Assembly (NCBI RefSeq): GCF_001748085.1
Contig: NZ_BBZK01000003.1
Span: 1 to 64,000 of the forward strand
Source of the DNA: Streptomyces sp. TP-A0874
GTDB lineage: Bacteria; Actinomycetota; Actinomycetes; Streptomycetales; Streptomycetaceae
Direction: 5' to 3'
Length of the DNA stretch: 64,000 nt
Below the pieces are notes generated by a model, which saw only the letters and a list, made by a program, of their open reading frames with translations, was not told where the DNA came from and searched no databases. The position numbers and the translations under genes were made by a program. Shown here piece after piece: positions 1 through 64,000 of the stretch (within the stretch, counting starts at the first letter, position 1; each line of letters opens with the position of its first letter).

Positions 1-138
1 CTTTGTTTCCGAGGTGGATCCCGGTGTCCGTTCTGAGGGGCTGCGGTCGGGGCCAGCGGGCCCTGGCCTGGGCCAGCCTCTTTCGTATTCCCGGGCCTCT
101 TGCCGATCGCTTCAGGTCCTCCCGGAAGGGAGGAGGCA
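1..138. other. non-coding 3' flank of the DUF58 gene
   Basis: No gene is visible here. Near the DUF58 stop codon there is a short perfect hairpin (7-bp arms at 117-123 and 128-134, GGAA loop). On the minus strand it could act as a weak terminator or 3' end stabiliser, but no T-run follows it. The rest is featureless GC-rich sequence. Confidence 0.4.
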
Positions 139-1452
139 TCAGAGACGGCCGCTGCTCTTGAGGGCCAGATAGGCGTCGGCCAGGGCCGAGGACAGCTGGT
201 CGGGGACCGCATCGACGACCGTGACGCCGTAGCGGCGTAGACGGTCGGCGGTCTGCTCCCGTTCCGCCTGGGCCCTGGCAGCCGCAGCGGCCTGGTAGAC
301 GGACTGGACCGTCCCCCGGGCCGCAGCCATCTCCGCGACCCGTGGATCGGCCACGGAAGCGAGCAGTACGGAATGCCGGTGGGTGAGTTGGGGCAGCACG
401 GGCAGAAGGCCCTCCTCCACCGGAGCGGAGTCCAGTGTGGTGAGCAGGAGGATGAGAGAACGGCGCGGGGCCATCCGGAGGGCCGCAGCCGCCAGCCCGG
501 AGGCATCCGTCTCGACGAGTTCCGCCTCGAGCGGCGCCAGCGCCGCCACCACGGTGGGGAGGAGATCACCCGCCGTCCGCCCTTGGACCGTCGCACGGAC
601 CCGGCGGTCGAACGCCATCAGGTCCACACGGTCCCCGGCGCGAGCGGCGAGCGCGGTGAGTAGCAGTGCGGCGTCCATGGCGGCGTCCAGTCGGGGCACA
701 TCGCCCACCCGGCCGGCGGAAGTACGCCCGGTGTCCAGGATCAGCAGAATGCGGCGGTCGCGCTCCGGACGCCAGGTCCGCACCGCCAGTTCGGTCCGTC
801 TGGCGGTGGCCCGCCAGTCGATGGACCGGGTGTCGTCGCCGGGGACGTACTCGCGGAGGCTGTCGAACTCCGTCCCCTCGCCGCGGGTCAGCACGCTCGT
901 CCGACCATCGAGTTCCCGCAGCCGGGCGAGTTTCGCGGGCAGGTGCCGGCGGCTGGTGAAGGGCGGAAGCACGCGCACCGTCCAGGGAACCCGGTGCTGT
1001 CCCTGCCGGGCTGCGAGCCCGAGCGGCCCGTACGACCGGACGGTGACCCGGTCCGCATGACGGTCTCCGCGCCGTGTCGGATGGAGCCGAGTGGTGACCC
1101 GGAGGCGTTCACCGGCGGGGATCCTGAGCGAGTGGCGGGAGCCTGCGAAGGCCTGGGTCTCCGTGTGCCAACTGCTCGGGGGCCAGGCGTCTCGAAGGAG
1201 GGCGCGCAGGGTGCGACCAGCTGGGTTGGCGATGGTGAGGTGTACCTCCGCCCCCTCACCAAGTCGAACTGATGTATCACCAGATCGGGTGAAACGGAGA
1301 CTGCCTACTGGCGCGGCGAGGACCAGGTCACCAAGAATTGCCACCAGCAAGGGGAGATTGATGGCGAGAACGCCGGTCCAGTTGGGGAGCAGAAGGCCGG
1401 TGACAAGGGCGCCGAGAGCGGCGATGAGGGCGGTTCGTCCGGTGAGGGCCAT
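139..1452 (-). CDS. DUF58 domain-containing membrane protein
   Basis: A 437-residue protein of the DUF58 family, which usually accompanies MoxR AAA+ ATPases. Two hydrophobic segments lie in the first 50 residues. The family signature REYVPGDD followed by SIDWRATAR is present in the middle, and a von Willebrand A-like region (ILLILDTGRTSAGR) follows, where a metal-binding site would lie. Family knowledge suggests an envelope or complex-assembly role, but no biochemical function is established. It is the last gene of a minus-strand operon, 25 bases after the moxR stop. The start ATG has no clear ribosome binding site, so translation may depend on coupling or a weak site. Confidence 0.9.
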   Translation of the reverse strand: MALTGRTALIAALGALVTGLLLPNWTGVLAINLPLLVAILGDLVLAAPVGSLRFTRSGDTSVRLGEGAEVHLTIANPAGRTLRALLRDAWPPSSWHTETQAFAGSRHSLRIPAGERLRVTTRLHPTRRGDRHADRVTVRSYGPLGLAARQGQHRVPWTVRVLPPFTSRRHLPAKLARLRELDGRTSVLTRGEGTEFDSLREYVPGDDTRSIDWRATARRTELAVRTWRPERDRRILLILDTGRTSAGRVGDVPRLDAAMDAALLLTALAARAGDRVDLMAFDRRVRATVQGRTAGDLLPTVVAALAPLEAELVETDASGLAAAALRMAPRRSLILLLTTLDSAPVEEGLLPVLPQLTHRHSVLLASVADPRVAEMAAARGTVQSVYQAAAAARAQAEREQTADRLRRYGVTVVDAVPDQLSSALADAYLALKSSGRL

Positions 1453-1477
1453 AGCTGAAGGGGTCGCTCTCGTCGGC

Positions 1478-2443
1478 TCAGCGAGGTACGGGGACGTTGG
1501 CGAGCGTCGCCTGAATGACAGAGTCCGCAGTGACGCCCTGCATTTCCGCTTCCGGCCGGAGCTGAATCCGGTGTCGGAGTGTCGGAAGGGCCAGAGCCTT
1601 CACATCGTCCGGCGTCACATAATCGCGCCCGGTGAGCCAGCCCCAGGCGCGGGATGTGGAGAGCAGTGCGGTGGCCCCACGAGGGGAAACACCGAGGGAG
1701 AGCGAGGGGGATTCACGAGTGGCGCGGCAGATATCGACGATATAGGCGGCGATCTCCGGTGAGACCGTGGTCTTGGCAACGGCCTCCCGGGCCGCTTCCA
1801 GATCTGCTGGCCCGGCGGTGGGGCGCAGGCCCGCGGCATCGAGATCGCGGGGGTCGAAGCCTCCCGCGTGTCGGGTCAGTACATCGATCTCGTCCTGGCG
1901 ACCGGGCAGTGGAACCGTCAGCTTTAGAAGAAAGCGGTCCAACTGGGCCTCGGGGAGGGGGTATGTGCCTTCGTACTCGACCGGGTTCTGAGTGGCGGCC
2001 ACGAGGAAGGGGTCGGGCAGGGGGTGTGCCGTGCCATCGACGGTGACCTGGCGTTCCTCCATCGCTTCCAGAAGGGAGGCCTGGGTCTTCGGTGGTGTGC
2101 GGTTGATCTCGTCAGCGAGCAGCAGATTGGTGAAGACCGGCCCGGGCTGGAAGGAGAACTCTGCCGTGCGCGCGTCGTAGACCAGGGAACCGGTCACGTC
2201 GCTCGGCATCAGGTCCGGTGTGAACTGTACGCGCTTGGTGTCGAGTTGGAGCGAGGCGGCCAGCGCTCGGACGAGAAGGGTCTTGGCCACGCCAGGCACC
2301 CCTTCGAGTAGGACGTGTCCCCGGCACAGCAGTGCCACCACCAATCCGGTGACGGCGGGATCTTGACCGACGACCGCCTTGGCGATCTCGGTCCTCAGCG
2401 CCTCCAGGGAGGCGCGGGCGCTGTCAGTGGTCGGGGCGCTCAC
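1478..2443 (-). CDS. MoxR-family AAA+ ATPase
   Basis: A 321-residue MoxR-type AAA+ ATPase, thought to act as a chaperone that loads cofactors or assembles envelope complexes. Walker A is GVPGVAKT (residues 48-55) and Walker B is LLADEIN (about 108-114), followed by the typical MoxR stretch of arginine-finger and sensor motifs. I chose the GTG start at 2443 because an AAAGGA ribosome binding site lies just upstream and family similarity begins there; a longer upstream frame is non-conserved in character. The start overlaps the end of the DUF4350 gene by 20 bases, implying translational coupling. Its neighbours (DUF58, DUF4350, DUF4129) are its usual partners. Confidence 0.93.
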   Translation of the reverse strand: MSAPTTDSARASLEALRTEIAKAVVGQDPAVTGLVVALLCRGHVLLEGVPGVAKTLLVRALAASLQLDTKRVQFTPDLMPSDVTGSLVYDARTAEFSFQPGPVFTNLLLADEINRTPPKTQASLLEAMEERQVTVDGTAHPLPDPFLVAATQNPVEYEGTYPLPEAQLDRFLLKLTVPLPGRQDEIDVLTRHAGGFDPRDLDAAGLRPTAGPADLEAAREAVAKTTVSPEIAAYIVDICRATRESPSLSLGVSPRGATALLSTSRAWGWLTGRDYVTPDDVKALALPTLRHRIQLRPEAEMQGVTADSVIQATLANVPVPR

Positions 2444-3701
2444 GGTGGGTGTCCTTTTCGAAGAGGGTCCGGGAAACGGGCGATGTGGTGCCGGAGGTGA
2501 TGCGATGTTCGAGGTCGTCCAGGTCAGTGGCGAGTCTGACGAGTGCGGCATCGTCCTTCGGCGCCGGACCGAAGAGCAGCGGCTCCGCGACGGGGACGGG
2601 GACCCCGACCCGGTCCGCCACGGCGGGGCAGAGCCTGTCCGGTCGGTCTGCCTGGGCTGCCGTTACGCCGAGGAGTGGGGCGATCCGGGCCCGGCTGGCC
2701 GATCGCAGGGCCTCCGATGCACGGTCGCGGGCCCCCACTCGCCGGTAGAGGCGGGCGCGGCCCTCGGTCACCTCGGAGGCGGGGATCGGGACCGGGAGCC
2801 CCTCCGTGACCAGCGGGCCGAGCCGGCGGGCCCGCCAGAGGGCGGTGAGGGCGGCCGCCAACAGGAGCTGCCCGACGGCCCAGTACCAACCCGCCGGTAT
2901 CAACTCGAAGAAGTCGGGGCCGTCGGAGTCGACGGCCGCGGTGTCAGCCAGGGAGGGGAGGTACCAGACGAGATGCGGCCGCGAACCGAGCAGTTGAAGG
3001 GCGAGCGAGGCGTTGCCGTGCTCGGCGAGGCGGTGGTTGTACAGGACGTCGGGGGCTCCGATGACCACGGTGTCGCTGTCGGCGGGCCCCGGCAGCCGGA
3101 GCAGGGTGGGCAGCCCGGAACTCGGGTAGCAGGCCTGCACCCCGGACCCGGTGTGTGTGTAGCGCAGGCCGCCCGTCTCGGCGGTCCCGGCGCGCTCGGC
3201 GGTGGCGAAGGCGCATTCGGGGGAGCGCGGTCGTATCGGGGAGGTACCCGCCGCATCGACCCCGGGGACGAGGAACCCGACCGAGGAAGGGCCGGGGGCG
3301 ATCAGGATGGTACGCCCGAACCGGGAGGCCGTGTCGCTCAGCTCGGCTCGTTGCCCGGACGAGAGCAGGTCGGGGTTGGCGAGCAGCAGGGTGCTGTCCG
3401 GCCCCGCTGCGGCGACGGCCTCCTCGGTGGTGGTGACCAGTCGGGTGATGACCCCGTGGTCTTCGAGGAGCTCGGCCACCGCTCGGCTGCCGAACCGGTC
3501 GGTGGAGTGTGGGTCGAGCCGCCCGTGGCGCTCCCCGGAGCCGATCGCGGCGAAGACCAGTCCGGCGACGATCAGGACGGCCAGGGCGAGCAGAGGGCCG
3601 CGGAAGCGCGACCACGGTTTCCGCCCGATGGACGATGTCCCCGCGGTGGCCGCTGGGCTCGACGACTGCTCGGCGGCTCCGCGCGGAGCGGTCTGCCTCA
3701 T
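2424..3701 (-). CDS. DUF4350 domain-containing membrane protein
   Basis: A 425-residue protein with a basic N-terminus, one membrane segment near residues 33-53, a large extracytoplasmic DUF4350 domain (starting with the HSTDRFGSRAVAELLEDHG stretch and resembling the GATase-like fold of that family), and a second membrane segment near residue 280 (VGQLLLAAALTALW) followed by a cytoplasmic tail. DUF4350 proteins are consistently encoded with MoxR and DUF58 in Actinobacteria; the molecular role is unknown. The ATG overlaps the stop of the upstream DUF4129 gene by four bases and its own end overlaps moxR, so the three genes are probably co-translated. Confidence 0.88.
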   Translation of the reverse strand: MRQTAPRGAAEQSSSPAATAGTSSIGRKPWSRFRGPLLALAVLIVAGLVFAAIGSGERHGRLDPHSTDRFGSRAVAELLEDHGVITRLVTTTEEAVAAAGPDSTLLLANPDLLSSGQRAELSDTASRFGRTILIAPGPSSVGFLVPGVDAAGTSPIRPRSPECAFATAERAGTAETGGLRYTHTGSGVQACYPSSGLPTLLRLPGPADSDTVVIGAPDVLYNHRLAEHGNASLALQLLGSRPHLVWYLPSLADTAAVDSDGPDFFELIPAGWYWAVGQLLLAAALTALWRARRLGPLVTEGLPVPIPASEVTEGRARLYRRVGARDRASEALRSASRARIAPLLGVTAAQADRPDRLCPAVADRVGVPVPVAEPLLFGPAPKDDAALVRLATDLDDLEHRITSGTTSPVSRTLFEKDTHRERPDH

Positions 3702-4390
3702 CGCACCGCCCCCAGCGGGTCGGCGGTGGGCAGCACCGGACGGCTTCCGCGCAGGATGCCATCGGTCTCCTGGACGCGGAGGTACTCCTCCGCAGAGCCT
3801 TTGCGCCCGCCGTACGTCACCTCGTCGAAGGTGCGCGCGGCTTGGTGGAGGCGTTCAGCGTGCTCGGGGAGGGCACGTCCGGCCTCGTCCGCGGCCTCGT
3901 CGGCGGTCCGGCCGGGGCGCGGGTCGAGCAGCGCCCGTTCCTCCAGGGAGCGGACGATGGCCCGCAACTGCTCCTGGATCGCCGCGCCCCAGCGCTGTCG
4001 GGAGGCGTGGAGCTCCGCGGCCGCGCGGTACTCGGCCGCACTCCTGGGCCGGTTGTCGAAGAGCTCGTCGCGGGCCGCAGGCGTACGCCGGGCCGGCCCG
4101 AGCCGGAGTATGAGTCCGATCACCAGCAGGAGGACCAGTACGACGACCACGGCGATCCCGAACGCCCCGCCGGGGGTGGCTCCGGTTGCCGCGTGGAGCA
4201 GTTCGCCGACCCAGTTCCAGAAGTGCTCCAGCGCTCGCTCGAGGAGGCTCGGATCGTTCTCGTGGTACATCCGCTTGGACAGTTCCTGCTCAGCCGCCTC
4301 CCTGGCGGGCAGCCGGGGAACTGTCACCGGTCCGTTCGCCGCGTGCTCCAGCGCGGCGCGTGCCCGGGGGGTCACCGCGGTCACGCTCAC
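3698..4390 (-). CDS. DUF4129 domain-containing protein
   Basis: A 230-residue single-pass membrane protein. A periplasm-facing N-terminal part is followed by a hydrophobic segment (GIAVVVVLVLLLVIGLIL) and a cytoplasmic DUF4129 domain rich in Ala, Arg and Glu, with the conserved SAAEYRAAAE and FDEVTYGG stretches. DUF4129 is often fused to transglutaminase-like proteins in MoxR operons; here it stands alone. I chose the GTG start four bases after the upstream stop codon; the longer frame to 4531 would run into the upstream gene and lacks family-like sequence. Function unknown. Confidence 0.85.
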   Translation of the reverse strand: MSVTAVTPRARAALEHAANGPVTVPRLPAREAAEQELSKRMYHENDPSLLERALEHFWNWVGELLHAATGATPGGAFGIAVVVVLVLLLVIGLILRLGPARRTPAARDELFDNRPRSAAEYRAAAELHASRQRWGAAIQEQLRAIVRSLEERALLDPRPGRTADEAADEAGRALPEHAERLHQAARTFDEVTYGGRKGSAEEYLRVQETDGILRGSRPVLPTADPLGAVR

Positions 4391-4394
4391 CGCA

Positions 4395-5660
4395 TCAGCC
4401 CTCCGCCACGGGGCCGCCGCCCGAGCCGCCCGGGCCGTATCCGGGCAGTCCGGCGGCCTGGCCCAGCTCCAGGTCGAGCGCCTCCCGGCGGATGCGCTGA
4501 TCCACGTAGAGCAGCGCGTTGACGCTGGCACTGATCGGCAGCGTGATGGTCGAGCTGATCACCGCACCGATAGCCGCGATGATCAGGAAGACCCAGCCGA
4601 TGTCGTCGGACTCTCCGAGCAGCCAGTTGAGGGTTTCCTCACCCCCGGCCACCAGGCCGATGAGCATCATCGGGAGCTGGATGACCAACGCGGCCATCAT
4701 GACCAGGAGCACGGTGAGGAGCTGGATACCGAAGATCCGCCACCAGGCGCCGCGCACCAGCTTCGCCGAGCGCCGCATGGCGTTGATCACGCCTTGCTTC
4801 TCCAGCATCAGAGCGGGCGCCGCGAGACTGAAGCGGATCCAGATCCAGACCGCCACCACGATCGCGGCCAGTGCCCCGATCAGCAGGAGCGCGCCGCCGG
4901 CCGGAGAGGGGTTGCCGGCGAGCAGGAGCGCTCCCGGCATCATCAGGAGCGCGGCTGCGGCGATGGTGAGCAGTGGGAGCAGACAGAAGAGGCCGAGCAG
5001 CCGGGGGAGCTGGGGCCGGGCGCTCCGCCATGTCTCTCGGAAGGTCACTGTCCGTCCGAGGACCGCGCGGCTCACGACCATGGTGAGGATCGCGGTGGCG
5101 AGCAGGGTACCGAGCATGGTGATGAACAGGTTGACCAGGTCGCCGGTCACGCTGGCACCCGTCCTGATCAGCAGCTCGCTGGAGCTCGGCGGAACGTCGT
5201 ACTCGGTGTTTTCGAGAGTGGGGAGGTCCGCCAGCCACATCCTGATCGTCATCATCGAGCAGAACTCGACGACGAGCGCCACCGCGAAGGAGACGCCGAG
5301 CACGGTGCGCCAGTGTGCCCGCATGGTGGAGACCGCGCCGTCGAGTATCTCGGTGACGCCCAGCGGCCGCAGCGGGATGACTCCCGGTTTGGCGATGGCC
5401 GGTGCGGCCCACTTCGAGTGCGGCCCCGGAGCCCGCCCCCAGCCGGGGTGGCCGGGCGGCGGGGCCTGTGGGGTCGGGCCAGGGCGGGGGCCCGTAGGAG
5501 CGGTCCACTGGCCAGGAGGGGGCTGCTGGGCGGACGAGTCGGCTGGCGGGAACGTACCCTCGCCGGACGGGGGCTCTGCCGGTCGCTGTTCCGGAACGCC
5601 ACGCTCCGAGTCGTCGGAGGAGGTGGAACCGGGCGAGGTCCAGCCCGGGGAGTCGTTCAT
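4395..5660 (-). CDS. glycerophosphoryl diester phosphodiesterase membrane domain-like protein
   Basis: A 421-residue polytopic membrane protein and the first gene of the MoxR operon. About 110 residues of Pro/Gly-rich cytoplasmic sequence precede roughly six membrane segments that resemble the membrane domain found attached to some glycerophosphodiester phosphodiesterases; no catalytic GDPD domain is present, so enzyme activity should not be assumed. The ATG at 5660 has a good AAGGAG site ten bases upstream, whereas the longer frame to 5867 has none. It is divergent from mtrA across about 400 bases. A scaffold or transport role in the envelope is inference from topology only. Confidence 0.8.
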   Translation of the reverse strand: MNDSPGWTSPGSTSSDDSERGVPEQRPAEPPSGEGTFPPADSSAQQPPPGQWTAPTGPRPGPTPQAPPPGHPGWGRAPGPHSKWAAPAIAKPGVIPLRPLGVTEILDGAVSTMRAHWRTVLGVSFAVALVVEFCSMMTIRMWLADLPTLENTEYDVPPSSSELLIRTGASVTGDLVNLFITMLGTLLATAILTMVVSRAVLGRTVTFRETWRSARPQLPRLLGLFCLLPLLTIAAAALLMMPGALLLAGNPSPAGGALLLIGALAAIVVAVWIWIRFSLAAPALMLEKQGVINAMRRSAKLVRGAWWRIFGIQLLTVLLVMMAALVIQLPMMLIGLVAGGEETLNWLLGESDDIGWVFLIIAAIGAVISSTITLPISASVNALLYVDQRIRREALDLELGQAAGLPGYGPGGSGGGPVAEG

Positions 5661-6069
5661 GATCGCTCCTTCATGGTCCCGGCAGCCGTTCGACCGTGCT
5701 GTTCGGGAGAGCAGCCCTGCGGAAAGCGCCACAACGGACGGTTCGGCTGACATCGTGCCACGGTGCCGTACCGGCTGATCCGGGACGTGGGCTTCTTCCG
5801 ATCGGCCGGCGCCGCACCGGCCAGGGCGGACTGGTTGAGTAATGCGTGGGGACGTGAGAGAAATCACGTCACAGACTGTGATCGAGGGAGGGGGACGGGG
5901 GACGCGGGGCGCGCTGCCCAGAATCGCGGTGCGCGAAACGGCGTTCGAGGTCAGACGCCTGAGAGCGGCAGTGGATGACCGTCACCGACAGTGCCGGGAG
6001 GCGCTCCGCGGGTACGGCGCTCCGGTGGGGCCGCGCATCAGGACATCCAGGTAACGAAGAGCTAATGGG
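5661..6069. promoter_or_regulatory. divergent promoter region of the MoxR operon and mtrA
   Basis: This 409-base region must carry promoters for both directions. A perfect 20-base palindrome lies at 5851-5870: arms GACGTGA and TCACGTC around a 6-base spacer. That fits the Crp/Fnr-family pattern (GTG-N8-CAC). It is followed directly by a second perfect dyad at 5869-5881, arms TCACAG and CTGTGA around one base. The two share two bases, so occupancy could be mutually exclusive. Which regulator binds is inference; the palindromes themselves are directly seen. Confidence 0.6.
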
Positions 6070-6759
6070 ATGATGACAATTATGAAAGGACGCGTCCTCG
6101 TCGTCGATGACGACACCGCACTGGCGGAGATGCTCGGCATCGTGCTCCGGGGCGAAGGCTTCGAACCGTCGTTCGTCTCGGACGGTGACAAGGCTCTGGC
6201 CGCATTCCGCGAGGTCAAGCCCGATCTTGTGCTTCTCGATCTGATGCTCCCGGGTCGGGACGGCATCGAGGTGTGCCGGCTGATCCGGGCCGAGTCCGGA
6301 GTGCCGATCGTCATGCTGACCGCGAAGAGTGACACGGTCGACGTGGTGGTCGGCCTGGAGTCGGGTGCGGACGACTACATCGTCAAACCGTTCAAGCCCA
6401 AGGAGCTGGTCGCGAGGATCAGGGCCCGGCTGCGGCGCTCCGAGGAGCCCGTGCCCGAACAACTCTCCATCGGAGATCTGCTGATCGACGTGGCGGGCCA
6501 CTCGGTGAGGCGGGACGGCCGCCCCATCGCGCTCACCCCGCTCGAGTTCGACCTGCTGGTCGCGCTGGCTCGCAAGCCGTGGCAGGTCTTCACCCGCGAG
6601 GTCCTGCTCGAGCAGGTCTGGGGCTACCGGCACGCAGCCGACACCCGGCTGGTCAACGTGCATGTGCAGCGGCTCCGCTCGAAGGTCGAGAAGGATCCCG
6701 AGCGGCCGGAGATCGTGGTGACCGTACGCGGCGTCGGATACAAGGCCGGACCGAGCTGA
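6070..6759 (+). CDS. mtrA: two-component response regulator MtrA
   Basis: A 229-residue OmpR/PhoB-family response regulator. The receiver domain carries the acidic pocket VVDDD (residues 11-15), phosphoacceptor Asp57 in LVLLDLMLPG, and the conserved lysine in YIVKPFKPKE. The C-terminal winged helix ends VTVRGVGYKAGPS. The sequence matches Streptomyces MtrA almost residue for residue as I recall it. MtrA controls cell-wall, replication and development genes in Actinobacteria and is phosphorylated by MtrB. Three ATGs lie close together (6070, 6073, 6082); I kept the first, as in relatives. mtrB begins one base after the stop, giving a tight operon. Confidence 0.97.
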   Translation: MMTIMKGRVLVVDDDTALAEMLGIVLRGEGFEPSFVSDGDKALAAFREVKPDLVLLDLMLPGRDGIEVCRLIRAESGVPIVMLTAKSDTVDVVVGLESGADDYIVKPFKPKELVARIRARLRRSEEPVPEQLSIGDLLIDVAGHSVRRDGRPIALTPLEFDLLVALARKPWQVFTREVLLEQVWGYRHAADTRLVNVHVQRLRSKVEKDPERPEIVVTVRGVGYKAGPS

Positions 6760-6760
6760 G

Positions 6761-8815
6761 ATGATCGGGAGCGGCGCTGCTCCGGAGCGCGGCGAGAAGC
6801 GGTCGACAGACCAGGTCGGGAAGATATCGCTCTTCGACCGCTTCTGGCAGGGCGGGAGTCTGCTGCAGGACGGGGCACCGGGTGGTCCGGTGCACCCCGT
6901 CCTGAGACTGCTGCTTCGCTGGGTGCGGAGGCCGCTGCTGCCGGCCGTCCGCCTGTGGCGCCGCAACATCCAGCTCCGGGTGGTCGCCTCCACGCTGCTG
7001 ATGTCCTTCGGCGTCGTGCTGCTGCTCGGGGTCGTCGTCATCGGCCAGGTGCGCAATGGCCTGCAGGACGCCAAGCAGGGAGCCGCGCAGAGTCAGGCCA
7101 TCGGCGGCTTCAAGGTGGCTCAGGACAAGGCCGACGCCGATGCCCGGGGGCAGCGGGTCGGGGCCTCGGCCGGCGGGCGGGGGGCCCAGAACTCGGGGGT
7201 GTGGCTGACCGACCTGGTCCAGCAGCTGGCCAGTGGTGGGCAGGGCGTCTACTCGGTGGTGGCGCTCAGCTCCGACACCCAGCAGCCCTTCGTGGACGAC
7301 AGTCGCGGCACCCGGGCCCCCCGGGCCTCCGGCGACGTCCAGCCGGAGAGGAGCGTCCCGCAGAAACTGCGGAACATCCTGGACCAGGAGGCCGGCACCT
7401 ACCAGCAACACACCGGGATCGTGCGTGCCTCGGGGGAGCGGGAGCCGGCGCTGGTCATCGGCAAGCAGCTCAACGACGTCAACGGCAATCCCTACCAGCT
7501 CTACTACCTCTTCCCCTTCACCCAGGAGGAGAAGTCGCTGAGCCTGGTGAAGGGAACCCTGGCGACCGCCGGGGTCTTCGTCGTGGTGCTGCTCGGCGCC
7601 ATCGCCTGGCTCGTGGTGCGGCAGGTGGTGACCCCGGTGCGGATGGCCGCCGGGATCTCCGAACGGCTGGCGGCCGGCCTGCTCCAGGAACGGATGAAGG
7701 TCACCGGTGAGGACGACATCGCCCGGCTGGGAGAATCCTTCAACAAGATGGCGCAGAACCTCCAGCTCAAGATCCAGCAGCTGGAGGAGTTGTCCAGGAT
7801 GCAGCGGCGCTTCGTCTCCGACGTCTCACACGAACTGCGTACCCCGCTGACCACCGTGCGGATGGCCGCGGACGTGATCCACGAGGGCCGGGAGGATTTC
7901 GACCCGGCGACGGCCCGCTCCGCGGAACTCCTCCGAGACCAGCTCGACCGCTTCGAGTCGCTCTTGGCCGACCTCTTGGAGATAAGCCGGTTCGATGCCG
8001 GTGCCGCGGCTCTGGAAGCGGATCCGGTCGACCTGCGGGACATCGTGCAGCGGGTCATCGAGGGCGCCGAACCGCTCGCCGAGCGGAAGGGCGGCAGGAT
8101 CCTGGTGCGGGGCGGAGAGCAGCCGGTGGTGGCCGAGGTCGACGCCCGGCGGATCGAGCGGGTGCTGCGAAACCTGGTGGTCAACGCGGTGGAACACGGC
8201 GAGGGGCGGGATGTGGTGGTGCGGCTCGCCAGCGCGGACGGTGCGGTCGCGGTCGCGGTGCGGGACTACGGGGTGGGCCTCGGGCCGGGGGAGGCGAAGC
8301 GGGTCTTCAACCGCTTCTGGAGGGCCGACCCGGCGCGGGCGCGCACCACCGGAGGCACCGGTCTCGGCCTCTCCATCGCGGTCGAGGACGCACGGCTGCA
8401 CGGCGGCTGGCTGCAGGCGTGGGGCGAGCCCGGGGGCGGGGCGCAGTTCCGGCTGACACTGCCGCGTAGTGCGGAGGAACCGCTGCGCGGTTCGCCGATC
8501 CCCCTGGAACCGGAGGACTCCCGGCGCCACCTCGCCGGCGACCCTCCGCTCTCCGGTGCGACCGACGGCGCTCCCGTGCCGGCTCCGGCCGCGCCGGAAC
8601 GTCCGGCCGCCACACCACGGCCGCAGCAGGGGGGGACGGCCCGACCGGCGGCGCGGTCCGGTACCGACGCCCCCGGTGACGGCGGGCAGGTAGCGCAGGG
8701 GGCTTCGGGCGGACTCGGTGCCGCCGGTGCCGTGCCGGCGGGGAACAGGTCGCCGGCTGCCGGCAGCGGTGAGGGGCACGCAGCGGATCGGGAGGGCCGG
8801 CCTCGTGAACTCTGA
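6761..8815 (+). CDS. mtrB: sensor histidine kinase MtrB
   Basis: A 684-residue membrane histidine kinase partnering MtrA. Membrane segments at about residues 72-97 and 265-287 flank an extracytoplasmic sensor region. A HAMP linker, the H-box (SHELRTPL, phosphorylatable His357), an N-box (RNLVVNAVEHG) and G-boxes (GTGLGLSIA) follow. The last 120 or so residues are a Pro/Ala/Gly-rich tail without recognisable domain, longer than in mycobacterial MtrB and common in Streptomyces. It lies one base downstream of mtrA, and its 3' end overlaps lpqB by 11 bases, so the three proteins are likely produced together. In mycobacteria LpqB modulates MtrB. Confidence 0.96.
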   Translation: MIGSGAAPERGEKRSTDQVGKISLFDRFWQGGSLLQDGAPGGPVHPVLRLLLRWVRRPLLPAVRLWRRNIQLRVVASTLLMSFGVVLLLGVVVIGQVRNGLQDAKQGAAQSQAIGGFKVAQDKADADARGQRVGASAGGRGAQNSGVWLTDLVQQLASGGQGVYSVVALSSDTQQPFVDDSRGTRAPRASGDVQPERSVPQKLRNILDQEAGTYQQHTGIVRASGEREPALVIGKQLNDVNGNPYQLYYLFPFTQEEKSLSLVKGTLATAGVFVVVLLGAIAWLVVRQVVTPVRMAAGISERLAAGLLQERMKVTGEDDIARLGESFNKMAQNLQLKIQQLEELSRMQRRFVSDVSHELRTPLTTVRMAADVIHEGREDFDPATARSAELLRDQLDRFESLLADLLEISRFDAGAAALEADPVDLRDIVQRVIEGAEPLAERKGGRILVRGGEQPVVAEVDARRIERVLRNLVVNAVEHGEGRDVVVRLASADGAVAVAVRDYGVGLGPGEAKRVFNRFWRADPARARTTGGTGLGLSIAVEDARLHGGWLQAWGEPGGGAQFRLTLPRSAEEPLRGSPIPLEPEDSRRHLAGDPPLSGATDGAPVPAPAAPERPAATPRPQQGGTARPAARSGTDAPGDGGQVAQGASGGLGAAGAVPAGNRSPAAGSGEGHAADREGRPREL

Positions 8816-10658
8816 GCACGGTCGCCGCCTCGGAGGCGGGCGGCGGTCGCGTCGCCGGACGGTCGTGGTGCTGGTGTGCGCCGCGATCCTCACCGCCGGT
8901 TGCGCCTCCATGCCCGACAGCGGCGGCGTACACCGGGTGGACGCCTCCAAGCGCGCGGATTCCGAGTCGCAGGTCCAGGTCTTCGGCGTGCCGCCGCGGA
9001 AGGGCGAGCACCCCAGTGACATCCTGCGGGGTTTTCTGGAGGCGACCACCAGCGACGAGGCGGACTTCGACACCGCCCGCCAGTACCTCACCAAGGAGGC
9101 CGCCGAGCAGTGGCGGCCGTTCTCCCAGACCACGGTCCTCTCGGACGGGCCGGTCCCGAGGCTGGAGGGCACGCCCGCCGACTGGGAGAGTGGCACCGCC
9201 GTCGCGGTCCTCAGCGGCAGACAGCGGGCCCTGGTCGACCAGAAGCAGGCATACCGGCCGCAGGAGGGCGTCTACGAGACCCGGGTCCAGCTGAAGAAGG
9301 AGTCCGGTGAGTGGCGGATCGACGGTCCTCCGGACGGTCTGGTGCTCGGTGAGTCCGACTTCGAACGCATCTACCGCTCGGTCAACGCCTACTACTTCGC
9401 ACGACCGGCCCCGCCCTCCGAAGGGGCCGGCGGGGGGCAGGGGGTGCTGGTCGCCGACCCGGTGTACCTGCGCAAACGGATCGACCTGATCACCTCGAGC
9501 GTGAAGGCGCTGCTGCGGGGGCCGAGCAGCTGGCTGGACCCGGTCGCCGACTCCCGGTTCCCGTCCGGCGCGGGGCTGGCCGATCCCGAGGAGAGCCTGT
9601 CGCTGGACGACTCGAACAGCCTGCGGGTGCGGCTGGACGAGCGGGGTGCGAACGTGCGGCCCTCGCAGTGCCGGCAGATGGCCGCCCAGGTGCTCTTCAC
9701 CGTCCAGGACCTGGCCTCCGCCAAGGTCGACGAGGTGGAGCTGGCCCGGGAGGACGGCTCCCGGCTGTGCACCGTGCCGCACAGCGCGGCGCAGGTCTTC
9801 GCCCCCGCCGGTCTGAAGAGCCGCTCCGAGCAGCAGTACTTCATCGACGAGGACGACCGGTTGGCGAGGCTCTCCCCCGGGGACGTGGCGGCCTCCCGGG
9901 TGCGGGGTCCCTTCGGCGACGGGCAGACGCACCTCAAGTGGGTCGGGATCGACCGGAGCGAGCAGTACGCGGCGGGGGTGTCGTTGGACTCTCGGTCGCT
10001 GTACGTGGCCGCGATGCAGTCGGGCGCCGAACGCGGGCCCGCCGTCCTGGTGAGCGGCGCCAAGCGGGAGGCGGACGGTCTGACGGCACCGAGCTGGGAC
10101 GGTCACGGCGACCTCTGGATCGCCGACCGGGACCCCGAACGCCCCAGGCTGCTGTGGCTTCGCGGCGGGACCGCCCAGCCGGAGGAGGTCGTGGTGCCCT
10201 CACTCGGCAACGGCCGGATCGAGGCTCTACGGGTGGCCTCGGACGGTGTGCGGATCGCCCTGCTGGTGGAGCGGGACGGGCGGACCTCCCTGGAACTGGG
10301 GCGTGTGGAGCGGACGGGCGAGACACCCGGTAAGCCGCAGTTGACGGTGAACGACCTGCGGTTGGTGACTCCGCAGTTGGAGCAGGTGGACTCCGCGTCC
10401 TGGGCGGGCAGCAGCCGGCTCGTGGTCGTCGGCCGGGAGGCCGGCGGGGTGCAGCAGCTGCAGTACGTCGAGACCGACGGATCGGCGTCCAACACCCCGA
10501 CGCTGCCGGGCATCAGCGGGGTGGAGTCCGTGGCGGCCTCGGAGGACGAGAACAAGCCGCTGATCGCCGACTCCGAGGACGGCATCGTGCGGCTGCCCCC
10601 GGACGCCAACTGGCAGTTGGTGAGCAAGAACGGGTCGGCACCGGTCTACCCCGGCTGA
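8805..10658 (+). CDS. lpqB: lipoprotein LpqB, accessory to the MtrAB system
   Basis: A 617-residue secreted lipoprotein. The GTG start at 8805 gives a textbook signal: a basic N-terminus (GGRRSRRR), a hydrophobic core and a lipobox ILTAGC with lipidated Cys33. The mature part has a GerMN-like module in the N-terminal half and a C-terminal beta-propeller-like LpqB domain. LpqB is known in mycobacteria to interact with MtrB and influence MtrA phosphorylation. The frame is open back to 8718, but that extension lacks a signal and lies wholly in mtrB. It is the last gene of the operon and is followed by a strong terminator. Confidence 0.94.
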   Translation: MNSEHGRRLGGGRRSRRRTVVVLVCAAILTAGCASMPDSGGVHRVDASKRADSESQVQVFGVPPRKGEHPSDILRGFLEATTSDEADFDTARQYLTKEAAEQWRPFSQTTVLSDGPVPRLEGTPADWESGTAVAVLSGRQRALVDQKQAYRPQEGVYETRVQLKKESGEWRIDGPPDGLVLGESDFERIYRSVNAYYFARPAPPSEGAGGGQGVLVADPVYLRKRIDLITSSVKALLRGPSSWLDPVADSRFPSGAGLADPEESLSLDDSNSLRVRLDERGANVRPSQCRQMAAQVLFTVQDLASAKVDEVELAREDGSRLCTVPHSAAQVFAPAGLKSRSEQQYFIDEDDRLARLSPGDVAASRVRGPFGDGQTHLKWVGIDRSEQYAAGVSLDSRSLYVAAMQSGAERGPAVLVSGAKREADGLTAPSWDGHGDLWIADRDPERPRLLWLRGGTAQPEEVVVPSLGNGRIEALRVASDGVRIALLVERDGRTSLELGRVERTGETPGKPQLTVNDLRLVTPQLEQVDSASWAGSSRLVVVGREAGGVQQLQYVETDGSASNTPTLPGISGVESVAASEDENKPLIADSEDGIVRLPPDANWQLVSKNGSAPVYPG

Positions 10659-10668
10659 GGGGCCTGTT

Positions 10669-10694
10669 CCCCGCCGTCCGCCCGGCGGGGTTTT
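10669..10694 (+). terminator. rho-independent terminator after lpqB
   Basis: A perfect 8-bp stem (CCCCGCCG with CGGCGGGG), a 6-base loop and a TTTT run lie just after the lpqB stop. This closes the mtrAB-lpqB transcript before comF. Confidence 0.85.
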
Positions 10695-10703
10695 CCACAG
10701 GCG

Positions 10704-11453
10704 GTGGTGGGCGAGGCGCTTCCGGAGCAGGCTGGGGCGGTGCGCGGATGGTGGCGAGAGATCGCGGAACTCCTCCTCCCGGCCGACTGCGCGGGGTGCG
10801 GTCAGCCGCGCACCGCGCTCTGCCGCCGGTGCCGCGGCCTGTTGGCCGGTGGTTGCCCCCGCCGGGTGCGACCGGGGCCCGCGCCGGCGGGTCTGCCGTC
10901 GGTTCACGCTGCGGCGCCCTACGCGGGCGAGGTGCGTGAGGTGTTGCTGGCGCACAAGGAACGCGGCGCTCTCGGGCTGGTCGGACCGCTGGGTGAGGCA
11001 CTCGCCAGGGCGGTGCGGGCCTGCACGGAGCCGGAGTTCGGGCCCTTCCTCCTGACCCCCGTGCCGTCCGCCCGGCGAGCGGTGGCCGCACGTGGCCACG
11101 ACCCCACCCGCCGTGTCGCGCTGGCCGCCGCCGCGCGGCTGCGGGCGACCGGCCATCCGGCGCGGGTGATCGCCCTGCTGAGGCAGCGACGGACCGTGGC
11201 CGACCAGTCCACTCTCGGTCCCCGGGAGCGGTTGGCGAACCTCTCCGGCGCCCTGGGGGTGGCGGATCGCGCCGCTCGATCGGCGCGCGACCTCCCGGTG
11301 GTGCTGGTGGACGACGTGCTGACGACCGGGGCCTCACTGGCCGAAGCGGCCCGGGCGGTGACCGCGGCGGGCCGGGAGGTCGCCGGGGCGGCCGTGGTGG
11401 CCGCCCCGCCCGCGGTCTTCCATGCGGGGGTCCGACGGCTCCAGGAACTCTGA
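10704..11453 (+). CDS. ComF family phosphoribosyltransferase-like protein
   Basis: A 249-residue ComF-family protein. The N-terminus has a zinc-ribbon made from two CxxC pairs (CAGC and CRRC). The C-terminus has the type I phosphoribosyltransferase PRPP loop VVLVDDVLTTGAS. In naturally competent bacteria ComF supports DNA uptake; in Streptomyces its role is not established. A GTG start at 10704 is used, with a second GTG in frame three bases later, so the exact start is uncertain. It lies between the lpqB terminator and its own downstream terminator, so it is probably transcribed alone. Confidence 0.88.
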   Translation: MVGEALPEQAGAVRGWWREIAELLLPADCAGCGQPRTALCRRCRGLLAGGCPRRVRPGPAPAGLPSVHAAAPYAGEVREVLLAHKERGALGLVGPLGEALARAVRACTEPEFGPFLLTPVPSARRAVAARGHDPTRRVALAAAARLRATGHPARVIALLRQRRTVADQSTLGPRERLANLSGALGVADRAARSARDLPVVLVDDVLTTGASLAEAARAVTAAGREVAGAAVVAAPPAVFHAGVRRLQEL

Positions 11454-11525
11454 TCGGTCACCGGATCGTTGCAGATGGTAGAGGGGAGAAAGCAGTTCCC
11501 GGAGAGGAGGTCGGGACTGGAGAAC

Positions 11526-11553
11526 GGCCCAGGGGTGTCATCCCAGGGCCTTT
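11526..11553 (+). terminator. probable terminator after comF
   Basis: A hairpin made of GGCCC-A-GGG and CCC-A-GGGCC (one A-A mismatch) is followed directly by TTT. It lies about 70 bases past the comF stop. Confidence 0.6.
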
Positions 11554-11834
11554 GGAGCTACTTTCGTGGTAGGGGAGGCGGAACATTGCCTCGTAAATCA
11601 GATCAGCCGACTCTAGGGGCTTTCGTCTACTTCTGAAAACTGAGGGGGGTGGCAGACCCCTCCAGTGGGGAGAAGGAGGTGAAAGTCGCAGTGCCGCGGC
11701 TCCGGTCCCATCGGGGTCCGCGGTGATGCAGCAGACGCGTGCCGGATGGGCCCCGCCCCGAAGGCGACCCACCGGCCCCAGCAAGGAGGACGCGCTCCGC
11801 TCCACAGCGGGGTGCTCCGGGAACGGAGTTCTGC
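11554..11834 (+). promoter_or_regulatory. hpf leader and promoter region
   Basis: No gene is seen here. The sequence is markedly more AT-rich than its surroundings between about 11570 and 11640, as expected for a promoter. It includes a small dyad GAGGC-N8-GCCTC at 11575-11592. A GGAG site lies eight bases before the hpf GTG. hpf genes in actinomycetes are typically stress-induced, but I cannot name the sigma factor from the bases. Confidence 0.45.
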
Positions 11835-12521
11835 GTGGACATCGTCGTCAAGGGCCGAAAGACCGAGGTGCCCGAGCGCTTTCGCAGGCACGTGGCCGAG
11901 AAGCTGAAGCTGGAGAAGATCCAGAAGCTCGACGGTAAGGCGATGAGCCTCGACGTCGAGGTGTCCAAGGAGCACAACCCTCGTCAGGCAGACCGTTCCG
12001 ACCGTGTCGAGATCACCCTCCGCTCCCGGGGACCGGTGATCCGGGCCGAGGCGTCCGCCGGTGATCCGTACGCCGCGTTGGACGCGGCCACGGCCAGGTT
12101 GGAGTCCCAGATCCGCAAGCAGGCGGACAAACGCCGGGTGCACCGCGGCGGACGCACGCCGATGAGCGTCGCCGCGGCAACCGCCCCGCTCGCCGTCCAT
12201 CTGAACGGGGAGGCGGCCCGCACCCCCGAGGAGCCGCAGCAGACCGTCCCCACCCGGCGGATGGGCTCGCTCGAGGTGCAGGGCGACGGCCCGCTGGTGG
12301 TCCGGGAGAAGACCCATGTGGCGGCTCCGATGAGCCTGGACCAGGCCCTCTACGAGATGGAGTTGGTGGGCCATGACTTCTACCTGTTCATCGACACGGA
12401 GTCGAAGCGGCCCAGCGTCGTCTACCGCAGGCACGGCTACGACTACGGCGTCATCCACCTGGAGAGCGACCCGCTGACCCAGCAGTCGCCAGAGGGGGCC
12501 GGCGGCGCGCTCAGTGTCTGA
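11835..12521 (+). CDS. hpf: long-form ribosome hibernation promoting factor
   Basis: A 228-residue long HPF. The N-terminal S30AE domain begins VDIVVKGRKTEVPERFRRH and binds the decoding centre of the 30S subunit. A variable linker follows, and a C-terminal dimerisation domain (DQALYEMELVGHDFYLFID) joins two 70S ribosomes into inactive 100S dimers. The GTG at 11835 is chosen because the S30AE fold begins there and GGAG precedes it; an in-frame extension to 11739 is low-complexity. The stop codon falls within the first copy of a 16-base tandem repeat. Expression is expected in stationary phase and stress. Confidence 0.95.
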   Translation: MDIVVKGRKTEVPERFRRHVAEKLKLEKIQKLDGKAMSLDVEVSKEHNPRQADRSDRVEITLRSRGPVIRAEASAGDPYAALDAATARLESQIRKQADKRRVHRGGRTPMSVAAATAPLAVHLNGEAARTPEEPQQTVPTRRMGSLEVQGDGPLVVREKTHVAAPMSLDQALYEMELVGHDFYLFIDTESKRPSVVYRRHGYDYGVIHLESDPLTQQSPEGAGGALSV

Positions 12522-12558
12522 AGGTCTCAGTGTCTGAAGGTCTCAGCGTCTGAGGGTC
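12511..12558 (+). repeat. three tandem copies of a 16-base repeat
   Basis: Units TCAGTGTCTGAAGGTC, an identical second copy, and TCAGCGTCTGAGGGTC lie end to end. The first spans the last codons and stop of hpf; the others are in the 3' region. This looks like slippage duplication of the gene end. I see no hairpin capacity in the unit. Confidence 0.9.
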
Positions 12559-12870
12559 CGCCGGCCAGCCCACACCGTCCCCCCGGTTCGTGGCACCGCA
12601 GCAGAGAGTGCGGGACACGGAGGGGGCGGGGCGGTGTGGGCGTGCCCCCGATGCCTCCCCGAAAGCCCCCGTGCGCCCCGCGCGCGTCAGCAGTGCGTCG
12701 AAACCGTCTCCCCAGCGGGGAGACCTCCCCGGCGCGGGCAGCGGTCGCTCAGCGGAGGCGCTCCGCTACCGCCGCGGCATGAAATCATGCTCTCGTAGCC
12801 AACCCACGCTCGATGGAGACCGGTTGGCCCGTTACGTACTCAAGGGCCATGGCCTTCAGGGGGAGGAACG
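12559..12870 (+). promoter_or_regulatory. upstream region of the orphan response regulator with two dyads
   Basis: Two perfect inverted repeats lie here. The first is AGCGGAG-GCG-CTCCGCT at 12751-12767. The second is GCATGA-AA-TCATGC at 12777-12790, 80 bases before the start codon. The second is AT-rich relative to its surroundings and is placed where an operator or autoregulatory site would be. No other gene is visible in this interval. Confidence 0.5.
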
Positions 12871-13614
12871 ATGGCGGACAGTTTCGGGGCGGTGTCCGGT
12901 GTCGCCGGCGAACGCGTCGACGACACCGAGGCGGACACCGGCAGGCCCCGTGCGGAGCCGATCCGGGTGCTCGTGGTGGACGACCACGAACTGTTCCGCC
13001 GGGGGCTGGAGATCGTCCTCGCGCAGGAGGAGGACATCGAGGTCGTCGGAGAGGCCGGGGACGGCGCGGAAGCCGTGGACAAGGCGGCTGACCTGCTGCC
13101 CGACATCGTGCTGATGGACGTCCGGATGCCCAGGCGCGGGGGGATCGAGGCGTGCAGCGCCATCAAGGAGGTGGCCCCCAGCGCGAAGATCATCATGCTG
13201 ACGATCAGCGATGAGGAGGCCGACCTCTACGAGGCGATCAAAGCCGGGGCCACCGGCTACCTGCTCAAGGAGATCTCCACGGACGAGGTGTCGGCGGCGA
13301 TCCGTGCGGTGGCCGACGGTCAGTCCCAGATCAGCCCCTCGATGGCCTCCAAGCTGCTCACCGAGTTCAAGTCGATGATCCAGCGCACCGACGACCGCCG
13401 GCTGGTGCCCGCTCCCCGGCTCACCGACCGGGAGCTCGAGGTGCTCAAACTCGTCGCCACGGGGAAGAACAACCGGGACATCGCCAAGGAGCTGTTCATC
13501 AGCGAGAACACCGTCAAGAACCATGTCCGCAACATCCTGGAGAAGCTCCAGCTGCACTCCAGGATGGAGGCGGTGGTCTACGCCATGCGGGAGAAGATCC
13601 TCGAGATCAGGTGA
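12871..13614 (+). CDS. orphan NarL/LuxR-type response regulator
   Basis: A 247-residue response regulator. After about 30 variable residues the receiver domain begins IRVLVVDDHELFRRG, with phosphoacceptor Asp83 in VLMDVRMP. A C-terminal LuxR-type helix-turn-helix follows (LTDRELEVLKLVATGKNNRDI). The start ATG has a strong GGGAGGAA site. No histidine kinase gene lies next to it, so its partner is unknown; it may also be a non-canonically activated regulator. Its 3' end overlaps the convergent glycosylase gene by eight bases. Confidence 0.93.
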   Translation: MADSFGAVSGVAGERVDDTEADTGRPRAEPIRVLVVDDHELFRRGLEIVLAQEEDIEVVGEAGDGAEAVDKAADLLPDIVLMDVRMPRRGGIEACSAIKEVAPSAKIIMLTISDEEADLYEAIKAGATGYLLKEISTDEVSAAIRAVADGQSQISPSMASKLLTEFKSMIQRTDDRRLVPAPRLTDRELEVLKLVATGKNNRDIAKELFISENTVKNHVRNILEKLQLHSRMEAVVYAMREKILEIR

Positions 13615-14812
13615 GGGCGGGCGCCGGCAGCCCCTGTCCGGAGACCTCGTCGACCGCGGCGACCAGCGGTTCGCGCAACTGCGCCGGCAGGACCCGCTCG
13701 ACCCGTACCTCCGTGCTGCCCACCCAGCCCGCGGCCTGTAGGAGCGCCTCGGCCATCGGGCGGACCGCCTTCGCCGACTCCAGGGACGCCTGCCGTGCCA
13801 CCAGGACACCGCCCTCCCGGGCCGGGTCCACCCGGCCGACCAGTCTGCCGCCGGAGAGCAGGGGCATCGCGAAGTAGCCGTGTGTCCGCCGGGGCTTGGG
13901 GACGTAGGCCTCCAGCCGGTGGACGAAGTCAAAGATGCGCTCGGTCCGGGGGCGGTCCCAGATCAGCGAGTCGAAGGGCGAGAGGAGTGTGGTGCGGTGC
14001 CGCCCGCGGGGTGCGGTCGCCAGCGCCTCCGGGGCGGCCCAGGCCGGACGCCCCCAGCCGTCGACCGCGACGGGCACCAGCCCCGAGTCGGCGACCACCG
14101 ACTCCACCTGGGCCTTCCGCAGCCGGTGGTAGTCGGCGAGGTCGGCCACGGTGGCGACGCCCATCGCGATGCCGGCCTGCCCCACCAGTCGGCGCAGGCA
14201 CTCCCGGTCGCTCAGGTCGTCGTGGAGCAGCTCGGCCGGTACCGCCCGCTCGGCGAGGTCGTAGACCCGCTTCCAGCCCCGCCGCTCGGTGCAGACCACC
14301 TCGCCGGTGTCCAGCAGCCACTCGACGGCGACCTTCGTCTCCGACCAGTCCCACCACTCTCCGCCCCGCTTGGCACCGCCCAGCTCCGCCGCCGTCAGCG
14401 GGCCCTCCGACCGCAGCCGGGCGCGTACCGCCGCGCAGGAGCGCGCCGGCTCCGGGAGGACGTGCCAGCGGTGCCCCCGGGCGGCGCGCGCCCGACGCCG
14501 GAACGCGAAGTGCGGCCACTCCTCGATCGGCAGGATGCAGGCGGCGTGCGACCAGTACTCGAACGACCGGCCGTCGCCCCAGTAGGCCGCCTCGATCCCG
14601 GCTCTTCCCACCCGACCCAACCGGGCGTACGGCACCAGCTCGTGCGACCGGGCGAGGACGGAGATGGTGTCCAGCTGCACGGCCCCGAGCCGGCGCAGCA
14701 GGGCGCGGACACCGCCCCGGCGGTCCGGAGCGCCGAGCAGCCCCTGGGCGCGCAGTACGATCCGGCGGGCCTCGTCCGCGGAGAGTCGGACGGTGGGTGA
14801 GGGAGTCGTCAT
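13607..14812 (-). CDS. YcaQ/AlkX-type winged-helix DNA glycosylase
   Basis: A 401-residue HTH_42 (COG3214) protein. The motif VQLDTISVLARSHELV contains Q46-L47-D48, the QxD signature of the YcaQ (AlkX) branch; the AlkZ branch, known from azinomycin resistance, has QxQ. YcaQ unhooks interstrand DNA crosslinks and removes alkylated bases. The ATG at 14812 is preferred because family sequence begins soon after it; the longer frame to 15130 runs into the secA promoter. The gene is convergent with the response regulator. Many databases label this family only as winged helix DNA-binding domain protein; glycosylase activity here is inferred from motif and length (E. coli YcaQ is about 410 residues). 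Confidence 0.82.
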   Translation of the reverse strand: MTTPSPTVRLSADEARRIVLRAQGLLGAPDRRGGVRALLRRLGAVQLDTISVLARSHELVPYARLGRVGRAGIEAAYWGDGRSFEYWSHAACILPIEEWPHFAFRRRARAARGHRWHVLPEPARSCAAVRARLRSEGPLTAAELGGAKRGGEWWDWSETKVAVEWLLDTGEVVCTERRGWKRVYDLAERAVPAELLHDDLSDRECLRRLVGQAGIAMGVATVADLADYHRLRKAQVESVVADSGLVPVAVDGWGRPAWAAPEALATAPRGRHRTTLLSPFDSLIWDRPRTERIFDFVHRLEAYVPKPRRTHGYFAMPLLSGGRLVGRVDPAREGGVLVARQASLESAKAVRPMAEALLQAAGWVGSTEVRVERVLPAQLREPLVAAVDEVSGQGLPAPALT

Positions 14813-15135
14813 TCCGCGCACTGTAGACCCGGGTACTGACAGCGGCCCCGGTACCGGCACCTCCGGCGCCGCCGTCGGCCGTACCGGCGGAAGCGGCCCG
14901 GGGTGCCCGTGGGCGGCGGAGCGCGGGGGCCCCGGCGGTGCGGCCGTGTGGCGGCTCTCGGACCAGGGCATTCCGTACGGTGGGGCAGGGCGACACCGGC
15001 CTTCGTGCGACGGACCTCCCGATGCGGGCGGCTCCTGTCTTACGATGGCCGTTGCGGCGGGTCGTGGTATGGCCCACCCACCGCGCCCGCCCGACCAGAC
15101 CATGCCAGGCCCGACCGGCAAGGAGACCACCCTAC
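14813..15135. promoter_or_regulatory. divergent promoter region of secA and the glycosylase
   Basis: No gene is visible in this 323-base interval. It must carry promoters for both neighbours. An AAGGAGACC ribosome binding site lies just upstream of the secA GTG. I see no convincing paired -35/-10 boxes or strong palindrome. Confidence 0.4.
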
Positions 15136-17967
<2,832 letters not shown>

Positions 17968-18029
17968 CACCGGTGCCCGGGCGGGGTTCCCCGCTCCGGG
18001 CACCCCGGCCGTGAGCTCGAGCAACCGTC

Positions 18030-18073
18030 GGGGCCGGCTCCCGCACATCCGCGGGAGCCGGCCCCGGGGCTTT
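18030..18073. terminator. strong bidirectional terminator between secA and the Rv3235-like gene
   Basis: A perfect 15-bp stem (18030-18044 with 18051-18065) closes a 6-base loop and is followed on the plus strand by GGGGCTTT. It lies between two convergent genes and can serve both. Confidence 0.85.
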
Positions 18074-18104
18074 GGCGCGGTGCTCGCGGCCCCGGGCCCG
18101 CCGG

Positions 18105-18632
18105 TCAGCTCCGGACCCCCGGTGTGCCGGCGTCCAGGTCCACGGCCGAGCAGCGCCAGCGCCGGTCCCGGCAGTGCTCCAGGCGGAAGGCCAGGGCTCG
18201 TACCCGGTCCTCGCCGGCGGAGATCCGCGCGAACGCCTCGATCACCCCGGGGTTCGGCCGGTACTCGTCGCAGCGCCGGAGGACCGGCAGTCGGCGGAGA
18301 CCGGGTGGGAGAGCCGGTCCGGACCTGGGAGGTGCGGCCAGCGGTCGGAGCGGGGCCAACTCGACCAGCCGCTCGTAGGCGGGCCCCAGCGTGTGGCCCA
18401 GCATCCAGTGGACCGGCTTCTGCCCGCTCAGGGTGAGCAGCAGCCGGTTGGCGAACCAGTACCGGGGCAGCCGGTCCAGTTCGCTCCGCCGGGCGGGGCC
18501 GGGGCCCCGCGGGTCGCGCCGCTGCGGCGGGCGGCTGCGGGCACGCCCCGGCCGCCGCCCGGATGCCTGGAGTCCGCGCGGGCCGGCGCCGGTCGTCCCT
18601 TCCCGAGCCCCGCCGCTGATGCTGCCGGTCAA
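18105..18632 (-). CDS. Rv3235 family protein
   Basis: A small basic protein of up to 175 residues. The conserved half begins RYWFANRLLLTLSGQKPVHWMLGHTLGPAYERL and continues to the YRPNPGVIEAFARI and FRLEHCRDRRWRC stretches, which match the actinobacterial Rv3235 family, often found near secA. The N-terminal 50 residues are Arg/Pro/Gly-rich. The function is unknown; no membrane segment or signal is seen. The start is uncertain: the leftmost candidate is a TTG at 18632 with no strong ribosome binding site. Confidence 0.75.
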   Translation of the reverse strand: MTGSISGGAREGTTGAGPRGLQASGRRPGRARSRPPQRRDPRGPGPARRSELDRLPRYWFANRLLLTLSGQKPVHWMLGHTLGPAYERLVELAPLRPLAAPPRSGPALPPGLRRLPVLRRCDEYRPNPGVIEAFARISAGEDRVRALAFRLEHCRDRRWRCSAVDLDAGTPGVRS

Positions 18633-18991
18633 CCTGTCGATGGTGATCGCCCCCGGTGTGGGCCCGGCGCGTACCGGGCAGTAACTTGATGGTCAGAGAG
18701 ATAGCGGCCCGCCCGGGTGAGGTGCAAGGCGGAGGCGTCCGCCGCCGGTTCGGCGGCCGATTCGCCTATTCGGCTGAAGGCGCGCCGGCTCCGCCTTGGC
18801 GTGGTGGGGCGCGCGGGCCTTCCCTAGGGGGCAGCCGGAGGAGGATGGACGTTTCGCCTGACAGCTCAAAAGGGGGAAGCCGAACGTAAGCTGTCCACGC
18901 CCGATGCCCCCCGGCCGGGTTACGGCGCCCGGGTGCCCGGCCCGGCGGTCATCTGAACACCGAAGAACAGCATCTGACGGAGGCGGCGGCA
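18633..18991. other. intergenic region upstream of the DUF6912 gene
   Basis: This 359-base interval between divergent genes should hold both promoters. A run of GC-rich imperfect inverted repeats occupies about 18720-18840. No open frame here has coding character, and I see no clear promoter hexamers. Confidence 0.35.
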
Positions 18992-19489
18992 ATGCGTGTC
19001 TACGTTCCCACCACCCTCAGCGGACTCGCTGGGTCCGCGCGGGCGGGCGAGATCGGCCCCGGGCCGGTGCTGGCCCACGCCGTCACCCCCGGCCTGCGGG
19101 AGTGGTACCTCTCCGACAACGTCGAGGAGTTGGAGTACGCGGCGCTCACCCGGGCCGCGCAGAGTTCGCTCCGGCTGCTCGCCGCCGATCCGGAGGCCGC
19201 CCGCCGGCGGGTGGTCATCGCCCTGGACGTGCCCGAGGGCGCGGCGACGGCCGATCCGGAGGGCGCGGCGGCCGGGGTAGTGCGGATCTCCGAGGCCGCG
19301 CCGCTGAGCTGGGTGGCGGCGGTGCACGTCGACGCCGACGGCGCCGAGCGGGACATCGCCGGAGCCGCCCGGGCGCTGGACGCGGCCGACCGGGGGGACG
19401 CGGACGCCAGGCTCACCGTCGACGGGGCGGAGGACCACGAGTTGCTGTGGTACGCGACACAGGAGATCCCGATCCTGACCGGGGAGTGA
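18992..19489 (+). CDS. DUF6912 family protein
   Basis: A 165-residue acidic soluble protein of a family restricted to Actinobacteria (DUF6912). It starts MRVYVPTTLSGLAGS, has a conserved WYLSDNVEELEYAALTRAA stretch and ends with DHELLWYATQEIPIL. No catalytic motif, signal peptide or membrane segment is visible. The function is unknown. It lies 59 bases before the HAD hydrolase gene, close enough for shared transcription, although the HAD gene also has its own promoter-like box. Confidence 0.85.
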   Translation: MRVYVPTTLSGLAGSARAGEIGPGPVLAHAVTPGLREWYLSDNVEELEYAALTRAAQSSLRLLAADPEAARRRVVIALDVPEGAATADPEGAAAGVVRISEAAPLSWVAAVHVDADGAERDIAGAARALDAADRGDADARLTVDGAEDHELLWYATQEIPILTGE

Positions 19490-19536
19490 GCGAGCCCCTC
19501 CACCGGCCGGCCCCGGGGGATGTCAGACCCCGTCGG

Positions 19537-19549
19537 TACCGTCTTGGCA
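19537..19549 (+). promoter_or_regulatory. possible -10 box for a leaderless HAD hydrolase mRNA
   Basis: TACCGT at 19537-19542 is followed after six bases by the A of the start codon. That is the spacing of a -10 box to the transcription start in leaderless actinobacterial genes. No Shine-Dalgarno sequence precedes the ATG. No good -35 box is visible. Confidence 0.4.
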
Positions 19550-20220
19550 TGGGGAAGACAGAGAAGCGGACGGCGCACATCGTCTGGGACTGGAACGGCA
19601 CGCTCTTCCACGATCTCCACGCGGTCCTCGAGGCGACGAACGCCTCGTTCGCAGAGGTCGGCATGGAGCCGATCACGCTCGACCGGTACCGGGAGCTCTA
19701 CCGGGTCCCGGTGCCCGGCTTCTACGAGCGGCTCATGGGGCGGCTGCCCACCAGCGCGGAGTGGCAGCGGATGGACGAGGCATTCCACCGCCACTACCGG
19801 GTGCTGGTGGACACCGCCGAACTCGCCTCGGGGGCCAGGGAACTGCTCGCAGGCCGGCGGGCCGCGGGGGTGACACAGTCGCTCTGCTCGCTCGCACCGC
19901 ACGAGGAACTGGTGCCGATCGTACGGAAGCACGGCATAACGGAGCACTTCGTCCGGGTGGACGGCCGGACCGGTCCCTCCTCCGCGGGCAAGGCCGAGCA
20001 GATGACCCGTCACCTGCTCTCCCTCGACGGGGTCTCGGCGACCCGCACCGTGGTGATCGGGGACGCGCTGGACGACGCGGCGGCGGCCGCGCATGTAGGG
20101 GCCAAGGCCGTGCTGTACACCGGTGGTTCGCACAGCCGACGGAGTCTGGAGACCGCCGGGGTGCCGGTGGTCGACACCCTCGCCGAGGCGGTGGAGACGG
20201 CCGAACGGCTCGTCGGTTGA
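19549..20220 (+). CDS. HAD family hydrolase
   Basis: A 223-residue haloacid dehalogenase-superfamily hydrolase, probably a small-molecule phosphatase. Motif I is HIVWDWNGTLF with nucleophile Asp14; the second acidic residue of the usual DxDGT is Asn16, a variant seen in a subset of HAD proteins. An alpha-helical cap follows, then motif IV VVIGDALDDAAAAAHVG, which coordinates magnesium. The ATG fits family length; a frame running back to 18904 is a shadow of the DUF6912 gene. The substrate cannot be inferred from context. Confidence 0.88.
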   Translation: MGKTEKRTAHIVWDWNGTLFHDLHAVLEATNASFAEVGMEPITLDRYRELYRVPVPGFYERLMGRLPTSAEWQRMDEAFHRHYRVLVDTAELASGARELLAGRRAAGVTQSLCSLAPHEELVPIVRKHGITEHFVRVDGRTGPSSAGKAEQMTRHLLSLDGVSATRTVVIGDALDDAAAAAHVGAKAVLYTGGSHSRRSLETAGVPVVDTLAEAVETAERLVG

Positions 20221-20688
20221 GCGGTGGTGGCCGGGAGTTCCGTCGTGCCGTGCCCCCGGGCGTGGGTGCCGCGGCCGGAGGAGCGCCTCCAGGCGCGGGT
20301 CGAGCCGCCCATACCTGCGGTGTTGTCCAAAGACCTCGGGGCTGTTGTCCAGACCGGCACAGTCGATGAGGCGGGTTGTACACAAACGGTGCATGACGTC
20401 CCCGGGGGGAAGGGCGGTAGCCTGGGGCCGTGATCAGCGCGATATTCCGCGGGGGCGGTCATGCCCTCCGTGGCTTCGGCCCAGTGCCGGAACGGCGCCC
20501 GACGCACCACGGCGCCGGGGCGACGACTGATCATTCGCACCGGGTTCGTACACCCGATACGGCCGAAGCCGGCCCGGCGATACCTCATCCCGGCACCACG
20601 TCGAACCGGCCCGGCGAAGCCGCGTCGCGACGCCGTGCCACCTTCACCACCGACGTCACGCAAGGGCGCGCGACAGGAGCCACAGGAC
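20221..20688 (+). promoter_or_regulatory. gdh upstream region
   Basis: No gene is visible in these 468 bases. Two direct repeats (TGTTGTCCA followed by AGACC) begin at 20321 and 20343, spaced 22 bases or two helical turns, an arrangement typical of response-regulator sites. A small dyad TTGT-AC-ACAA lies at about 20376-20385. A CAGGAG site precedes the gdh ATG. Confidence 0.4.
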
Positions 20689-23600
20689 ATGCAGACCAAG
20701 CTGGATGAAGCCAAGACCGAGCTGCTCGTCCGAGCAACCCGGGTAGCTGAGAACAGCCCGACCGGAGAGCAGCGACCGGTATCGGGACTCGCCCCGGAGA
20801 ACCGGGGCGCCTTTCTCCAGCGTTTCTACCGGCACACGGCGCCGGAGGACCTCAACGGCCGGGACCCGGTCGACGTCCTGGGCGCCGCCCTCTCCCACCT
20901 CCGGCTCGCGGAGCACCGCCCCCAGGGCACCGCGAACGTCAAGGTCCACACCCCCACCGTCGAAGAGAGCGGTTGGACCTGCCACCACACGGTCGTCGAG
21001 GTCATCACCGACGACATGCCCTTCCTCGTCGACTCCGTGACCAACGAGCTGTCCAAGCTCGGCCGTGGCATCCACCGGGTCATCCACCCGCAGGTGATCG
21101 TCCGCCGGGACGTCGCCGGCGAACTCCTGGAGGTGCTCGACTCCGGCCGCGGTGCCCACACCGACGGCACCGAGAACATCGAGGGCGGTGACGAGAACGC
21201 CGAGTGGCCGCAGGACGCGCTCACCGAGTCCTGGATCCACGTCGAGATCGACCGGGAGAACGACGCGGCCGAGCTCGAGCAGATCGCCGCCGACCTGCGG
21301 CAGGTCCTCTCCGATGTGCGGGAGGCGGTGGAGGACTGGAGCAAGATGCGCCGGTCCGCGCTGGAGATCGCCGAGGGACTGCCCGGGGAGCTGACCTCCG
21401 CCAAGCTGCCCGAGCAGGAGGTCGAAGAGGCCCAGGAACTGCTCCGCTGGCTCGCCGAGGACCACTTCACCTTCCTCGGATACCGCGAGTACGACCTCTC
21501 CTCGGTGCCGAACGAGAGCGGTGGCGAGGAGGACGTGCTCAGCGCCGTTCCCGGCACCGGCCTCGGAATCCTCCGCTCCGATCCGCGCCGCAGGACCGCC
21601 GACGACAGCCAGGCCGTCTCGCCGTCCTTCAACCGCCTGCCGGCCGACGCCCGGGCGAAGGCCCGGGAGCGGAAGCTGCTGGTGCTCACCAAGGCCAACA
21701 GCCGGGCCACCGTGCACCGGCCCTCCTACCTGGACTACATCGGCGTCAAGAAGTTCGACTCGGCCGGCAACGTGATCGGTGAACGCCGTTTCCTCGGGCT
21801 GTTCTCCTCCGCCGCCTACACCGAGTCCGTGCGCCGGGTGCCGGTCATCCGGCGCAAGGTCGCCGAAGTCCTCTCCGGGGCGGGCTTCTCGCCCAACAGC
21901 CACGACGGCCGCGACCTCCTCCAGATCCTGGAGACCTACCCGCGGGACGAGCTGTTCCAGACGCCGGTCGACCAGCTCCGTTCGATCGCCACCAGCGTGC
22001 TCTACCTGCAGGAACGCCGCCGGCTGCGGCTCTACCTCCGTCAGGAGGAGTACGGCCGCTACTACTCGGCGCTGGTCTACCTCCCCCGCGACCGCTTCAA
22101 CACCGCCGTCCGCCTCCGCCTCATCGACATCCTCAAGGAGGAACTGGACGGCACCAGCGTCGACTTCACCGCCTGGAACACCGAGTCGGTCCTCTCCCGG
22201 CTGCACTTCGTCATCCGGGTCGCCCCGGGCACCGCGCTGCGCCGGCTCGACAACGCCGACGTCGAACGGATCGAGGAGCGGCTGACCGAGGCCGCCCGCT
22301 CCTGGTCCGACGGTTTCGTCGAGGTCCTCACCGCCGAGGTGGGCGAGGAGCGCGGGGCCGAGTTGGCGCACCGCTACGCCAACGCCTTCCCCGAGGGCTA
22401 CAAGGCGGACCACTCGCCGCGCAACGCGGTCGCCGACCTCCAGCACCTGGAGCGGCTGACCGACCGCGACGAGCAGCACGGCTTCGCCGTCAGCCTCTAC
22501 CAGCCCGTCGGCGCGGCCCCCGGCGAGTTCCGGTTCAAGATCTACCGGACCGGCTCGCAGGTGTCGCTCTCCGCGGTACTCCCCGTGCTCCAGCGGCTCG
22601 GCGTGGAGGTCGTCGACGAGCGCCCCTACGAGCTGCGTCTCGCCGACCGGAGCATCGTCTGGATCTACGACTTCGGGCTCCGACTGCCCGAGGCCGGCCG
22701 TGACGGGGACCACCTCGCGGACGACGCCCGCGAGCGGTTCCAGGAGACCTTCACCGCCGTCTGGACCGGCGAGGCGGAGAACGACGGCTTCAACTCCCTG
22801 GTGCTCAACGCCGGACTCAGCTGGCGGCAGGCCATGGTGCTGCGGGCCTATGCGAAGTACCTGCGGCAGGCCGGTTCCACCTTCAGCCAGGACTACATGG
22901 AGGTCACCCTCCACAAGAACGTCCACACCACCCGGCTGCTCGTCAGCCTCTTCGAGGCCCGGCTCTCCCCGCACCGGCAGCGGGCCGGTACGGAGCTGAC
23001 CGACGGCCTGCTGGAGGAGTTGGACGGCGCGCTCGACCAGGTGGCCAGTCTGGACGAGGACCGCATCCTGCGCTCCTTCCTGACCCTGATCAAGGCGACC
23101 CAGCGCACCAACTACTTCCAGTCGGGGCGGAACGGCGAGCCGCACGGCTACGTGTCGTTCAAGCTGGACCCGTTGGCGATCCCGGACCTGCCGGCCCCCC
23201 GGCCGGCCCACGAGGTCTGGGTCTACTCGCCCAGCGTCGAGGGCGTACACCTGCGCTACGGCAAGGTCGCCCGCGGTGGCCTGCGCTGGTCCGACCGGCG
23301 TGAGGACTTCCGTACCGAGGTCCTGGGCCTGGTCAAGGCCCAGATGGTCAAGAACACCGTCATCGTGCCGGTCGGGGCCAAGGGCGGCTTCGTCGGCAAG
23401 CGGCTGCCGGACCCCTCGGTGGACCGGGACGCCTGGATGGCCGAGGGCGTCGCCTGCTACAAGACCTTCATCTCCGGACTGCTCGACATCACCGACAACC
23501 TGGTCGGCGGGGAGGTCGTGCACCCCGAGGACGTCGTCCGGCACGACGACGACGACACCTACCTCGTGGTCGCCGCCGACAAGGGCACCGCGCGCTTCTC

Positions 23601-25701
23601 CGACATCGCCAACGAGGTGGCCCAGAGCTACGGCTACTGGCTGGGCGACGCCTTCGCCTCCGGCGGCTCGGCCGGCTACGACCACAAGGGCATGGGCATC
23701 ACCGCCCGCGGTGGCTGGGAGTCGGTCAAGCGCCACTTCCGGGAGCTGGGCCGGAACACCCAGACCGAGGACTTCACGGTGGTCGGCATCGGCGACATGT
23801 CCGGTGACGTGTTCGGCAACGGCATGCTGCTCTCCGAACACATCCGGCTGGTCGGCGCCTTCGACCACCGGCACATCTTCGTCGACCCCGATCCGGACGC
23901 CGCCACCTCCTACGCCGAGCGGCGGCGCCTGTTCGAACTGCCGCGCAGCTCCTGGGCCGACTACGACACCGAGCTCATCTCCGAGGGCGGCGGGGTCTTC
24001 CCGCGCACGGCCAAGTCGGTGCCGATCAGCCCCCAGATGCGCAAGGCGCTCGGGCTCGGGGAGGACGTCACCAAGCTGACCCCGGCCGAGCTGATGAAGG
24101 CCGTCCTCCGGGCCCCGGTGGACCTGGTCTGGAACGGCGGCATCGGCACCTACGTCAAGGCGTCCACGGAGAACCACGCGGACGTCGGGGACAAGGGCAA
24201 CGACGCGATCCGGGTGGACGGCAGGGAGATCCGGGCCAAGGTCGTCGGCGAGGGCGGCAACCTGGGGCTGACCCAGCTCGGGCGGATCGAGTTCGCCCTC
24301 TCCGGCGGCCCCGACGGCACCGGTGGCCGGGTGGACACCGACGCGATCGACAACAGCGCCGGTGTGGACGCCTCGGACCACGAGGTGAACATCAAGATCC
24401 TGCTCAACGCCGTGGTCGCGGGCGGCGACATGACGGTCAAGCAGCGCAACGAGTTGCTCGCCGAGATGACCGACGAGGTCGGGGAGCTGGTGCTGCGCAG
24501 CAACTACGCGCAGAACGTCGCGCTCGCCAACGCCGTCAGCCAGGCGCCCAGCCTGCTCAACGCCCACCACCGGGCCATCCGCCGGCTGGTGCGCGACGGC
24601 CACCTGGACCGGGAGCTGGAGTTCCTGCCCAGTGACCGGCAGATCCGCGAGCGGCACGCCGCGGGGCAGGGCCTCACCCAGCCGGAGCTGGCGGTCCTGC
24701 TGGCCTACGACAAGATCACCACCGCTGAGGAGCTGATCGACACCGAACTGCCGGACGACCCCTACCTCCAGCGGCTGTTGTACGCCTACTTCCCCAAGCC
24801 GCTGCGGGAGCGGTTCGACGAGCAGATCGACGGCCACGCGCTGCGCCGCGAGATCGTCACCACCGTGCTGGTCAACGACACCATCAACAGCGCCGGCAGC
24901 AGCTTCCTGCACAGGATGCGGGAGGAGACCGGGGCCTCCACGGAGGAGATCGTCCGGGCGCAGACCGCTGCCCGGGCCATCTTCGGCCTGGCCGGGGTGT
25001 GGGACGCGGTCGAGGCGCTCGACAACGAGGTGTCGGCCGACGTCCAGACCCGGATCCGGCTGCACTCGCGGCGGTTGGTGGAACGAGGCGCCCGCTGGCT
25101 GCTGAACAACCGTCCGCAGCCGTTGCGGCTCGCCGAGACCGTCGAGTTCTTCGAGGAGCGGGTCGAGTCGGTCTGGGCGGACCTGCCCAAGCTGCTCAAG
25201 GGCGCCGACCTGAGCTGGCACCAGGACACCCAGGACGAGATGCTCGCGGCCGGCGTCCCCGGTGAACTGGCGCTCCGGGTGGCCGGTTTCTCGGCCGTCT
25301 TCCCGGCGCTGGACATCGTGGCGATCGCCGACCGCACCGGCGCTCAGTCGCTCGAAGTGGCCGAGGTCTACTACGACCTTGCCGACCGGCTGCAGATCAG
25401 CCAGCTGATGGACAAGATCGTCGCACTGCCGCGCGCCGACCGGTGGCAGTCGATGGCCCGCGCCTCCATCCGCGAGGACCTGTTCGCCGCACATGCGGCG
25501 CTCACCTCGGACGTGCTGTCGGCGGGCGAAGGCGACTCCACCCCGGACCAGCGGTTCGCCGCCTGGGAGCAGAAGAACGCCTCGATCCTGGGGCGGGCTC
25601 GCGGCACCCTGGAGGAGATCCAGGGGTCGGACTCCTTCGATCTCGCCAACCTCTCGGTGGCGATGCGCACCATGCGCACCCTGCTGCGCACGCACAGCTG
25701 A
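20689..25701 (+). CDS. gdh: NAD-specific glutamate dehydrogenase, large 180-kDa type
   Basis: A 1670-residue enzyme of the L_180 class, first described in Streptomyces clavuligerus, that oxidatively deaminates glutamate to 2-oxoglutarate with NAD. A long N-terminal region with ACT-like regulatory modules covers roughly the first 700 residues. The catalytic core follows, containing VRGGLRWSDRREDFRTEVLG and the lysine-rich VPVGAKGGFVGKRLP, then the Rossmann-type NAD domain, and a C-terminal helical domain. The ATG with CAGGAG upstream is chosen over an in-frame ATG at 20461 because family sequence begins MQTKLDEAKTELL. It is monocistronic and ends at a strong terminator. It links amino acid catabolism to the TCA cycle. 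Confidence 0.96.
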   Translation: MQTKLDEAKTELLVRATRVAENSPTGEQRPVSGLAPENRGAFLQRFYRHTAPEDLNGRDPVDVLGAALSHLRLAEHRPQGTANVKVHTPTVEESGWTCHHTVVEVITDDMPFLVDSVTNELSKLGRGIHRVIHPQVIVRRDVAGELLEVLDSGRGAHTDGTENIEGGDENAEWPQDALTESWIHVEIDRENDAAELEQIAADLRQVLSDVREAVEDWSKMRRSALEIAEGLPGELTSAKLPEQEVEEAQELLRWLAEDHFTFLGYREYDLSSVPNESGGEEDVLSAVPGTGLGILRSDPRRRTADDSQAVSPSFNRLPADARAKARERKLLVLTKANSRATVHRPSYLDYIGVKKFDSAGNVIGERRFLGLFSSAAYTESVRRVPVIRRKVAEVLSGAGFSPNSHDGRDLLQILETYPRDELFQTPVDQLRSIATSVLYLQERRRLRLYLRQEEYGRYYSALVYLPRDRFNTAVRLRLIDILKEELDGTSVDFTAWNTESVLSRLHFVIRVAPGTALRRLDNADVERIEERLTEAARSWSDGFVEVLTAEVGEERGAELAHRYANAFPEGYKADHSPRNAVADLQHLERLTDRDEQHGFAVSLYQPVGAAPGEFRFKIYRTGSQVSLSAVLPVLQRLGVEVVDERPYELRLADRSIVWIYDFGLRLPEAGRDGDHLADDARERFQETFTAVWTGEAENDGFNSLVLNAGLSWRQAMVLRAYAKYLRQAGSTFSQDYMEVTLHKNVHTTRLLVSLFEARLSPHRQRAGTELTDGLLEELDGALDQVASLDEDRILRSFLTLIKATQRTNYFQSGRNGEPHGYVSFKLDPLAIPDLPAPRPAHEVWVYSPSVEGVHLRYGKVARGGLRWSDRREDFRTEVLGLVKAQMVKNTVIVPVGAKGGFVGKRLPDPSVDRDAWMAEGVACYKTFISGLLDITDNLVGGEVVHPEDVVRHDDDDTYLVVAADKGTARFSDIANEVAQSYGYWLGDAFASGGSAGYDHKGMGITARGGWESVKRHFRELGRNTQTEDFTVVGIGDMSGDVFGNGMLLSEHIRLVGAFDHRHIFVDPDPDAATSYAERRRLFELPRSSWADYDTELISEGGGVFPRTAKSVPISPQMRKALGLGEDVTKLTPAELMKAVLRAPVDLVWNGGIGTYVKASTENHADVGDKGNDAIRVDGREIRAKVVGEGGNLGLTQLGRIEFALSGGPDGTGGRVDTDAIDNSAGVDASDHEVNIKILLNAVVAGGDMTVKQRNELLAEMTDEVGELVLRSNYAQNVALANAVSQAPSLLNAHHRAIRRLVRDGHLDRELEFLPSDRQIRERHAAGQGLTQPELAVLLAYDKITTAEELIDTELPDDPYLQRLLYAYFPKPLRERFDEQIDGHALRREIVTTVLVNDTINSAGSSFLHRMREETGASTEEIVRAQTAARAIFGLAGVWDAVEALDNEVSADVQTRIRLHSRRLVERGARWLLNNRPQPLRLAETVEFFEERVESVWADLPKLLKGADLSWHQDTQDEMLAAGVPGELALRVAGFSAVFPALDIVAIADRTGAQSLEVAEVYYDLADRLQISQLMDKIVALPRADRWQSMARASIREDLFAAHAALTSDVLSAGEGDSTPDQRFAAWEQKNASILGRARGTLEEIQGSDSFDLANLSVAMRTMRTLLRTHS

Positions 25702-25719
25702 TCCGAGGAGCGGTCCCGG

Positions 25720-25758
25720 GAGGGGCGGTTCGGAACCACGTGTTCCGGGCCGCCCCTC
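25720..25758. terminator. bidirectional terminator between gdh and the LysE gene
   Basis: Two 17-base arms (25720-25736 and 25742-25758) pair with only a 2-base internal mismatch around a CACGT loop. It sits between convergent genes. Confidence 0.85.
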
Positions 25759-25830
25759 TCCGCCTGTGCGGATACGGTGCGGTGCCCGGTCGGCAACCCA
25801 GGTGCTCGGGAGGGCTCGGTCGGGGACCGG

Positions 25831-26451
25831 TCAGGGCTGGGTCGCGGCGACCTTCAGCCCGAAGCCGATCAGGACGAAGCCGGTGACACGTTCCATGGCC
25901 CTGCGGACGGCGGGCTTCTCGAACAGCGCCCGTGCCCTGGCCAGCAGCACCACGTAGCCGCCGAGCCACACCGTGGTCAGCACCGCGTGGACGAGGACGA
26001 GCAGTGCCATACCGGTGTGCGGGGCGAGCCCGGTGGGGGCCAGGGTCGGCAGCAGCCCGGTGTAGAAGACCGCGATCTTCGGGTTGAAGACGTTGCTGAC
26101 CAGGCCGGTACGCCAGGGGTTGCCGGCGGGTGCGGCACCGGCCGGGGCCACCGGCCGTGACCGGACGCGCCGGCTGTGGACCAGCGCCTGGACACCGAGG
26201 AAGAGCAGGTAGGCGGCCCCGGCCAGCTTGACCGCGGTGTACGCGGTGGCGGAGGCGGCGAGGACTGCGGCAAGACCCGCGACCGCGAGGACGCCCCACA
26301 CCAGCAGGCCGGTGGTGATGCCGCCGATCGTGCGCAGCCCGTCCTGCCACCCGGAGGAGACGGCCCGCTTGGTCACAACGGCCATGTCCGGCCCGGGAAC
26401 CATGGTCAGCACGGCGAGCACACCGGCCGCGGCGAGGAACTGTGGGAACAT
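25831..26451 (-). CDS. LysE/RhtB family amino acid exporter
   Basis: A 206-residue inner-membrane protein of the LysE translocator family, which exports amino acids or related small molecules by proton exchange. The family signature VPGPDMAVVTKRAVSSGW is near the N-terminus. About six hydrophobic segments are visible, and NVFNPKIAVFYTG is the conserved loop in the middle. The substrate is unknown. The next minus-strand gene upstream is also a small-molecule transporter, separated by 143 bases, so each may have its own promoter. Confidence 0.9.
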   Translation of the reverse strand: MFPQFLAAAGVLAVLTMVPGPDMAVVTKRAVSSGWQDGLRTIGGITTGLLVWGVLAVAGLAAVLAASATAYTAVKLAGAAYLLFLGVQALVHSRRVRSRPVAPAGAAPAGNPWRTGLVSNVFNPKIAVFYTGLLPTLAPTGLAPHTGMALLVLVHAVLTTVWLGGYVVLLARARALFEKPAVRRAMERVTGFVLIGFGLKVAATQP

Positions 26452-26594
26452 TCGCCCAGTCTCACATCCCGTGGCGGGGGCCGGACCGCCCGGTGGGAGT
26501 CTCGGTGGAACCTCGGCCCCGCCTCACCTCCCGCACCCTTCTCCGTCCGGCGCCGCGCCTCTCGGAGGCGGTGGGAAGCCCTGGTCCTGGCTCC

Positions 26595-27563
26595 TCAGGA
26601 GCCGGCCGAGCACTCCGCCACCGGCTCGCGGTCGGCCGGCACCGGGGCGGTGGCGGGGACGGTGGCGGAGCGCCGGCGAGCTGGTCGACGGGCGACGGCG
26701 ACGCCGGCCAGGCAGAGCGCGCCGCCGGCCAGGGTGAGGGGGCCGGGCACCTCGTCCAACACGATCCAGGACATCAGCACCACGAGCGTCGGCACCACGT
26801 AGGTGGTCGAACCCATCTTGCCCGCCGTGGTGCGGGCGAGGGCGAACGCCCAGGTGGTGAAGGCCAGGGCGGTGGGGAACACGCCGAGGTAGACCATGTT
26901 GAGGGTGGCGGAGACCGGGGCGCGCGCGGATTCCGTGAGCAGCGCGCCGGTGAAGGGGAGGCACACCACGGTGCCGGTCAGACAACCGTAGAAGGTGACC
27001 TGCAAGGCGCTGGCGTGCCCGAGGGCCGGTTTCTGGAAGACGACGCCGCCGGCGTAGGAGCACGCGGCCAGCAGACAGAGGACCAGCCCCAGCAGGGTGG
27101 CGTGACCGGAGCCGGACATCGACAGTCCGACGACGACGGTGCCGGAGAACGAGACCGCCATGCCGAGGAACAGGCGGCGCGGCAGCCCCTCGCCGAGCAG
27201 CCGCCCGCTCAGCAGCCCGATCAGGATGGGCGCGAGGTTCACCACCATGGCCGCGGTGCCGGCGTCGACCTCCCGCTCACCCCAGTTGAGCAGGAGCATG
27301 TAGCCCCCGAACCAGAGTGCACCGGAGCAGAGGATGCCCGGCCAGGCGGCGCGCGGGGGCGGTCCCTCGCGGCGGAGCAGGACGATCAGGCCCAGTACGA
27401 GGGTTCCGGAGGCCAGGCGCCCCAGCGCCAGCGCGCCGGGGGAGTAGGAGCTCCCCGCGCTGCGGATGGAGACGAAGGCCGACGCCCAGAGAACGACCGT
27501 CACCCCTGCTGCGGCGAGGGGCCACCAGTGCTGGGAGCGGACGCGGTCCGACAAGAGTGTCAT
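26595..27563 (-). CDS. EamA/DMT family transporter
   Basis: A 322-residue drug/metabolite transporter with about ten membrane segments arranged as two EamA repeats (the first near residues 15-140, the second near 155-290). The stretch YVVPTLVVLMSWIVLDE is typical of the second repeat. Such proteins export metabolites or amino acids; the substrate is unknown. The C-terminus is a basic cytoplasmic tail. The ATG is the first start of the frame and gives the normal family length. Confidence 0.9.
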   Translation of the reverse strand: MTLLSDRVRSQHWWPLAAAGVTVVLWASAFVSIRSAGSSYSPGALALGRLASGTLVLGLIVLLRREGPPPRAAWPGILCSGALWFGGYMLLLNWGEREVDAGTAAMVVNLAPILIGLLSGRLLGEGLPRRLFLGMAVSFSGTVVVGLSMSGSGHATLLGLVLCLLAACSYAGGVVFQKPALGHASALQVTFYGCLTGTVVCLPFTGALLTESARAPVSATLNMVYLGVFPTALAFTTWAFALARTTAGKMGSTTYVVPTLVVLMSWIVLDEVPGPLTLAGGALCLAGVAVARRPARRRSATVPATAPVPADREPVAECSAGS

Positions 27564-27656
27564 AGGGCGACCGTAGAGCTATGACGTTTCGACGTTCAAC
27601 GACGTTTGCCCGCTCTTCGTGGATGAGGGTGTAGCGGCGGGCACGGAGGGGCCGGG

Positions 27657-27860
27657 TGGGCGCCTTCCGCGGGACGCCCAAGGCTCACCCGATTGCGGCC
27701 CGGCACCAGCCGTTTCACGCTCGTTGACCCCGACGAAAACGACCTCATGTTCGTTAGACGGAATGAGCCGGAGCTCGAAAACGGGGGCTCCCCGAGCTCG
27801 CGGGACTGGCGAAAGCGCTTGGGAATGCTCGGAACCCTCGTGACTACGGGGCGGGGCGCC
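27657..27860 (+). pseudogene. frameshifted remnant of a VOC (glyoxalase/bleomycin resistance) family gene
   Basis: Frame one reads RLTRLRPGTSRFTLVDPDEN and then DLMFVRRNEPELENGG, the C-terminal end of a VOC-fold domain. The next stretch, LAGLAKALGNARNPRDY, reads in a different frame starting near 27797; in Streptomyces VOC proteins as I recall them, similar sequence directly follows that point. The shift lies between about 27786 and 27797. The N-terminal half of the domain is missing and no start codon or ribosome binding site is evident. The region is more AT-rich than its surroundings and uses rare codons such as AGA, in keeping with decay. Confidence 0.65.
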
Positions 27861-27940
27861 GTAGGCGGCGATCACGCGTTGGCGGACACCCCGGCTCGTT
27901 TCCCGCGCCGGTCGCGGGGCGTGAGACCGCGTCGTGGAAG

Positions 27941-27980
27941 CGGCTGTGCCGCCGTCCCCGCGAGGACGGCGGCACAGCCG
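27941..27980. terminator. terminator of the sugar ABC transporter operon
   Basis: A perfect 17-bp stem (27941-27957 with 27964-27980) with a 6-base loop lies about 45 bases downstream of the last ABC permease gene, which runs on the minus strand. No long T-run follows, as is common in high-GC actinomycetes. Confidence 0.85.
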
Positions 27981-28023
27981 GGGTGTTCAGTTGCCAGCGG
28001 TGGTTTCCCAGCCCTGGCGGGGG

Positions 28024-28932
28024 CTACTTCACCGCACCGGCCATCATTCCGGAGACGAACTGTCGCTGGAAGGCGAAGAACACCACCAGGGGGATGACCA
28101 TCGAGATGAAGGCGCCCGGCGCCAGCACGTCGATGCTGTTCCCGAACTGCCGCACCTGCTGCTGGAGCGCCACCGTGATCGGTGGCGAGGTGCTGTCCGC
28201 GAAGATCAGCGCGACCAGCATGTCGTTCCAGACCCAGAGGAACTGGAAGATGCCCAACGAGGCGATCGCCGGTCCGCCCAGTGGCATGACCACTCGGGTG
28301 AACAGCCGGATCTCGCCCGCTCCGTCCAACCGGGACGCCTCGATGAGTTCCCGAGGGATCTCGGCGAAGAAGTTCCGGAGCAGGAAGATGGCGAACGGCA
28401 GCCCGAAGGCCGTGTGGAAGATCACCACGCCGAACGTCGTCTCGAAGAGGCTGACGGTCTTGAACAGCTTGGCCACCGGGACCAGCGCGACCTGCACCGG
28501 CACCACCAGCAGGCCGACGACCAGCAGGAACCACCAGTCCCGGCCCGGGAAGTCCAGGCAGGCGAAGGCGTACCCGGCCAGCGAGCCGATGATGACGACC
28601 AGCAGCGTGGACGGGACCGCGATCAGCAGGGTGGTGACCAACGACTGCGTGATGGCACCGTTGTTGAGCAGGTTGGAGTAGTTCTCGGTGGTCAGCTGCG
28701 CCGGCGCGGTGAACACCGTCCACCAGCCGGAGCCGGCAATGTCGCTCGGACTGCGCAGCGATGAGACCAGCAGGCCCAGGGTGGGCATCAGCCAGAACAG
28801 CGCGACCACGACGAGGGCGAACTGCACCAGGCCCCCGCTCGCCCGGGCCGCCAGGCGCGATGCCACCGATTCCTTCTTCACGGCCGCCGGCGCGGGTGCC
28901 GGGGCCGATGCCGTGTCCGTTGCAGTGGTCAT
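28024..28932 (-). CDS. carbohydrate ABC transporter permease, MalG-like
   Basis: A 302-residue inner-membrane permease of the CUT1 sugar importer family. Six membrane segments are visible, with the EAA loop IEASRLDGAGEIRLFTRVVMP that contacts the ATPase. The N-terminus is an Ala/Pro-rich cytoplasmic stretch. The ATG overlaps the stop of the upstream permease gene by four bases, and the longer frame to 29310 lies inside that gene. No ATPase gene is in the operon; in Streptomyces the shared ATPase MsiK commonly energises such importers. The substrate is not predictable beyond sugar or oligosaccharide. Confidence 0.93.
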   Translation of the reverse strand: MTTATDTASAPAPAPAAVKKESVASRLAARASGGLVQFALVVVALFWLMPTLGLLVSSLRSPSDIAGSGWWTVFTAPAQLTTENYSNLLNNGAITQSLVTTLLIAVPSTLLVVIIGSLAGYAFACLDFPGRDWWFLLVVGLLVVPVQVALVPVAKLFKTVSLFETTFGVVIFHTAFGLPFAIFLLRNFFAEIPRELIEASRLDGAGEIRLFTRVVMPLGGPAIASLGIFQFLWVWNDMLVALIFADSTSPPITVALQQQVRQFGNSIDVLAPGAFISMVIPLVVFFAFQRQFVSGMMAGAVK

Positions 28933-30284
28933 CGGCGGCGCTCCCTCCGGATGCGGCGAATGTTGACGACCATCACCGGTACCACCAGCAGCAACAGGAG
29001 CACGGCGATGGCGCTGGCGACACCGTGGTCGGGATCGCCGCCGAAGGCCGACAGGTAGAGCTGCAGGGCCAGCACGTTCGCGTCGGCCTGGGTCGGTCCG
29101 GGCGCGATGATGTACACCAGGTCGAAGATCTTCAGTACGTTGATCATCAGTGTGACGAGGACGACCGAGAGCACGGGGGCCAGGAGCGGCACCGTGATCT
29201 TCCGGAAGACCTGCCACTCCGAGGCGCCGTCCATCCGGGCCGCTTCCAGCAGTTCCCGGGGGACGCCGGCCAGCCCGGCGGCGATCAGCACCATCGCGAA
29301 GCCCGCCCACATCCAGACGTACGAGGCGATGATGGAGGGGGTGACCAGGCTCGGTCCGAGCCAGTTCACGCCGTTGTACTGTTCGGCGAAGTTGGCGGCC
29401 GGCAGCCGTAGCTTCGCCCCTTCCGCCGTGGCCGGAAGGCTGAACGTGCCGTCCTCGCCGGCCTTGGCGGTGGCGACGACCTTGCCGTCCTTGACCGCTT
29501 CGACCTCCACGCCGGCGAGGGCCTTCTCGCCCTTGTCGATGACGTTGGGCTGGCCGCCACCGCCCTTGGCGAAGTCCAGCCAGACCGTGCCGGTGATCTT
29601 GTCGCCGTCGGGCTGTGCGGGCTTGGCGTCGGAGGCGTCGGCCGGGATCGTGCCGGCCCGCACGCCGACCAGCGGGATGTTGGCCGGATCGCCGGCGCGG
29701 ACCGCGGACTTGCCGGTGACCGTGCCGTCCTTGGCCTGGGACAGATCGGCCGTCGGGCCCGGGCGGGCGCCCGGATAGGCGGAGGACTCACTGAAGGTGT
29801 CGTGCACCCCCACCCAGACGGCGTTGGCCACACCGCGGCTCGGGTCCTGCTCGTAGACCAGCCGGAAGATGATGCCGGCCGCCAGCATGGAGATCGCCAT
29901 CGGCATGAAGACGACCAGCTTGAAGGCGGTGCCCCAGCGCATCCGCTCGGTCAGCACGGCGTAGATCAGGCCGAGCGCCGTGGCGGCGACCGGGGCGACG
30001 ATCGCCCAGATCACGCTGTTCTGGACGGAGGTGAAGAATCCGTCGTCGGTGAAGAGCTGGACGTAGTTGTCCAGGCCGACGAACCCGGAGCCGGCGGCGT
30101 CGAACAGGCTCCGGTAGATCGAGTAGATGATCGGGTAGACGACGAGCGCTCCGAGGAGCACCAGTGCGGGAAGCAGGAAAGACGCGGCGAGCCAGGGACG
30201 AGTGCCCAGCACGCCGCGCTTCCTGGCGGGGGGTGGGGAGGGCGCGCCAGTCGCGGCGGCGCCCTCCCTGGTCGCGGTTGTCAT
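28929..30284 (-). CDS. sugar ABC transporter permease, MalF-like, with inserted Ig-like domain
   Basis: A 451-residue CUT1 permease, much longer than the usual 300 residues. The N-terminal segments (residues 30-145) and the C-terminal segments (315-445) with the EAA loop EAARMDGASEWQVFRKITVP are ordinary. Residues of about 161-308 form an extracytoplasmic insertion with no membrane segment: a TGKSAVRAGDPANIPLVGVRA stretch in which two short repeats can be guessed, then ITGTVWLDF, ALAGVEVEAVKDGKVVATA and AGEDGTFSLP, resembling a prealbumin/Cna-B or carboxypeptidase-regulatory fold. By analogy with the MalF P2 loop it may contact the binding protein. It starts 19 bases after the binding-protein gene. 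Confidence 0.92.
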   Translation of the reverse strand: MTTATREGAAATGAPSPPPARKRGVLGTRPWLAASFLLPALVLLGALVVYPIIYSIYRSLFDAAGSGFVGLDNYVQLFTDDGFFTSVQNSVIWAIVAPVAATALGLIYAVLTERMRWGTAFKLVVFMPMAISMLAAGIIFRLVYEQDPSRGVANAVWVGVHDTFSESSAYPGARPGPTADLSQAKDGTVTGKSAVRAGDPANIPLVGVRAGTIPADASDAKPAQPDGDKITGTVWLDFAKGGGGQPNVIDKGEKALAGVEVEAVKDGKVVATAKAGEDGTFSLPATAEGAKLRLPAANFAEQYNGVNWLGPSLVTPSIIASYVWMWAGFAMVLIAAGLAGVPRELLEAARMDGASEWQVFRKITVPLLAPVLSVVLVTLMINVLKIFDLVYIIAPGPTQADANVLALQLYLSAFGGDPDHGVASAIAVLLLLLVVPVMVVNIRRIRRERRR

Positions 30285-30303
30285 GTCGGTGAGAATCCGT
30301 CAG

Positions 30304-31734
30304 TTAGTTTTTGTAGGCCTTGGCGGCTGCGGCCTCCAGCTGCTGCTGGGCACCCTTGACGTCCTTGGGGTTCTTCAGGAAGTCCTGGAGGGCCTTCCAC
30401 TCGCCTTCGCCCTTGGTGCCGCCGAAGGCCGCGGGGGCCTGGTCGGACATGTCGAACCGGAAGTCGTCGCCGGCCTCGATCAGCGCCTCGGCGATGTCCC
30501 GCTGGACCTCGTCGGTGTACGAGTCGAGGTCGAGTTCCTTGTTCGGCGAGATGAAGCCACCCGCCTCGGCCCAGATCTCGGCGGCGTCGGTGGAGGCGAG
30601 GAAGGTCATCAGGGCCTGAGCACCCTCGGTGTCCTTGAGCGCCACGGCCACGTCGCCACCGCTGACCACCGGAGAGTTCTCGCCGACGGCCGGGAACGGG
30701 AAGACCTTGGCGTCCTTGCCGACCTCGGCGTCGGTGTCCGCGGAGATGTTGCCGGCGACGAAGTCGCCCTCGTAGACCATGGCGGCCTTCGGCTGGTCGC
30801 CACCGGTGAAGGTCTGGGTGACGGACTTCGGGAAGCTGGTCTGGAGCGCCCCGCTCTGGCCGCCGGCGATCAGGGTCTTGTCGCCGAAGAGCTCACCGAG
30901 GGTCTCCAGTGCCTCACCGACGGACGGGTCCGTCCACTTGATCTCGTGGTCGGCGAGCTGGTCGTACTTCTCCGGTCCGGCCTGGGAGAGGTAGACGTTC
31001 TCGAACCAGTCGGTCAGCGTCCAGCCGTCCTCACCGCCGACGGAAACCGGAGCGACGCCGGAGGCCGATACGGTCTTCGCGACCTCGAGGAATTCCTTCC
31101 AGGTCTTCGGCTCGGAGACGCCGGCATTCTCGAATGCCGCGGTGTTGTACCAGATCAGGGATTTGTTGGCGACCTTGAAATATACGCCGTACTGCTTGTC
31201 CTTATAGGTGCCGAGGTCCCGCCAGCCGTCCGAGTAGTTCTTGTCCAGCTGCTTCTGGACGTCGTTACTGACGGGTTTGATCCAGCCCTTTTCAGCGAAC
31301 TGGCGGAGAGCGCCGACCTGCGGCAGCATCGCGACGTCGGGCGGGCTGCCACCTTCGATCTTGGTGCTGAGGTAGGTCGCGATGCTGTCGCCGGTCGGTA
31401 CGAAGCTGACCTTGGCACCGGTGCGCTCCTCGAACTCGTCGAGGACGGCCCGGAAGTTCTTCTCCTCGGCCCCCGTCCAGACCGCGCCAACCTGGAGCTT
31501 CTGGCCCTTGAGATCGGGAAGTTCGACGCTGGGGGCGCTCTTCTTCCCGGAGTCCTTCTCATCGCTGTCGCCGTCGCCGCCGCAAGCCGCGGCGGTGAGG
31601 GCGAGCGTACTCGCGGTCGCGACCGCCAACGCGGTCCGGGCCGTCCGAGAGGCTCGCGCTCGCGCGGGGCCCGAGAGGCCCCGGGCGCCTCCGGAGCCCC
31701 GGGAAATGCGGAAAATCTGCCGTGTGCTGAACAT
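30304..31734 (-). CDS. extracellular sugar-binding lipoprotein of an ABC importer
   Basis: A 476-residue solute-binding protein of family 1. The N-terminus has about 30 mostly basic residues, a hydrophobic core and a lipobox LTAAAC, giving lipidated Cys51, followed by a charged linker (GGDGDSDEKDSGKKS). The mature part has the typical type I two-lobe pattern, starting LQVGAVWTGAEEKNF. It captures the sugar and delivers it to the two permeases encoded downstream. The basic leader is unusually long; a later start is possible but I see none with a good ribosome binding site. Several codons in the middle (TAT, ATT) are less GC-rich than those in its neighbours. Confidence 0.93.
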   Translation of the reverse strand: MFSTRQIFRISRGSGGARGLSGPARARASRTARTALAVATASTLALTAAACGGDGDSDEKDSGKKSAPSVELPDLKGQKLQVGAVWTGAEEKNFRAVLDEFEERTGAKVSFVPTGDSIATYLSTKIEGGSPPDVAMLPQVGALRQFAEKGWIKPVSNDVQKQLDKNYSDGWRDLGTYKDKQYGVYFKVANKSLIWYNTAAFENAGVSEPKTWKEFLEVAKTVSASGVAPVSVGGEDGWTLTDWFENVYLSQAGPEKYDQLADHEIKWTDPSVGEALETLGELFGDKTLIAGGQSGALQTSFPKSVTQTFTGGDQPKAAMVYEGDFVAGNISADTDAEVGKDAKVFPFPAVGENSPVVSGGDVAVALKDTEGAQALMTFLASTDAAEIWAEAGGFISPNKELDLDSYTDEVQRDIAEALIEAGDDFRFDMSDQAPAAFGGTKGEGEWKALQDFLKNPKDVKGAQQQLEAAAAKAYKN

Positions 31735-32209
31735 GTGCCTGCCGTCCCTCCAGCGACCCCCACTGTGAGAGCCGCCGCAACAAGCGCGGACCGGGAAGAA
31801 TCGCCGACCGCACAGGGGCGATATCTCTTTTAGACGCCCGTGTCGACAGTCCTATCTCCGGAGCGGGACCAGTCGCAATACTGCGAGAGCCGCCGATGAC
31901 AAGATCGTGATGCCCCTGTGATCGAAAGTGGGTTTGACGGGCTGGCAGTTGGCGCGAAAGCTGTCAACTCTATAGAATTCCTCGGTTCCTGGCGTCTTTC
32001 CAGGCCGTCCCGCAAACACGCTGGCACACCGCACAGAGCGTGTTTGGTGCGTCGCAATGCGCGCACCCGGCGGATATACCGGGCGAACTCGGCTGCCCCG
32101 GCGCCCGAAGGGCCGCCCCGCCGGGGCGCGCAGCACAGCCCTTCCGCGCGTCTCTGCCGTCGCCCGACCGGCCGAGATCCGTCCGCCGACGCCGACCGTT
32201 GACGGTGTT
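31735..32209. promoter_or_regulatory. sugar ABC operon upstream region with candidate promoter and operators
   Basis: This 475-base interval is comparatively AT-rich. On the minus strand TTGTCA (31902-31897) and TATTGC (31880-31875) are spaced 16 bases, a plausible promoter. A perfect dyad TCGCA-ATAC-TGCGA at 31873-31886 overlaps the -10 position, as a repressor operator would. A second dyad, AGTTGGC and GTCAACT, spans 31947-31969. Sugar importers are normally repressed by LacI- or ROK-type regulators; no regulator gene is adjacent. Confidence 0.5.
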
Positions 32210-35200
32210 TCACAGCAGTCCCGGCCCCGCCTCGGCGGAGACGGACTGGGCCGCCCGGTGCAACGCGCTCGCCAACAGGGCCAGGTCGGTGGGCCCGTTG
32301 CCCAGTTCCCGCAGGGGCCGCCGCGTGGCGGGGTCGCCCATCCGCGCCCAGTCCAACGGAACGACGGTGGGCCGCAGCGTGGCCGTACGCGGAATGCGCC
32401 CGGTGACCCGGCCGGCCTGGAACTCCACCCGCGCGCCGTCGGCGGTGAGCAGCCGCCCCCGTCCGACCACGGCCGAGCCCCCGACCGCGCCCTCCGCTCC
32501 AGCCGGCAGCACCTCCAGCCAGACCCGCAGTCCGGCCCGGGCGGCCACCGCGCCGTCCGCCGTGAGGTCGGGACGGCCGGTGGAGACCACCAGATGCACC
32601 CCGAGCCGCCCACCCTCCCGGGCCACCGCCTCCAGGGCGCGCACCATCGATCCGGCCGCGGGCCGTCCGGGGCTGCCCAACGCCGGCGCTGCCAGAGCGT
32701 CGAAGTCGTCGACCAGCACCACCAGTCGGGGCAGGTCCGTGGTGACCGGTGCGGCCCCCTGCTCATCCGCCGGGGCGCCCGCCGGGATATCCGCCGGAAT
32801 TTCGGCGGCGGCCGGCGAACCGGCCCCGGCCTCCCAGCGCTGAGCCCTGCTCCGCACCGGTTCCCTGTCCCCGGGCCCGCCGGTTCCCCGACGGCTCGGG
32901 TTCTCTCCGGAGCGGCGCTGTTCGACGAGCCGCTCGGAGACGGTCCGGCGCTGGTGCCAGGCGGCGAAGTCCAGGTCGCCCAGGAGTTCCGCCCGGCGTT
33001 TGAGTTCGGAGCTGAGCGCCTGGGCGAACCCCCGCATCCGGATCGGGTCGGAGGCCACCAGGTGCGTTGTGACGTGCGGCAGTTCGGTGCAGGCGCGCAG
33101 CCCCTCGCCGCGCTCCGTCCCGGCGCCGTCCACCAGCACCAGCGCGATCCGGTCCGGTCGGTCCGCCGCGGCCAGCGAGGCCGCGGCGGAGCGCAGCAAC
33201 TCGGTCTTGCCGCTGCCGGGCCCGCCCTCGACCAGCAGGTGCGGTACCTCCGCCGAGAGGTCCAGGCTGAGCGCGCCGTGCGGACCGGTGCCGAGCACCG
33301 CCCGGGCCCGTCCGCCGTCGGCCCGGTCCCCCTCGGCCGCCGCCCAACGCGCCTGCAGCGACGCAGGGGTGGCCCGGGCCAGGCCCAACTCGTCCAGCAA
33401 CCGGACCTTCTGGGGCAGCGCCGCGCGGGCTCCGGGACGATGGCCGGGGTGCGGGCCGCTGCCGTCGGCCGCGCCGGCCGGCTCGGCGTGGGCGAGCCGG
33501 AGCGGCGCCAACGACCGGGCGAAGCGTTCGGCCCACGCCGCCGAAACCGCGTCCACGGTCGCGAAGACGCCGTTGTCGACGGGGCCGGAGGGGCCGAGCG
33601 CTATCAGCCGCAGCGCCGTGGCGACGTCCCCGCTGAGCAGGGCCACCGCCCCGCACTCGGCGAACGCCGGGGAGATGCTCCGGGCCCGTTCGTAGGTGGC
33701 CACTATCGGCGAGGAGGGCGAGGCCGGCGGGGTCTCCGCGAGGCAGAGGAGATGGACGCCGCAGGCGGGCCCGCTCGCGGCGAGCCGGACCGTCGCCTCC
33801 CGCAGCGAGCGAGAACCGGGGTCGCCGTCCACCACGACCACGGTGTACGGGCCCTGGTGGGCGCGGGTCGCCGCCTCCACCGCGGCCCGGCCCGCCGCGG
33901 CCCAGCCGGGGCCGAGCGGGCCGTCGTCCAGTCGGCGGGCCAACTCATCGAGCCGGGTGGCCGCCTGCTCGGGGTCGTGGGCGAGGAGCAGTCGGCAGCT
34001 CTGGCCGTGTGCCGGGCGCAGCTGCGGCAGCCAGCCCAGCCACGTCCAGTCGGTCCGCCGCTCGTCGGCGGCCGACCCCGGCTCCGCGCTGATCAGTACG
34101 ATCTCCAGGGCACCGGGCGGCAGCAGCGCGGCGAACTGGGCCAGTACCGAGCGGCTGAGTCCGAGCAGCCGCTCCCGCGGCCCGCTCAGGCCGAGCGCAC
34201 CGAGCCGCCGCAGGTCGACGGTGACGGGGGAGCCCGGTGCGCCCGGTCGGTCATCGGTGCCGAGCCGGGCGACCAGGGCGTCGGGGTGGGTGGGGCAGCG
34301 TTCCCAGAGTCGGCGGCCGGGGCGGAGGGCGGTGAGCAGCACCTCGGCCGGGTCGGGCCAGCGGTGGCCCACCGCCGGTGCGGCGCCCGAGGGGCCCAGG
34401 GAGCCGTCCGGGAGGCCGCGGGGCTCGCCCGGATCCTCCCGCTGGCCCATGGTCAGCCGCCGAGCCCAGCCTCCTAGGCCACGCTCCCGCCGCTGGTTCG
34501 GCGGCTCGGTGCCCGCCGCCGGCATACCTGGGGCGGCCGGGCGGTCGCCCCAGTCGATCAGCCCGCTGCCATGGGTGGTGGTCCCCGCCGGCCGTTCTCC
34601 GGACCGCTGCTCCCACCCGGCCCCGGTCTCCCGGGCGGACGCCTCTCCGCCGACCAGCGGGGTGCTCTGGCCTGGGCGGCCCCATGGGTCGGCCGGGGAG
34701 GCGGCGCCGGTGCCGGTCAGCCAGCCCGGGTGCTGGCCGGTCGCGCCCCCGCCCTGCGGCGGAACCCTGCCTCCGGTGGCCGGGCCGGGGGTGCCGGGCC
34801 GGTCGCCGTTCCGGGGCTCGTCCCCGAGGGCCACCACCAGGTGGCCCTGCCCGTCCGGCGTGGTCGGCAGGGGCCCCGACCGCTGTCCGGCCGTCGCTCC
34901 GGCGGCCCGGGCGGGGGCGTCCGGCAGCCGGGACTGCTCCACCGCCTGCTCCGGGACGACCAGCCGGAGCGTCGACTCACCGACCCGTAGCGGCACCCCG
35001 GCCGGCAGTGGCACCGGCCGGCCGTCGAGCGGGCAACCGTCCAGGACGGTCCCGTTGGTCGAGCCCAGGTCGGCCACCGTGACCAGCCCGTCGTCCGTGA
35101 CGGTCACCACACAGTGCAGCCGGGAGACGTCAGGATCGCTCAGCGGCACCTCCGCGCCGGCGGAGCGGCCGATCCGGACCGGCCCGCCGTGCAGGAGGTG

Positions 35201-35587
35201 GATCCCGCCCGCGTCGGGCCCGGAGACCACATGGAGTTGGGGAGCCGTGGTGTCCTGGACCGCCTCGTGCGCTATCCCCGGGTGCCGGCCGGGTTCGACG
35301 GGGGCGTTCAGCGACAGCACCACCCCGTCGACGAGAGGCGGCTCACCCAGCACGCAGCGCTGCGGGTCCAGCCGTTCGTAGCCGTAGTAGAGGACGGCGG
35401 GGCCGGTCCCAGCGCCCTTCGCCCCGGCGGGCGGGGCCGCCACACCGGGCGGCCTCGGGGCGGCGACCGCGTCCGCGAGCCCGCTCGCCACCCTGGCGAG
35501 CGCCGTCCCCACCGGGGCGGTGACGAGCACATCGCGGGAGTAGACGGTTCCGTCGTACGGCCCGAGGACGGTCAGCCGGATCTGCAT
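32210..35587 (-). CDS. FHA domain-containing FtsK/SpoIIIE ATPase
   Basis: A 1125-residue cytoplasmic protein. An N-terminal ubiquitin-like region precedes an FHA phosphothreonine-binding domain at about residues 117-213, with the binding residues in RIGRS, SRLH and STNGT. A Pro/Gly-rich linker of about 170 residues follows. The C-terminal half holds FtsK/SpoIIIE-like ATPase modules with Walker A GGPGSGKT (about residue 787) and the hydrophobic acidic stretch RLVVLVDDFDAL. It is divergent from two Ser/Thr kinase genes, so one of those kinases may phosphorylate it or a bound partner. It resembles EccC ATPases of type VII secretion, but no ESX genes are nearby. The ATG at 35587 is preferred; upstream frame is promoter. 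Confidence 0.87.
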   Translation of the reverse strand: MQIRLTVLGPYDGTVYSRDVLVTAPVGTALARVASGLADAVAAPRPPGVAAPPAGAKGAGTGPAVLYYGYERLDPQRCVLGEPPLVDGVVLSLNAPVEPGRHPGIAHEAVQDTTAPQLHVVSGPDAGGIHLLHGGPVRIGRSAGAEVPLSDPDVSRLHCVVTVTDDGLVTVADLGSTNGTVLDGCPLDGRPVPLPAGVPLRVGESTLRLVVPEQAVEQSRLPDAPARAAGATAGQRSGPLPTTPDGQGHLVVALGDEPRNGDRPGTPGPATGGRVPPQGGGATGQHPGWLTGTGAASPADPWGRPGQSTPLVGGEASARETGAGWEQRSGERPAGTTTHGSGLIDWGDRPAAPGMPAAGTEPPNQRRERGLGGWARRLTMGQREDPGEPRGLPDGSLGPSGAAPAVGHRWPDPAEVLLTALRPGRRLWERCPTHPDALVARLGTDDRPGAPGSPVTVDLRRLGALGLSGPRERLLGLSRSVLAQFAALLPPGALEIVLISAEPGSAADERRTDWTWLGWLPQLRPAHGQSCRLLLAHDPEQAATRLDELARRLDDGPLGPGWAAAGRAAVEAATRAHQGPYTVVVVDGDPGSRSLREATVRLAASGPACGVHLLCLAETPPASPSSPIVATYERARSISPAFAECGAVALLSGDVATALRLIALGPSGPVDNGVFATVDAVSAAWAERFARSLAPLRLAHAEPAGAADGSGPHPGHRPGARAALPQKVRLLDELGLARATPASLQARWAAAEGDRADGGRARAVLGTGPHGALSLDLSAEVPHLLVEGGPGSGKTELLRSAAASLAAADRPDRIALVLVDGAGTERGEGLRACTELPHVTTHLVASDPIRMRGFAQALSSELKRRAELLGDLDFAAWHQRRTVSERLVEQRRSGENPSRRGTGGPGDREPVRSRAQRWEAGAGSPAAAEIPADIPAGAPADEQGAAPVTTDLPRLVVLVDDFDALAAPALGSPGRPAAGSMVRALEAVAREGGRLGVHLVVSTGRPDLTADGAVAARAGLRVWLEVLPAGAEGAVGGSAVVGRGRLLTADGARVEFQAGRVTGRIPRTATLRPTVVPLDWARMGDPATRRPLRELGNGPTDLALLASALHRAAQSVSAEAGPGLL

Positions 35588-36014
35588 CGCCGTCAGCAGT
35601 CCCTTCCACCCGGGCCGCGCCGAGGGCCACCCCTGACCCCCACCGCGTACGGGCGAGTCGGCATGTACAGGTCTCACGGAGCCTCGGAGCCCCCGCTCCC
35701 CACCCCTCCATGCTGGGATGCATCTTTGCACCAGCCACCGGCTCCGCGCTGGGTGATCAGCAAGAAATGATCTTGAATGGGCGGCTACGGTCCGAAAAGT
35801 TCCGCCGAGGTCCACGCGACGGCGGTTATGTCCGTCCTTCTGCCGCCCTGCCCGGGGGCGGTGGGGCCTCTGCCCGGCGGAGTCGGGAACCGCGTGGACC
35901 AAGGCCACAACGACGGCCACGGCATTACAGTGGACCGGGCGGGCCGCGGAGATCCGGAGCCACCCGGCGCCCGAGGACCGGAAGACTTGGACCACTGATC
36001 AGGGAGCTCATGAC
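35588..36014. promoter_or_regulatory. divergent promoter region of the FHA-FtsK gene and pkaA
   Basis: The interval holds two overlapping small dyads: GATCA-N8-TGATC at 35755-35772 and CAAGA-N5-TCTTG at 35761-35775. They lie in a local AT-rich patch between the two genes. Poor ribosome binding site context precedes the FHA-FtsK ATG; AGGGAG precedes the pkaA GTG. Confidence 0.4.
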
Positions 36015-37655
36015 GTGCGGCCGGTAGGCAGCAAGTACCTGCTCGAGCAGCCGCTCGGACGTGGGGCCACGGGCACCGTCTGGCGGGCCCGCCAGCGGGA
36101 GACTGCGGGCGCCGAGGCGGCGGTCGCCGGCCAGCCCGGCGAGACCGTGGCGATCAAGGTCCTCAAGGAGGAGCTGGCCAGCGACCCGGACGTCGTGATG
36201 CGCTTCCTGCGCGAGCGGTCCGTGCTGCTGCGGCTGACCCACCCCAACATCGTCCGCACCCGGGACCTGGTCGTCGAAGGCGATCTCCTCGCCCTGGTGA
36301 TGGACCTCGTCGACGGCCCGGACCTGCACCGCTACCTGCACGACAACGGCCCCTTCACCCCGGTGGCCGCGGCGCTGCTGACCGCCCAGATCGCGGACGC
36401 GCTGGCCGCCAGTCACCGGGACGGCGTGGTGCACCGGGACCTCAAGCCCGCCAACGTCCTGCTCGCCGGGGCCGACGGTGACGGCGAGGCCCAGATGCGT
36501 CCGATGCTGACGGACTTCGGCATCGCCCGGCTCGCCGACTCACCCGGTCTGACCCGGACCGCCGAGTTCGTCGGGACGCCCGCCTACGTCGCCCCGGAGT
36601 CCGCCGAGGGCCGGCCGCAGACCTCGGCCGTGGACATCTACGGCGCCGGCATCCTGCTCTACGAGCTGACCACCGGCCGGCCGCCGTTCTCCGGCGGGAC
36701 GGCGCTGGAGGTACTCCACCGGCACCTCGGCGAGGAGCCCGTCCGGCCCGCCGGGGTTCCCGAGCCGCTCTGGACGGTCATGGAGCGCTGCCTGCGGAAG
36801 AACCCCGACGAGCGGCCCAGCGCCGAGAACCTCGCCCGCGGACTGCGCACCGTGGCCGCCGGCATCGGTGCGCACGCCACCCCCGAGGCGGCCGAGGCGG
36901 CGCTCGGAGTGGCTGCCCTCCTCGCCCCGGACCCGCAGCCGACCGCGGTCCCCGGCACCCATCCCGAACCGCCCTCGGCCACGGCCGCGACCCAGGCGCT
37001 GCCGAGCAGCGCCCCCGGCCACGACCCCAACGCGGCCACCAGCGTGCTCCCCACCACCGGTCCGCCCGGCGCCCAGGCCGACCCCACCCGGGTGATGCCG
37101 TCGACGGGCCCCGGCGGGGCCGGGCAGCAGTCGGACCAGGGCGGCGAGCATCCCTGGCAGACGCAGCTGCGAGCCGCCCGCGACCGCAACGAGCAGACCC
37201 AGGTGCAGTACCTGGACCCCAGCGAGGACCCGCTGCGGCGCAGGCCGCAGCGGAGCGTCGCACCGCCCCCGCCCCAGCAGCAGCCGCCCGGCTACGCGCA
37301 GCCCTACCAGCACCAGCCGGAGCCCGTCCCCTACCACCGGCGTCCGGAGCCGCCGCGCCGCCAGCAGCCGCCACCCCAGCGGTACGCCCCGCCGCCCGAG
37401 CCCGAACCCCGCCCGCGCCGGGAGCGCCGCCGCAGCGCCAACCCGATGCGCATCCCCGGCCTGGGCTGCCTCAAAGGCTGCCTGTTCACCGTGGTGGTCC
37501 TGGCCGTCGCCTGCTGGCTGCTGTGGGAGTTCACCTCACTCCCCGAGCTGTTCAACCAGACCAAGGGCTTCTGGAAGGCCACCACTGACTGGCTCCGCGA
37601 CGCCAAGGAGTGGGTGTCCGATCTCGGCGGAGGCTCGGACAGCTCCGGCGTGTAA
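36015..37655 (+). CDS. pkaA: PkaA-like eukaryotic-type Ser/Thr protein kinase
   Basis: A 546-residue kinase. The glycine loop (LGRGATGTVW), VAIK lysine, catalytic HRDLKPANVLL, DFG (TDFGIARL) and APE-equivalent (VAPESAEGRP) motifs are all intact within the first 280 residues. A Pro/Gln-rich linker of about 180 residues follows, then a single membrane segment near residue 480 (GCLFTVVVLAVACWLLW) and a short extracytoplasmic tail. The order beside pkaB and the FHA-FtsK gene is as I recall it for S. coelicolor pkaA. The GTG start is used since an ATG five bases upstream in another frame meets a stop. It is inferred to be membrane-anchored and able to phosphorylate the FHA partner pathway. Confidence 0.9.
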   Translation: MRPVGSKYLLEQPLGRGATGTVWRARQRETAGAEAAVAGQPGETVAIKVLKEELASDPDVVMRFLRERSVLLRLTHPNIVRTRDLVVEGDLLALVMDLVDGPDLHRYLHDNGPFTPVAAALLTAQIADALAASHRDGVVHRDLKPANVLLAGADGDGEAQMRPMLTDFGIARLADSPGLTRTAEFVGTPAYVAPESAEGRPQTSAVDIYGAGILLYELTTGRPPFSGGTALEVLHRHLGEEPVRPAGVPEPLWTVMERCLRKNPDERPSAENLARGLRTVAAGIGAHATPEAAEAALGVAALLAPDPQPTAVPGTHPEPPSATAATQALPSSAPGHDPNAATSVLPTTGPPGAQADPTRVMPSTGPGGAGQQSDQGGEHPWQTQLRAARDRNEQTQVQYLDPSEDPLRRRPQRSVAPPPPQQQPPGYAQPYQHQPEPVPYHRRPEPPRRQQPPPQRYAPPPEPEPRPRRERRRSANPMRIPGLGCLKGCLFTVVVLAVACWLLWEFTSLPELFNQTKGFWKATTDWLRDAKEWVSDLGGGSDSSGV

Positions 37656-37951
37656 GCTGCCGCTCGCTCTCCGTTCCACCCCGCCCGCGAGGTCCGGCGC
37701 CGGGGTCCGCTCCGCAACCGCCCACCCGACCGACGCGCACCGCCGGCCGGGACGCGGTCGGGGCGCGGCCGGAGGGGCCGAGGGCCCGGGCGCCTCGGAT
37801 CCGCCGACACCGGCGGGTGGTCCCACTGCCCGGAAAGGGCGGTCGAGGGCGGCTGTCAGTGCCCAACCGCCGTATCCCCGCGTAGCTTTGTCGCCACGCC
37901 AGTCCCCGGGACCCGTCGGCCCGGGGCAGGACAAGGACGGTCGGAGCAGCC

Positions 37952-39223
37952 TTGGCACGGAAAATCGGTAGTCGATACAGCGCCAACCAGATCCTGGGCC
38001 GCGGATCGGTGGGCACGGTGTGGCTGGGGGAGGGCCCGGAGGGGCCGGTCGCCATCAAGCTGCTCCGCGAGGACCTCTCCTCGGACGAGGAACTCGTCGG
38101 CCGGTTCGTGCAGGAGCGCACCGGCCTGCTCAGCCTGGAGCACCCCCGGATCGTCAAGGTCCGCGACCTCGTGGTCGACGGCAACGACCTGGCGCTCGTC
38201 ATGGACCTGGTGCGGGGCACCGACCTCCGCACCCGGCTGGAGCGCGAGCGCCGGCTGGCCCCCGAGGCGGCCGTCGCCATCACCGCGGACATCGCCGACG
38301 CCCTCACCGCGGCGCACGCCGCCGGGGTGGTGCACCGGGACGTCAAACCGGAGAACATCCTGCTGGACATGGCCGGCGAGCTGGGGCCGGGCGGCTCCCA
38401 CCCGGCCCGCCTCACCGACTTCGGCGTCGCCCGGCTGGTCGACGCCCCGCGCCGCACCCGGGCGCTGCGGGGCGCCGCGGGCGGCGAGGGGGCCCGGCGG
38501 GAGGGCGGCCAGGGCGGACTCCGCGAGCAGTCGGCCCGGAACATCATCGGCACCCCGGACTACCTGGCCCCGGAGGTCGTCGAAGGGCTCCCGCCGCGCG
38601 CCGCGGTGGACATCTACGCCCTGGCCACCGTCCTGTACGAGCTGCTCGCCGGCTTCACCCCGTTCGGCGGGGGCCACCCGGGGGCGATCCTGCGCCGGCA
38701 CGTCACCGAGACCGTCGCCCCGCTGCCGGGCATCCCGGACGAACTCTGGCAGCTGATCGTCCAGTGCCTGGCCAAGTCGCCCGCCTCCCGGCTGCGCGCG
38801 GTGGAGATGGCCGGGCAGCTCCGGGAGATCCTCCCCGACCTGGTCGGCCTCCCGCCGCTGGAGGTGGACGAGCCGGGCGAGGAGGGCATCGGCGGCGCGT
38901 CCGCCGCACCGGCCCCCGGCGCGCCCGACCCGGTGGTCCCCGCCGCGCCGAAACGGAGCGCCGTACCGCTGGTGCACGGTGCCACGCCGCCGGACTCCAA
39001 CCGCGACACCCACACCAGCATGCGGGTGCCCGGACCGGACGAGCTGGCCGGCGGACCCCGCGGCACCGCCCGGTTCCCACGGCTCGCCGGAGAGCGGCGG
39101 CCCGGCTCCGCCCGGCATCCCGTCTCGAAGGCGGCGCGCCGCCGCCGGATGCTGTTCGGCGGGGCGGCGGCCCTGCTGGTCGCGCTGGCGGGCGTGGGCG
39201 GTTGGCTCCTGCTGGGCGGCTGA
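37952..39223 (+). CDS. pkaB: PkaB-like Ser/Thr protein kinase
   Basis: A 423-residue membrane-anchored kinase, paralogous to the preceding gene. The glycine loop (LGRGSVGTVW), VAIK, HRDVKPENILL and DFG (TDFGVARL) motifs are intact. Between DFG and the activation-loop threonine region (GTPDYLAPEVV) there is an insertion of roughly 30 Gly/Arg-rich residues, which lengthens the activation loop. A single C-terminal membrane segment (MLFGGAAALLVALAGVGGWLLL) ends the protein with almost no extracytoplasmic domain. The start is TTG, with GGAG five bases upstream. The gene is 296 bases after pkaA; that gap has no visible terminator, so co-transcription is possible. Confidence 0.88.
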   Translation: MARKIGSRYSANQILGRGSVGTVWLGEGPEGPVAIKLLREDLSSDEELVGRFVQERTGLLSLEHPRIVKVRDLVVDGNDLALVMDLVRGTDLRTRLERERRLAPEAAVAITADIADALTAAHAAGVVHRDVKPENILLDMAGELGPGGSHPARLTDFGVARLVDAPRRTRALRGAAGGEGARREGGQGGLREQSARNIIGTPDYLAPEVVEGLPPRAAVDIYALATVLYELLAGFTPFGGGHPGAILRRHVTETVAPLPGIPDELWQLIVQCLAKSPASRLRAVEMAGQLREILPDLVGLPPLEVDEPGEEGIGGASAAPAPGAPDPVVPAAPKRSAVPLVHGATPPDSNRDTHTSMRVPGPDELAGGPRGTARFPRLAGERRPGSARHPVSKAARRRRMLFGGAAALLVALAGVGGWLLLGG

Positions 39224-39347
39224 GGCCCGCCCGCTCCACCACCCGGCGTTGTGACGGAACGCTCACACAGCGCTCAACGCCCCCGGACCGAACGGAACGC
39301 ATGGCGTCGAAGGGGGCTGAGACGTCCGACGGCGCGGTCGGAGCCGT

Positions 39348-39359
39348 TACGCTGGTGGT

Positions 39360-39360
<1 letters not shown>
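39348..39360 (+). promoter_or_regulatory. possible -10 box for a leaderless prfB mRNA
   Basis: TACGCT at 39348-39353 lies six bases before the GTG start of prfB. No Shine-Dalgarno sequence is present upstream, so transcription probably starts at or next to the start codon. No convincing -35 box is seen. Confidence 0.4.
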
Positions 39361-40466
<1,106 letters not shown>

Positions 40467-40754
40467 AGTCCCGAACGCTGAGGTTTCAGTTCCCCCACGG
40501 TCCATGCCGGTTGCGCCGGTACGTCACAGTCCTGTTCCCGTCTGAGGTCCAATTAACTGCAAACAGGACATGATGCTCCGTAACCGCCTTGACGCTGATC
40601 TGAAAAGTGGGAAGGCTGACGCGCGGCATGCCCGTGTCTGGACGCGTGAACGGGGCAGGGCGGGGCCACGATCCCACAGCTCTGATCTCCCGATCCTCCG
40701 CTGACCAAACAGGGCTGCTCCCACATCGGACACAGCTACTGGGGGTAGCAGTAG

Positions 40755-41399
40755 ATGACTAAGAAGACGCGGCTGCGCGTGGCGCGGGTGGCGGCGGGCG
40801 CGGTGATCGTCGCCGGTGCGTCGCTGACCGCGACCGGCGCGGCCCAGGCCGTCGGGCTCGATCTCGGCATCATCAGCGTGGACGCCGGCAAGGACGGCGT
40901 GCAGGTGGGCCTCCTTGGCAACGGCAAGGGGAAGGACACGCCGGAGCCGACCCAGGACCCGACATCGATCCCGGAAGAACCGACGCAGGAGCCGACGGAG
41001 CCGACGCAGGAGCCGACGGAGCCGACCGAGGGTCCCACGGAGCCGACGCAGGAGCCGACGCAGGAGCCGACCGACCCGACCGAGGGTCCGGCCGAGCCCA
41101 CCGAGGAGCCCTCCGACCCCACCGACGGTCCGGCTGAGCCCACCGAGGAGCCGACCGACGGCGCCGGCGGCAGTGGTGGCGGCGACGGTGGCAACGCCCA
41201 TGGTCCGGACAGCGGTCTGGACACCGACAACGACGGTACGGCCCCCGTCCAGCAGGGTGAGGCCAAGGAGGAGCTCGCCGAGACGGGTACCTCCGAGACC
41301 ACCGTCTTCCTGCTGATCGGCGCCGCGACCATGATCGCGGGTGGTGTCGGCTTCCGTATGATGCCGCGCCTGATCAACCGCGGCGGCGCCGTAGCCTGA
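40755..41399 (+). CDS. sortase-anchored LAETG surface protein with Pro-Thr repeats
   Basis: A 214-residue secreted protein. It has a basic signal peptide (MTKKTRLRVARVAAGAVIVA) with likely cleavage after AAQA, a short mature head, and about 20 overlapping EPT, DPT and EGP-type repeats (roughly residues 60-135). A Gly-rich stretch follows, then the sortase motif LAETG, a hydrophobic span (TTVFLLIGAATMIAGGVGF) and a basic tail. LAxTG is the preference of Streptomyces class E sortases. The repeats suggest a stiff wall-spanning stalk without a folded head domain. A small hairpin (40735-40749) covers part of the ribosome binding site. No sortase gene is adjacent. Confidence 0.88.
   Translation: MTKKTRLRVARVAAGAVIVAGASLTATGAAQAVGLDLGIISVDAGKDGVQVGLLGNGKGKDTPEPTQDPTSIPEEPTQEPTEPTQEPTEPTEGPTEPTQEPTQEPTDPTEGPAEPTEEPSDPTDGPAEPTEEPTDGAGGSGGGDGGNAHGPDSGLDTDNDGTAPVQQGEAKEELAETGTSETTVFLLIGAATMIAGGVGFRMMPRLINRGGAVA
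40970..41160 (+). repeat. tandem Pro-Thr-Glu coding repeats
   Basis: About 15-18 short units of 9-15 bases (GAGCCGACG variants) encode the Pro-Thr stalk of the surface protein. The copies are imperfect but stay in frame, so copy number is likely to vary between strains. Confidence 0.85.
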
Positions 41400-41432
41400 C
41401 ACAGGGCTGCCAGCCGGTAACACAGCGCGAAG

Positions 41433-41467
41433 CGGGGCCCGGGACGCGATGAGCGTTCCGGGCCCCG
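41433..41467. terminator. terminator between the surface-protein gene and the zinc-ribbon gene
   Basis: A 14-bp stem with one G-T wobble (41433-41446 with 41454-41467) and a 7-base loop lies between the two convergent genes. Confidence 0.85.
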
Positions 41468-41524
41468 TGCTCGTGTCCGGATCGCCCTGTGCGGTGCGTC
41501 TCCCGGGTGCCCTGGCCGCCGGTC

Positions 41525-41716
41525 TCAGGCGGCGTGGTTGAGGAACAGCGCCAGCGCCGCCAGTACGACGAGAAGCACCACGAGCCCCGTGGGGGAGAGT
41601 CCGGCGAAGAAGCCGCCGGCTCCGTGCAGCCGCTCCCTGCTGGCCCGGCACACCGCGCAGCGGCCCTCGCTGACGGGTGCGGCGCAGTTGGCGCACACCA
41701 GACGGTCGCAGGTCAT
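41525..41716 (-). CDS. small zinc-ribbon membrane protein
   Basis: A 63-residue protein. The first 30 residues hold four cysteines as two CxxC pairs (CANC and CAVC), a probable zinc ribbon. The last 25 are hydrophobic (LVVLLVVLAALALFL), giving one membrane span and a very short tail. The ATG is preceded by an excellent GAGGAGGAG ribosome binding site. A much longer frame overlaps it on the same strand but has no such site and lacks conserved character. The function is unknown; it is divergent from ftsE by about 290 bases. Confidence 0.75.
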   Translation of the reverse strand: MTCDRLVCANCAAPVSEGRCAVCRASRERLHGAGGFFAGLSPTGLVVLLVVLAALALFLNHAA

Positions 41717-42007
41717 GCGATCTCCTCCTCACTGGGGCGACGTCCCGGACACCCGGTCGTCCCCGGGGGAGAGACGTACGCTCCCCTTACCACTGTGCCA
41801 GCTTCCCGACGGGTCGCGTCGCCCGAGCGGGCCGGGCCTTACCCGCGGCAATGCCTGGTTTGTGGCTGAAGGCGCCGTGAGCAATCGCTCAACCTCCGAC
41901 GGCGGCTGCGCGTTGCCAGCCGGCTTCGCGTAAGGTCACGCTCACCGACGGAAGGCCGTGGACCGGCTTTCCGTGTCCCTCTTCTACAGGTCGACCGTGG
42001 TGCATCC

Positions 42008-42697
42008 GTGATCCGATTCGACAACGTCTCCAAGTTCTATCCCAAGCAGAGCCGCCCCGCCCTGCGGGAGGTCTCACTCGAGGTCGAGCGGGGCGAGTTC
42101 GTGTTCTTGGTGGGCTCCTCGGGCTCCGGAAAGTCCACCTTCCTCCGACTGCTGCTCCGGGAGGAGCGGGCCAGCCACGGTTCGGTCCATGTGCTGGGCA
42201 AGGACCTGTCGCGGCTGTCCAACTGGAAGGTGCCGCAGTTGCGCCGCCAACTGGGCTGCGTCTTCCAGGACTTCCGGCTGCTCCCCAACAAGACGGTGGG
42301 GGAGAACGTGGCCTTCGCCCTGGAAGTGATCGGCAAGCCGCGGGCCACCATCCGCAAGACCGTCCCCGAGGTGCTGGACCTGGTCGGACTGGGGGGCAAG
42401 GACGACCGGATGCCCGGTGAGCTCTCCGGTGGTGAGCAGCAGCGGGTGGCCGTGGCGCGGGCGTTCGTGAACCGGCCCATGCTGCTGATCGCGGACGAGC
42501 CGACGGGTAACCTCGACCCGCAGACCTCGGTGGGGATCATGAAGCTGCTGGACCGGATCAACCGGACCGGTACGACCGTCGTGATGGCCACCCACGACCA
42601 GCAGATCGTCGACCAGATGCGCAAACGCGTCATCGAGCTGGAGAAGGGACGACTGGTGCGCGACCAGTCGCGCGGTGTCTACGGCTACCAGCACTGA
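42008..42697 (+). CDS. ftsE: cell division ATP-binding protein FtsE
   Basis: A 229-residue ABC ATPase. Walker A is GSSGSGKS (residues 36-43), the signature is LSGGEQQRV, and Walker B is [12 protein letters not shown]. FtsE pairs with the membrane protein FtsX to regulate peptidoglycan hydrolases at division or during growth; it is not a transporter. The start is GTG with a weak ribosome binding site. A -10-like TAAGGT lies about 70 bases upstream. ftsX follows after 54 bases. Confidence 0.96.
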
Positions 42698-42751
42698 GTA
42701 GGCCGGGGCTGCCCCCCTGCCGCAGCGCGGACCCCATCTGGAAAGGACACC

Positions 42752-43672
42752 ATGCGCGCCCAGTTCGTCTTCTCGGAAATCAGCGTCGGTCTCCGTCGCA
42801 ACCTCACGATGACCTTCGCGGTCGTCGTCTCCGTCGCCCTCTCGCTCGCCCTCTTCGGCGGAACCCTGCTGATGCGGGACCAGGTGAGCACCATGAAGGG
42901 CTACTGGTACGACAAGGTCAACGTCTCCATATTCCTCTGCAACAAGAACGACGCGGAGAGCGACGACCCCAACTGCACCCGGGGGGCGGTGACCGAGGAC
43001 CAGAAGAAGGAGATCAAGGCGGACCTCGCCAAGATGGACGTGGTCGAGCGCGTCCAGTTCGAGACGGCGGAGGAGGCCTACAAGCACTACAAGGAGGAGT
43101 TCAGCGACTCACCGCTGGCCCCTTCGGTCACCCCGAACCAGATGCAGGAGTCCTTCCGGGTCAAGCTCAAGGACCCGGAGAAGTACCGGGTGATCTCCAG
43201 CGCCTTCTCCAGCCGGCCCGGGGTCCAGGAAGTGCAGGACCAGAAGGGGCTCCTGGAGCAGTTGTTCAACCTCCTCAACGGGATGAACTACGCGGCTCTG
43301 GCGGTCATGGCGCTGATGCTGGTGGTCGCGTTGATGCTGATCGTCAACACGGTGCGGGTCTCCGCTTTCAGTCGAAGGCGGGAGACCGGGATCATGAGAC
43401 TGGTCGGCGCCTCGAGTTTCTACATCCAGATGCCGTTCATCATGGAGGCGGCGCTGGCCGGGCTGTTCGGCGGGATCGGCGCCTGCGTCATGCTCGTGGT
43501 GGGCCGTTACTTCCTGATCGACCACGGGCTGTCCCTGGCAACGGAGTTGGAGTCCATCAACTTCATCGGCTGGGACGCCGTCCTGGTGAAGTTGCCGCTG
43601 ATCATCGCCATCGCTCTGCTGATGCCGGCCCTTGCCGCATTCTTCGCGTTGCGCAAGTACCTCAAGGTGTGA
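42752..43672 (+). CDS. ftsX: cell division protein FtsX (permease-like)
   Basis: A 306-residue membrane protein with one N-terminal span, an extracytoplasmic domain of about 130 residues, and three C-terminal spans including the family motif FSRRRETGIMRLVGAS. The extracellular domain contains FLCNKNDAESDDPNCTRGAV, with two cysteines that could form a disulfide. It transmits FtsE ATPase activity to a wall hydrolase outside the membrane. The ATG has GGAAAGGA upstream. Confidence 0.95.
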   Translation: MRAQFVFSEISVGLRRNLTMTFAVVVSVALSLALFGGTLLMRDQVSTMKGYWYDKVNVSIFLCNKNDAESDDPNCTRGAVTEDQKKEIKADLAKMDVVERVQFETAEEAYKHYKEEFSDSPLAPSVTPNQMQESFRVKLKDPEKYRVISSAFSSRPGVQEVQDQKGLLEQLFNLLNGMNYAALAVMALMLVVALMLIVNTVRVSAFSRRRETGIMRLVGASSFYIQMPFIMEAALAGLFGGIGACVMLVVGRYFLIDHGLSLATELESINFIGWDAVLVKLPLIIAIALLMPALAAFFALRKYLKV

Positions 43673-43740
43673 CTTTTAGCTGAGGAGCCGTACCGCCAAC
43701 CGGCCGTTCGGCGTCTCGGCGTTCGCCTAGACTCACCAGC

Positions 43741-44904
43741 ATGTCGGGCTCGTTGATGTTCGTCCGGCCCCGCCGCTTTCGCCATGGGGCAGCCATGACC
43801 CTGGCCGTCGGTTGTGTCCTCGTCACCGGGGTGGCCGCCGGTTCCTGGCGGGATGAGGCCCGGCAACCGGGCGCGCAGACCGCTGACTCGCTGGTGACCA
43901 GGGCCGAACGGGAAGCGCTCGCCGCCTCGGTGGCCGAGGCGGCGGCCGAGGAGAAGATCGACGCGAAGTCCGCCGCCGAGGCGGTGAGCCGCAGCGGCGA
44001 CCGCTGGTCGGCGATCTACACCGCCCGTGAGTACGAAGGACTGCGGCAGGCACTGGAGGGCCGGTACGTCGGGGTCGGGCTCTGGGTCCGACGGGACGCC
44101 GACGGCCGGATCGAGGTGGCCCGGGCCACGCCGGAGGGCCCTGCCGGACGCGCCGGGATCACGGAGGGCGACCGGATCCGTTCCATCGACGGCGAGAGCG
44201 TCGACGGCAGACCGGTCACCGAGGTGGTCGCGCTGCTGCGGGGCGGGGAGCGGGCCGCCGTCGGCACGCAGGTCGAACTCGGCCTGGAGAACGGCGAGCG
44301 CAGCTGGCGGGAGACGCTGCGCCGGTCCTGGCTGGACACCGAGGACGTCACCACCGAGCGGACCGAGGACGGCGCGCTGCGCATCGACGTCAACTCCTTC
44401 AGCAGCGGCGTCGGCACGGAGATACGGCGGGCGGTCCGGGGAGCGGACGAGGAGGCGGGCGTACTGCTCGACCTCCGTGGCAACTCCGGTGGCCTGCTCC
44501 AGGAGGCGGTCGCCATCTGCTCGGTCTTCCTCGACGGCGGAGTGGTGGCCAGCTACGACGTACGGGGGGAGGAGCGGACCCTCTACGCGGAGCCGGGCGG
44601 GAACACCGAACTGCCGCTGGTGGTTCTGGTGGACGGCGGCACGATGAGCGCGGCGGAGCTGCTGGCCGGGGCGCTCCAGGACCGCGGCCGAGCGGTGGTG
44701 GTGGGCACCCGTACCTTTGGCAAGGGCTCGGTGCAGATGCCCAGCGAACTGCCGGACGGCTCGGTGGCCGAGCTGACCGTGGGGCGGTACCGGACGCCGG
44801 AGGGCCGCCAGGTGGAGGGCCGGGGGATCGTGCCCGAGGTGCTGGCCGAGAACGGTGCGGAGGAGCGTGCCCGCACGGTGCTGAGCGGTCTCGGCGTGGA
44901 CTGA
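43741..44904 (+). CDS. S41 family C-terminal processing peptidase
   Basis: A 387-residue protease. It has an N-terminal membrane or signal segment, a PDZ domain at about residues 105-185 (EGRYVGVGLWV to LRGGERAAV), and an S41 catalytic core. The serine-lysine dyad is Ser303 in GGTMSAAEL and Lys328 in RTFGKGSVQ. It probably degrades or trims extracytoplasmic proteins from the C-terminus. Since it lies next to ftsEX, a link to wall remodelling is possible but is inference. A -10-like TAGACT at 43728-43733 ends seven bases before the ATG and there is no Shine-Dalgarno, so the mRNA may be leaderless. Confidence 0.93.
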   Translation: MSGSLMFVRPRRFRHGAAMTLAVGCVLVTGVAAGSWRDEARQPGAQTADSLVTRAEREALAASVAEAAAEEKIDAKSAAEAVSRSGDRWSAIYTAREYEGLRQALEGRYVGVGLWVRRDADGRIEVARATPEGPAGRAGITEGDRIRSIDGESVDGRPVTEVVALLRGGERAAVGTQVELGLENGERSWRETLRRSWLDTEDVTTERTEDGALRIDVNSFSSGVGTEIRRAVRGADEEAGVLLDLRGNSGGLLQEAVAICSVFLDGGVVASYDVRGEERTLYAEPGGNTELPLVVLVDGGTMSAAELLAGALQDRGRAVVVGTRTFGKGSVQMPSELPDGSVAELTVGRYRTPEGRQVEGRGIVPEVLAENGAEERARTVLSGLGVD

Positions 44905-44966
44905 GCCGTCGGCGGATGGCCGCCGGAAAGAAGATCGCAGGCGGGGGCCGGTAGTGCGAGAATGGC

Positions 44967-45485
44967 ATGGCTATGGCTAAGGCGAAAACGAAGAAGGCTA
45001 AAGAGAAGGCCAGGGAGTCCGGTCGGCAGCTGATCGCGCAGAACCGGAAGGCCCGGCACGACTACAACATCCTCGACACCTACGAGTGCGGACTGGTGCT
45101 GACCGGGACGGAGGTCAAATCCCTCCGGCAGGGGCGGGCGTCGCTGGTCGACGGCTTCGCGCAGCTCGACGCCGGCGAGGTCTGGCTGCACAACGTGCAT
45201 ATTCCCGAATACGCGCAGGGAACTTGGACGAATCACTCGGCCCGGCGGAAGCGGAAGCTCCTGCTCCACCGGGCGGAGATCGACCGGCTGGAGCGGAAGA
45301 GCCAGGAGACCGGTCACACGCTGGTGCCCTTGCAGCTGTACTTCAAGGACGGCCGGGCGAAGGTCGAGGTCGCCCTGGCGCAGGGCAAGCGGGAGTACGA
45401 CAAGCGGCAGACGCTGCGCGAGAAGCAGGACCGCAGGGAGACCGAGCGGGCCATCTCCGCAGTCCGCCGCCAGCAGCGCGGCTGA
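44967..45485 (+). CDS. smpB: SsrA-binding protein SmpB
   Basis: A 172-residue basic RNA-binding protein. The OB-fold core runs from [20 protein letters not shown] to [20 protein letters not shown], followed by the basic tail ([18 protein letters not shown]) that mimics an mRNA anticodon region in the ribosome. It carries tmRNA to stalled ribosomes. ATGs at 44967 and 44973 are both in frame; the first may be only two codons too early. The tmRNA gene lies 113 bases downstream, the arrangement usual in Actinobacteria. Confidence 0.96.
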
Positions 45486-45598
45486 CCCGGCCGCCACCAG
45501 CTGACCGGCGGGGAATGCGCTGGCCCCGTCGAGCGTTGTTCACGTAAGATGGCAGCAGCGCCGCCAGGCCCGGCCTGGTGTGCTTGTCAAAAAAACAT

Positions 45599-45974
45599 GG
45601 GGATGATCGGTTTCGACAGCGGATGTCGAGGCAGGGGAAGCGAGCCGAGGAAGCGGCAATGATCTCGTTAACCATATGTCGCAAAAAATAATCGCCAATA
45701 ACAAGCGCGATTCCTTCGCCCTCGCTGCCTGATCTAACAGTCAGCGACTCTGCGGAGTGTCAGCCCGGGGACGATCCCGACCCGGTGTCTGGCATCAGCT
45801 AGGGATCTAAACCACCGGCTTCGGCCACGGAGGTCGGTGGGAAATCAAACAGTGGCTGAGCCCGTCGGAGACTTGTCCGCGTGATCTCCGGGGCCGAGAA
45901 AATCGCAGCGGACTGCGCTCGGAGAAGCCCTGTTTCCGCACCGTTGGACGCGGGTTCGATTCCCGCCATCTCCA
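45599..45974 (+). ncRNA. ssrA: transfer-messenger RNA
   Basis: A one-piece tmRNA. The 5' end GGGGATGATCGGTTTCGACA is canonical and pairs with the 3' CATCTCC acceptor strand. The T-arm (GGACGCGGGTTCGATTCCCG) and discriminator A are visible; CCA is not encoded. The tag reading frame begins GCC at 45694 and ends with TGA at 45730-45732, encoding ANNKRDSFALAA, a 12-residue degradation tag. Together with SmpB it frees ribosomes stalled on broken mRNA and marks the nascent protein for proteolysis. Confidence 0.97.
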
Positions 45975-45979
45975 CTGTG

Positions 45980-46036
45980 AAGCGCCCTGCGCGAGCCCTC
46001 CGCCCCGACCGGTGGTGGGATCGGGCAGGGCGCTTT
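45980..46036 (+). terminator. rho-independent terminator of ssrA
   Basis: An 11-bp perfect stem (AAGCGCCCTGC with GCAGGGCGCTT) with a 34-base loop, itself able to fold, ends in TTT just after the tmRNA. Confidence 0.8.
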
Positions 46037-46448
46037 GTCATGCCCGAGGGCAGTCCGGCGTGGGGTCCTCCTGATCGGGCGAGGTGGGAGCGTCACCCCT
46101 CCCGGGAGGTGGGTGGGTGAGCGGCCTGCCGGTCGGCCGTCCGCGGCGGGTGCGGTGGCCCCGAGCGCGCGCAACGGCCGACGCCAGCCGGCCGAGTGCG
46201 CTGCCGAGTGCCGGGATGGTGGCGCCCGGCCTCCGGGGCCCGGCCGAGGGCAGGGCTTCGGAACGCGACGACGGAAGGCCCGGGGGCGGACGGCCGGAAG
46301 GCGGAGGATCAGGAAGCGGGGGATCGGAGGGGACGATCGGCCGGAAGGCGAGGAATCGGATCACGGGACAACTGTCCGGCCGGACCGCCTCCCCGGTCCA
46401 ACACCTCTTCGGTAGCCATTCACGCGCCTCGGTTGTGAAACTGGGGCG
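46037..46448 (+). promoter_or_regulatory. region upstream of the LysR gene with a LysR-type dyad
   Basis: Mostly featureless GC-rich sequence. A perfect dyad TTCAC-N11-GTGAA at 46419-46439 lies nine bases before the GTG start. LysR-type regulators bind dyads with this kind of 11-base spacing and often autoregulate. No divergent target gene is next to it. Confidence 0.55.
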
Positions 46449-47417
46449 GTGCCCCAGGACATCGATCCCAGACTGCTGCGCGCCTTCGTCATGGTCGCGG
46501 CCGAATCAAACTTCACCCGAGCCGCTGCCCGGCTCCATACGGCACAGCAGGCGCTCAGCCGGGACGTCCGGCGGTTGGAGACCGCCCTGGGCACCCGGCT
46601 CTTCGACCGGACCACCCGCAAGGTGGCCCTGACCGCCGAGGGGGAGCGGCTACTGCCCTACGCGGAGCGGGTACTCGCCGCGCAGCGCGAGCTGGTCGAC
46701 GCCGCCTCCGGCACGGCCGAGGGCCTCCGGCGGCCCCTGCTGGTCGATGTGGCGGCGGACGCCTCGACCGGCAACCGGGTGCTGTCGGCCGCCCGCCGTA
46801 CCGCGCCCGCCGAGGCGGAGTTCTTCGCCCGGTACTACTCCGGGCTCACCCGCGCCGCCGCCGACATCGCCGCCGGCAGCCTCGACGTCTCCTTCGGCCG
46901 AGTGGCCGGGCTGCCCGCCCCCATCCGCGCCCGTCTGGACCACCTGCCGGTGCGCTACGAGCCGCTGGCCGTGCTGCTGCCCGAGGGGCACCGGCTCGCC
47001 GACCGGGAGACGGTGCCCCTCGGCGAACTCGCCGGGGAGATGCTGTACGCGGGTGCGGGGAACAGCGAAACCGGTGAGTGGACGGATCTCGCCGTCCAGT
47101 TGTTCGCCGACCGCGGGATCCGGATCGCCCCGCCGATCCCCCCGATCCAGGGTGAGGCGGAGTTCACCCGGGTGATGCGGAAGCTCGGCTGGCCCGTGCT
47201 GGCGAGCGTCCAGTTCATGGCGGTTCCCGGGTCCGTACTGCGCCCGATCACCGATCCCGTGCCGCTCTCCCCGGTGTCCATGGTGTGGCGACCCGGGCTG
47301 GACCATCCGGGGCTGGCGGCGTTGCGGGCGGCCGCCGGTGACCTGGCCGCCGCCCACGGCTGGTTGGAACGGCCGCCGGGCTCCTGGCTCCCCCGGGAGG
47401 AGGCGGAGCGGGGCTGA
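46449..47417 (+). CDS. LysR family transcriptional regulator
   Basis: A 322-residue LysR-type regulator. The N-terminal winged helix-turn-helix spans residues 1-60 (FVMVAAESNFTRAAARLHTAQQALSRD). The co-inducer domain follows, from about residue 95 (LLVDVAADASTGNRVL). The inducer and targets are unknown; the divergently placed partner gene usual for this family is absent, since tmRNA lies upstream on the same strand. A GTG start is used. A dyad next to the start suggests autoregulation. Confidence 0.9.
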   Translation: MPQDIDPRLLRAFVMVAAESNFTRAAARLHTAQQALSRDVRRLETALGTRLFDRTTRKVALTAEGERLLPYAERVLAAQRELVDAASGTAEGLRRPLLVDVAADASTGNRVLSAARRTAPAEAEFFARYYSGLTRAAADIAAGSLDVSFGRVAGLPAPIRARLDHLPVRYEPLAVLLPEGHRLADRETVPLGELAGEMLYAGAGNSETGEWTDLAVQLFADRGIRIAPPIPPIQGEAEFTRVMRKLGWPVLASVQFMAVPGSVLRPITDPVPLSPVSMVWRPGLDHPGLAALRAAAGDLAAAHGWLERPPGSWLPREEAERG

Positions 47418-47622
47418 ACACCCGGGGGGCCGCGGACTTTCGGAAGCGGGCTGCCCGACGGCGCCCGACCGCCTCCGGGCACCGATCGGAGTGAGCGGGC
47501 AATCCGGAGCCGGCGGTTTCCGGCAGCTCACAGCCGCCGCGCCAGCCAGTCGGCGCCGCGTGCGCCCCAAGCCCGCTTGGCGTACGGTTGACGGCTGCCC
47601 AATACGTCAGAAAGGGGCCCGG

Positions 47623-50043
47623 GTGGCCGCGCAGGGAGCCATGCAGCAAGCCACGGTCGAGTCGACACGGGACCGGGAGATCGCCGGCGAACAGCGCCAC
47701 CTGGACGAGGTGTACCTACGCCTCGAAGAGAAGATCCACGAGGCCGAGTTCCTGATGGACGACGCCGCCCGGCACGTGCACGTCGGTACGCCCGGCGCGC
47801 TGGCCGAGCGGGACGCCCAGGTCTTCCGGGCCGGGGTGCACCTCAACCGGCTCAACTCGGAGTTCGAGGACTTCCTCTTCGGCCGCATCGACCTGCTGCC
47901 GGGCAAGGACGGCGAACGCGGGCCGGACGGCGCGTACACCTCCGTCGAACCCGCCGAGGACGCGGTCCTCCCGGGGGAGGACGGCGCCCCCGGTCGTGCG
48001 GAGATCGCCGAGACGCTGCACATCGGCCGGCTCGGCGTCCTGGACGCCGACTACACACCGCTGGTCGTCGACTGGCGGGCACCGGCCGCCGCGCCCTTCT
48101 ACCGGGCGACGCCCAGGCACCCGGGCCGGGTCGTCCGGCGCCGGGTCATCCGCAGCCGGGGCCGCCGGGTGCTCGGGGTCGAGGACGACCTGCTCCGACC
48201 GGAACTGAGCGTGACCCGGGACGGGGCCCCGCTGCCGGTGGTCGGCGACGGCGCCCTGATGGCGGCGCTGGGCCGGGCACGCAGCCACGCCATGCGGGAC
48301 ATCGTCTCCTCCATCCAGGCCGAGCAGGACGAGGTGATCCGGGCCCCGGCGGCTTCGGTCACCGAGGTCAGCGGCGGACCGGGTACCGGCAAGACGGCGG
48401 TCGCCCTGCACCGTGCCGCCTACCTCCTCTACCAGGACCGCAGGCGCTATGCCGGCGGCATCCTGGTGGTCAGTCCCACTCCGCTGCTGGTCGCCTACAC
48501 CGAAGGGGTGCTGCCCTCGCTCGGCGAGGAGGGGCAGGTGGCGATCCGGGCCGTGGGGTCGCTGGTGGACGGCGCCGAGGCGACGGCCTACGACGAGGCG
48601 CAGGTCGCCCGGGTCAAGGGCTCCTCCCGGATGGTCGGGGTGCTTCGCCGGGCCGCCCGCGGCGCACTGGAGCTCCCGCCCCCCGGTGCGCCCGCGGAGA
48701 GCGGCAGCGGTCAGCTCTCCCTCGACGACGCCGCGGGCCCCGGGGGCGCGGAGGCCGCGGACACTCCTCCGCCCGGGCCGCCCAGCCGGCTCCGGGTGCT
48801 GGCCTCCGGCTCCAGGATCGAGCTGGACAGCGGCGAACTGCGCAAGATCCGCCGGGCGGTGCTGGGCGGTACCGCCCCGGTCAACCTGCTGCGCCCGCGC
48901 GCCCGCAGGCTGCTTCTCGACGCGCTCTGGGAGAAGTCGGGCGCGGGCCGCCACCTCACCGACCCCGAACTCCTGGCCGAGGTGCGAGAGGGCTTCGACG
49001 AGGACGTCTCCGGAGAGCCGGAGTTCCAGGAGTTCCTCGCCGCCTGGTGGCCGGAGCTCACCCCGCGGCGAGTGCTGGCCGCGATGGCCGACGAGCGGCG
49101 GCTCGGGCGCTGGGCGCGTCGGCTGCTCCGCCCCGCCGAGACCCGGGCGTTGGCCCGGTCGCTGGGGCGGCTGGACGCGCTGGGAAACGGTCCGCTGTCC
49201 GTCCACGACGTGGCGTTGCTGGACGAACTGCACGGCCTGCTGGGGGCCCCGGCGCGTCCGCGCCGGCGGCAGGCGGATCCGCTGGACCAACTCACCGGAC
49301 TGACCGAGGTCACCACCTACGCCGACCGCAGCGCCCCGAGCCGCGGTCGGGCCGAGCGGCGGGAGGAGGAGCGGACGGACTACGCGCACGTCATCGTCGA
49401 CGAGGCGCAGGACCTCACCCCCATGCAGTGGCGGCTCGTCGGCCGGCGGGGCCGCCACGCGACCTGGACGGTCGTCGGCGACCCGGCGCAGAGCTCCTGG
49501 GCCGACCCTGAGGAGGCCGAGCAGGCCCGGGACGAGGCGCTGGGCAGACGCCCGCGCAAACGGTTCACCCTCACCGTCAACTACCGCAACCCGGCCGAGA
49601 TCGCCGAGGTGGCGGGCCGGGTGCTGGCGCTGGCGATGCCCGGCGCCCAGTCGCCGGAGGCGGTCCGCTCGACCGGGATCGAGCCCCGTTTCGACGTCGC
49701 CGCCGGCGGGCTGGGGTCCTCGGTGCGGGCCGAGGTGGAGCGACTGCTCTCGCAGGTGGAGGGGACGGTCGGGGTGATCGTCGCGATGGGCCGTCGGCAG
49801 GAGGCTCGTCGCTGGCTGGACGGTCTCGGTGACCGGGTGGTGCCGGTGGGCAGCTTCGAGGCGAAGGGGCTGGAGTACGACGCGACGGTCGTGGTGTCGC
49901 CCGCCGAGATCGCCGACGAGTCCCCGGTCGGGCTGCGGGTGCTGTACGTGGCGCTGACCCGGGCCACCCAGCGGCTCTCGGTGCTCTCGGCGGAGCGGGA
50001 CGCGCCGGACGCGGACGGCGTCCCGGACCTGCTCCGGGACTGA
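47623..50043 (+). CDS. HelD-like RNA polymerase-recycling ATPase
   Basis: An 806-residue superfamily 1 (UvrD/Rep-like) ATPase of the HelD class. An N-terminal coiled-coil arm (residues 10-70) precedes a distinct barrel-like region, then Walker A GGPGTGKT (251-258) in EVSGGPGTGKTAVALHRAAY. An acidic, Pro/Gly-rich insertion lies near residues 355-395. The Walker B region is VIVDEAQDLTPMQW, and the C-terminal helicase motif is FEAKGLEYDATVVVSP. HelD proteins remove stalled or inactive RNA polymerase from DNA, and some protect against rifamycins. The GTG with AAAGGGG upstream is preferred over the ATG 18 bases later. Confidence 0.87.
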   Translation: MAAQGAMQQATVESTRDREIAGEQRHLDEVYLRLEEKIHEAEFLMDDAARHVHVGTPGALAERDAQVFRAGVHLNRLNSEFEDFLFGRIDLLPGKDGERGPDGAYTSVEPAEDAVLPGEDGAPGRAEIAETLHIGRLGVLDADYTPLVVDWRAPAAAPFYRATPRHPGRVVRRRVIRSRGRRVLGVEDDLLRPELSVTRDGAPLPVVGDGALMAALGRARSHAMRDIVSSIQAEQDEVIRAPAASVTEVSGGPGTGKTAVALHRAAYLLYQDRRRYAGGILVVSPTPLLVAYTEGVLPSLGEEGQVAIRAVGSLVDGAEATAYDEAQVARVKGSSRMVGVLRRAARGALELPPPGAPAESGSGQLSLDDAAGPGGAEAADTPPPGPPSRLRVLASGSRIELDSGELRKIRRAVLGGTAPVNLLRPRARRLLLDALWEKSGAGRHLTDPELLAEVREGFDEDVSGEPEFQEFLAAWWPELTPRRVLAAMADERRLGRWARRLLRPAETRALARSLGRLDALGNGPLSVHDVALLDELHGLLGAPARPRRRQADPLDQLTGLTEVTTYADRSAPSRGRAERREEERTDYAHVIVDEAQDLTPMQWRLVGRRGRHATWTVVGDPAQSSWADPEEAEQARDEALGRRPRKRFTLTVNYRNPAEIAEVAGRVLALAMPGAQSPEAVRSTGIEPRFDVAAGGLGSSVRAEVERLLSQVEGTVGVIVAMGRRQEARRWLDGLGDRVVPVGSFEAKGLEYDATVVVSPAEIADESPVGLRVLYVALTRATQRLSVLSAERDAPDADGVPDLLRD

Positions 50044-50575
50044 CGGAACCGGCCGCCGGCCGCCTCCCGCGGAGCGCTGGACCGGGCCTCGGCCGGCCCC
50101 GGAACTGCGACCGGAATTCGGTGGATCGTGCAGCTGATCCGCGCGGCCGACGGTGTTACGGTGGTTATGGCACCGGCCCGATCCAAGCCCCCGGGCCCAA
50201 CCATTGTCGCTTCGAGCGACCACTTGCCGCGAGGCGAGCATGGCGGGTCGGTGTCATCATCGGTTGCGGCGGGCGCCCCTTCGTAAGACGGAGGAGCGCC
50301 CGCCGTCGTTGGTGCCCGAGGCCCGTCGGCGGCTGGGGTGTGAGGTAACCCACTCTCACCCGAACGACCATTGAAGGTGCTCAACAAGGAATCCGGCCGG
50401 TCGCTGGTCGGGCCGAGACAGAGCGAGCATCTCCGCTCGTGAAAAAATACTTTCCAGTACTTCGGGTGGTTACCGTTTACCGACTGGTAGGTGGGACCAT
50501 TCGAACGAGCGTGCCCTCGCCACCCCTACCGGGGGCGTCGCAGCACCTGACATGGGAAAGCAGAGGAAGTCGGCC
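50044..50575 (+). promoter_or_regulatory. upstream region of the malic enzyme gene
   Basis: No gene is seen in 532 bases. A perfect 10-bp stem at 50267-50276 and 50296-50305 with a 19-base loop could be a terminator for the helD transcript or an attenuator. Further on lie direct repeats GTTACC and GTTTACC (50469-50481), followed by an inverted GGTA, in the local AT-rich part next to the start. Their regulator is unknown. Confidence 0.4.
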
Positions 50576-52012
50576 ATGGCAACGGCGCCCAGCGTCTCCT
50601 ACTCGATGACGGTAAGGCTTGAGGTCCCCACCAGCGGTACCTCGGTCAGCCAACTGACCACGGCCGTGGAGTCCTCGGGCGGCTCGGTGATCGGCCTCGA
50701 CGTCACCGCCTCCGGCCACGAGCGGCTGCGCATCGACGTCACCATCGGTGCCGGTTCGACCGAGCACGCGAACGAGATCGTGGAGAAGCTCCGGGGCATC
50801 GAGGGCGTCTCGCTGGGCAAGGTCTCGGACCGTACGTTCCTGATGCACCTCGGCGGCAAGATCGAGATGGCATCCAAGCACCCCATCCGGAACCGCGACG
50901 AACTCTCCATGGTCTACACCCCGGGGGTCGCCCGGGTCTGCACGGCGATCGCCAACAACCCCGAGGACGCCCGCAGTCTCACCATCAAGCGGAACAGCGT
51001 CGCCGTCGTCACCGACGGCTCGGCCGTACTCGGTCTGGGCAACATCGGGCCCAAGGCCGCGCTGCCCGTGATGGAGGGCAAGGCCGCGCTGTTCAAGCGC
51101 TTCGCCGGTATCGACGCCTGGCCGCTCTGCCTGGACACCCAGGACAGCGACGCCATCGTGGAGATCGTCAAGGCCATCGCGCCCGGCTTCGCCGGCATCA
51201 ACCTCGAGGACATCTCCGCTCCCCGCTGCTTCGAGATCGAAGCCCGGCTGCGGGAAGCGCTCGACATCCCGGTCTTCCACGACGACCAGCACGGCACCGC
51301 CATCGTGGTGCTCGCCGCGCTCACCAACGCGCTGCGCATCGTCGACAAGGGGATCGGAGACGTCCGGGTGGTGATGTCCGGTGCCGGAGCGGCCGGCACG
51401 GCCATCCTCAAACTCCTGCTCGCCGCCGGGGTGAAGCACGCGGTCGTGGCCGACATCCACGGTGTGGTGCACGCCGGGCGCGAGGACCTCGCCGGTGAGG
51501 ACCCCGACTCGACGCTGAGCTGGATCGCCGAGCACACCAACCCCGAGGGCGTCTCCGGCACGCTGAAGGAGGCCGTCGCGGGCGCGGACGTCTTCATCGG
51601 CGTCTCCGCCCCCAACGTCCTCCAGGGCGAGGACGTGGCATCGATGGCCGAGGGCGCGATCGTCTTCGCCCTGGCCAACCCGGAGCCGGAGGTCGACCCC
51701 ACGGTGGCGCGGCAGACCGCCGCGGTGGTCGCCACCGGACGCAGCGACTTCCCCAACCAGATCAACAACGTGCTCGTCTTCCCGGGGGTGTTCCGCGGGC
51801 TGCTGGACGCGCAGTCCCGCACGGTCAGCACCGAGATGATGTTGGCCGCCGCCCGGGCGCTCGCCGATGTCGTGGCCGAGGACGAACTCAACGCGAACTA
51901 CATCATCCCCAGCGTGTTCAACGACAAGGTCGCGGGGGCGGTGGCGGGCGCCGTCAACCAGGCCGCCCGGGCGGCCGGAGCGGCTGCCGAGCCGGCCACC
52001 GCGACCTCCTGA
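50576..52012 (+). CDS. NAD(P)-dependent malic enzyme with N-terminal ACT domain
   Basis: A 478-residue oxidative decarboxylase converting malate to pyruvate and CO2 with NAD(P). An ACT-type regulatory domain fills the first 80 residues (TVRLEVPTSGTSVSQL to SLGKVSDRTFLMHLGGKI). The catalytic part follows, with the active-site tyrosine in ELSMVYTPGVARV, the metal-binding EDISAPRCFEIE, and the Rossmann motif MSGAGAAGTAILKLL. The ATG at 50576 has AGGAA eight bases upstream; an in-frame ATG 24 bases earlier has none. The ACT domain suggests allosteric control. It supplies pyruvate and NAD(P)H to biosynthesis. Confidence 0.94.
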   Translation: MATAPSVSYSMTVRLEVPTSGTSVSQLTTAVESSGGSVIGLDVTASGHERLRIDVTIGAGSTEHANEIVEKLRGIEGVSLGKVSDRTFLMHLGGKIEMASKHPIRNRDELSMVYTPGVARVCTAIANNPEDARSLTIKRNSVAVVTDGSAVLGLGNIGPKAALPVMEGKAALFKRFAGIDAWPLCLDTQDSDAIVEIVKAIAPGFAGINLEDISAPRCFEIEARLREALDIPVFHDDQHGTAIVVLAALTNALRIVDKGIGDVRVVMSGAGAAGTAILKLLLAAGVKHAVVADIHGVVHAGREDLAGEDPDSTLSWIAEHTNPEGVSGTLKEAVAGADVFIGVSAPNVLQGEDVASMAEGAIVFALANPEPEVDPTVARQTAAVVATGRSDFPNQINNVLVFPGVFRGLLDAQSRTVSTEMMLAAARALADVVAEDELNANYIIPSVFNDKVAGAVAGAVNQAARAAGAAAEPATATS

Positions 52013-52318
52013 ACGGCGCGTCGTGGAGCACGGGGCGTAACCGCCCCATAGGCTGATCGGCAGAAAACAGCCGCGAAACCTGAAGTAACCCCGCGCGGTA
52101 CGCTGCTGAGGGGCTACGGAGCGTCACCGAGTGAGGCGGTGACGCTTATGGATGACTATTCAGGGTGCCGGATTGGCTTTCCCGCCGCAGGTGGGGGCAG
52201 GATGCGTACCCGGGCGCGAGGGTCCGGCAACGGACCCGGATCCGGGGACTGTCCGAGGGCCCTGGCAGCATCGGCTTAGATCTCACGCCTCATTGGCAAG
52301 AAGAACACGGGAGTACAT
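52013..52318 (+). other. intergenic region between malic enzyme and HU genes
   Basis: It carries the malic enzyme terminator near 52120-52146 and a weakly AT-rich stretch before hupA, where a promoter should lie. Nothing else is supported. Confidence 0.4.
52120..52146 (+). terminator. terminator after the malic enzyme gene
   Basis: A 10-bp perfect stem (AGCGTCACCG with CGGTGACGCT) and a 7-base loop are followed by TATGG. It lies about 110 bases past the stop. Confidence 0.65.
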
Positions 52319-52600
52319 ATGAACCGCAGTGAGCTGGTGGCCGCTCTTTCCGAGCGCGCCGAGGTGACCCGCAAAGACGCCGACGCCGTGCTGGCCGCCC
52401 TCGCCGAGACCGTCGGTGAGGTCGTCGCCAAGGGCGACGAGAAGGTCACCATCCCCGGCTTCCTGACCTTCGAGCGCACCCACCGGGCCGCCCGCACGGC
52501 GCGCAACCCGCAGACCGGCGACCCGATCCAGATCCCCGCCGGCTACAGCGTGAAGGTCTCCGCGGGCTCCAAGCTCAAGGAAGCCGCGAAGGGCAAGTAA
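52319..52600 (+). CDS. hup: HU family DNA-binding protein
   Basis: A 93-residue nucleoid protein, the normal size for HU. The N-terminal dimerisation helices are MNRSELVAALSERAEVT and ADAVLAALAETVGEVV. The DNA-bending beta arm holds the hallmark ARNPQTGDPIQIPAG. It ends KLKEAAKGK with no long lysine tail, which fits HupA rather than the developmental HupS of Streptomyces. The ATG has GGGAG upstream. It helps compact the chromosome in vegetative growth. Confidence 0.96.
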   Translation: MNRSELVAALSERAEVTRKDADAVLAALAETVGEVVAKGDEKVTIPGFLTFERTHRAARTARNPQTGDPIQIPAGYSVKVSAGSKLKEAAKGK

Positions 52601-52640
52601 GTCCCCTCCCGGCGGCGGCCACCCGACGCGCGCTTCGGGG

Positions 52641-52666
52641 GCACCCCCAGTGGTCGCTGGGGGTGC
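52641..52666. terminator. terminator after hup
   Basis: A perfect 10-bp stem (GCACCCCCAG with CTGGGGGTGC) closes a TGGTCG loop. It is 41 bases after the hup stop. Confidence 0.85.
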
Positions 52667-52732
52667 ACGCGTCAGACCTCGCGCCGGGAAGTGGCCGCCG
52701 GGCAGCGGCCCCGCCGAGGTGCGGAGCCCACG

Positions 52733-52779
52733 GCGGCGTGAAGGGCGGCCTCCCGGAGAGGGTGGACCGCCCTTCGCCG
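52733..52779 (-). terminator. terminator of murA
   Basis: The arms AAGGGCGG (52741-52748) and CCGCCCTT (52767-52774) pair perfectly, and the flanking CGGCG and CGCCG extend the stem past a 2-base bulge. It lies just beyond the murA stop on the minus strand. Confidence 0.75.
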
Positions 52780-52801
52780 GATCCGCTTCCGGTCGACTCG
52801 C

Positions 52802-54136
52802 TCAGGCCCCGGCGGGCAGTTCGACCTTCCCGCCGAGCGCGATCAGCTTGTCCTGGAAGTTCTCGTAACCCCGGTTGATCAGGTCGATCCCGTGCACCCG
52901 CGAGGTGCCCTGCGCCGCCAGAGCCGCGATCAGGTACGAGAAGCCGCCCCGGAGGTCCGGGATGACCAGGTCCGAGCCCTGGAGCTTGGTGGGGCCGGAG
53001 ACCACCGCGGAGTGCAGGAAGTTCCGCTGGCCGAACCGGCAGGCCGAACCGCCCAGGCACTCCCGGTAGAGCTGGATGTGGGCGCCCATCTGGTTCAGCG
53101 CGGAGGTGAAGCCCAGCCGCGACTCGTAGACCGTCTCGTGGACGATGGAGAGCCCGGACGCCTGGGTGAGGGCCACCACCAGCGGCTGCTGCCAGTCGGT
53201 CTGGAAACCGGGGTGGACGTCCGTCTCCAGGGCGATGGCGTTCAACGGGCCGCCCGGGTGCCAGAAGCGGATGCCGTGGTCGTCGATCTCGAAGGCGCCG
53301 CCGACCTTGCGGTAGGTGTTGAGGAAGGTCATCATCTCCCGCTGGCTGGCCCCGCGGACGTAGATGCTGCCGCCCGTCGCGAGCGCCGCGCTCGCCCAGG
53401 AGGCCGCCTCCAGCCGGTCCGGCAGCGCCCGGTGGTTGTAGCCCCCCAGTTTGTCGACGCCGGTGATGCGGATGGTGCGGTCGGTGTCCATGGAGATGAT
53501 CGCGCCCATCTTCTGCAGCACGCAGATGAGGTCCTCGATCTCCGGTTCCACCGCCGCGTTCGAGAGCTCGGTGACGCCCTCCGCCAGCACCGCGGTCAGC
53601 AGCACCTGCTCGGTCGAGCCGACCGAGGGGTACGGCAGCCGTATCCGGGTGCCCCGGAGCCGCTGCGGGGCCTCCAGGTACTGGCCGTCGGCCCGCTTCT
53701 CGATCGTCGCGCCGAACTTGCGCAGCACGTCGAAGTGGAAGTCCACCGGCCGCCCACCGATGTCGCAGCCGCCGAGCCCCGGTATGAAGGCGTGGCCGAG
53801 GCGGTGCAGCAGCGGGCCGCAGAAGAGGATGGGGATCCGTGAGGAACCCGCGTGGGCGTCGATGTCGGCGACGTTGGCGCTCTCCACGTGCGAGGGGTCC
53901 AGGACCAGCTCGCCGGGTTCGTCGCCCGGGCGGACCGTGACGCCGTGGAGTTGCAGCAGGCCGCGCACCACGCGCACGTCGCGGATGTCGGGTACGTTGC
54001 GGAGCCGGCTCGGTCCGCTGCCGAGCAGAGCGGCGACCATGGCCTTCGGCACGAGGTTCTTCGCGCCGCGGACATTGATCTCGCCCTCCAGCGGGGTGCC
54101 GCCGTGAACAAGCAGTACATCGTCGGTGCCGGTCAT
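52802..54136 (-). CDS. murA: UDP-N-acetylglucosamine 1-carboxyvinyltransferase MurA
   Basis: A 444-residue enzyme that transfers enolpyruvate from PEP to UDP-GlcNAc, the first committed step of peptidoglycan synthesis. The two-domain EPSP-synthase fold starts GEINVRGAKNLVPKAMVAALL. The active-site cysteine is present as Cys124 in GLGGCDIGGRPVDFHFDVL, so the enzyme should be fosfomycin-sensitive. It ends LIALGGKVELPAGA. The ATG at 54136 matches the family start; the longer frame to 54742 lies over the yqgE gene and is a shadow. It is convergent with hup and divergent from yqgE. Confidence 0.96.
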   Translation of the reverse strand: MTGTDDVLLVHGGTPLEGEINVRGAKNLVPKAMVAALLGSGPSRLRNVPDIRDVRVVRGLLQLHGVTVRPGDEPGELVLDPSHVESANVADIDAHAGSSRIPILFCGPLLHRLGHAFIPGLGGCDIGGRPVDFHFDVLRKFGATIEKRADGQYLEAPQRLRGTRIRLPYPSVGSTEQVLLTAVLAEGVTELSNAAVEPEIEDLICVLQKMGAIISMDTDRTIRITGVDKLGGYNHRALPDRLEAASWASAALATGGSIYVRGASQREMMTFLNTYRKVGGAFEIDDHGIRFWHPGGPLNAIALETDVHPGFQTDWQQPLVVALTQASGLSIVHETVYESRLGFTSALNQMGAHIQLYRECLGGSACRFGQRNFLHSAVVSGPTKLQGSDLVIPDLRGGFSYLIAALAAQGTSRVHGIDLINRGYENFQDKLIALGGKVELPAGA

Positions 54137-54430
54137 CGATCTCGCGTTCCTGAAGTCGGGCAGGGCCAAGGGAATGGTAAGCGGCTGACGGGCGGCCGCT
54201 GTGAGCCCGTGTGGCCGCGGGGCCTCCGCTGTGACCTGCACCGCACCCGGATGGGAACACCTGTGCGGCGAGTGTCGCTCTCGGTGGCTGCCGGACAGCG
54301 GTGCGCTGCGAAGGCGTCCCGGGGGCGTATGGGGGGCGTGCGGCCGCCCGTGCCGTACGACCCGGGTTCCTTCGGCCACCTTCGCCCTTCGACTCCCCAC
54401 GGAAGTAGAAGGTGCGGGATCATTGACAGC

Positions 54431-55009
54431 ATGACGGAGGTGTCCTCGCTCACAGGGCGGCTGCTGGTCGCCACCCCGGTGCTTGCCGACCCCAATTTCG
54501 ACCGCGCGGTCGTGCTGCTCCTCGACCACGACGAGCAGGGTTCGCTCGGCATCGTGCTGAACCGGCCGACGCCGGTCGGGGTCCAGGACATCCTCGGTTC
54601 CTGGGCGGAGTTGGCCGGCGATCCCGGGGTGGTCTTCCAAGGCGGCCCGGTCTCGCTGGACTCGGCGCTCGGGGTGGCGGTGGTGCCCGGGGAGTCGGAC
54701 GCGCTGTCCAGTGGTGGCCCGCTCGGCTGGCGCCGGGTGCACGGGGCGATCGGCCTGGTGGACCTCGAAGCGCCACCGGAGCTGCTTGCCGCCGAACTCG
54801 GTTCGTTGCGGATCTTCGCGGGCTATGCCGGCTGGGGTCCCGGGCAGTTGGAGGACGAACTCGCCGAGGGGGCGTGGTACGTCGTCGACTCCGAGCCGGG
54901 CGATGTCTCCTCGCCGGATCCGGAGCGGCTGTGGCGGGCGGTCCTGCGCAGGCAGCGCAGCGAACTCGCGATGGTGGCCACCTATCCGGACGACCCGAGT
55001 CTGAACTGA
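54431..55009 (+). CDS. YqgE/AlgH family protein
   Basis: A 192-residue soluble protein. Family hallmarks are present: SLTGRLLVATPVLADPNFDRAVVLL at the N-terminus, GIVLNRP, VFQGGPV and FAGYAGWGPGQLEDEL. The biochemical role of YqgE/AlgH is not settled. The ATG at 54431 fits the family; a GATCAT box ends seven bases before it and no Shine-Dalgarno is clear, so the mRNA may be leaderless. It is divergent from murA. Confidence 0.92.
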   Translation: MTEVSSLTGRLLVATPVLADPNFDRAVVLLLDHDEQGSLGIVLNRPTPVGVQDILGSWAELAGDPGVVFQGGPVSLDSALGVAVVPGESDALSSGGPLGWRRVHGAIGLVDLEAPPELLAAELGSLRIFAGYAGWGPGQLEDELAEGAWYVVDSEPGDVSSPDPERLWRAVLRRQRSELAMVATYPDDPSLN

Positions 55010-55114
55010 CCGCGCGCCGCGGCGGACCGCGGGCCGAAGCGGGCCGGATGCCCGGGGCGGTCGGTCGGGTGGGCGTACCGCCCTCCGCGCGGTGCCTGGG
55101 TACCCTTGGATCCT

Positions 55115-55408
55115 ATGAGCACTCTTGAGCCCGAGCGCGGTACAGGGACCGGCACCCTCGTAGAGCCGACGCCGCAGGTTTCACACGGCGACGGTGACCA
55201 CGAGCGCTTCGCGCACTACGTCCAGAAGGACAAGATCATGGCGAGCGCGCTCGAGGGCACGCCCGTCGTGGCGCTCTGCGGCAAGGTGTGGGTGCCCGGC
55301 CGCGACCCGAAGAAGTATCCGGTCTGCCCCATGTGCAAGGAGATCTACGAGTCGATGTCCGCGGGCGGCGACAAGGGCAAGGGCGGCGACGGCGGGGGCA
55401 AGAAGTAG
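55115..55408 (+). CDS. DUF3039 domain-containing protein
   Basis: A 97-residue protein from an actinobacterial family. The conserved centre is RFAHYVQKDKIMASALEGTPVVALCGKVWVPGRDPKKYPVCPMCKEIYE; the cysteines (one in ALCG, two in CPMC) suggest a metal site. The N-terminus is charged and the C-terminus is a Gly/Lys tail. The function is unknown. The ATG at 55115 is chosen; a TACCCT box eight bases upstream could be its -10, and there is no ribosome binding site. Confidence 0.88.
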   Translation: MSTLEPERGTGTGTLVEPTPQVSHGDGDHERFAHYVQKDKIMASALEGTPVVALCGKVWVPGRDPKKYPVCPMCKEIYESMSAGGDKGKGGDGGGKK

Positions 55409-55414
55409 CCCCTG

Positions 55415-55436
55415 AGGCCGGCGTGGCCCGGCCTTC
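55415..55436 (+). terminator. terminator after the DUF3039 gene
   Basis: The arms AGGCCGG and CCGGCCT with a 6-base loop are followed by TCCCCC. It lies seven bases after the stop. Confidence 0.65.
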
Positions 55437-55474
55437 CCCCTCTTCCGGCCCTGGCGGGTACGGGGTGGGGTGCC

Positions 55475-57193
55475 GTGGTCACTGACGGTCCGCGCGCTGC
55501 CGCCCTGCTGCCCGAACCGCTGCGGTCGGCCCCGGGGCCGGGCGGAGCGTTCCTCCTGGATGCCCGGACGGCGCTGGTCGCCGGGCCCGGCAGCGAGTCG
55601 GCGGCGCGCTGGCTGCGCGACACCCTCGGGGCGGCCACCGGGTTTCCGCTGCCGCCCGGGCCGGACCCGGGCGGCGGTCCGGGCGGCGCGATCGTCCTCG
55701 GGCTCCTCCCGGAACTCGCGGGGCAGCGGGGCCCGGGATCTCCGGAGGCGTACCGGATCACCGTCGACTCCCGGCGGATCGACATCCGGGGAGGCGGTGC
55801 GGCCGGGGTGTTCTGGGCCTGCCAGACCCTCCGCCAGTTGCTGGGCCCGGCCGCCTTCCGCCGGGCCCCGGTGGACCCGGCGGCGAGGTGGGAGGTGCCG
55901 GCCGTAAGCATCGAGGACGCGCCGCGGTTCCGCTGGCGCGGCATGATGCTGGACGTGGCCCGCCACTTCACGCCGAAGGACGGTGTGCTGCGCTGGCTCG
56001 ACCTGCTCGCCGCCCACAAACTCAACGTCCTCCACCTGCACCTGACCGACGACCAGGGGTGGCGGCTGGAGATCCGGCGGCACCCCCGGCTCACCGAGGT
56101 CGCGGCCTGGCGCAGACGCACCAAGTACGGTCACCGCGCCTCCCCGCTGTGGGACGAGCGGCCGCACGGCGGCTACTACACGCAGGACGACGTCCGGGAG
56201 ATCGTGGCCTACGCGGCGCAGCGGCACATCACCGTGATCCCGGAGATCGACATCCCCGGCCACTCGCAGGCGGCCATCGCCGCCTACCCCGAGTTGGGCA
56301 ACGGCGACGCGGTGGACACCCGGGCCCTGGAGACCATGACCACCTGGGGCGTGAGCCCCAACGTGCTCTCCCCGGCCGACTCCACCCTCCGTTTCTACGA
56401 GGGGGTGCTGGAGGAGGTCCTCGACCTCTTCCCGTCCCCCTATGTCCACGTCGGCGGCGACGAGTGCCCCAAGGAGCAGTGGCGGCGGTCGCCCGCCGCG
56501 CAGGCCCGGATCGCCGAACTCGGTCTGGCGGGCGAGGAGGAGTTGCAGAGCTGGTTCGTCCGGCACTTCGCCCGCTGGCTCGGCGACCGGGGGAGGCGCC
56601 TCGTCGGGTGGGACGAGATCCTGGAGGGCGGCGGGCTCGGCGGCCGTGGACCGACGGAGGGCGGCCGGCCCGGGCCGGTGGTCGCCTCCTGGCGTGGTTA
56701 CGCCGGCGGGATCGCGGCCGCCCGGGCCGGACATGACGTCGTGATGTGCCCCGAGGAGCACGTCTACCTCGACCACCGGCAGGCGCCCGGAGACGACGAG
56801 CCGATGCCGATCGGCTATGTCCGCACCCTGGAGGACGTCTACCGGTTCGAGCCGGTGCCCGCGGAGTTGACACCGGATCAGGCGGAACGGGTGCTCGGCG
56901 CGCAGGCCAACGTCTGGACGGAGGTGACGGAGACCCGGCAGCGGGTCGACTACCAGGTCTTCCCCCGGCTCGCCGCTTTCGCGGAGGTCGCCTGGTCCGC
57001 CCTGCCTCCCTCCGCGGAGCGGGACTTCACGGCCTTCGAGGCGCGGATGACCGGCCACTACGCCCGCCTCGACGCCCTGGGCGTCGACTACCGTCCGCCA
57101 GACGGGCCCCGGCCCTGGCAGCGCCGCCCGCTGCCCGACGGGGTCAGCGGCACTCTCGGACGCCCGATCGACGGACCGCCCCCGGCCGGCTGA
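55475..57193 (+). CDS. beta-N-acetylhexosaminidase, GH20 family
   Basis: A 572-residue glycoside hydrolase of family 20 that releases terminal N-acetylhexosamines, as from chitobiose or peptidoglycan fragments. A GH20b-type N-terminal domain (residues 1-140) precedes the TIM barrel, which contains FRWRGMMLDVARHF, HLTDDQGWRLEI, PEIDIPGHSQ and the catalytic pair Asp329-Glu330 in VGGDECPKEQW. The conserved tryptophan of the substrate pocket is in WRGYAGG. No signal peptide is seen, so it is probably cytoplasmic and acts on imported oligosaccharides. A GTG start with GGGG upstream is used. Confidence 0.94.
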   Translation: MVTDGPRAAALLPEPLRSAPGPGGAFLLDARTALVAGPGSESAARWLRDTLGAATGFPLPPGPDPGGGPGGAIVLGLLPELAGQRGPGSPEAYRITVDSRRIDIRGGGAAGVFWACQTLRQLLGPAAFRRAPVDPAARWEVPAVSIEDAPRFRWRGMMLDVARHFTPKDGVLRWLDLLAAHKLNVLHLHLTDDQGWRLEIRRHPRLTEVAAWRRRTKYGHRASPLWDERPHGGYYTQDDVREIVAYAAQRHITVIPEIDIPGHSQAAIAAYPELGNGDAVDTRALETMTTWGVSPNVLSPADSTLRFYEGVLEEVLDLFPSPYVHVGGDECPKEQWRRSPAAQARIAELGLAGEEELQSWFVRHFARWLGDRGRRLVGWDEILEGGGLGGRGPTEGGRPGPVVASWRGYAGGIAAARAGHDVVMCPEEHVYLDHRQAPGDDEPMPIGYVRTLEDVYRFEPVPAELTPDQAERVLGAQANVWTEVTETRQRVDYQVFPRLAAFAEVAWSALPPSAERDFTAFEARMTGHYARLDALGVDYRPPDGPRPWQRRPLPDGVSGTLGRPIDGPPPAG

Positions 57194-57531
57194 GGCGCGC
57201 CGACCGGCCGGCGACCGGGCGGTGTCGGGAGACGTCGCCGGCCGCCGATGCCGCCGGCGACCGTGCCCGCTGCCGATGGGGACGCGGCCGGAGAGCCGTC
57301 GAACACACGGCGGCGCAACGCGTACAGCTCAGTCGAACAGCGCCAATCCACCGGTACGGGTGACAGCCCCGGAAACCGTAGGTTCGGGAAGTAACCGCCC
57401 TTCGGGCATCCTCGCTTCGAGCAGCCGCGAAGATGTGCCAGAGTTGCCACGTCCGGGTCGTGAACGCGTACCGTACGGCGGAACAGCCGGAACGCGCGGA
57501 ACAGGCGGGACACCGGGAAGGGGCAGCTGGG
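57194..57531 (+). promoter_or_regulatory. leader of the molybdenum hydroxylase-like operon
   Basis: No gene is seen here. The leader can form GCCC-TTC-GGGC (57397-57407) and a nearby CTTCG/CGAAG stem, and the interval is less GC-rich from about 57340 to 57440. TTGCCA at 57445-57450 and a TACCGT near 57470 could be a promoter with a long 19-base spacer. GGGAAGGGG precedes the TTG start. Confidence 0.35.
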
Positions 57532-58428
57532 TTGACCACGCACGCACCGCAGGCGGCGAAGACGGTGACGCTGCCGACCTCGCTGGACGAGGCAGTGGCG
57601 GCGCTGGCCGCGATGCCCACCGCCGTGCCCGTCGCAGGCGGCACCGACCTGATGACCGCCGTCAACTCCGGCCAGTTGCGGCCCGCCGCCCTGGTGGGCC
57701 TGGGCCGGATCAGCGAGATCCGCGGCTGGCAGTACCAGGACGGCAACGCCCTGCTCGGCGCCGGGCTCACGCACGCCCGGATCGGCCGCCCCGACTTCGG
57801 GGCGCTCATCCCCGCCCTCGCCGCCGCGGCGCGCGCCGCCGGGCCACCGCAGATCCGCAACGCCGCGACCCTCGGCGGCAACATCGTCTCGGCGGCGCCC
57901 ACCGGTGACACCCTCCCGGTACTCGCCGCACTGGAGGCCACGCTGGTCATCGCCGCCCCGGGCGGCGAGCGCCGGGAGATCCCGGTCAGCCATCTGCTCG
58001 CCGGTGTCGACATGCTGCGCCCCAGCGAGGTGGTCGGCTACGTCCGGGTGCCGCTGCTGCACGCCCCGCAGACCTTCCTCAAAGCCACCGGCCGCACCGG
58101 GCCCGGGCGGGCCGCCGCCTCCGTGGCGGTCGTCCTCGACCCGGCCCGGCGGCAGGTGCGCTGTGCCGTCGGCGCGGTGGCCCCGATGCCGCTGCGGCCC
58201 CTGGAGGCCGAGCGCTGGGTGGCCGGTCTCATCGACTGGGAGAGCGGCCGGGCGATCGCGGCCGAGGCCTGCGAGGCCTTCGGTGAGTACGTCGCGGCGG
58301 CCTGCATCCCGGACCCGCCGCCGACCGGGGAGGGCGCCGAAGCTCCCCGGTTGTCGCCCGCGGTCCTGCACCTCCGGCGTACCGTGGCCATCCTGGCCCG
58401 CCGAGCACTGGGGAGGGCGCTCGCATGA
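57532..58428 (+). CDS. FAD-binding subunit of a xanthine dehydrogenase-like complex
   Basis: A 298-residue FAD-binding protein of the molybdenum hydroxylase family (CoxM/XdhB type). The FAD motifs VAGGTDLMTAVN (N-terminal) and IRNAATLGGNIVSAAPTGD (middle) are intact, followed by the CO_deh_flav_C-type domain. It should pass electrons between the iron-sulfur subunit and an acceptor. The TTG start with a good GGGAAGGGG site is preferred; the frame is open further back to 57433, including a GTG, but without a site. The stop overlaps the next ATG by four bases. Confidence 0.88.
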   Translation: MTTHAPQAAKTVTLPTSLDEAVAALAAMPTAVPVAGGTDLMTAVNSGQLRPAALVGLGRISEIRGWQYQDGNALLGAGLTHARIGRPDFGALIPALAAAARAAGPPQIRNAATLGGNIVSAAPTGDTLPVLAALEATLVIAAPGGERREIPVSHLLAGVDMLRPSEVVGYVRVPLLHAPQTFLKATGRTGPGRAAASVAVVLDPARRQVRCAVGAVAPMPLRPLEAERWVAGLIDWESGRAIAAEACEAFGEYVAAACIPDPPPTGEGAEAPRLSPAVLHLRRTVAILARRALGRALA

Positions 58429-60455
58429 CATCCGGCAACCAGGACCGTCCCCGACCGACGGGTTGGGAACCCACCTCGCAGAGCGGGGAGCACGACGCGG
58501 ACGCGACCGGCTTCCTCCAACTCCCGGAGCACCTGCTCGACCCGTCCGCGGTGCCGCCGGGCGTCGACCCGCTGGCGGCCCCCGGTCACGGCTACGTGCC
58601 GCCCCCCATCTCGACGGCCACCACCGACCCCGGGGCACCGGGCGGTTGGGCCGTGCCACCGACCGGTTCGGCCCAGGGGCAGATCCCGGCGCAGAACCAG
58701 CCGCACGACGGGCAGCATGTGCCCGGCCCGCGGGGACCGCTCTCCATGGACGGTCCGGAGCGGCCCGCCCAGCGGTGGCCCGAGCCGGAGCCGGCGGCCG
58801 GGGACTCCGGGGAGCGGCCGCTCCCCGGCGACCCGGGCACGCAGGGGCCGAGCACCGGGGGTTGGCCCGGCCAGCCCGAGGCGGGACCGAACGACCGGCC
58901 CGGCCGCTGGGAGAACCCGGCGGAGGGTGAGGGGCGGTCGCCGGGTTCCGGCGCGCCCTCCCCGACCGGCGGCGGAGCGGACCCGACCGGCTCCGGCCGC
59001 TGGGACGCCCCCAACGCACCCGCCGCCGGCGGACAGTGGGGCGGTCTGCCCACCGACGGCGGCTGGACGTACCCGGCCGAGCGGATGCCGGCGGGGGAGG
59101 GCCGGATGCCCGAAGGCGCCTGGGCCGACCCGGTCGTGGGCGGTCCCTGGACGAGCCCCGCCGATGGTGCCAACGGCACCCACGAGACCCCGCACGCCGC
59201 CCACCCCGGCAGCGGGGCGTGGCCCGCCCCCGACGCGCAGGTCGCCGGTGCCGGCTTCGACCGGGAGGCATGGCCGCCGGCCGGAGGAGCGGAGGCCGTC
59301 GGCGAACCCGGCATTGGCGCCCAGCGGCCCGAATCGCACCTGCCCGAACCACACCTGCCCGAACCACACCTGTCTGAGGCCCGGTTGGCCGGCCCGCACC
59401 CCACGGACACCGACTCCGAGGCGCGGCTCGCGGAAACAGGCCCCCAGGAGCACCCCGAACCCGGCCGTCCGGAGGCGACGGGCACGGCGTGGCAGGGCGG
59501 TCCGGCCGACGGCGCCGCCGTGTTCACCGCACCCGTCGAACACCCCCCGTACGGCGAACACCCCGGGCCCGGCGAAGACGCTTTGACTGCCGAGCACCCC
59601 GAGTCTGCCGAGCAGGAGGGGCCAACCGGGCAGCAGGCACCTGTCGAGCACCCGGGACTGTTCGAGAACGGCACCGCAGCCGAAGGCATGCCGACCACCG
59701 CCCCGGGCGGCGAGGCGCCGGTCGATGCCCAGGCGGAGAGCGGTGAGCCGGAAGGGCTCCGGGATCCGGCAGCCGACGGGCAGTCGGCCGCCTCGGACGA
59801 CGGCGAGCGGGCCGGTACCGGCGACGGCCGCGAGGAGACCGCGGCCGGAGGGGTCAGCGAGCACCCGCAGGCCTCCTACGTCCTGAACGTCAACGGCGTC
59901 GACCGGCCCGTCACGGACGCCTGGCTCGGCGAGTCACTCCTCTACGTACTGCGCGAGCGCCTCGGCCTGGCCGGCGCCAAGGACGGCTGCTCTCAGGGGG
60001 AGTGCGGCGCCTGCTCGGTGCAGGTCGACGGCCGGCTCGTCGCCTCCTGCCTCGTGCCGGCGGCCACCACCGCCGGCTCCGAGGTGCGCACGGTCGAGGG
60101 CCTGGCCCACGACGGCGTCCCGTCCGACGTGCAGTCGGCACTGGTCGAGGCCGGGGCCGTGCAGTGCGGTTTCTGCGTGCCGGGCATCGCCATGACCGTG
60201 CACGACCTGCTCGAAGGCAACCCGTCCCCGAGCGACCTGGAGACCCGGCAGGCGATCTGCGGCAATCTCTGCCGCTGCTCCGGCTACCGGGGCGTCCTGG
60301 AAGCCGTCCGACAGGTGGTCAGGGCACGGGCGGACTCCACGCAGCCGGGCAACCCCGCCGAAGCGGCCGAACCCCGCCCGGACGGGACCCGGATCCCGCA
60401 GCAGCCAGGGTCGCCCGGCCCCGGCGACGCGCCTCCCCCGGGAGGGCACCTCTGA
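58425..60455 (+). CDS. [2Fe-2S] subunit of the complex with a long disordered N-terminal extension
   Basis: A 676-residue protein, over four times the normal 160-residue size of this subunit type. Residues 1 to about 483 are low-complexity, rich in Pro, Gly, Glu and Ala, with imperfect repeats such as HLPEPHLPEPHLSEARL, and have no recognisable domain. From residue 484 the standard fold follows: ASYVLNVNGVDRPV, plant-type ferredoxin cysteines (Cys522, 527 and 530 in CSQGECGAC and one in VASC), and the C-terminal cluster (CGFC and ICGNLCRCSGY). All eight ligands are present. The ATG overlaps the FAD gene stop. The role of the extension is unknown. Confidence 0.85.
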   Translation: MTSGNQDRPRPTGWEPTSQSGEHDADATGFLQLPEHLLDPSAVPPGVDPLAAPGHGYVPPPISTATTDPGAPGGWAVPPTGSAQGQIPAQNQPHDGQHVPGPRGPLSMDGPERPAQRWPEPEPAAGDSGERPLPGDPGTQGPSTGGWPGQPEAGPNDRPGRWENPAEGEGRSPGSGAPSPTGGGADPTGSGRWDAPNAPAAGGQWGGLPTDGGWTYPAERMPAGEGRMPEGAWADPVVGGPWTSPADGANGTHETPHAAHPGSGAWPAPDAQVAGAGFDREAWPPAGGAEAVGEPGIGAQRPESHLPEPHLPEPHLSEARLAGPHPTDTDSEARLAETGPQEHPEPGRPEATGTAWQGGPADGAAVFTAPVEHPPYGEHPGPGEDALTAEHPESAEQEGPTGQQAPVEHPGLFENGTAAEGMPTTAPGGEAPVDAQAESGEPEGLRDPAADGQSAASDDGERAGTGDGREETAAGGVSEHPQASYVLNVNGVDRPVTDAWLGESLLYVLRERLGLAGAKDGCSQGECGACSVQVDGRLVASCLVPAATTAGSEVRTVEGLAHDGVPSDVQSALVEAGAVQCGFCVPGIAMTVHDLLEGNPSPSDLETRQAICGNLCRCSGYRGVLEAVRQVVRARADSTQPGNPAEAAEPRPDGTRIPQQPGSPGPGDAPPPGGHL

Positions 60456-60522
60456 TGTACCAGATCGGAAGCCGGTCCCCGGGTGCCGGGCCGGCACACA
60501 GCGGTAGCGGAAGGGAAGCCAG

Positions 60523-62850
60523 ATGAGCGGTCCCGGCGCGGCCACCGCCGCCACCCCCGCCGGGGGCGGCGGCAGCGGTCCCGGCAGCACGGAACAGCCC
60601 GCGCAGGGGCTGGGAGCCCCGCTCGCCCCGGCCGACGCCCTCCCCAAGACCGCCGGCACCTTCCCCTACGCGGCCGACCTGTGGGCCGAGGGCCTGCTGT
60701 GGGCCGCGGTCCTCCGCTCGCCGCACCCGCACGCCAGGATCCTCTCCGTCGACACCGGCGGCGCCACCGAGATGCCGGGCGTCCACGCCGTGGTGACCGC
60801 CGAGGACGTGCCGGGCGACTCGAACCAGGGCCGTCGGGTGGCGGACCGGCCGGTCTTCGCCAAGGACCTGGTACGGCACCACGGCGAGCCGATCGCCGCC
60901 GTGGCCGCCGACCACCCCGACACCGCCCGGCTCGCCGCGGCGGCGATCGCGGTCGAGTACGAGGTCCTCGAGCCGGTCACCGACCCGGAGCAGGCGTTCG
61001 AAGCCGAGCCGCTGCACCCGGACGGCAACCTCATCCGCCACATCCCCCTGCGGTTCGGCGACCCGGAGGCCACCGGCGAGGTGGTGGTCGACGGCCTGTA
61101 CCGGATCGGCCGCCAGGACCCCGCCCCGATCGGCGCCGAGGCCGGGCTCGCGGTGCCGCGCCCAGACGGCGGGGTGGAGATCTACACCGCCTCCACCGAC
61201 CCGCACGCCGACCGCGACCTCGCCGCCGCCTGCTTCGGCCTGGAATCGGAGCGGGTGAAGGTGGTGGTGACCGGAGTGCCGGGCGCCATGGGCGACCGGG
61301 AGGACCCGGGCGTGCAGTTGGCCCTCGGACTGCTGGCGCTGCGCACCGGCTGCCCGGTGAAGCTGGCCGCCACCCGGGAGGAGTCCTTCCTCGCGCACCC
61401 GCACCGCCACCCCACGCTGCTGCGCTACCGCCACCACGCCGACGCGGAGGGGCGGCTGGTGAAGGTGGAGGCGCAGATCCTGCTGGACGCGGGCGCCTAC
61501 GCCGACTCCTCCAGCGAATCGCTCGCCGCCGCCGTGGCCTTCGCCGCCGGACCGTACGTGGTGCCGCACACCTTCGTCGAGGGGTGGGCGGTGCGCACCA
61601 ACAACCCGCCCTCCGGACACGTCCGGGGCGAGGGCGCGATGCAGGTGTGCGCGGCCTACGAGGGCCAGATGGACAAGCTCGCCGCGAAACTCGGCATCGA
61701 CCCGGTCGAGTTGCGGATGCGGAACGTGATGGCGACCGGCGACCTGCTGCCCACGGGGCAGACCGTGACCTGTCCGGCTCCGGTCGCCGAACTCCTCCAG
61801 GCCGTACGGGACGCCGACCTGCCGCCGCTGCCCAAGGACACGCCGAGGCAGGACTGGTTGCTGCCCGGCGGCCCCGAGGGCGCCGGCGAGCCGGGCGCGG
61901 TGCGCCGCGGGGTCGGCTACGCGCTCGGCATGGTGCACATGCTGGGGGCGGAGGGCGCCGACGAGGTGTCGACCGCCACCGTCCGGGTCAACGCCGGCAC
62001 GGCGACCGTCATCTGCGCCGCGGTCGAGACCGGCCAGGGCTTCGCCACCCTCGCCCGGCAGATCGTCCAGGAGACGCTGGGCATCGAGGAGGTGCACGTC
62101 GCCTCGGTCGACTCCGACCAGCCGCCGGCCGGGCCGGCCGCACACAGCCGGCACACCTGGGTGTCAGGTGGCGCGGTGGAGCGTGCGGCCAAGATGGTCC
62201 GCACCCAGCTCCTCCAACCGCTGGCGCACAAGTTCGGGATGTCGCCCGAGCTGCTGACCATCGCCGACGGCAAGATCACCTCCTATGACGGGGTGTTGAG
62301 CACCACGGTCGAGGAGACCCTGGACGGACGGGAGCTGTGGGCCACCGCCCAGTGCCGCCCGCACCCCACGGAGCCGCTGGACGAGACGGGGCAGGGCGAC
62401 GCCTTCGTCGGACTGGCCTTCGCCGCCGTCCGGGCCGTGGTCGACGTGGACATCGAGTTGGGATCGGTGCGGGTGGTCGAGATGGCGGTGGCACAGGACG
62501 TCGGCCGGGTGCTCAACCCACGCCAACTCGCCACCCGGATCGAGGCCGGGGTGACCCAGGGGGTCGGCGCGGCGCTCACCGAGCACCTCCGCACCTCCCG
62601 CGGTGTGGTCCGCCAACCGGACCTCACCGGCTACGCGCTGCCGACCGCGCTGGACGCGCCCGAAGTCCGCATCGTCAAGCTGGTCGAGGAACGGGACGTG
62701 GTCGCGCCCTTCGGGGCGAAGGCGGCGAGCGCGGTACCGGTGGTCACCTCGCCGGCCGCGGTGGCCGCGGCGGTCCGGGCGGCCACCGGGCGCCCGGTGA
62801 ACCGGTTGCCGATCCGTCCGCAGGCAGCCGTGGTGCCGCCGGCGCAGTGA
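60523..62850 (+). CDS. divergent molybdopterin-binding subunit of a xanthine dehydrogenase-like complex
   Basis: A 775-residue protein with the a/b-hammerhead domain (KTAGTFPYAADLWAEGLLWAAVL) and the two Mo-cofactor domains. The GQG motif (VETGQGFATLARQ) is intact. Several hallmarks are altered: the usual GGGFGGK is GVPGAMGDRED (residues 251-261), RGFGxPQ is RGEGAMQ (368-374), and the C-terminal GVGE bearing the catalytic glutamate reads AASA (Ala737) within APFGAKAASAVP. Cofactor binding is plausible, but classical purine hydroxylation is unlikely. It may have a different reaction, be a non-catalytic partner, or be decaying. GAAGGGAAG precedes the ATG. Confidence 0.85.
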   Translation: MSGPGAATAATPAGGGGSGPGSTEQPAQGLGAPLAPADALPKTAGTFPYAADLWAEGLLWAAVLRSPHPHARILSVDTGGATEMPGVHAVVTAEDVPGDSNQGRRVADRPVFAKDLVRHHGEPIAAVAADHPDTARLAAAAIAVEYEVLEPVTDPEQAFEAEPLHPDGNLIRHIPLRFGDPEATGEVVVDGLYRIGRQDPAPIGAEAGLAVPRPDGGVEIYTASTDPHADRDLAAACFGLESERVKVVVTGVPGAMGDREDPGVQLALGLLALRTGCPVKLAATREESFLAHPHRHPTLLRYRHHADAEGRLVKVEAQILLDAGAYADSSSESLAAAVAFAAGPYVVPHTFVEGWAVRTNNPPSGHVRGEGAMQVCAAYEGQMDKLAAKLGIDPVELRMRNVMATGDLLPTGQTVTCPAPVAELLQAVRDADLPPLPKDTPRQDWLLPGGPEGAGEPGAVRRGVGYALGMVHMLGAEGADEVSTATVRVNAGTATVICAAVETGQGFATLARQIVQETLGIEEVHVASVDSDQPPAGPAAHSRHTWVSGGAVERAAKMVRTQLLQPLAHKFGMSPELLTIADGKITSYDGVLSTTVEETLDGRELWATAQCRPHPTEPLDETGQGDAFVGLAFAAVRAVVDVDIELGSVRVVEMAVAQDVGRVLNPRQLATRIEAGVTQGVGAALTEHLRTSRGVVRQPDLTGYALPTALDAPEVRIVKLVEERDVVAPFGAKAASAVPVVTSPAAVAAAVRAATGRPVNRLPIRPQAAVVPPAQ

Positions 62851-62967
62851 CCGGGGGAGCCCGGCGGGGCGGGGCCGGGCGCCGGCTCACCCCGCCACCC
62901 CGCCCGGGAGGCCCCGGATAGGGTGGCCGGGCTGACGTACAACACCGAGAGCACCAACCGGAGACCG

Positions 62968-64000
62968 TGTCTACCACCGCCGCGTCCTCGTCACACCACC
63001 TGTCGCCCGCCTTCCCGGGCCGCGCCCCCTGGGGCACCGCGAACAAGCTGCGCGCCTGGCAGCAGGCGGCGATGGACACCTACATCCAGAGCCAGCCCCG
63101 GGACTTCCTGGCGGTGGCGACACCCGGGGCCGGAAAGACGACCTTCGCGTTGACGCTGGCCTCCTGGCTGCTACACCACCACGTCGTCCAGCAGGTCACG
63201 GTGGTGGCGCCGACCGAGCATCTGAAGAAGCAGTGGGCGGAAGCGGCGGCCCGGATAGGCATCAAGCTCGACCCCGAGTACTCGGCCGGTCCGCTGGGCC
63301 GGGAGTACCACGGGGTGGCCGTCACCTACGCGGGCGTCGGGGTGCGTCCGATGCTCCACCGCAACCGCTGCGAGCAGCGCAAGACCCTGGTCATCCTCGA
63401 CGAGATCCACCACGCCGGCGACTCCAAGTCCTGGGGCGAGGCCTGCTCGGAGGCGTTCGACCCGGCCACCCGGCGGCTGGCGCTGACCGGTACGCCGTTC
63501 CGCTCGGACACCAACCCGATCCCCTTCGTGGCCTATGAGGAGGGCAACGACGGAATCCGCCGCTCCAGTGCCGACTACACCTACGGCTACGGCAGCGCGC
63601 TCGCCGACGGAGTCGTCCGGCCGGTCATCTTCCTCTCCTACAGCGGGAACATGCGCTGGCGGACCAAGGCCGGGGACGAGGTCGCCGCGCGACTCGGTGA
63701 GCCGATGACCAAGGACGCCGTGTCCCAGGCCTGGCGGACCGCGCTGGACCCGCACGGCGACTGGATGCCCAACGTGCTGCGCGCCGCCGACCAGCGCCTC
63801 AGCGAGGTCCGCAAGGGCATCCCGGACGCCGGCGGACTGGTGATCGCCAGCGACCAGGACTCGGCCCGGGCGTACGCCAAGCTGATCAGGGACATCACCG
63901 GTACCGCCGCCACCCTGGTGCTCTCCGACGACACCGGCGCCTCCGCGCGGATCGACGAGTTCAGCGGTTCCAAGGATCCGGCCGACCGCTGGATGGTGGC
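62968..64000 (+). CDS. DEAD/DEAH box helicase, 3' end outside the window
   Basis: The first 344 codons of a superfamily 2 helicase; the frame is open to the last base. Walker A is ATPGAGKTTF (about residues 50-59), the DExH motif is LVILDEIHHAG, and motif III is LTGTPFR. After these a second RecA-like domain begins near VRPVIFLSYSGN. The N-terminus is a short Ser/Ala/His-rich stretch. The GTG at 62968 has ACCGGAGACC upstream. It resembles single-polypeptide SF2 enzymes such as those with a XPB-like core, but the C-terminal half is not visible, so the exact subfamily and role cannot be given. Confidence 0.88.

Follow-up and report, generated by a model that had tools for sequence, protein, structure and literature searches.

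Enzymes of the molybdenum-hydroxylase superfamily use a glutamate as the base in their chemistry. For human aldehyde oxidase (hAOX1), a published account assigns this role to the catalytic Glu, lists Q113, Q776, F807, R921, and Q1203 as pterin contacts, and describes a variant mutated beside that Glu, G1269R (6q6q), as folded and free of cofactor (PMC6487702). In S. coelicolor, an analysis of iTRAQ proteome and microarray data tables SCO2940 (putative oxidoreductase; xanthine dehydrogenase, putative) with the malate oxidoreductase SCO2951, and its place in that table implies that the protein was detected, although missing values there were imputed (PMC3770449). Going by gene order, SCO2940 is probably the large subunit described below or another subunit of the same complex. 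Elsewhere, xanthine dehydrogenase figures simply as an entry among syntenic clusters (PMC13118837). A search of the open-licence literature returned no description of the complex as catalytically disabled.

We analyzed a stretch of 64,000 nucleotides (hereafter, the window) from the 5.1-Mb genome of Streptomyces sp. TP-A0874. It encodes a FAD subunit, a 2Fe-2S subunit, and a large, molybdopterin-type subunit, all on the plus strand. The large-subunit open reading frame (60523..62850, +) runs from ATG to TGA and encodes 775 aa, in which MoCoBD_1, MoCoBD_2, and Ald_Xan_dh_C each score above the Pfam cut-off. The top NCBIfam model is pucD (TIGR03196), at 658.4 bits and under its curated cut-off of 783.65. 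An AlphaFold model (pLDDT 81.2, pTM 0.83) has the molybdenum-hydroxylase fold: it superimposes on 1dgj over nearly its full length (Z 46.7, 3.2 Å over 698 residues) and on 1jro_B with Z 42.7, and among the 50 PDB matches listed in the predicted-fold search, every one is of the molybdenum-hydroxylase type, with Z up to 46.7. Domain content and fold both show that the large subunit descends from the xanthine oxidase (molybdenum hydroxylase) superfamily.

We divided the orthologs into two classes: (i) an A-type, with at least 60% identity to the window protein (166 loci), and (ii) a B-type, comprising seven loci from two genera at about 50% identity. The A-type set includes near-duplicates (a filter at <92% identity would leave 51 A-type rows and 33 ordinary ones) and excludes G163 (L199, L205), whose match is split in two. 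We note that these pieces (G163:C1:3873530-3876178) are separated by ~315 bases and that both are listed with a 1104-codon open frame; this large subunit perhaps has an insertion in its middle. A sequence-only reading of the window had placed Ala737, in AASA, where molybdenum hydroxylases have the Glu of GVGE. Alignments to four solved relatives (1rm6, 1sij, 1t3q, and 7dqx) bear this out: A737 (FGAKAASAVP; codon 62731..62733, +) occupies the column of the catalytic Glu, and no Glu adjoins it as a substitute. A fifth alignment, to 3hrd_A, ends short of the catalytic site and adds nothing on this column. A737 opens a predicted helix (737-755), just as Glu741 of an intact paralog from the same genome opens the matching helix (741-759) in its own AlphaFold model. 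The substitution is conserved in orthologs. All 46 ordinary relatives have E in the column, compared with A in 165 and S in one of the 166 A-type sequences and D in 7/7 B-type sequences, which leaves Glu in 0/173 orthologs. The Gly adjoining the catalytic Glu is Ser in 156/166 A-type sequences.

Other active-site residues have changed with it. The window's equivalent of RGFG is RGEGAMQ (368-374), with Glu370 (codon 61630..61632, +) in place of the Phe, a position that we take to be a substrate-pocket residue; the column is F in 46/46 ordinary relatives, E in 166/166 A-type sequences, and P (5), A (1), or S (1) in the B-type. The cofactor loop GVPGAMGDRED (residues 251-261; 61273..61305, +) has M256 at the GGxFG Phe column, which is F in 46/46 ordinary relatives and varies in both the A-type (T 135, M 27, L 1, F 1, A 1, V 1) and the B-type (S 3, G 3, T 1). 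A second changed cofactor loop spans residues 537-545 (62131..62157, +). Position 541 is A in 46 ordinary relatives, H (109) or R (57) in the A-type, with His in the window, and V (4), L (2), or M (1) in the B-type; position 542 is S (45) or A (1) in ordinary relatives, G (162) or S (4) in the A-type, and G in all 7 B-type sequences, with Ser542 retained in the window. The large subunit therefore lacks three features of a functional hydroxylase, namely the catalytic Glu, the GGxFG Phe, and the RGFG Phe. The sequence-only reading had likewise pointed to the replacement of GGGFGGK and RGFGxPQ by GVPGAMGDRED and RGEGAMQ. Both replacements are confirmed, but since the nearest ordinary (PucD-like) subfamily itself has GGAFGARED and RGFGAVQ, the difference from textbook xanthine dehydrogenase is only partly special. 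Counting columns whose conservation among ordinary relatives is 97% or higher, and with loops that were picked after the columns were seen, the A-type has lost 19/44 canonical residues in seven active-site loops versus 39/185 elsewhere (Fisher p 0.003); the corresponding B-type losses are 15/44 versus 39/179 (p 0.07, not significant).

We used the hAOX1 contact list (PMC6487702) to locate cofactor contacts, mapping it onto the window columns partly through bovine numbering; by this mapping, the equivalents of Q113, Q776, R921, and Q1203 are all present in the window proteins, and that of F807 is gone from the large subunit. Within the A-type, Q198 (163/166), R368 (165/166), and Q679 (162/166) are retained, and these three together with R259 and E260 are each present in at least 160/166 sequences. 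Q679, the Q1203 equivalent, is Met or Leu in 7/7 B-type sequences. The 2Fe-2S subunit contributes the Gln before CGFC (the Q113 equivalent), found in 163/164 A-type and 7/7 B-type loci. The large subunit probably binds molybdenum cofactor weakly, if at all, because F807 is lost, because the B-type lacks the Q1203 equivalent, and because the hAOX1 variant folds cofactor-free; the surviving contacts (Q198, R368, Q679, and the Gln before CGFC) mean that cofactor may still bind. Cofactor synthesis itself is present, as MoaC is found in 149/150 genomes of the family and 147/150 of the genus. The genomes with no MoaC match are G279 (71% complete), G001 (79%), G050 (82%), and G010 (93%). Two of them, G001 and G010, carry the large subunit, which proves nothing given their gapped assemblies.

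The conserved pocket raises the alternative that the complex binds molybdenum cofactor and catalyzes some other reaction, with Glu370 and His/Arg541 as new active-site residues. Glu370 is invariant in 166/166 A-type sequences beside the five contacts counted above, and the lost A-type residues are often swapped for a single near-fixed residue (9/19 in the loops, 19/39 outside). Because about half of the lost residues are replaced in this way, the pocket is constrained rather than freely drifting. Against a new active site, Pro, Ala, or Ser stands in for Glu370 and Met or Leu for Q679 in every one of the seven B-type sequences, so that the site is not common to the whole family; the cofactor-side loop has gained a His or Arg in the A-type; and position 505 (GQG) varies, with S, T, G, E, or A in 28/166. 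We consider this alternative unlikely, though it is the main rival to the reading that we favor.

The partner subunits keep their cofactor motifs. The FAD subunit (331 aa; 57433..58428, +) matches PF00941 with an E of 5.5e-41 and retains AGGTDL and TLGGN. These motifs were found in 85/97 and 86/97 of the FAD subunits searched; of the 12 that miss a motif, 11 lie on short loci that truncate them, and one (L053) has runs of N there. The 2Fe-2S subunit (676 aa; 58425..60455, +) scores above cut-off for PF01799 and PF00111, and both of its cysteine motifs are intact in 164/164 A-type and 7/7 B-type loci. There is a 4-base overlap between its start and the FAD stop, as in 83/83 Streptomyces-like loci with a usable start. 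The sequence-only reading had stated that these partners keep all their cofactor motifs, which is right for the motifs of both; the FAD subunit is nevertheless changed at 11 of 50 other conserved columns, compared with A-type losses of 4/52 in the 2Fe-2S core and 58/229 in the large subunit. The oddity at the heart of that reading, electron-transfer partners left intact next to a disabled hydroxylase site, is upheld and is a conserved trait of Streptomycetaceae. This pairing also bears on the proposal that the large subunit is a carrier or storage protein for molybdenum cofactor and no redox complex at all. Retention of part of the cofactor-contact set would suit such a role, which nonetheless leaves unexplained why 2Fe-2S and FAD subunits are conserved within the same overlapping operon, and we regard it as improbable.

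The intact paralog (G000:C4:530051-532369) is 46% identical to the window protein and retains GGAFGARED, RGFGAVQ, and GVGEAP; an adjoining open reading frame was recognized as XdhC-like. Among loci with flanks of 4.5 kb or more in both directions, none of the A-type (77/77) or B-type (6/6) has an XdhC-like neighbor. An XdhC-like match lies beside 25/46 ordinary loci, but this absence is weak evidence, because 14/18 ordinary loci with long flanks have no match either. The paralog is pertinent to the simplest reading of the annotation, in which the active-site changes are harmless and the window simply encodes a xanthine dehydrogenase or purine hydroxylase of the ordinary kind. The domains and gene set are the same and pucD is the NCBIfam model that fits best (658 bits), yet the score falls under the 784-bit cut-off, an intact PucD-like operon with its XdhC-like gene lies elsewhere in the genome, and the catalytic Glu, both pocket Phe residues, and the adjoining Gly have all changed in the window. 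We give this reading very little weight. Because those four features are all changed, hydroxylation is unlikely, and we infer that the complex no longer hydroxylates purines or aldehydes. The paralog also served as a control for the structure models. The window model falls below 50 pLDDT at 254-257 and 530-540, and so, at the matching 241-245, does the model of the intact paralog built from the same 33 alignment rows; for the 531-540 block, the mean is 62 in the paralog versus 42 in the window model. We dropped AlphaFold loop disorder as evidence, as the GGxFG loop is of low confidence in the intact control too.

Presence of the large subunit was scored by identity, with motif reading limited to the fetched loci. 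The protein was found in 149/150 sampled Streptomycetaceae genomes, spanning all 17 sampled genera, and the sole genome with no match is G279, which is 71% complete. Within Streptomyces it was found in 148/150 sampled genomes; the other two are the draft assemblies G008 (740 contigs) and G050 (1770 contigs). In 21 genomes with both proteins, the median dN/dS is 0.186 for the A-type versus 0.219 for the intact paralog over 210 pairwise comparisons, which share genomes and are therefore non-independent. Mean amino-acid distance is 0.139 for the A-type versus 0.145 for the paralog, and the A-type is slower in 113/210 pairs. Hence, purifying selection on the A-type is about as strong as on the intact paralog of the same genome. 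Eight loci were flagged for an in-frame stop; in seven, the stop either is the natural terminus or precedes the start codon, and in the eighth there is no such stop. The sequence-only reading had raised recent loss of function, and this is refuted: the change is at stem level (see below), median dN/dS is 0.19, and none of the eight flagged loci has a genuine internal stop. A degenerate leftover heading for loss would account for the multiple active-site losses and for the long B-type branch (1.05). It is very hard to square with a protein present in 149/150 family genomes, with 271/740 columns invariant across 166 A-type sequences, with the low dN/dS, and with the want of internal stops in the flagged loci checked; we hold it to be the least credible account of all.

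The timing of the loss can be placed with the help of a single genome, G603, the only one sampled from the sister family f47 of the same order. Its ortholog (L230, 8338-10620, minus strand) is 57% identical to the window protein and retains three residues: the catalytic Glu, the Phe of GGAFG, and the cofactor-loop Ser. It reads RGHG for RGFG, and RGD, with Gly replacing a conserved Glu, after GGAFG. The G603 protein is perhaps an active enzyme with a different substrate. In our trees, which are quick searches with a midpoint root and no bootstrap, and in which the long B-type branch (1.05) meets ordinary ones, a branch with SH-aLRT 100 separates the A- and B-types together from 41 ordinary sequences. 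G603 branches outside A+B, with SH-aLRT of 99 for A+B and 100 for the wider group. The same helicase lies downstream of the G603 gene, at 73% identity. The case for a common locus rests on this helicase, because the GH20 hexosaminidase upstream of the window operon is unmatched at the G603 locus and in the seven B-type loci. Seven loci from six genomes of f48, the order's other well-sampled family, all retain the Glu. With a Glu-retaining ortholog near the same helicase, we therefore place the loss on the Streptomycetaceae stem.

A feature that this complex shares with G603 is a long tail on the 2Fe-2S subunit. In the window, the tail is an N-terminal extension of 480 aa (58425..59864, +) that is rich in Gly, Pro, Ala, and Glu and carries repeated GxWxxP; its reading as coding sequence rests on the 4-base overlap and on a codon-position G+C of 0.81/0.66/0.87. 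It contains 7 GxWx(1-2)P, compared with 0.66 expected in shuffles. Tail alignment revealed a short linear motif near its start (GWEPT...DATGFLQLP...PLAAPGHGYVPP; 58452..58610, +), with the consensus W-P...YD..ATAFV.LP...PLxAPGxGYxPP. In the 83 aligned of 84 Streptomyces-like tails, the W, the T of ATAF, and PLxAPG are conserved at 95-98%, and the strict form [DE]ATxF[VLIM] occurs in 62/84. We considered the DATAFV motif as a phospho-Thr/FHA site, a reading that is our own presumption. Searched against the window's genome, a 53-residue tail-motif query found itself and two hits at E 0.09 and 0.6. Tail length is a median of 348 aa (range 114-753) in 83 Streptomyces-like loci; among seven other A-type loci it is 16-81 aa in six and 629 in one, and six B-type loci have 11, 15, 15, 253, 568, and 610 aa. 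In 36 ordinary loci the tail is absent (median -2). Tails are composed of 17.5% Ala, 16.4% Pro, 11.8% Gly, and 1.9% Trp, from which we judge them probably disordered, and TGxW occurs 156 times in 85 tail sequences versus 4.4 expected in shuffles. As the 2Fe-2S subunit of G603 bears a tail of ~480 residues, a tail of this kind appears to be older than the loss of the Glu, on the strength of this one genome.

Upstream of the operon lie the GH20 hexosaminidase (55475-57193), an AlgH-like protein, an EPSP-synthase-family protein that we take to be MurA-type, and a malic enzyme. Downstream is a DEAD/DEAH-type helicase (62967-64000), cut by the window end. A helicase follows the operon in 16/20 divergent loci and was not found in L161, L165, L173, and L199, two of which are short. 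In 8/166 A-type loci (L098, L142, L144, L147, L148, L151, L152, and L157), a very small one-helix membrane protein (RYEPPPG.GKLL...GGVYF) overlaps the large-subunit stop by 4 bases, with copies 81-83% identical; no such protein is found in the window. Our guess is that it corresponds to SCO2939, which a further study gives as a sigma-E target (PMC6767563).

We consider it probable that the large subunit is an ancient, family-wide pseudoenzyme within a three-subunit FAD / 2Fe-2S / molybdopterin-fold complex. The protein is conserved despite having lost its chemistry residues and has therefore probably been put to another use; among the roles suggested by the sequence-only reading, a structural or non-catalytic one fits best, whereas the data speak neither for nor against scavenging. 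The ancestor would have been a molybdenum hydroxylase at this locus, before the split of Streptomycetaceae from its sister family. Its descendants lost the catalytic Glu (to Ala in most lineages and Asp in one), the two pocket Phe residues, and part of the cofactor-lining loop. Strong selection continued to act on the fold, on the ligands of the 2Fe-2S centers, and on the flavin motifs. The large subunit might now serve as a scaffold or ligand-sensing arm, while the flavin and iron-sulfur centers might relay electrons from a nicotinamide-type donor to some acceptor; such a relay is the simplest role to account for the intact redox partners. The probably disordered tail might use its short motif and its tryptophan repeats to recruit partners. 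In its fullest form, which we offer as a tentative and rather speculative possibility, this would be a Streptomycetaceae-specific redox complex whose molybdenum arm has become a cofactor-free arm for ligand sensing or partner docking, with a new, invariant pocket Glu, and whose flavin and 2Fe-2S centers feed partners gathered by a motif-bearing disordered tail that predates the loss of catalysis. Were the pseudoenzyme reading true, the domain-labelled xanthine dehydrogenase of nearly every sampled genome of the Streptomyces family would be mis-assigned, and these antibiotic producers would have a core redox complex with no assigned function. It would also offer a traceable passage from molybdenum hydroxylase to pseudoenzyme, in which lineages with Ala and with Asp survive alongside an ortholog that retains the Glu, and in which the intact paralog of the same genome serves as a control.

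Among known systems, the PucCDE-type xanthine dehydrogenase has the same domain set and the same FAD / 2Fe-2S / large gene set, with a full-length match. In contrast to it, the window protein is without the catalytic Glu, the RGFG Phe, and the GGAFG Phe, its SAS loop is changed, and its operon has a long 2Fe-2S tail and no XdhC-like gene found beside it. 4-Hydroxybenzoyl-CoA reductase (1rm6), quinoline 2-oxidoreductase (1t3q), and the Desulfovibrio aldehyde oxidoreductases (1sij, 1dgj) are alike in fold or full-length alignment; 1rm6, 1sij, and 1t3q retain the catalytic Glu, unlike the window protein, and 1dgj was compared by fold alone. The G603 ortholog has the same downstream helicase and a ~480-aa 2Fe-2S tail, but differs in having the three residues named above, in its RGHG and RGD, and in the unmatched hexosaminidase. 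The hAOX1 G1269R variant resembles our case in that a change beside the catalytic Glu leaves a fold that survives without cofactor. That variant, however, is a point variant of an active enzyme, whereas here the Glu itself is gone from an entire conserved family.
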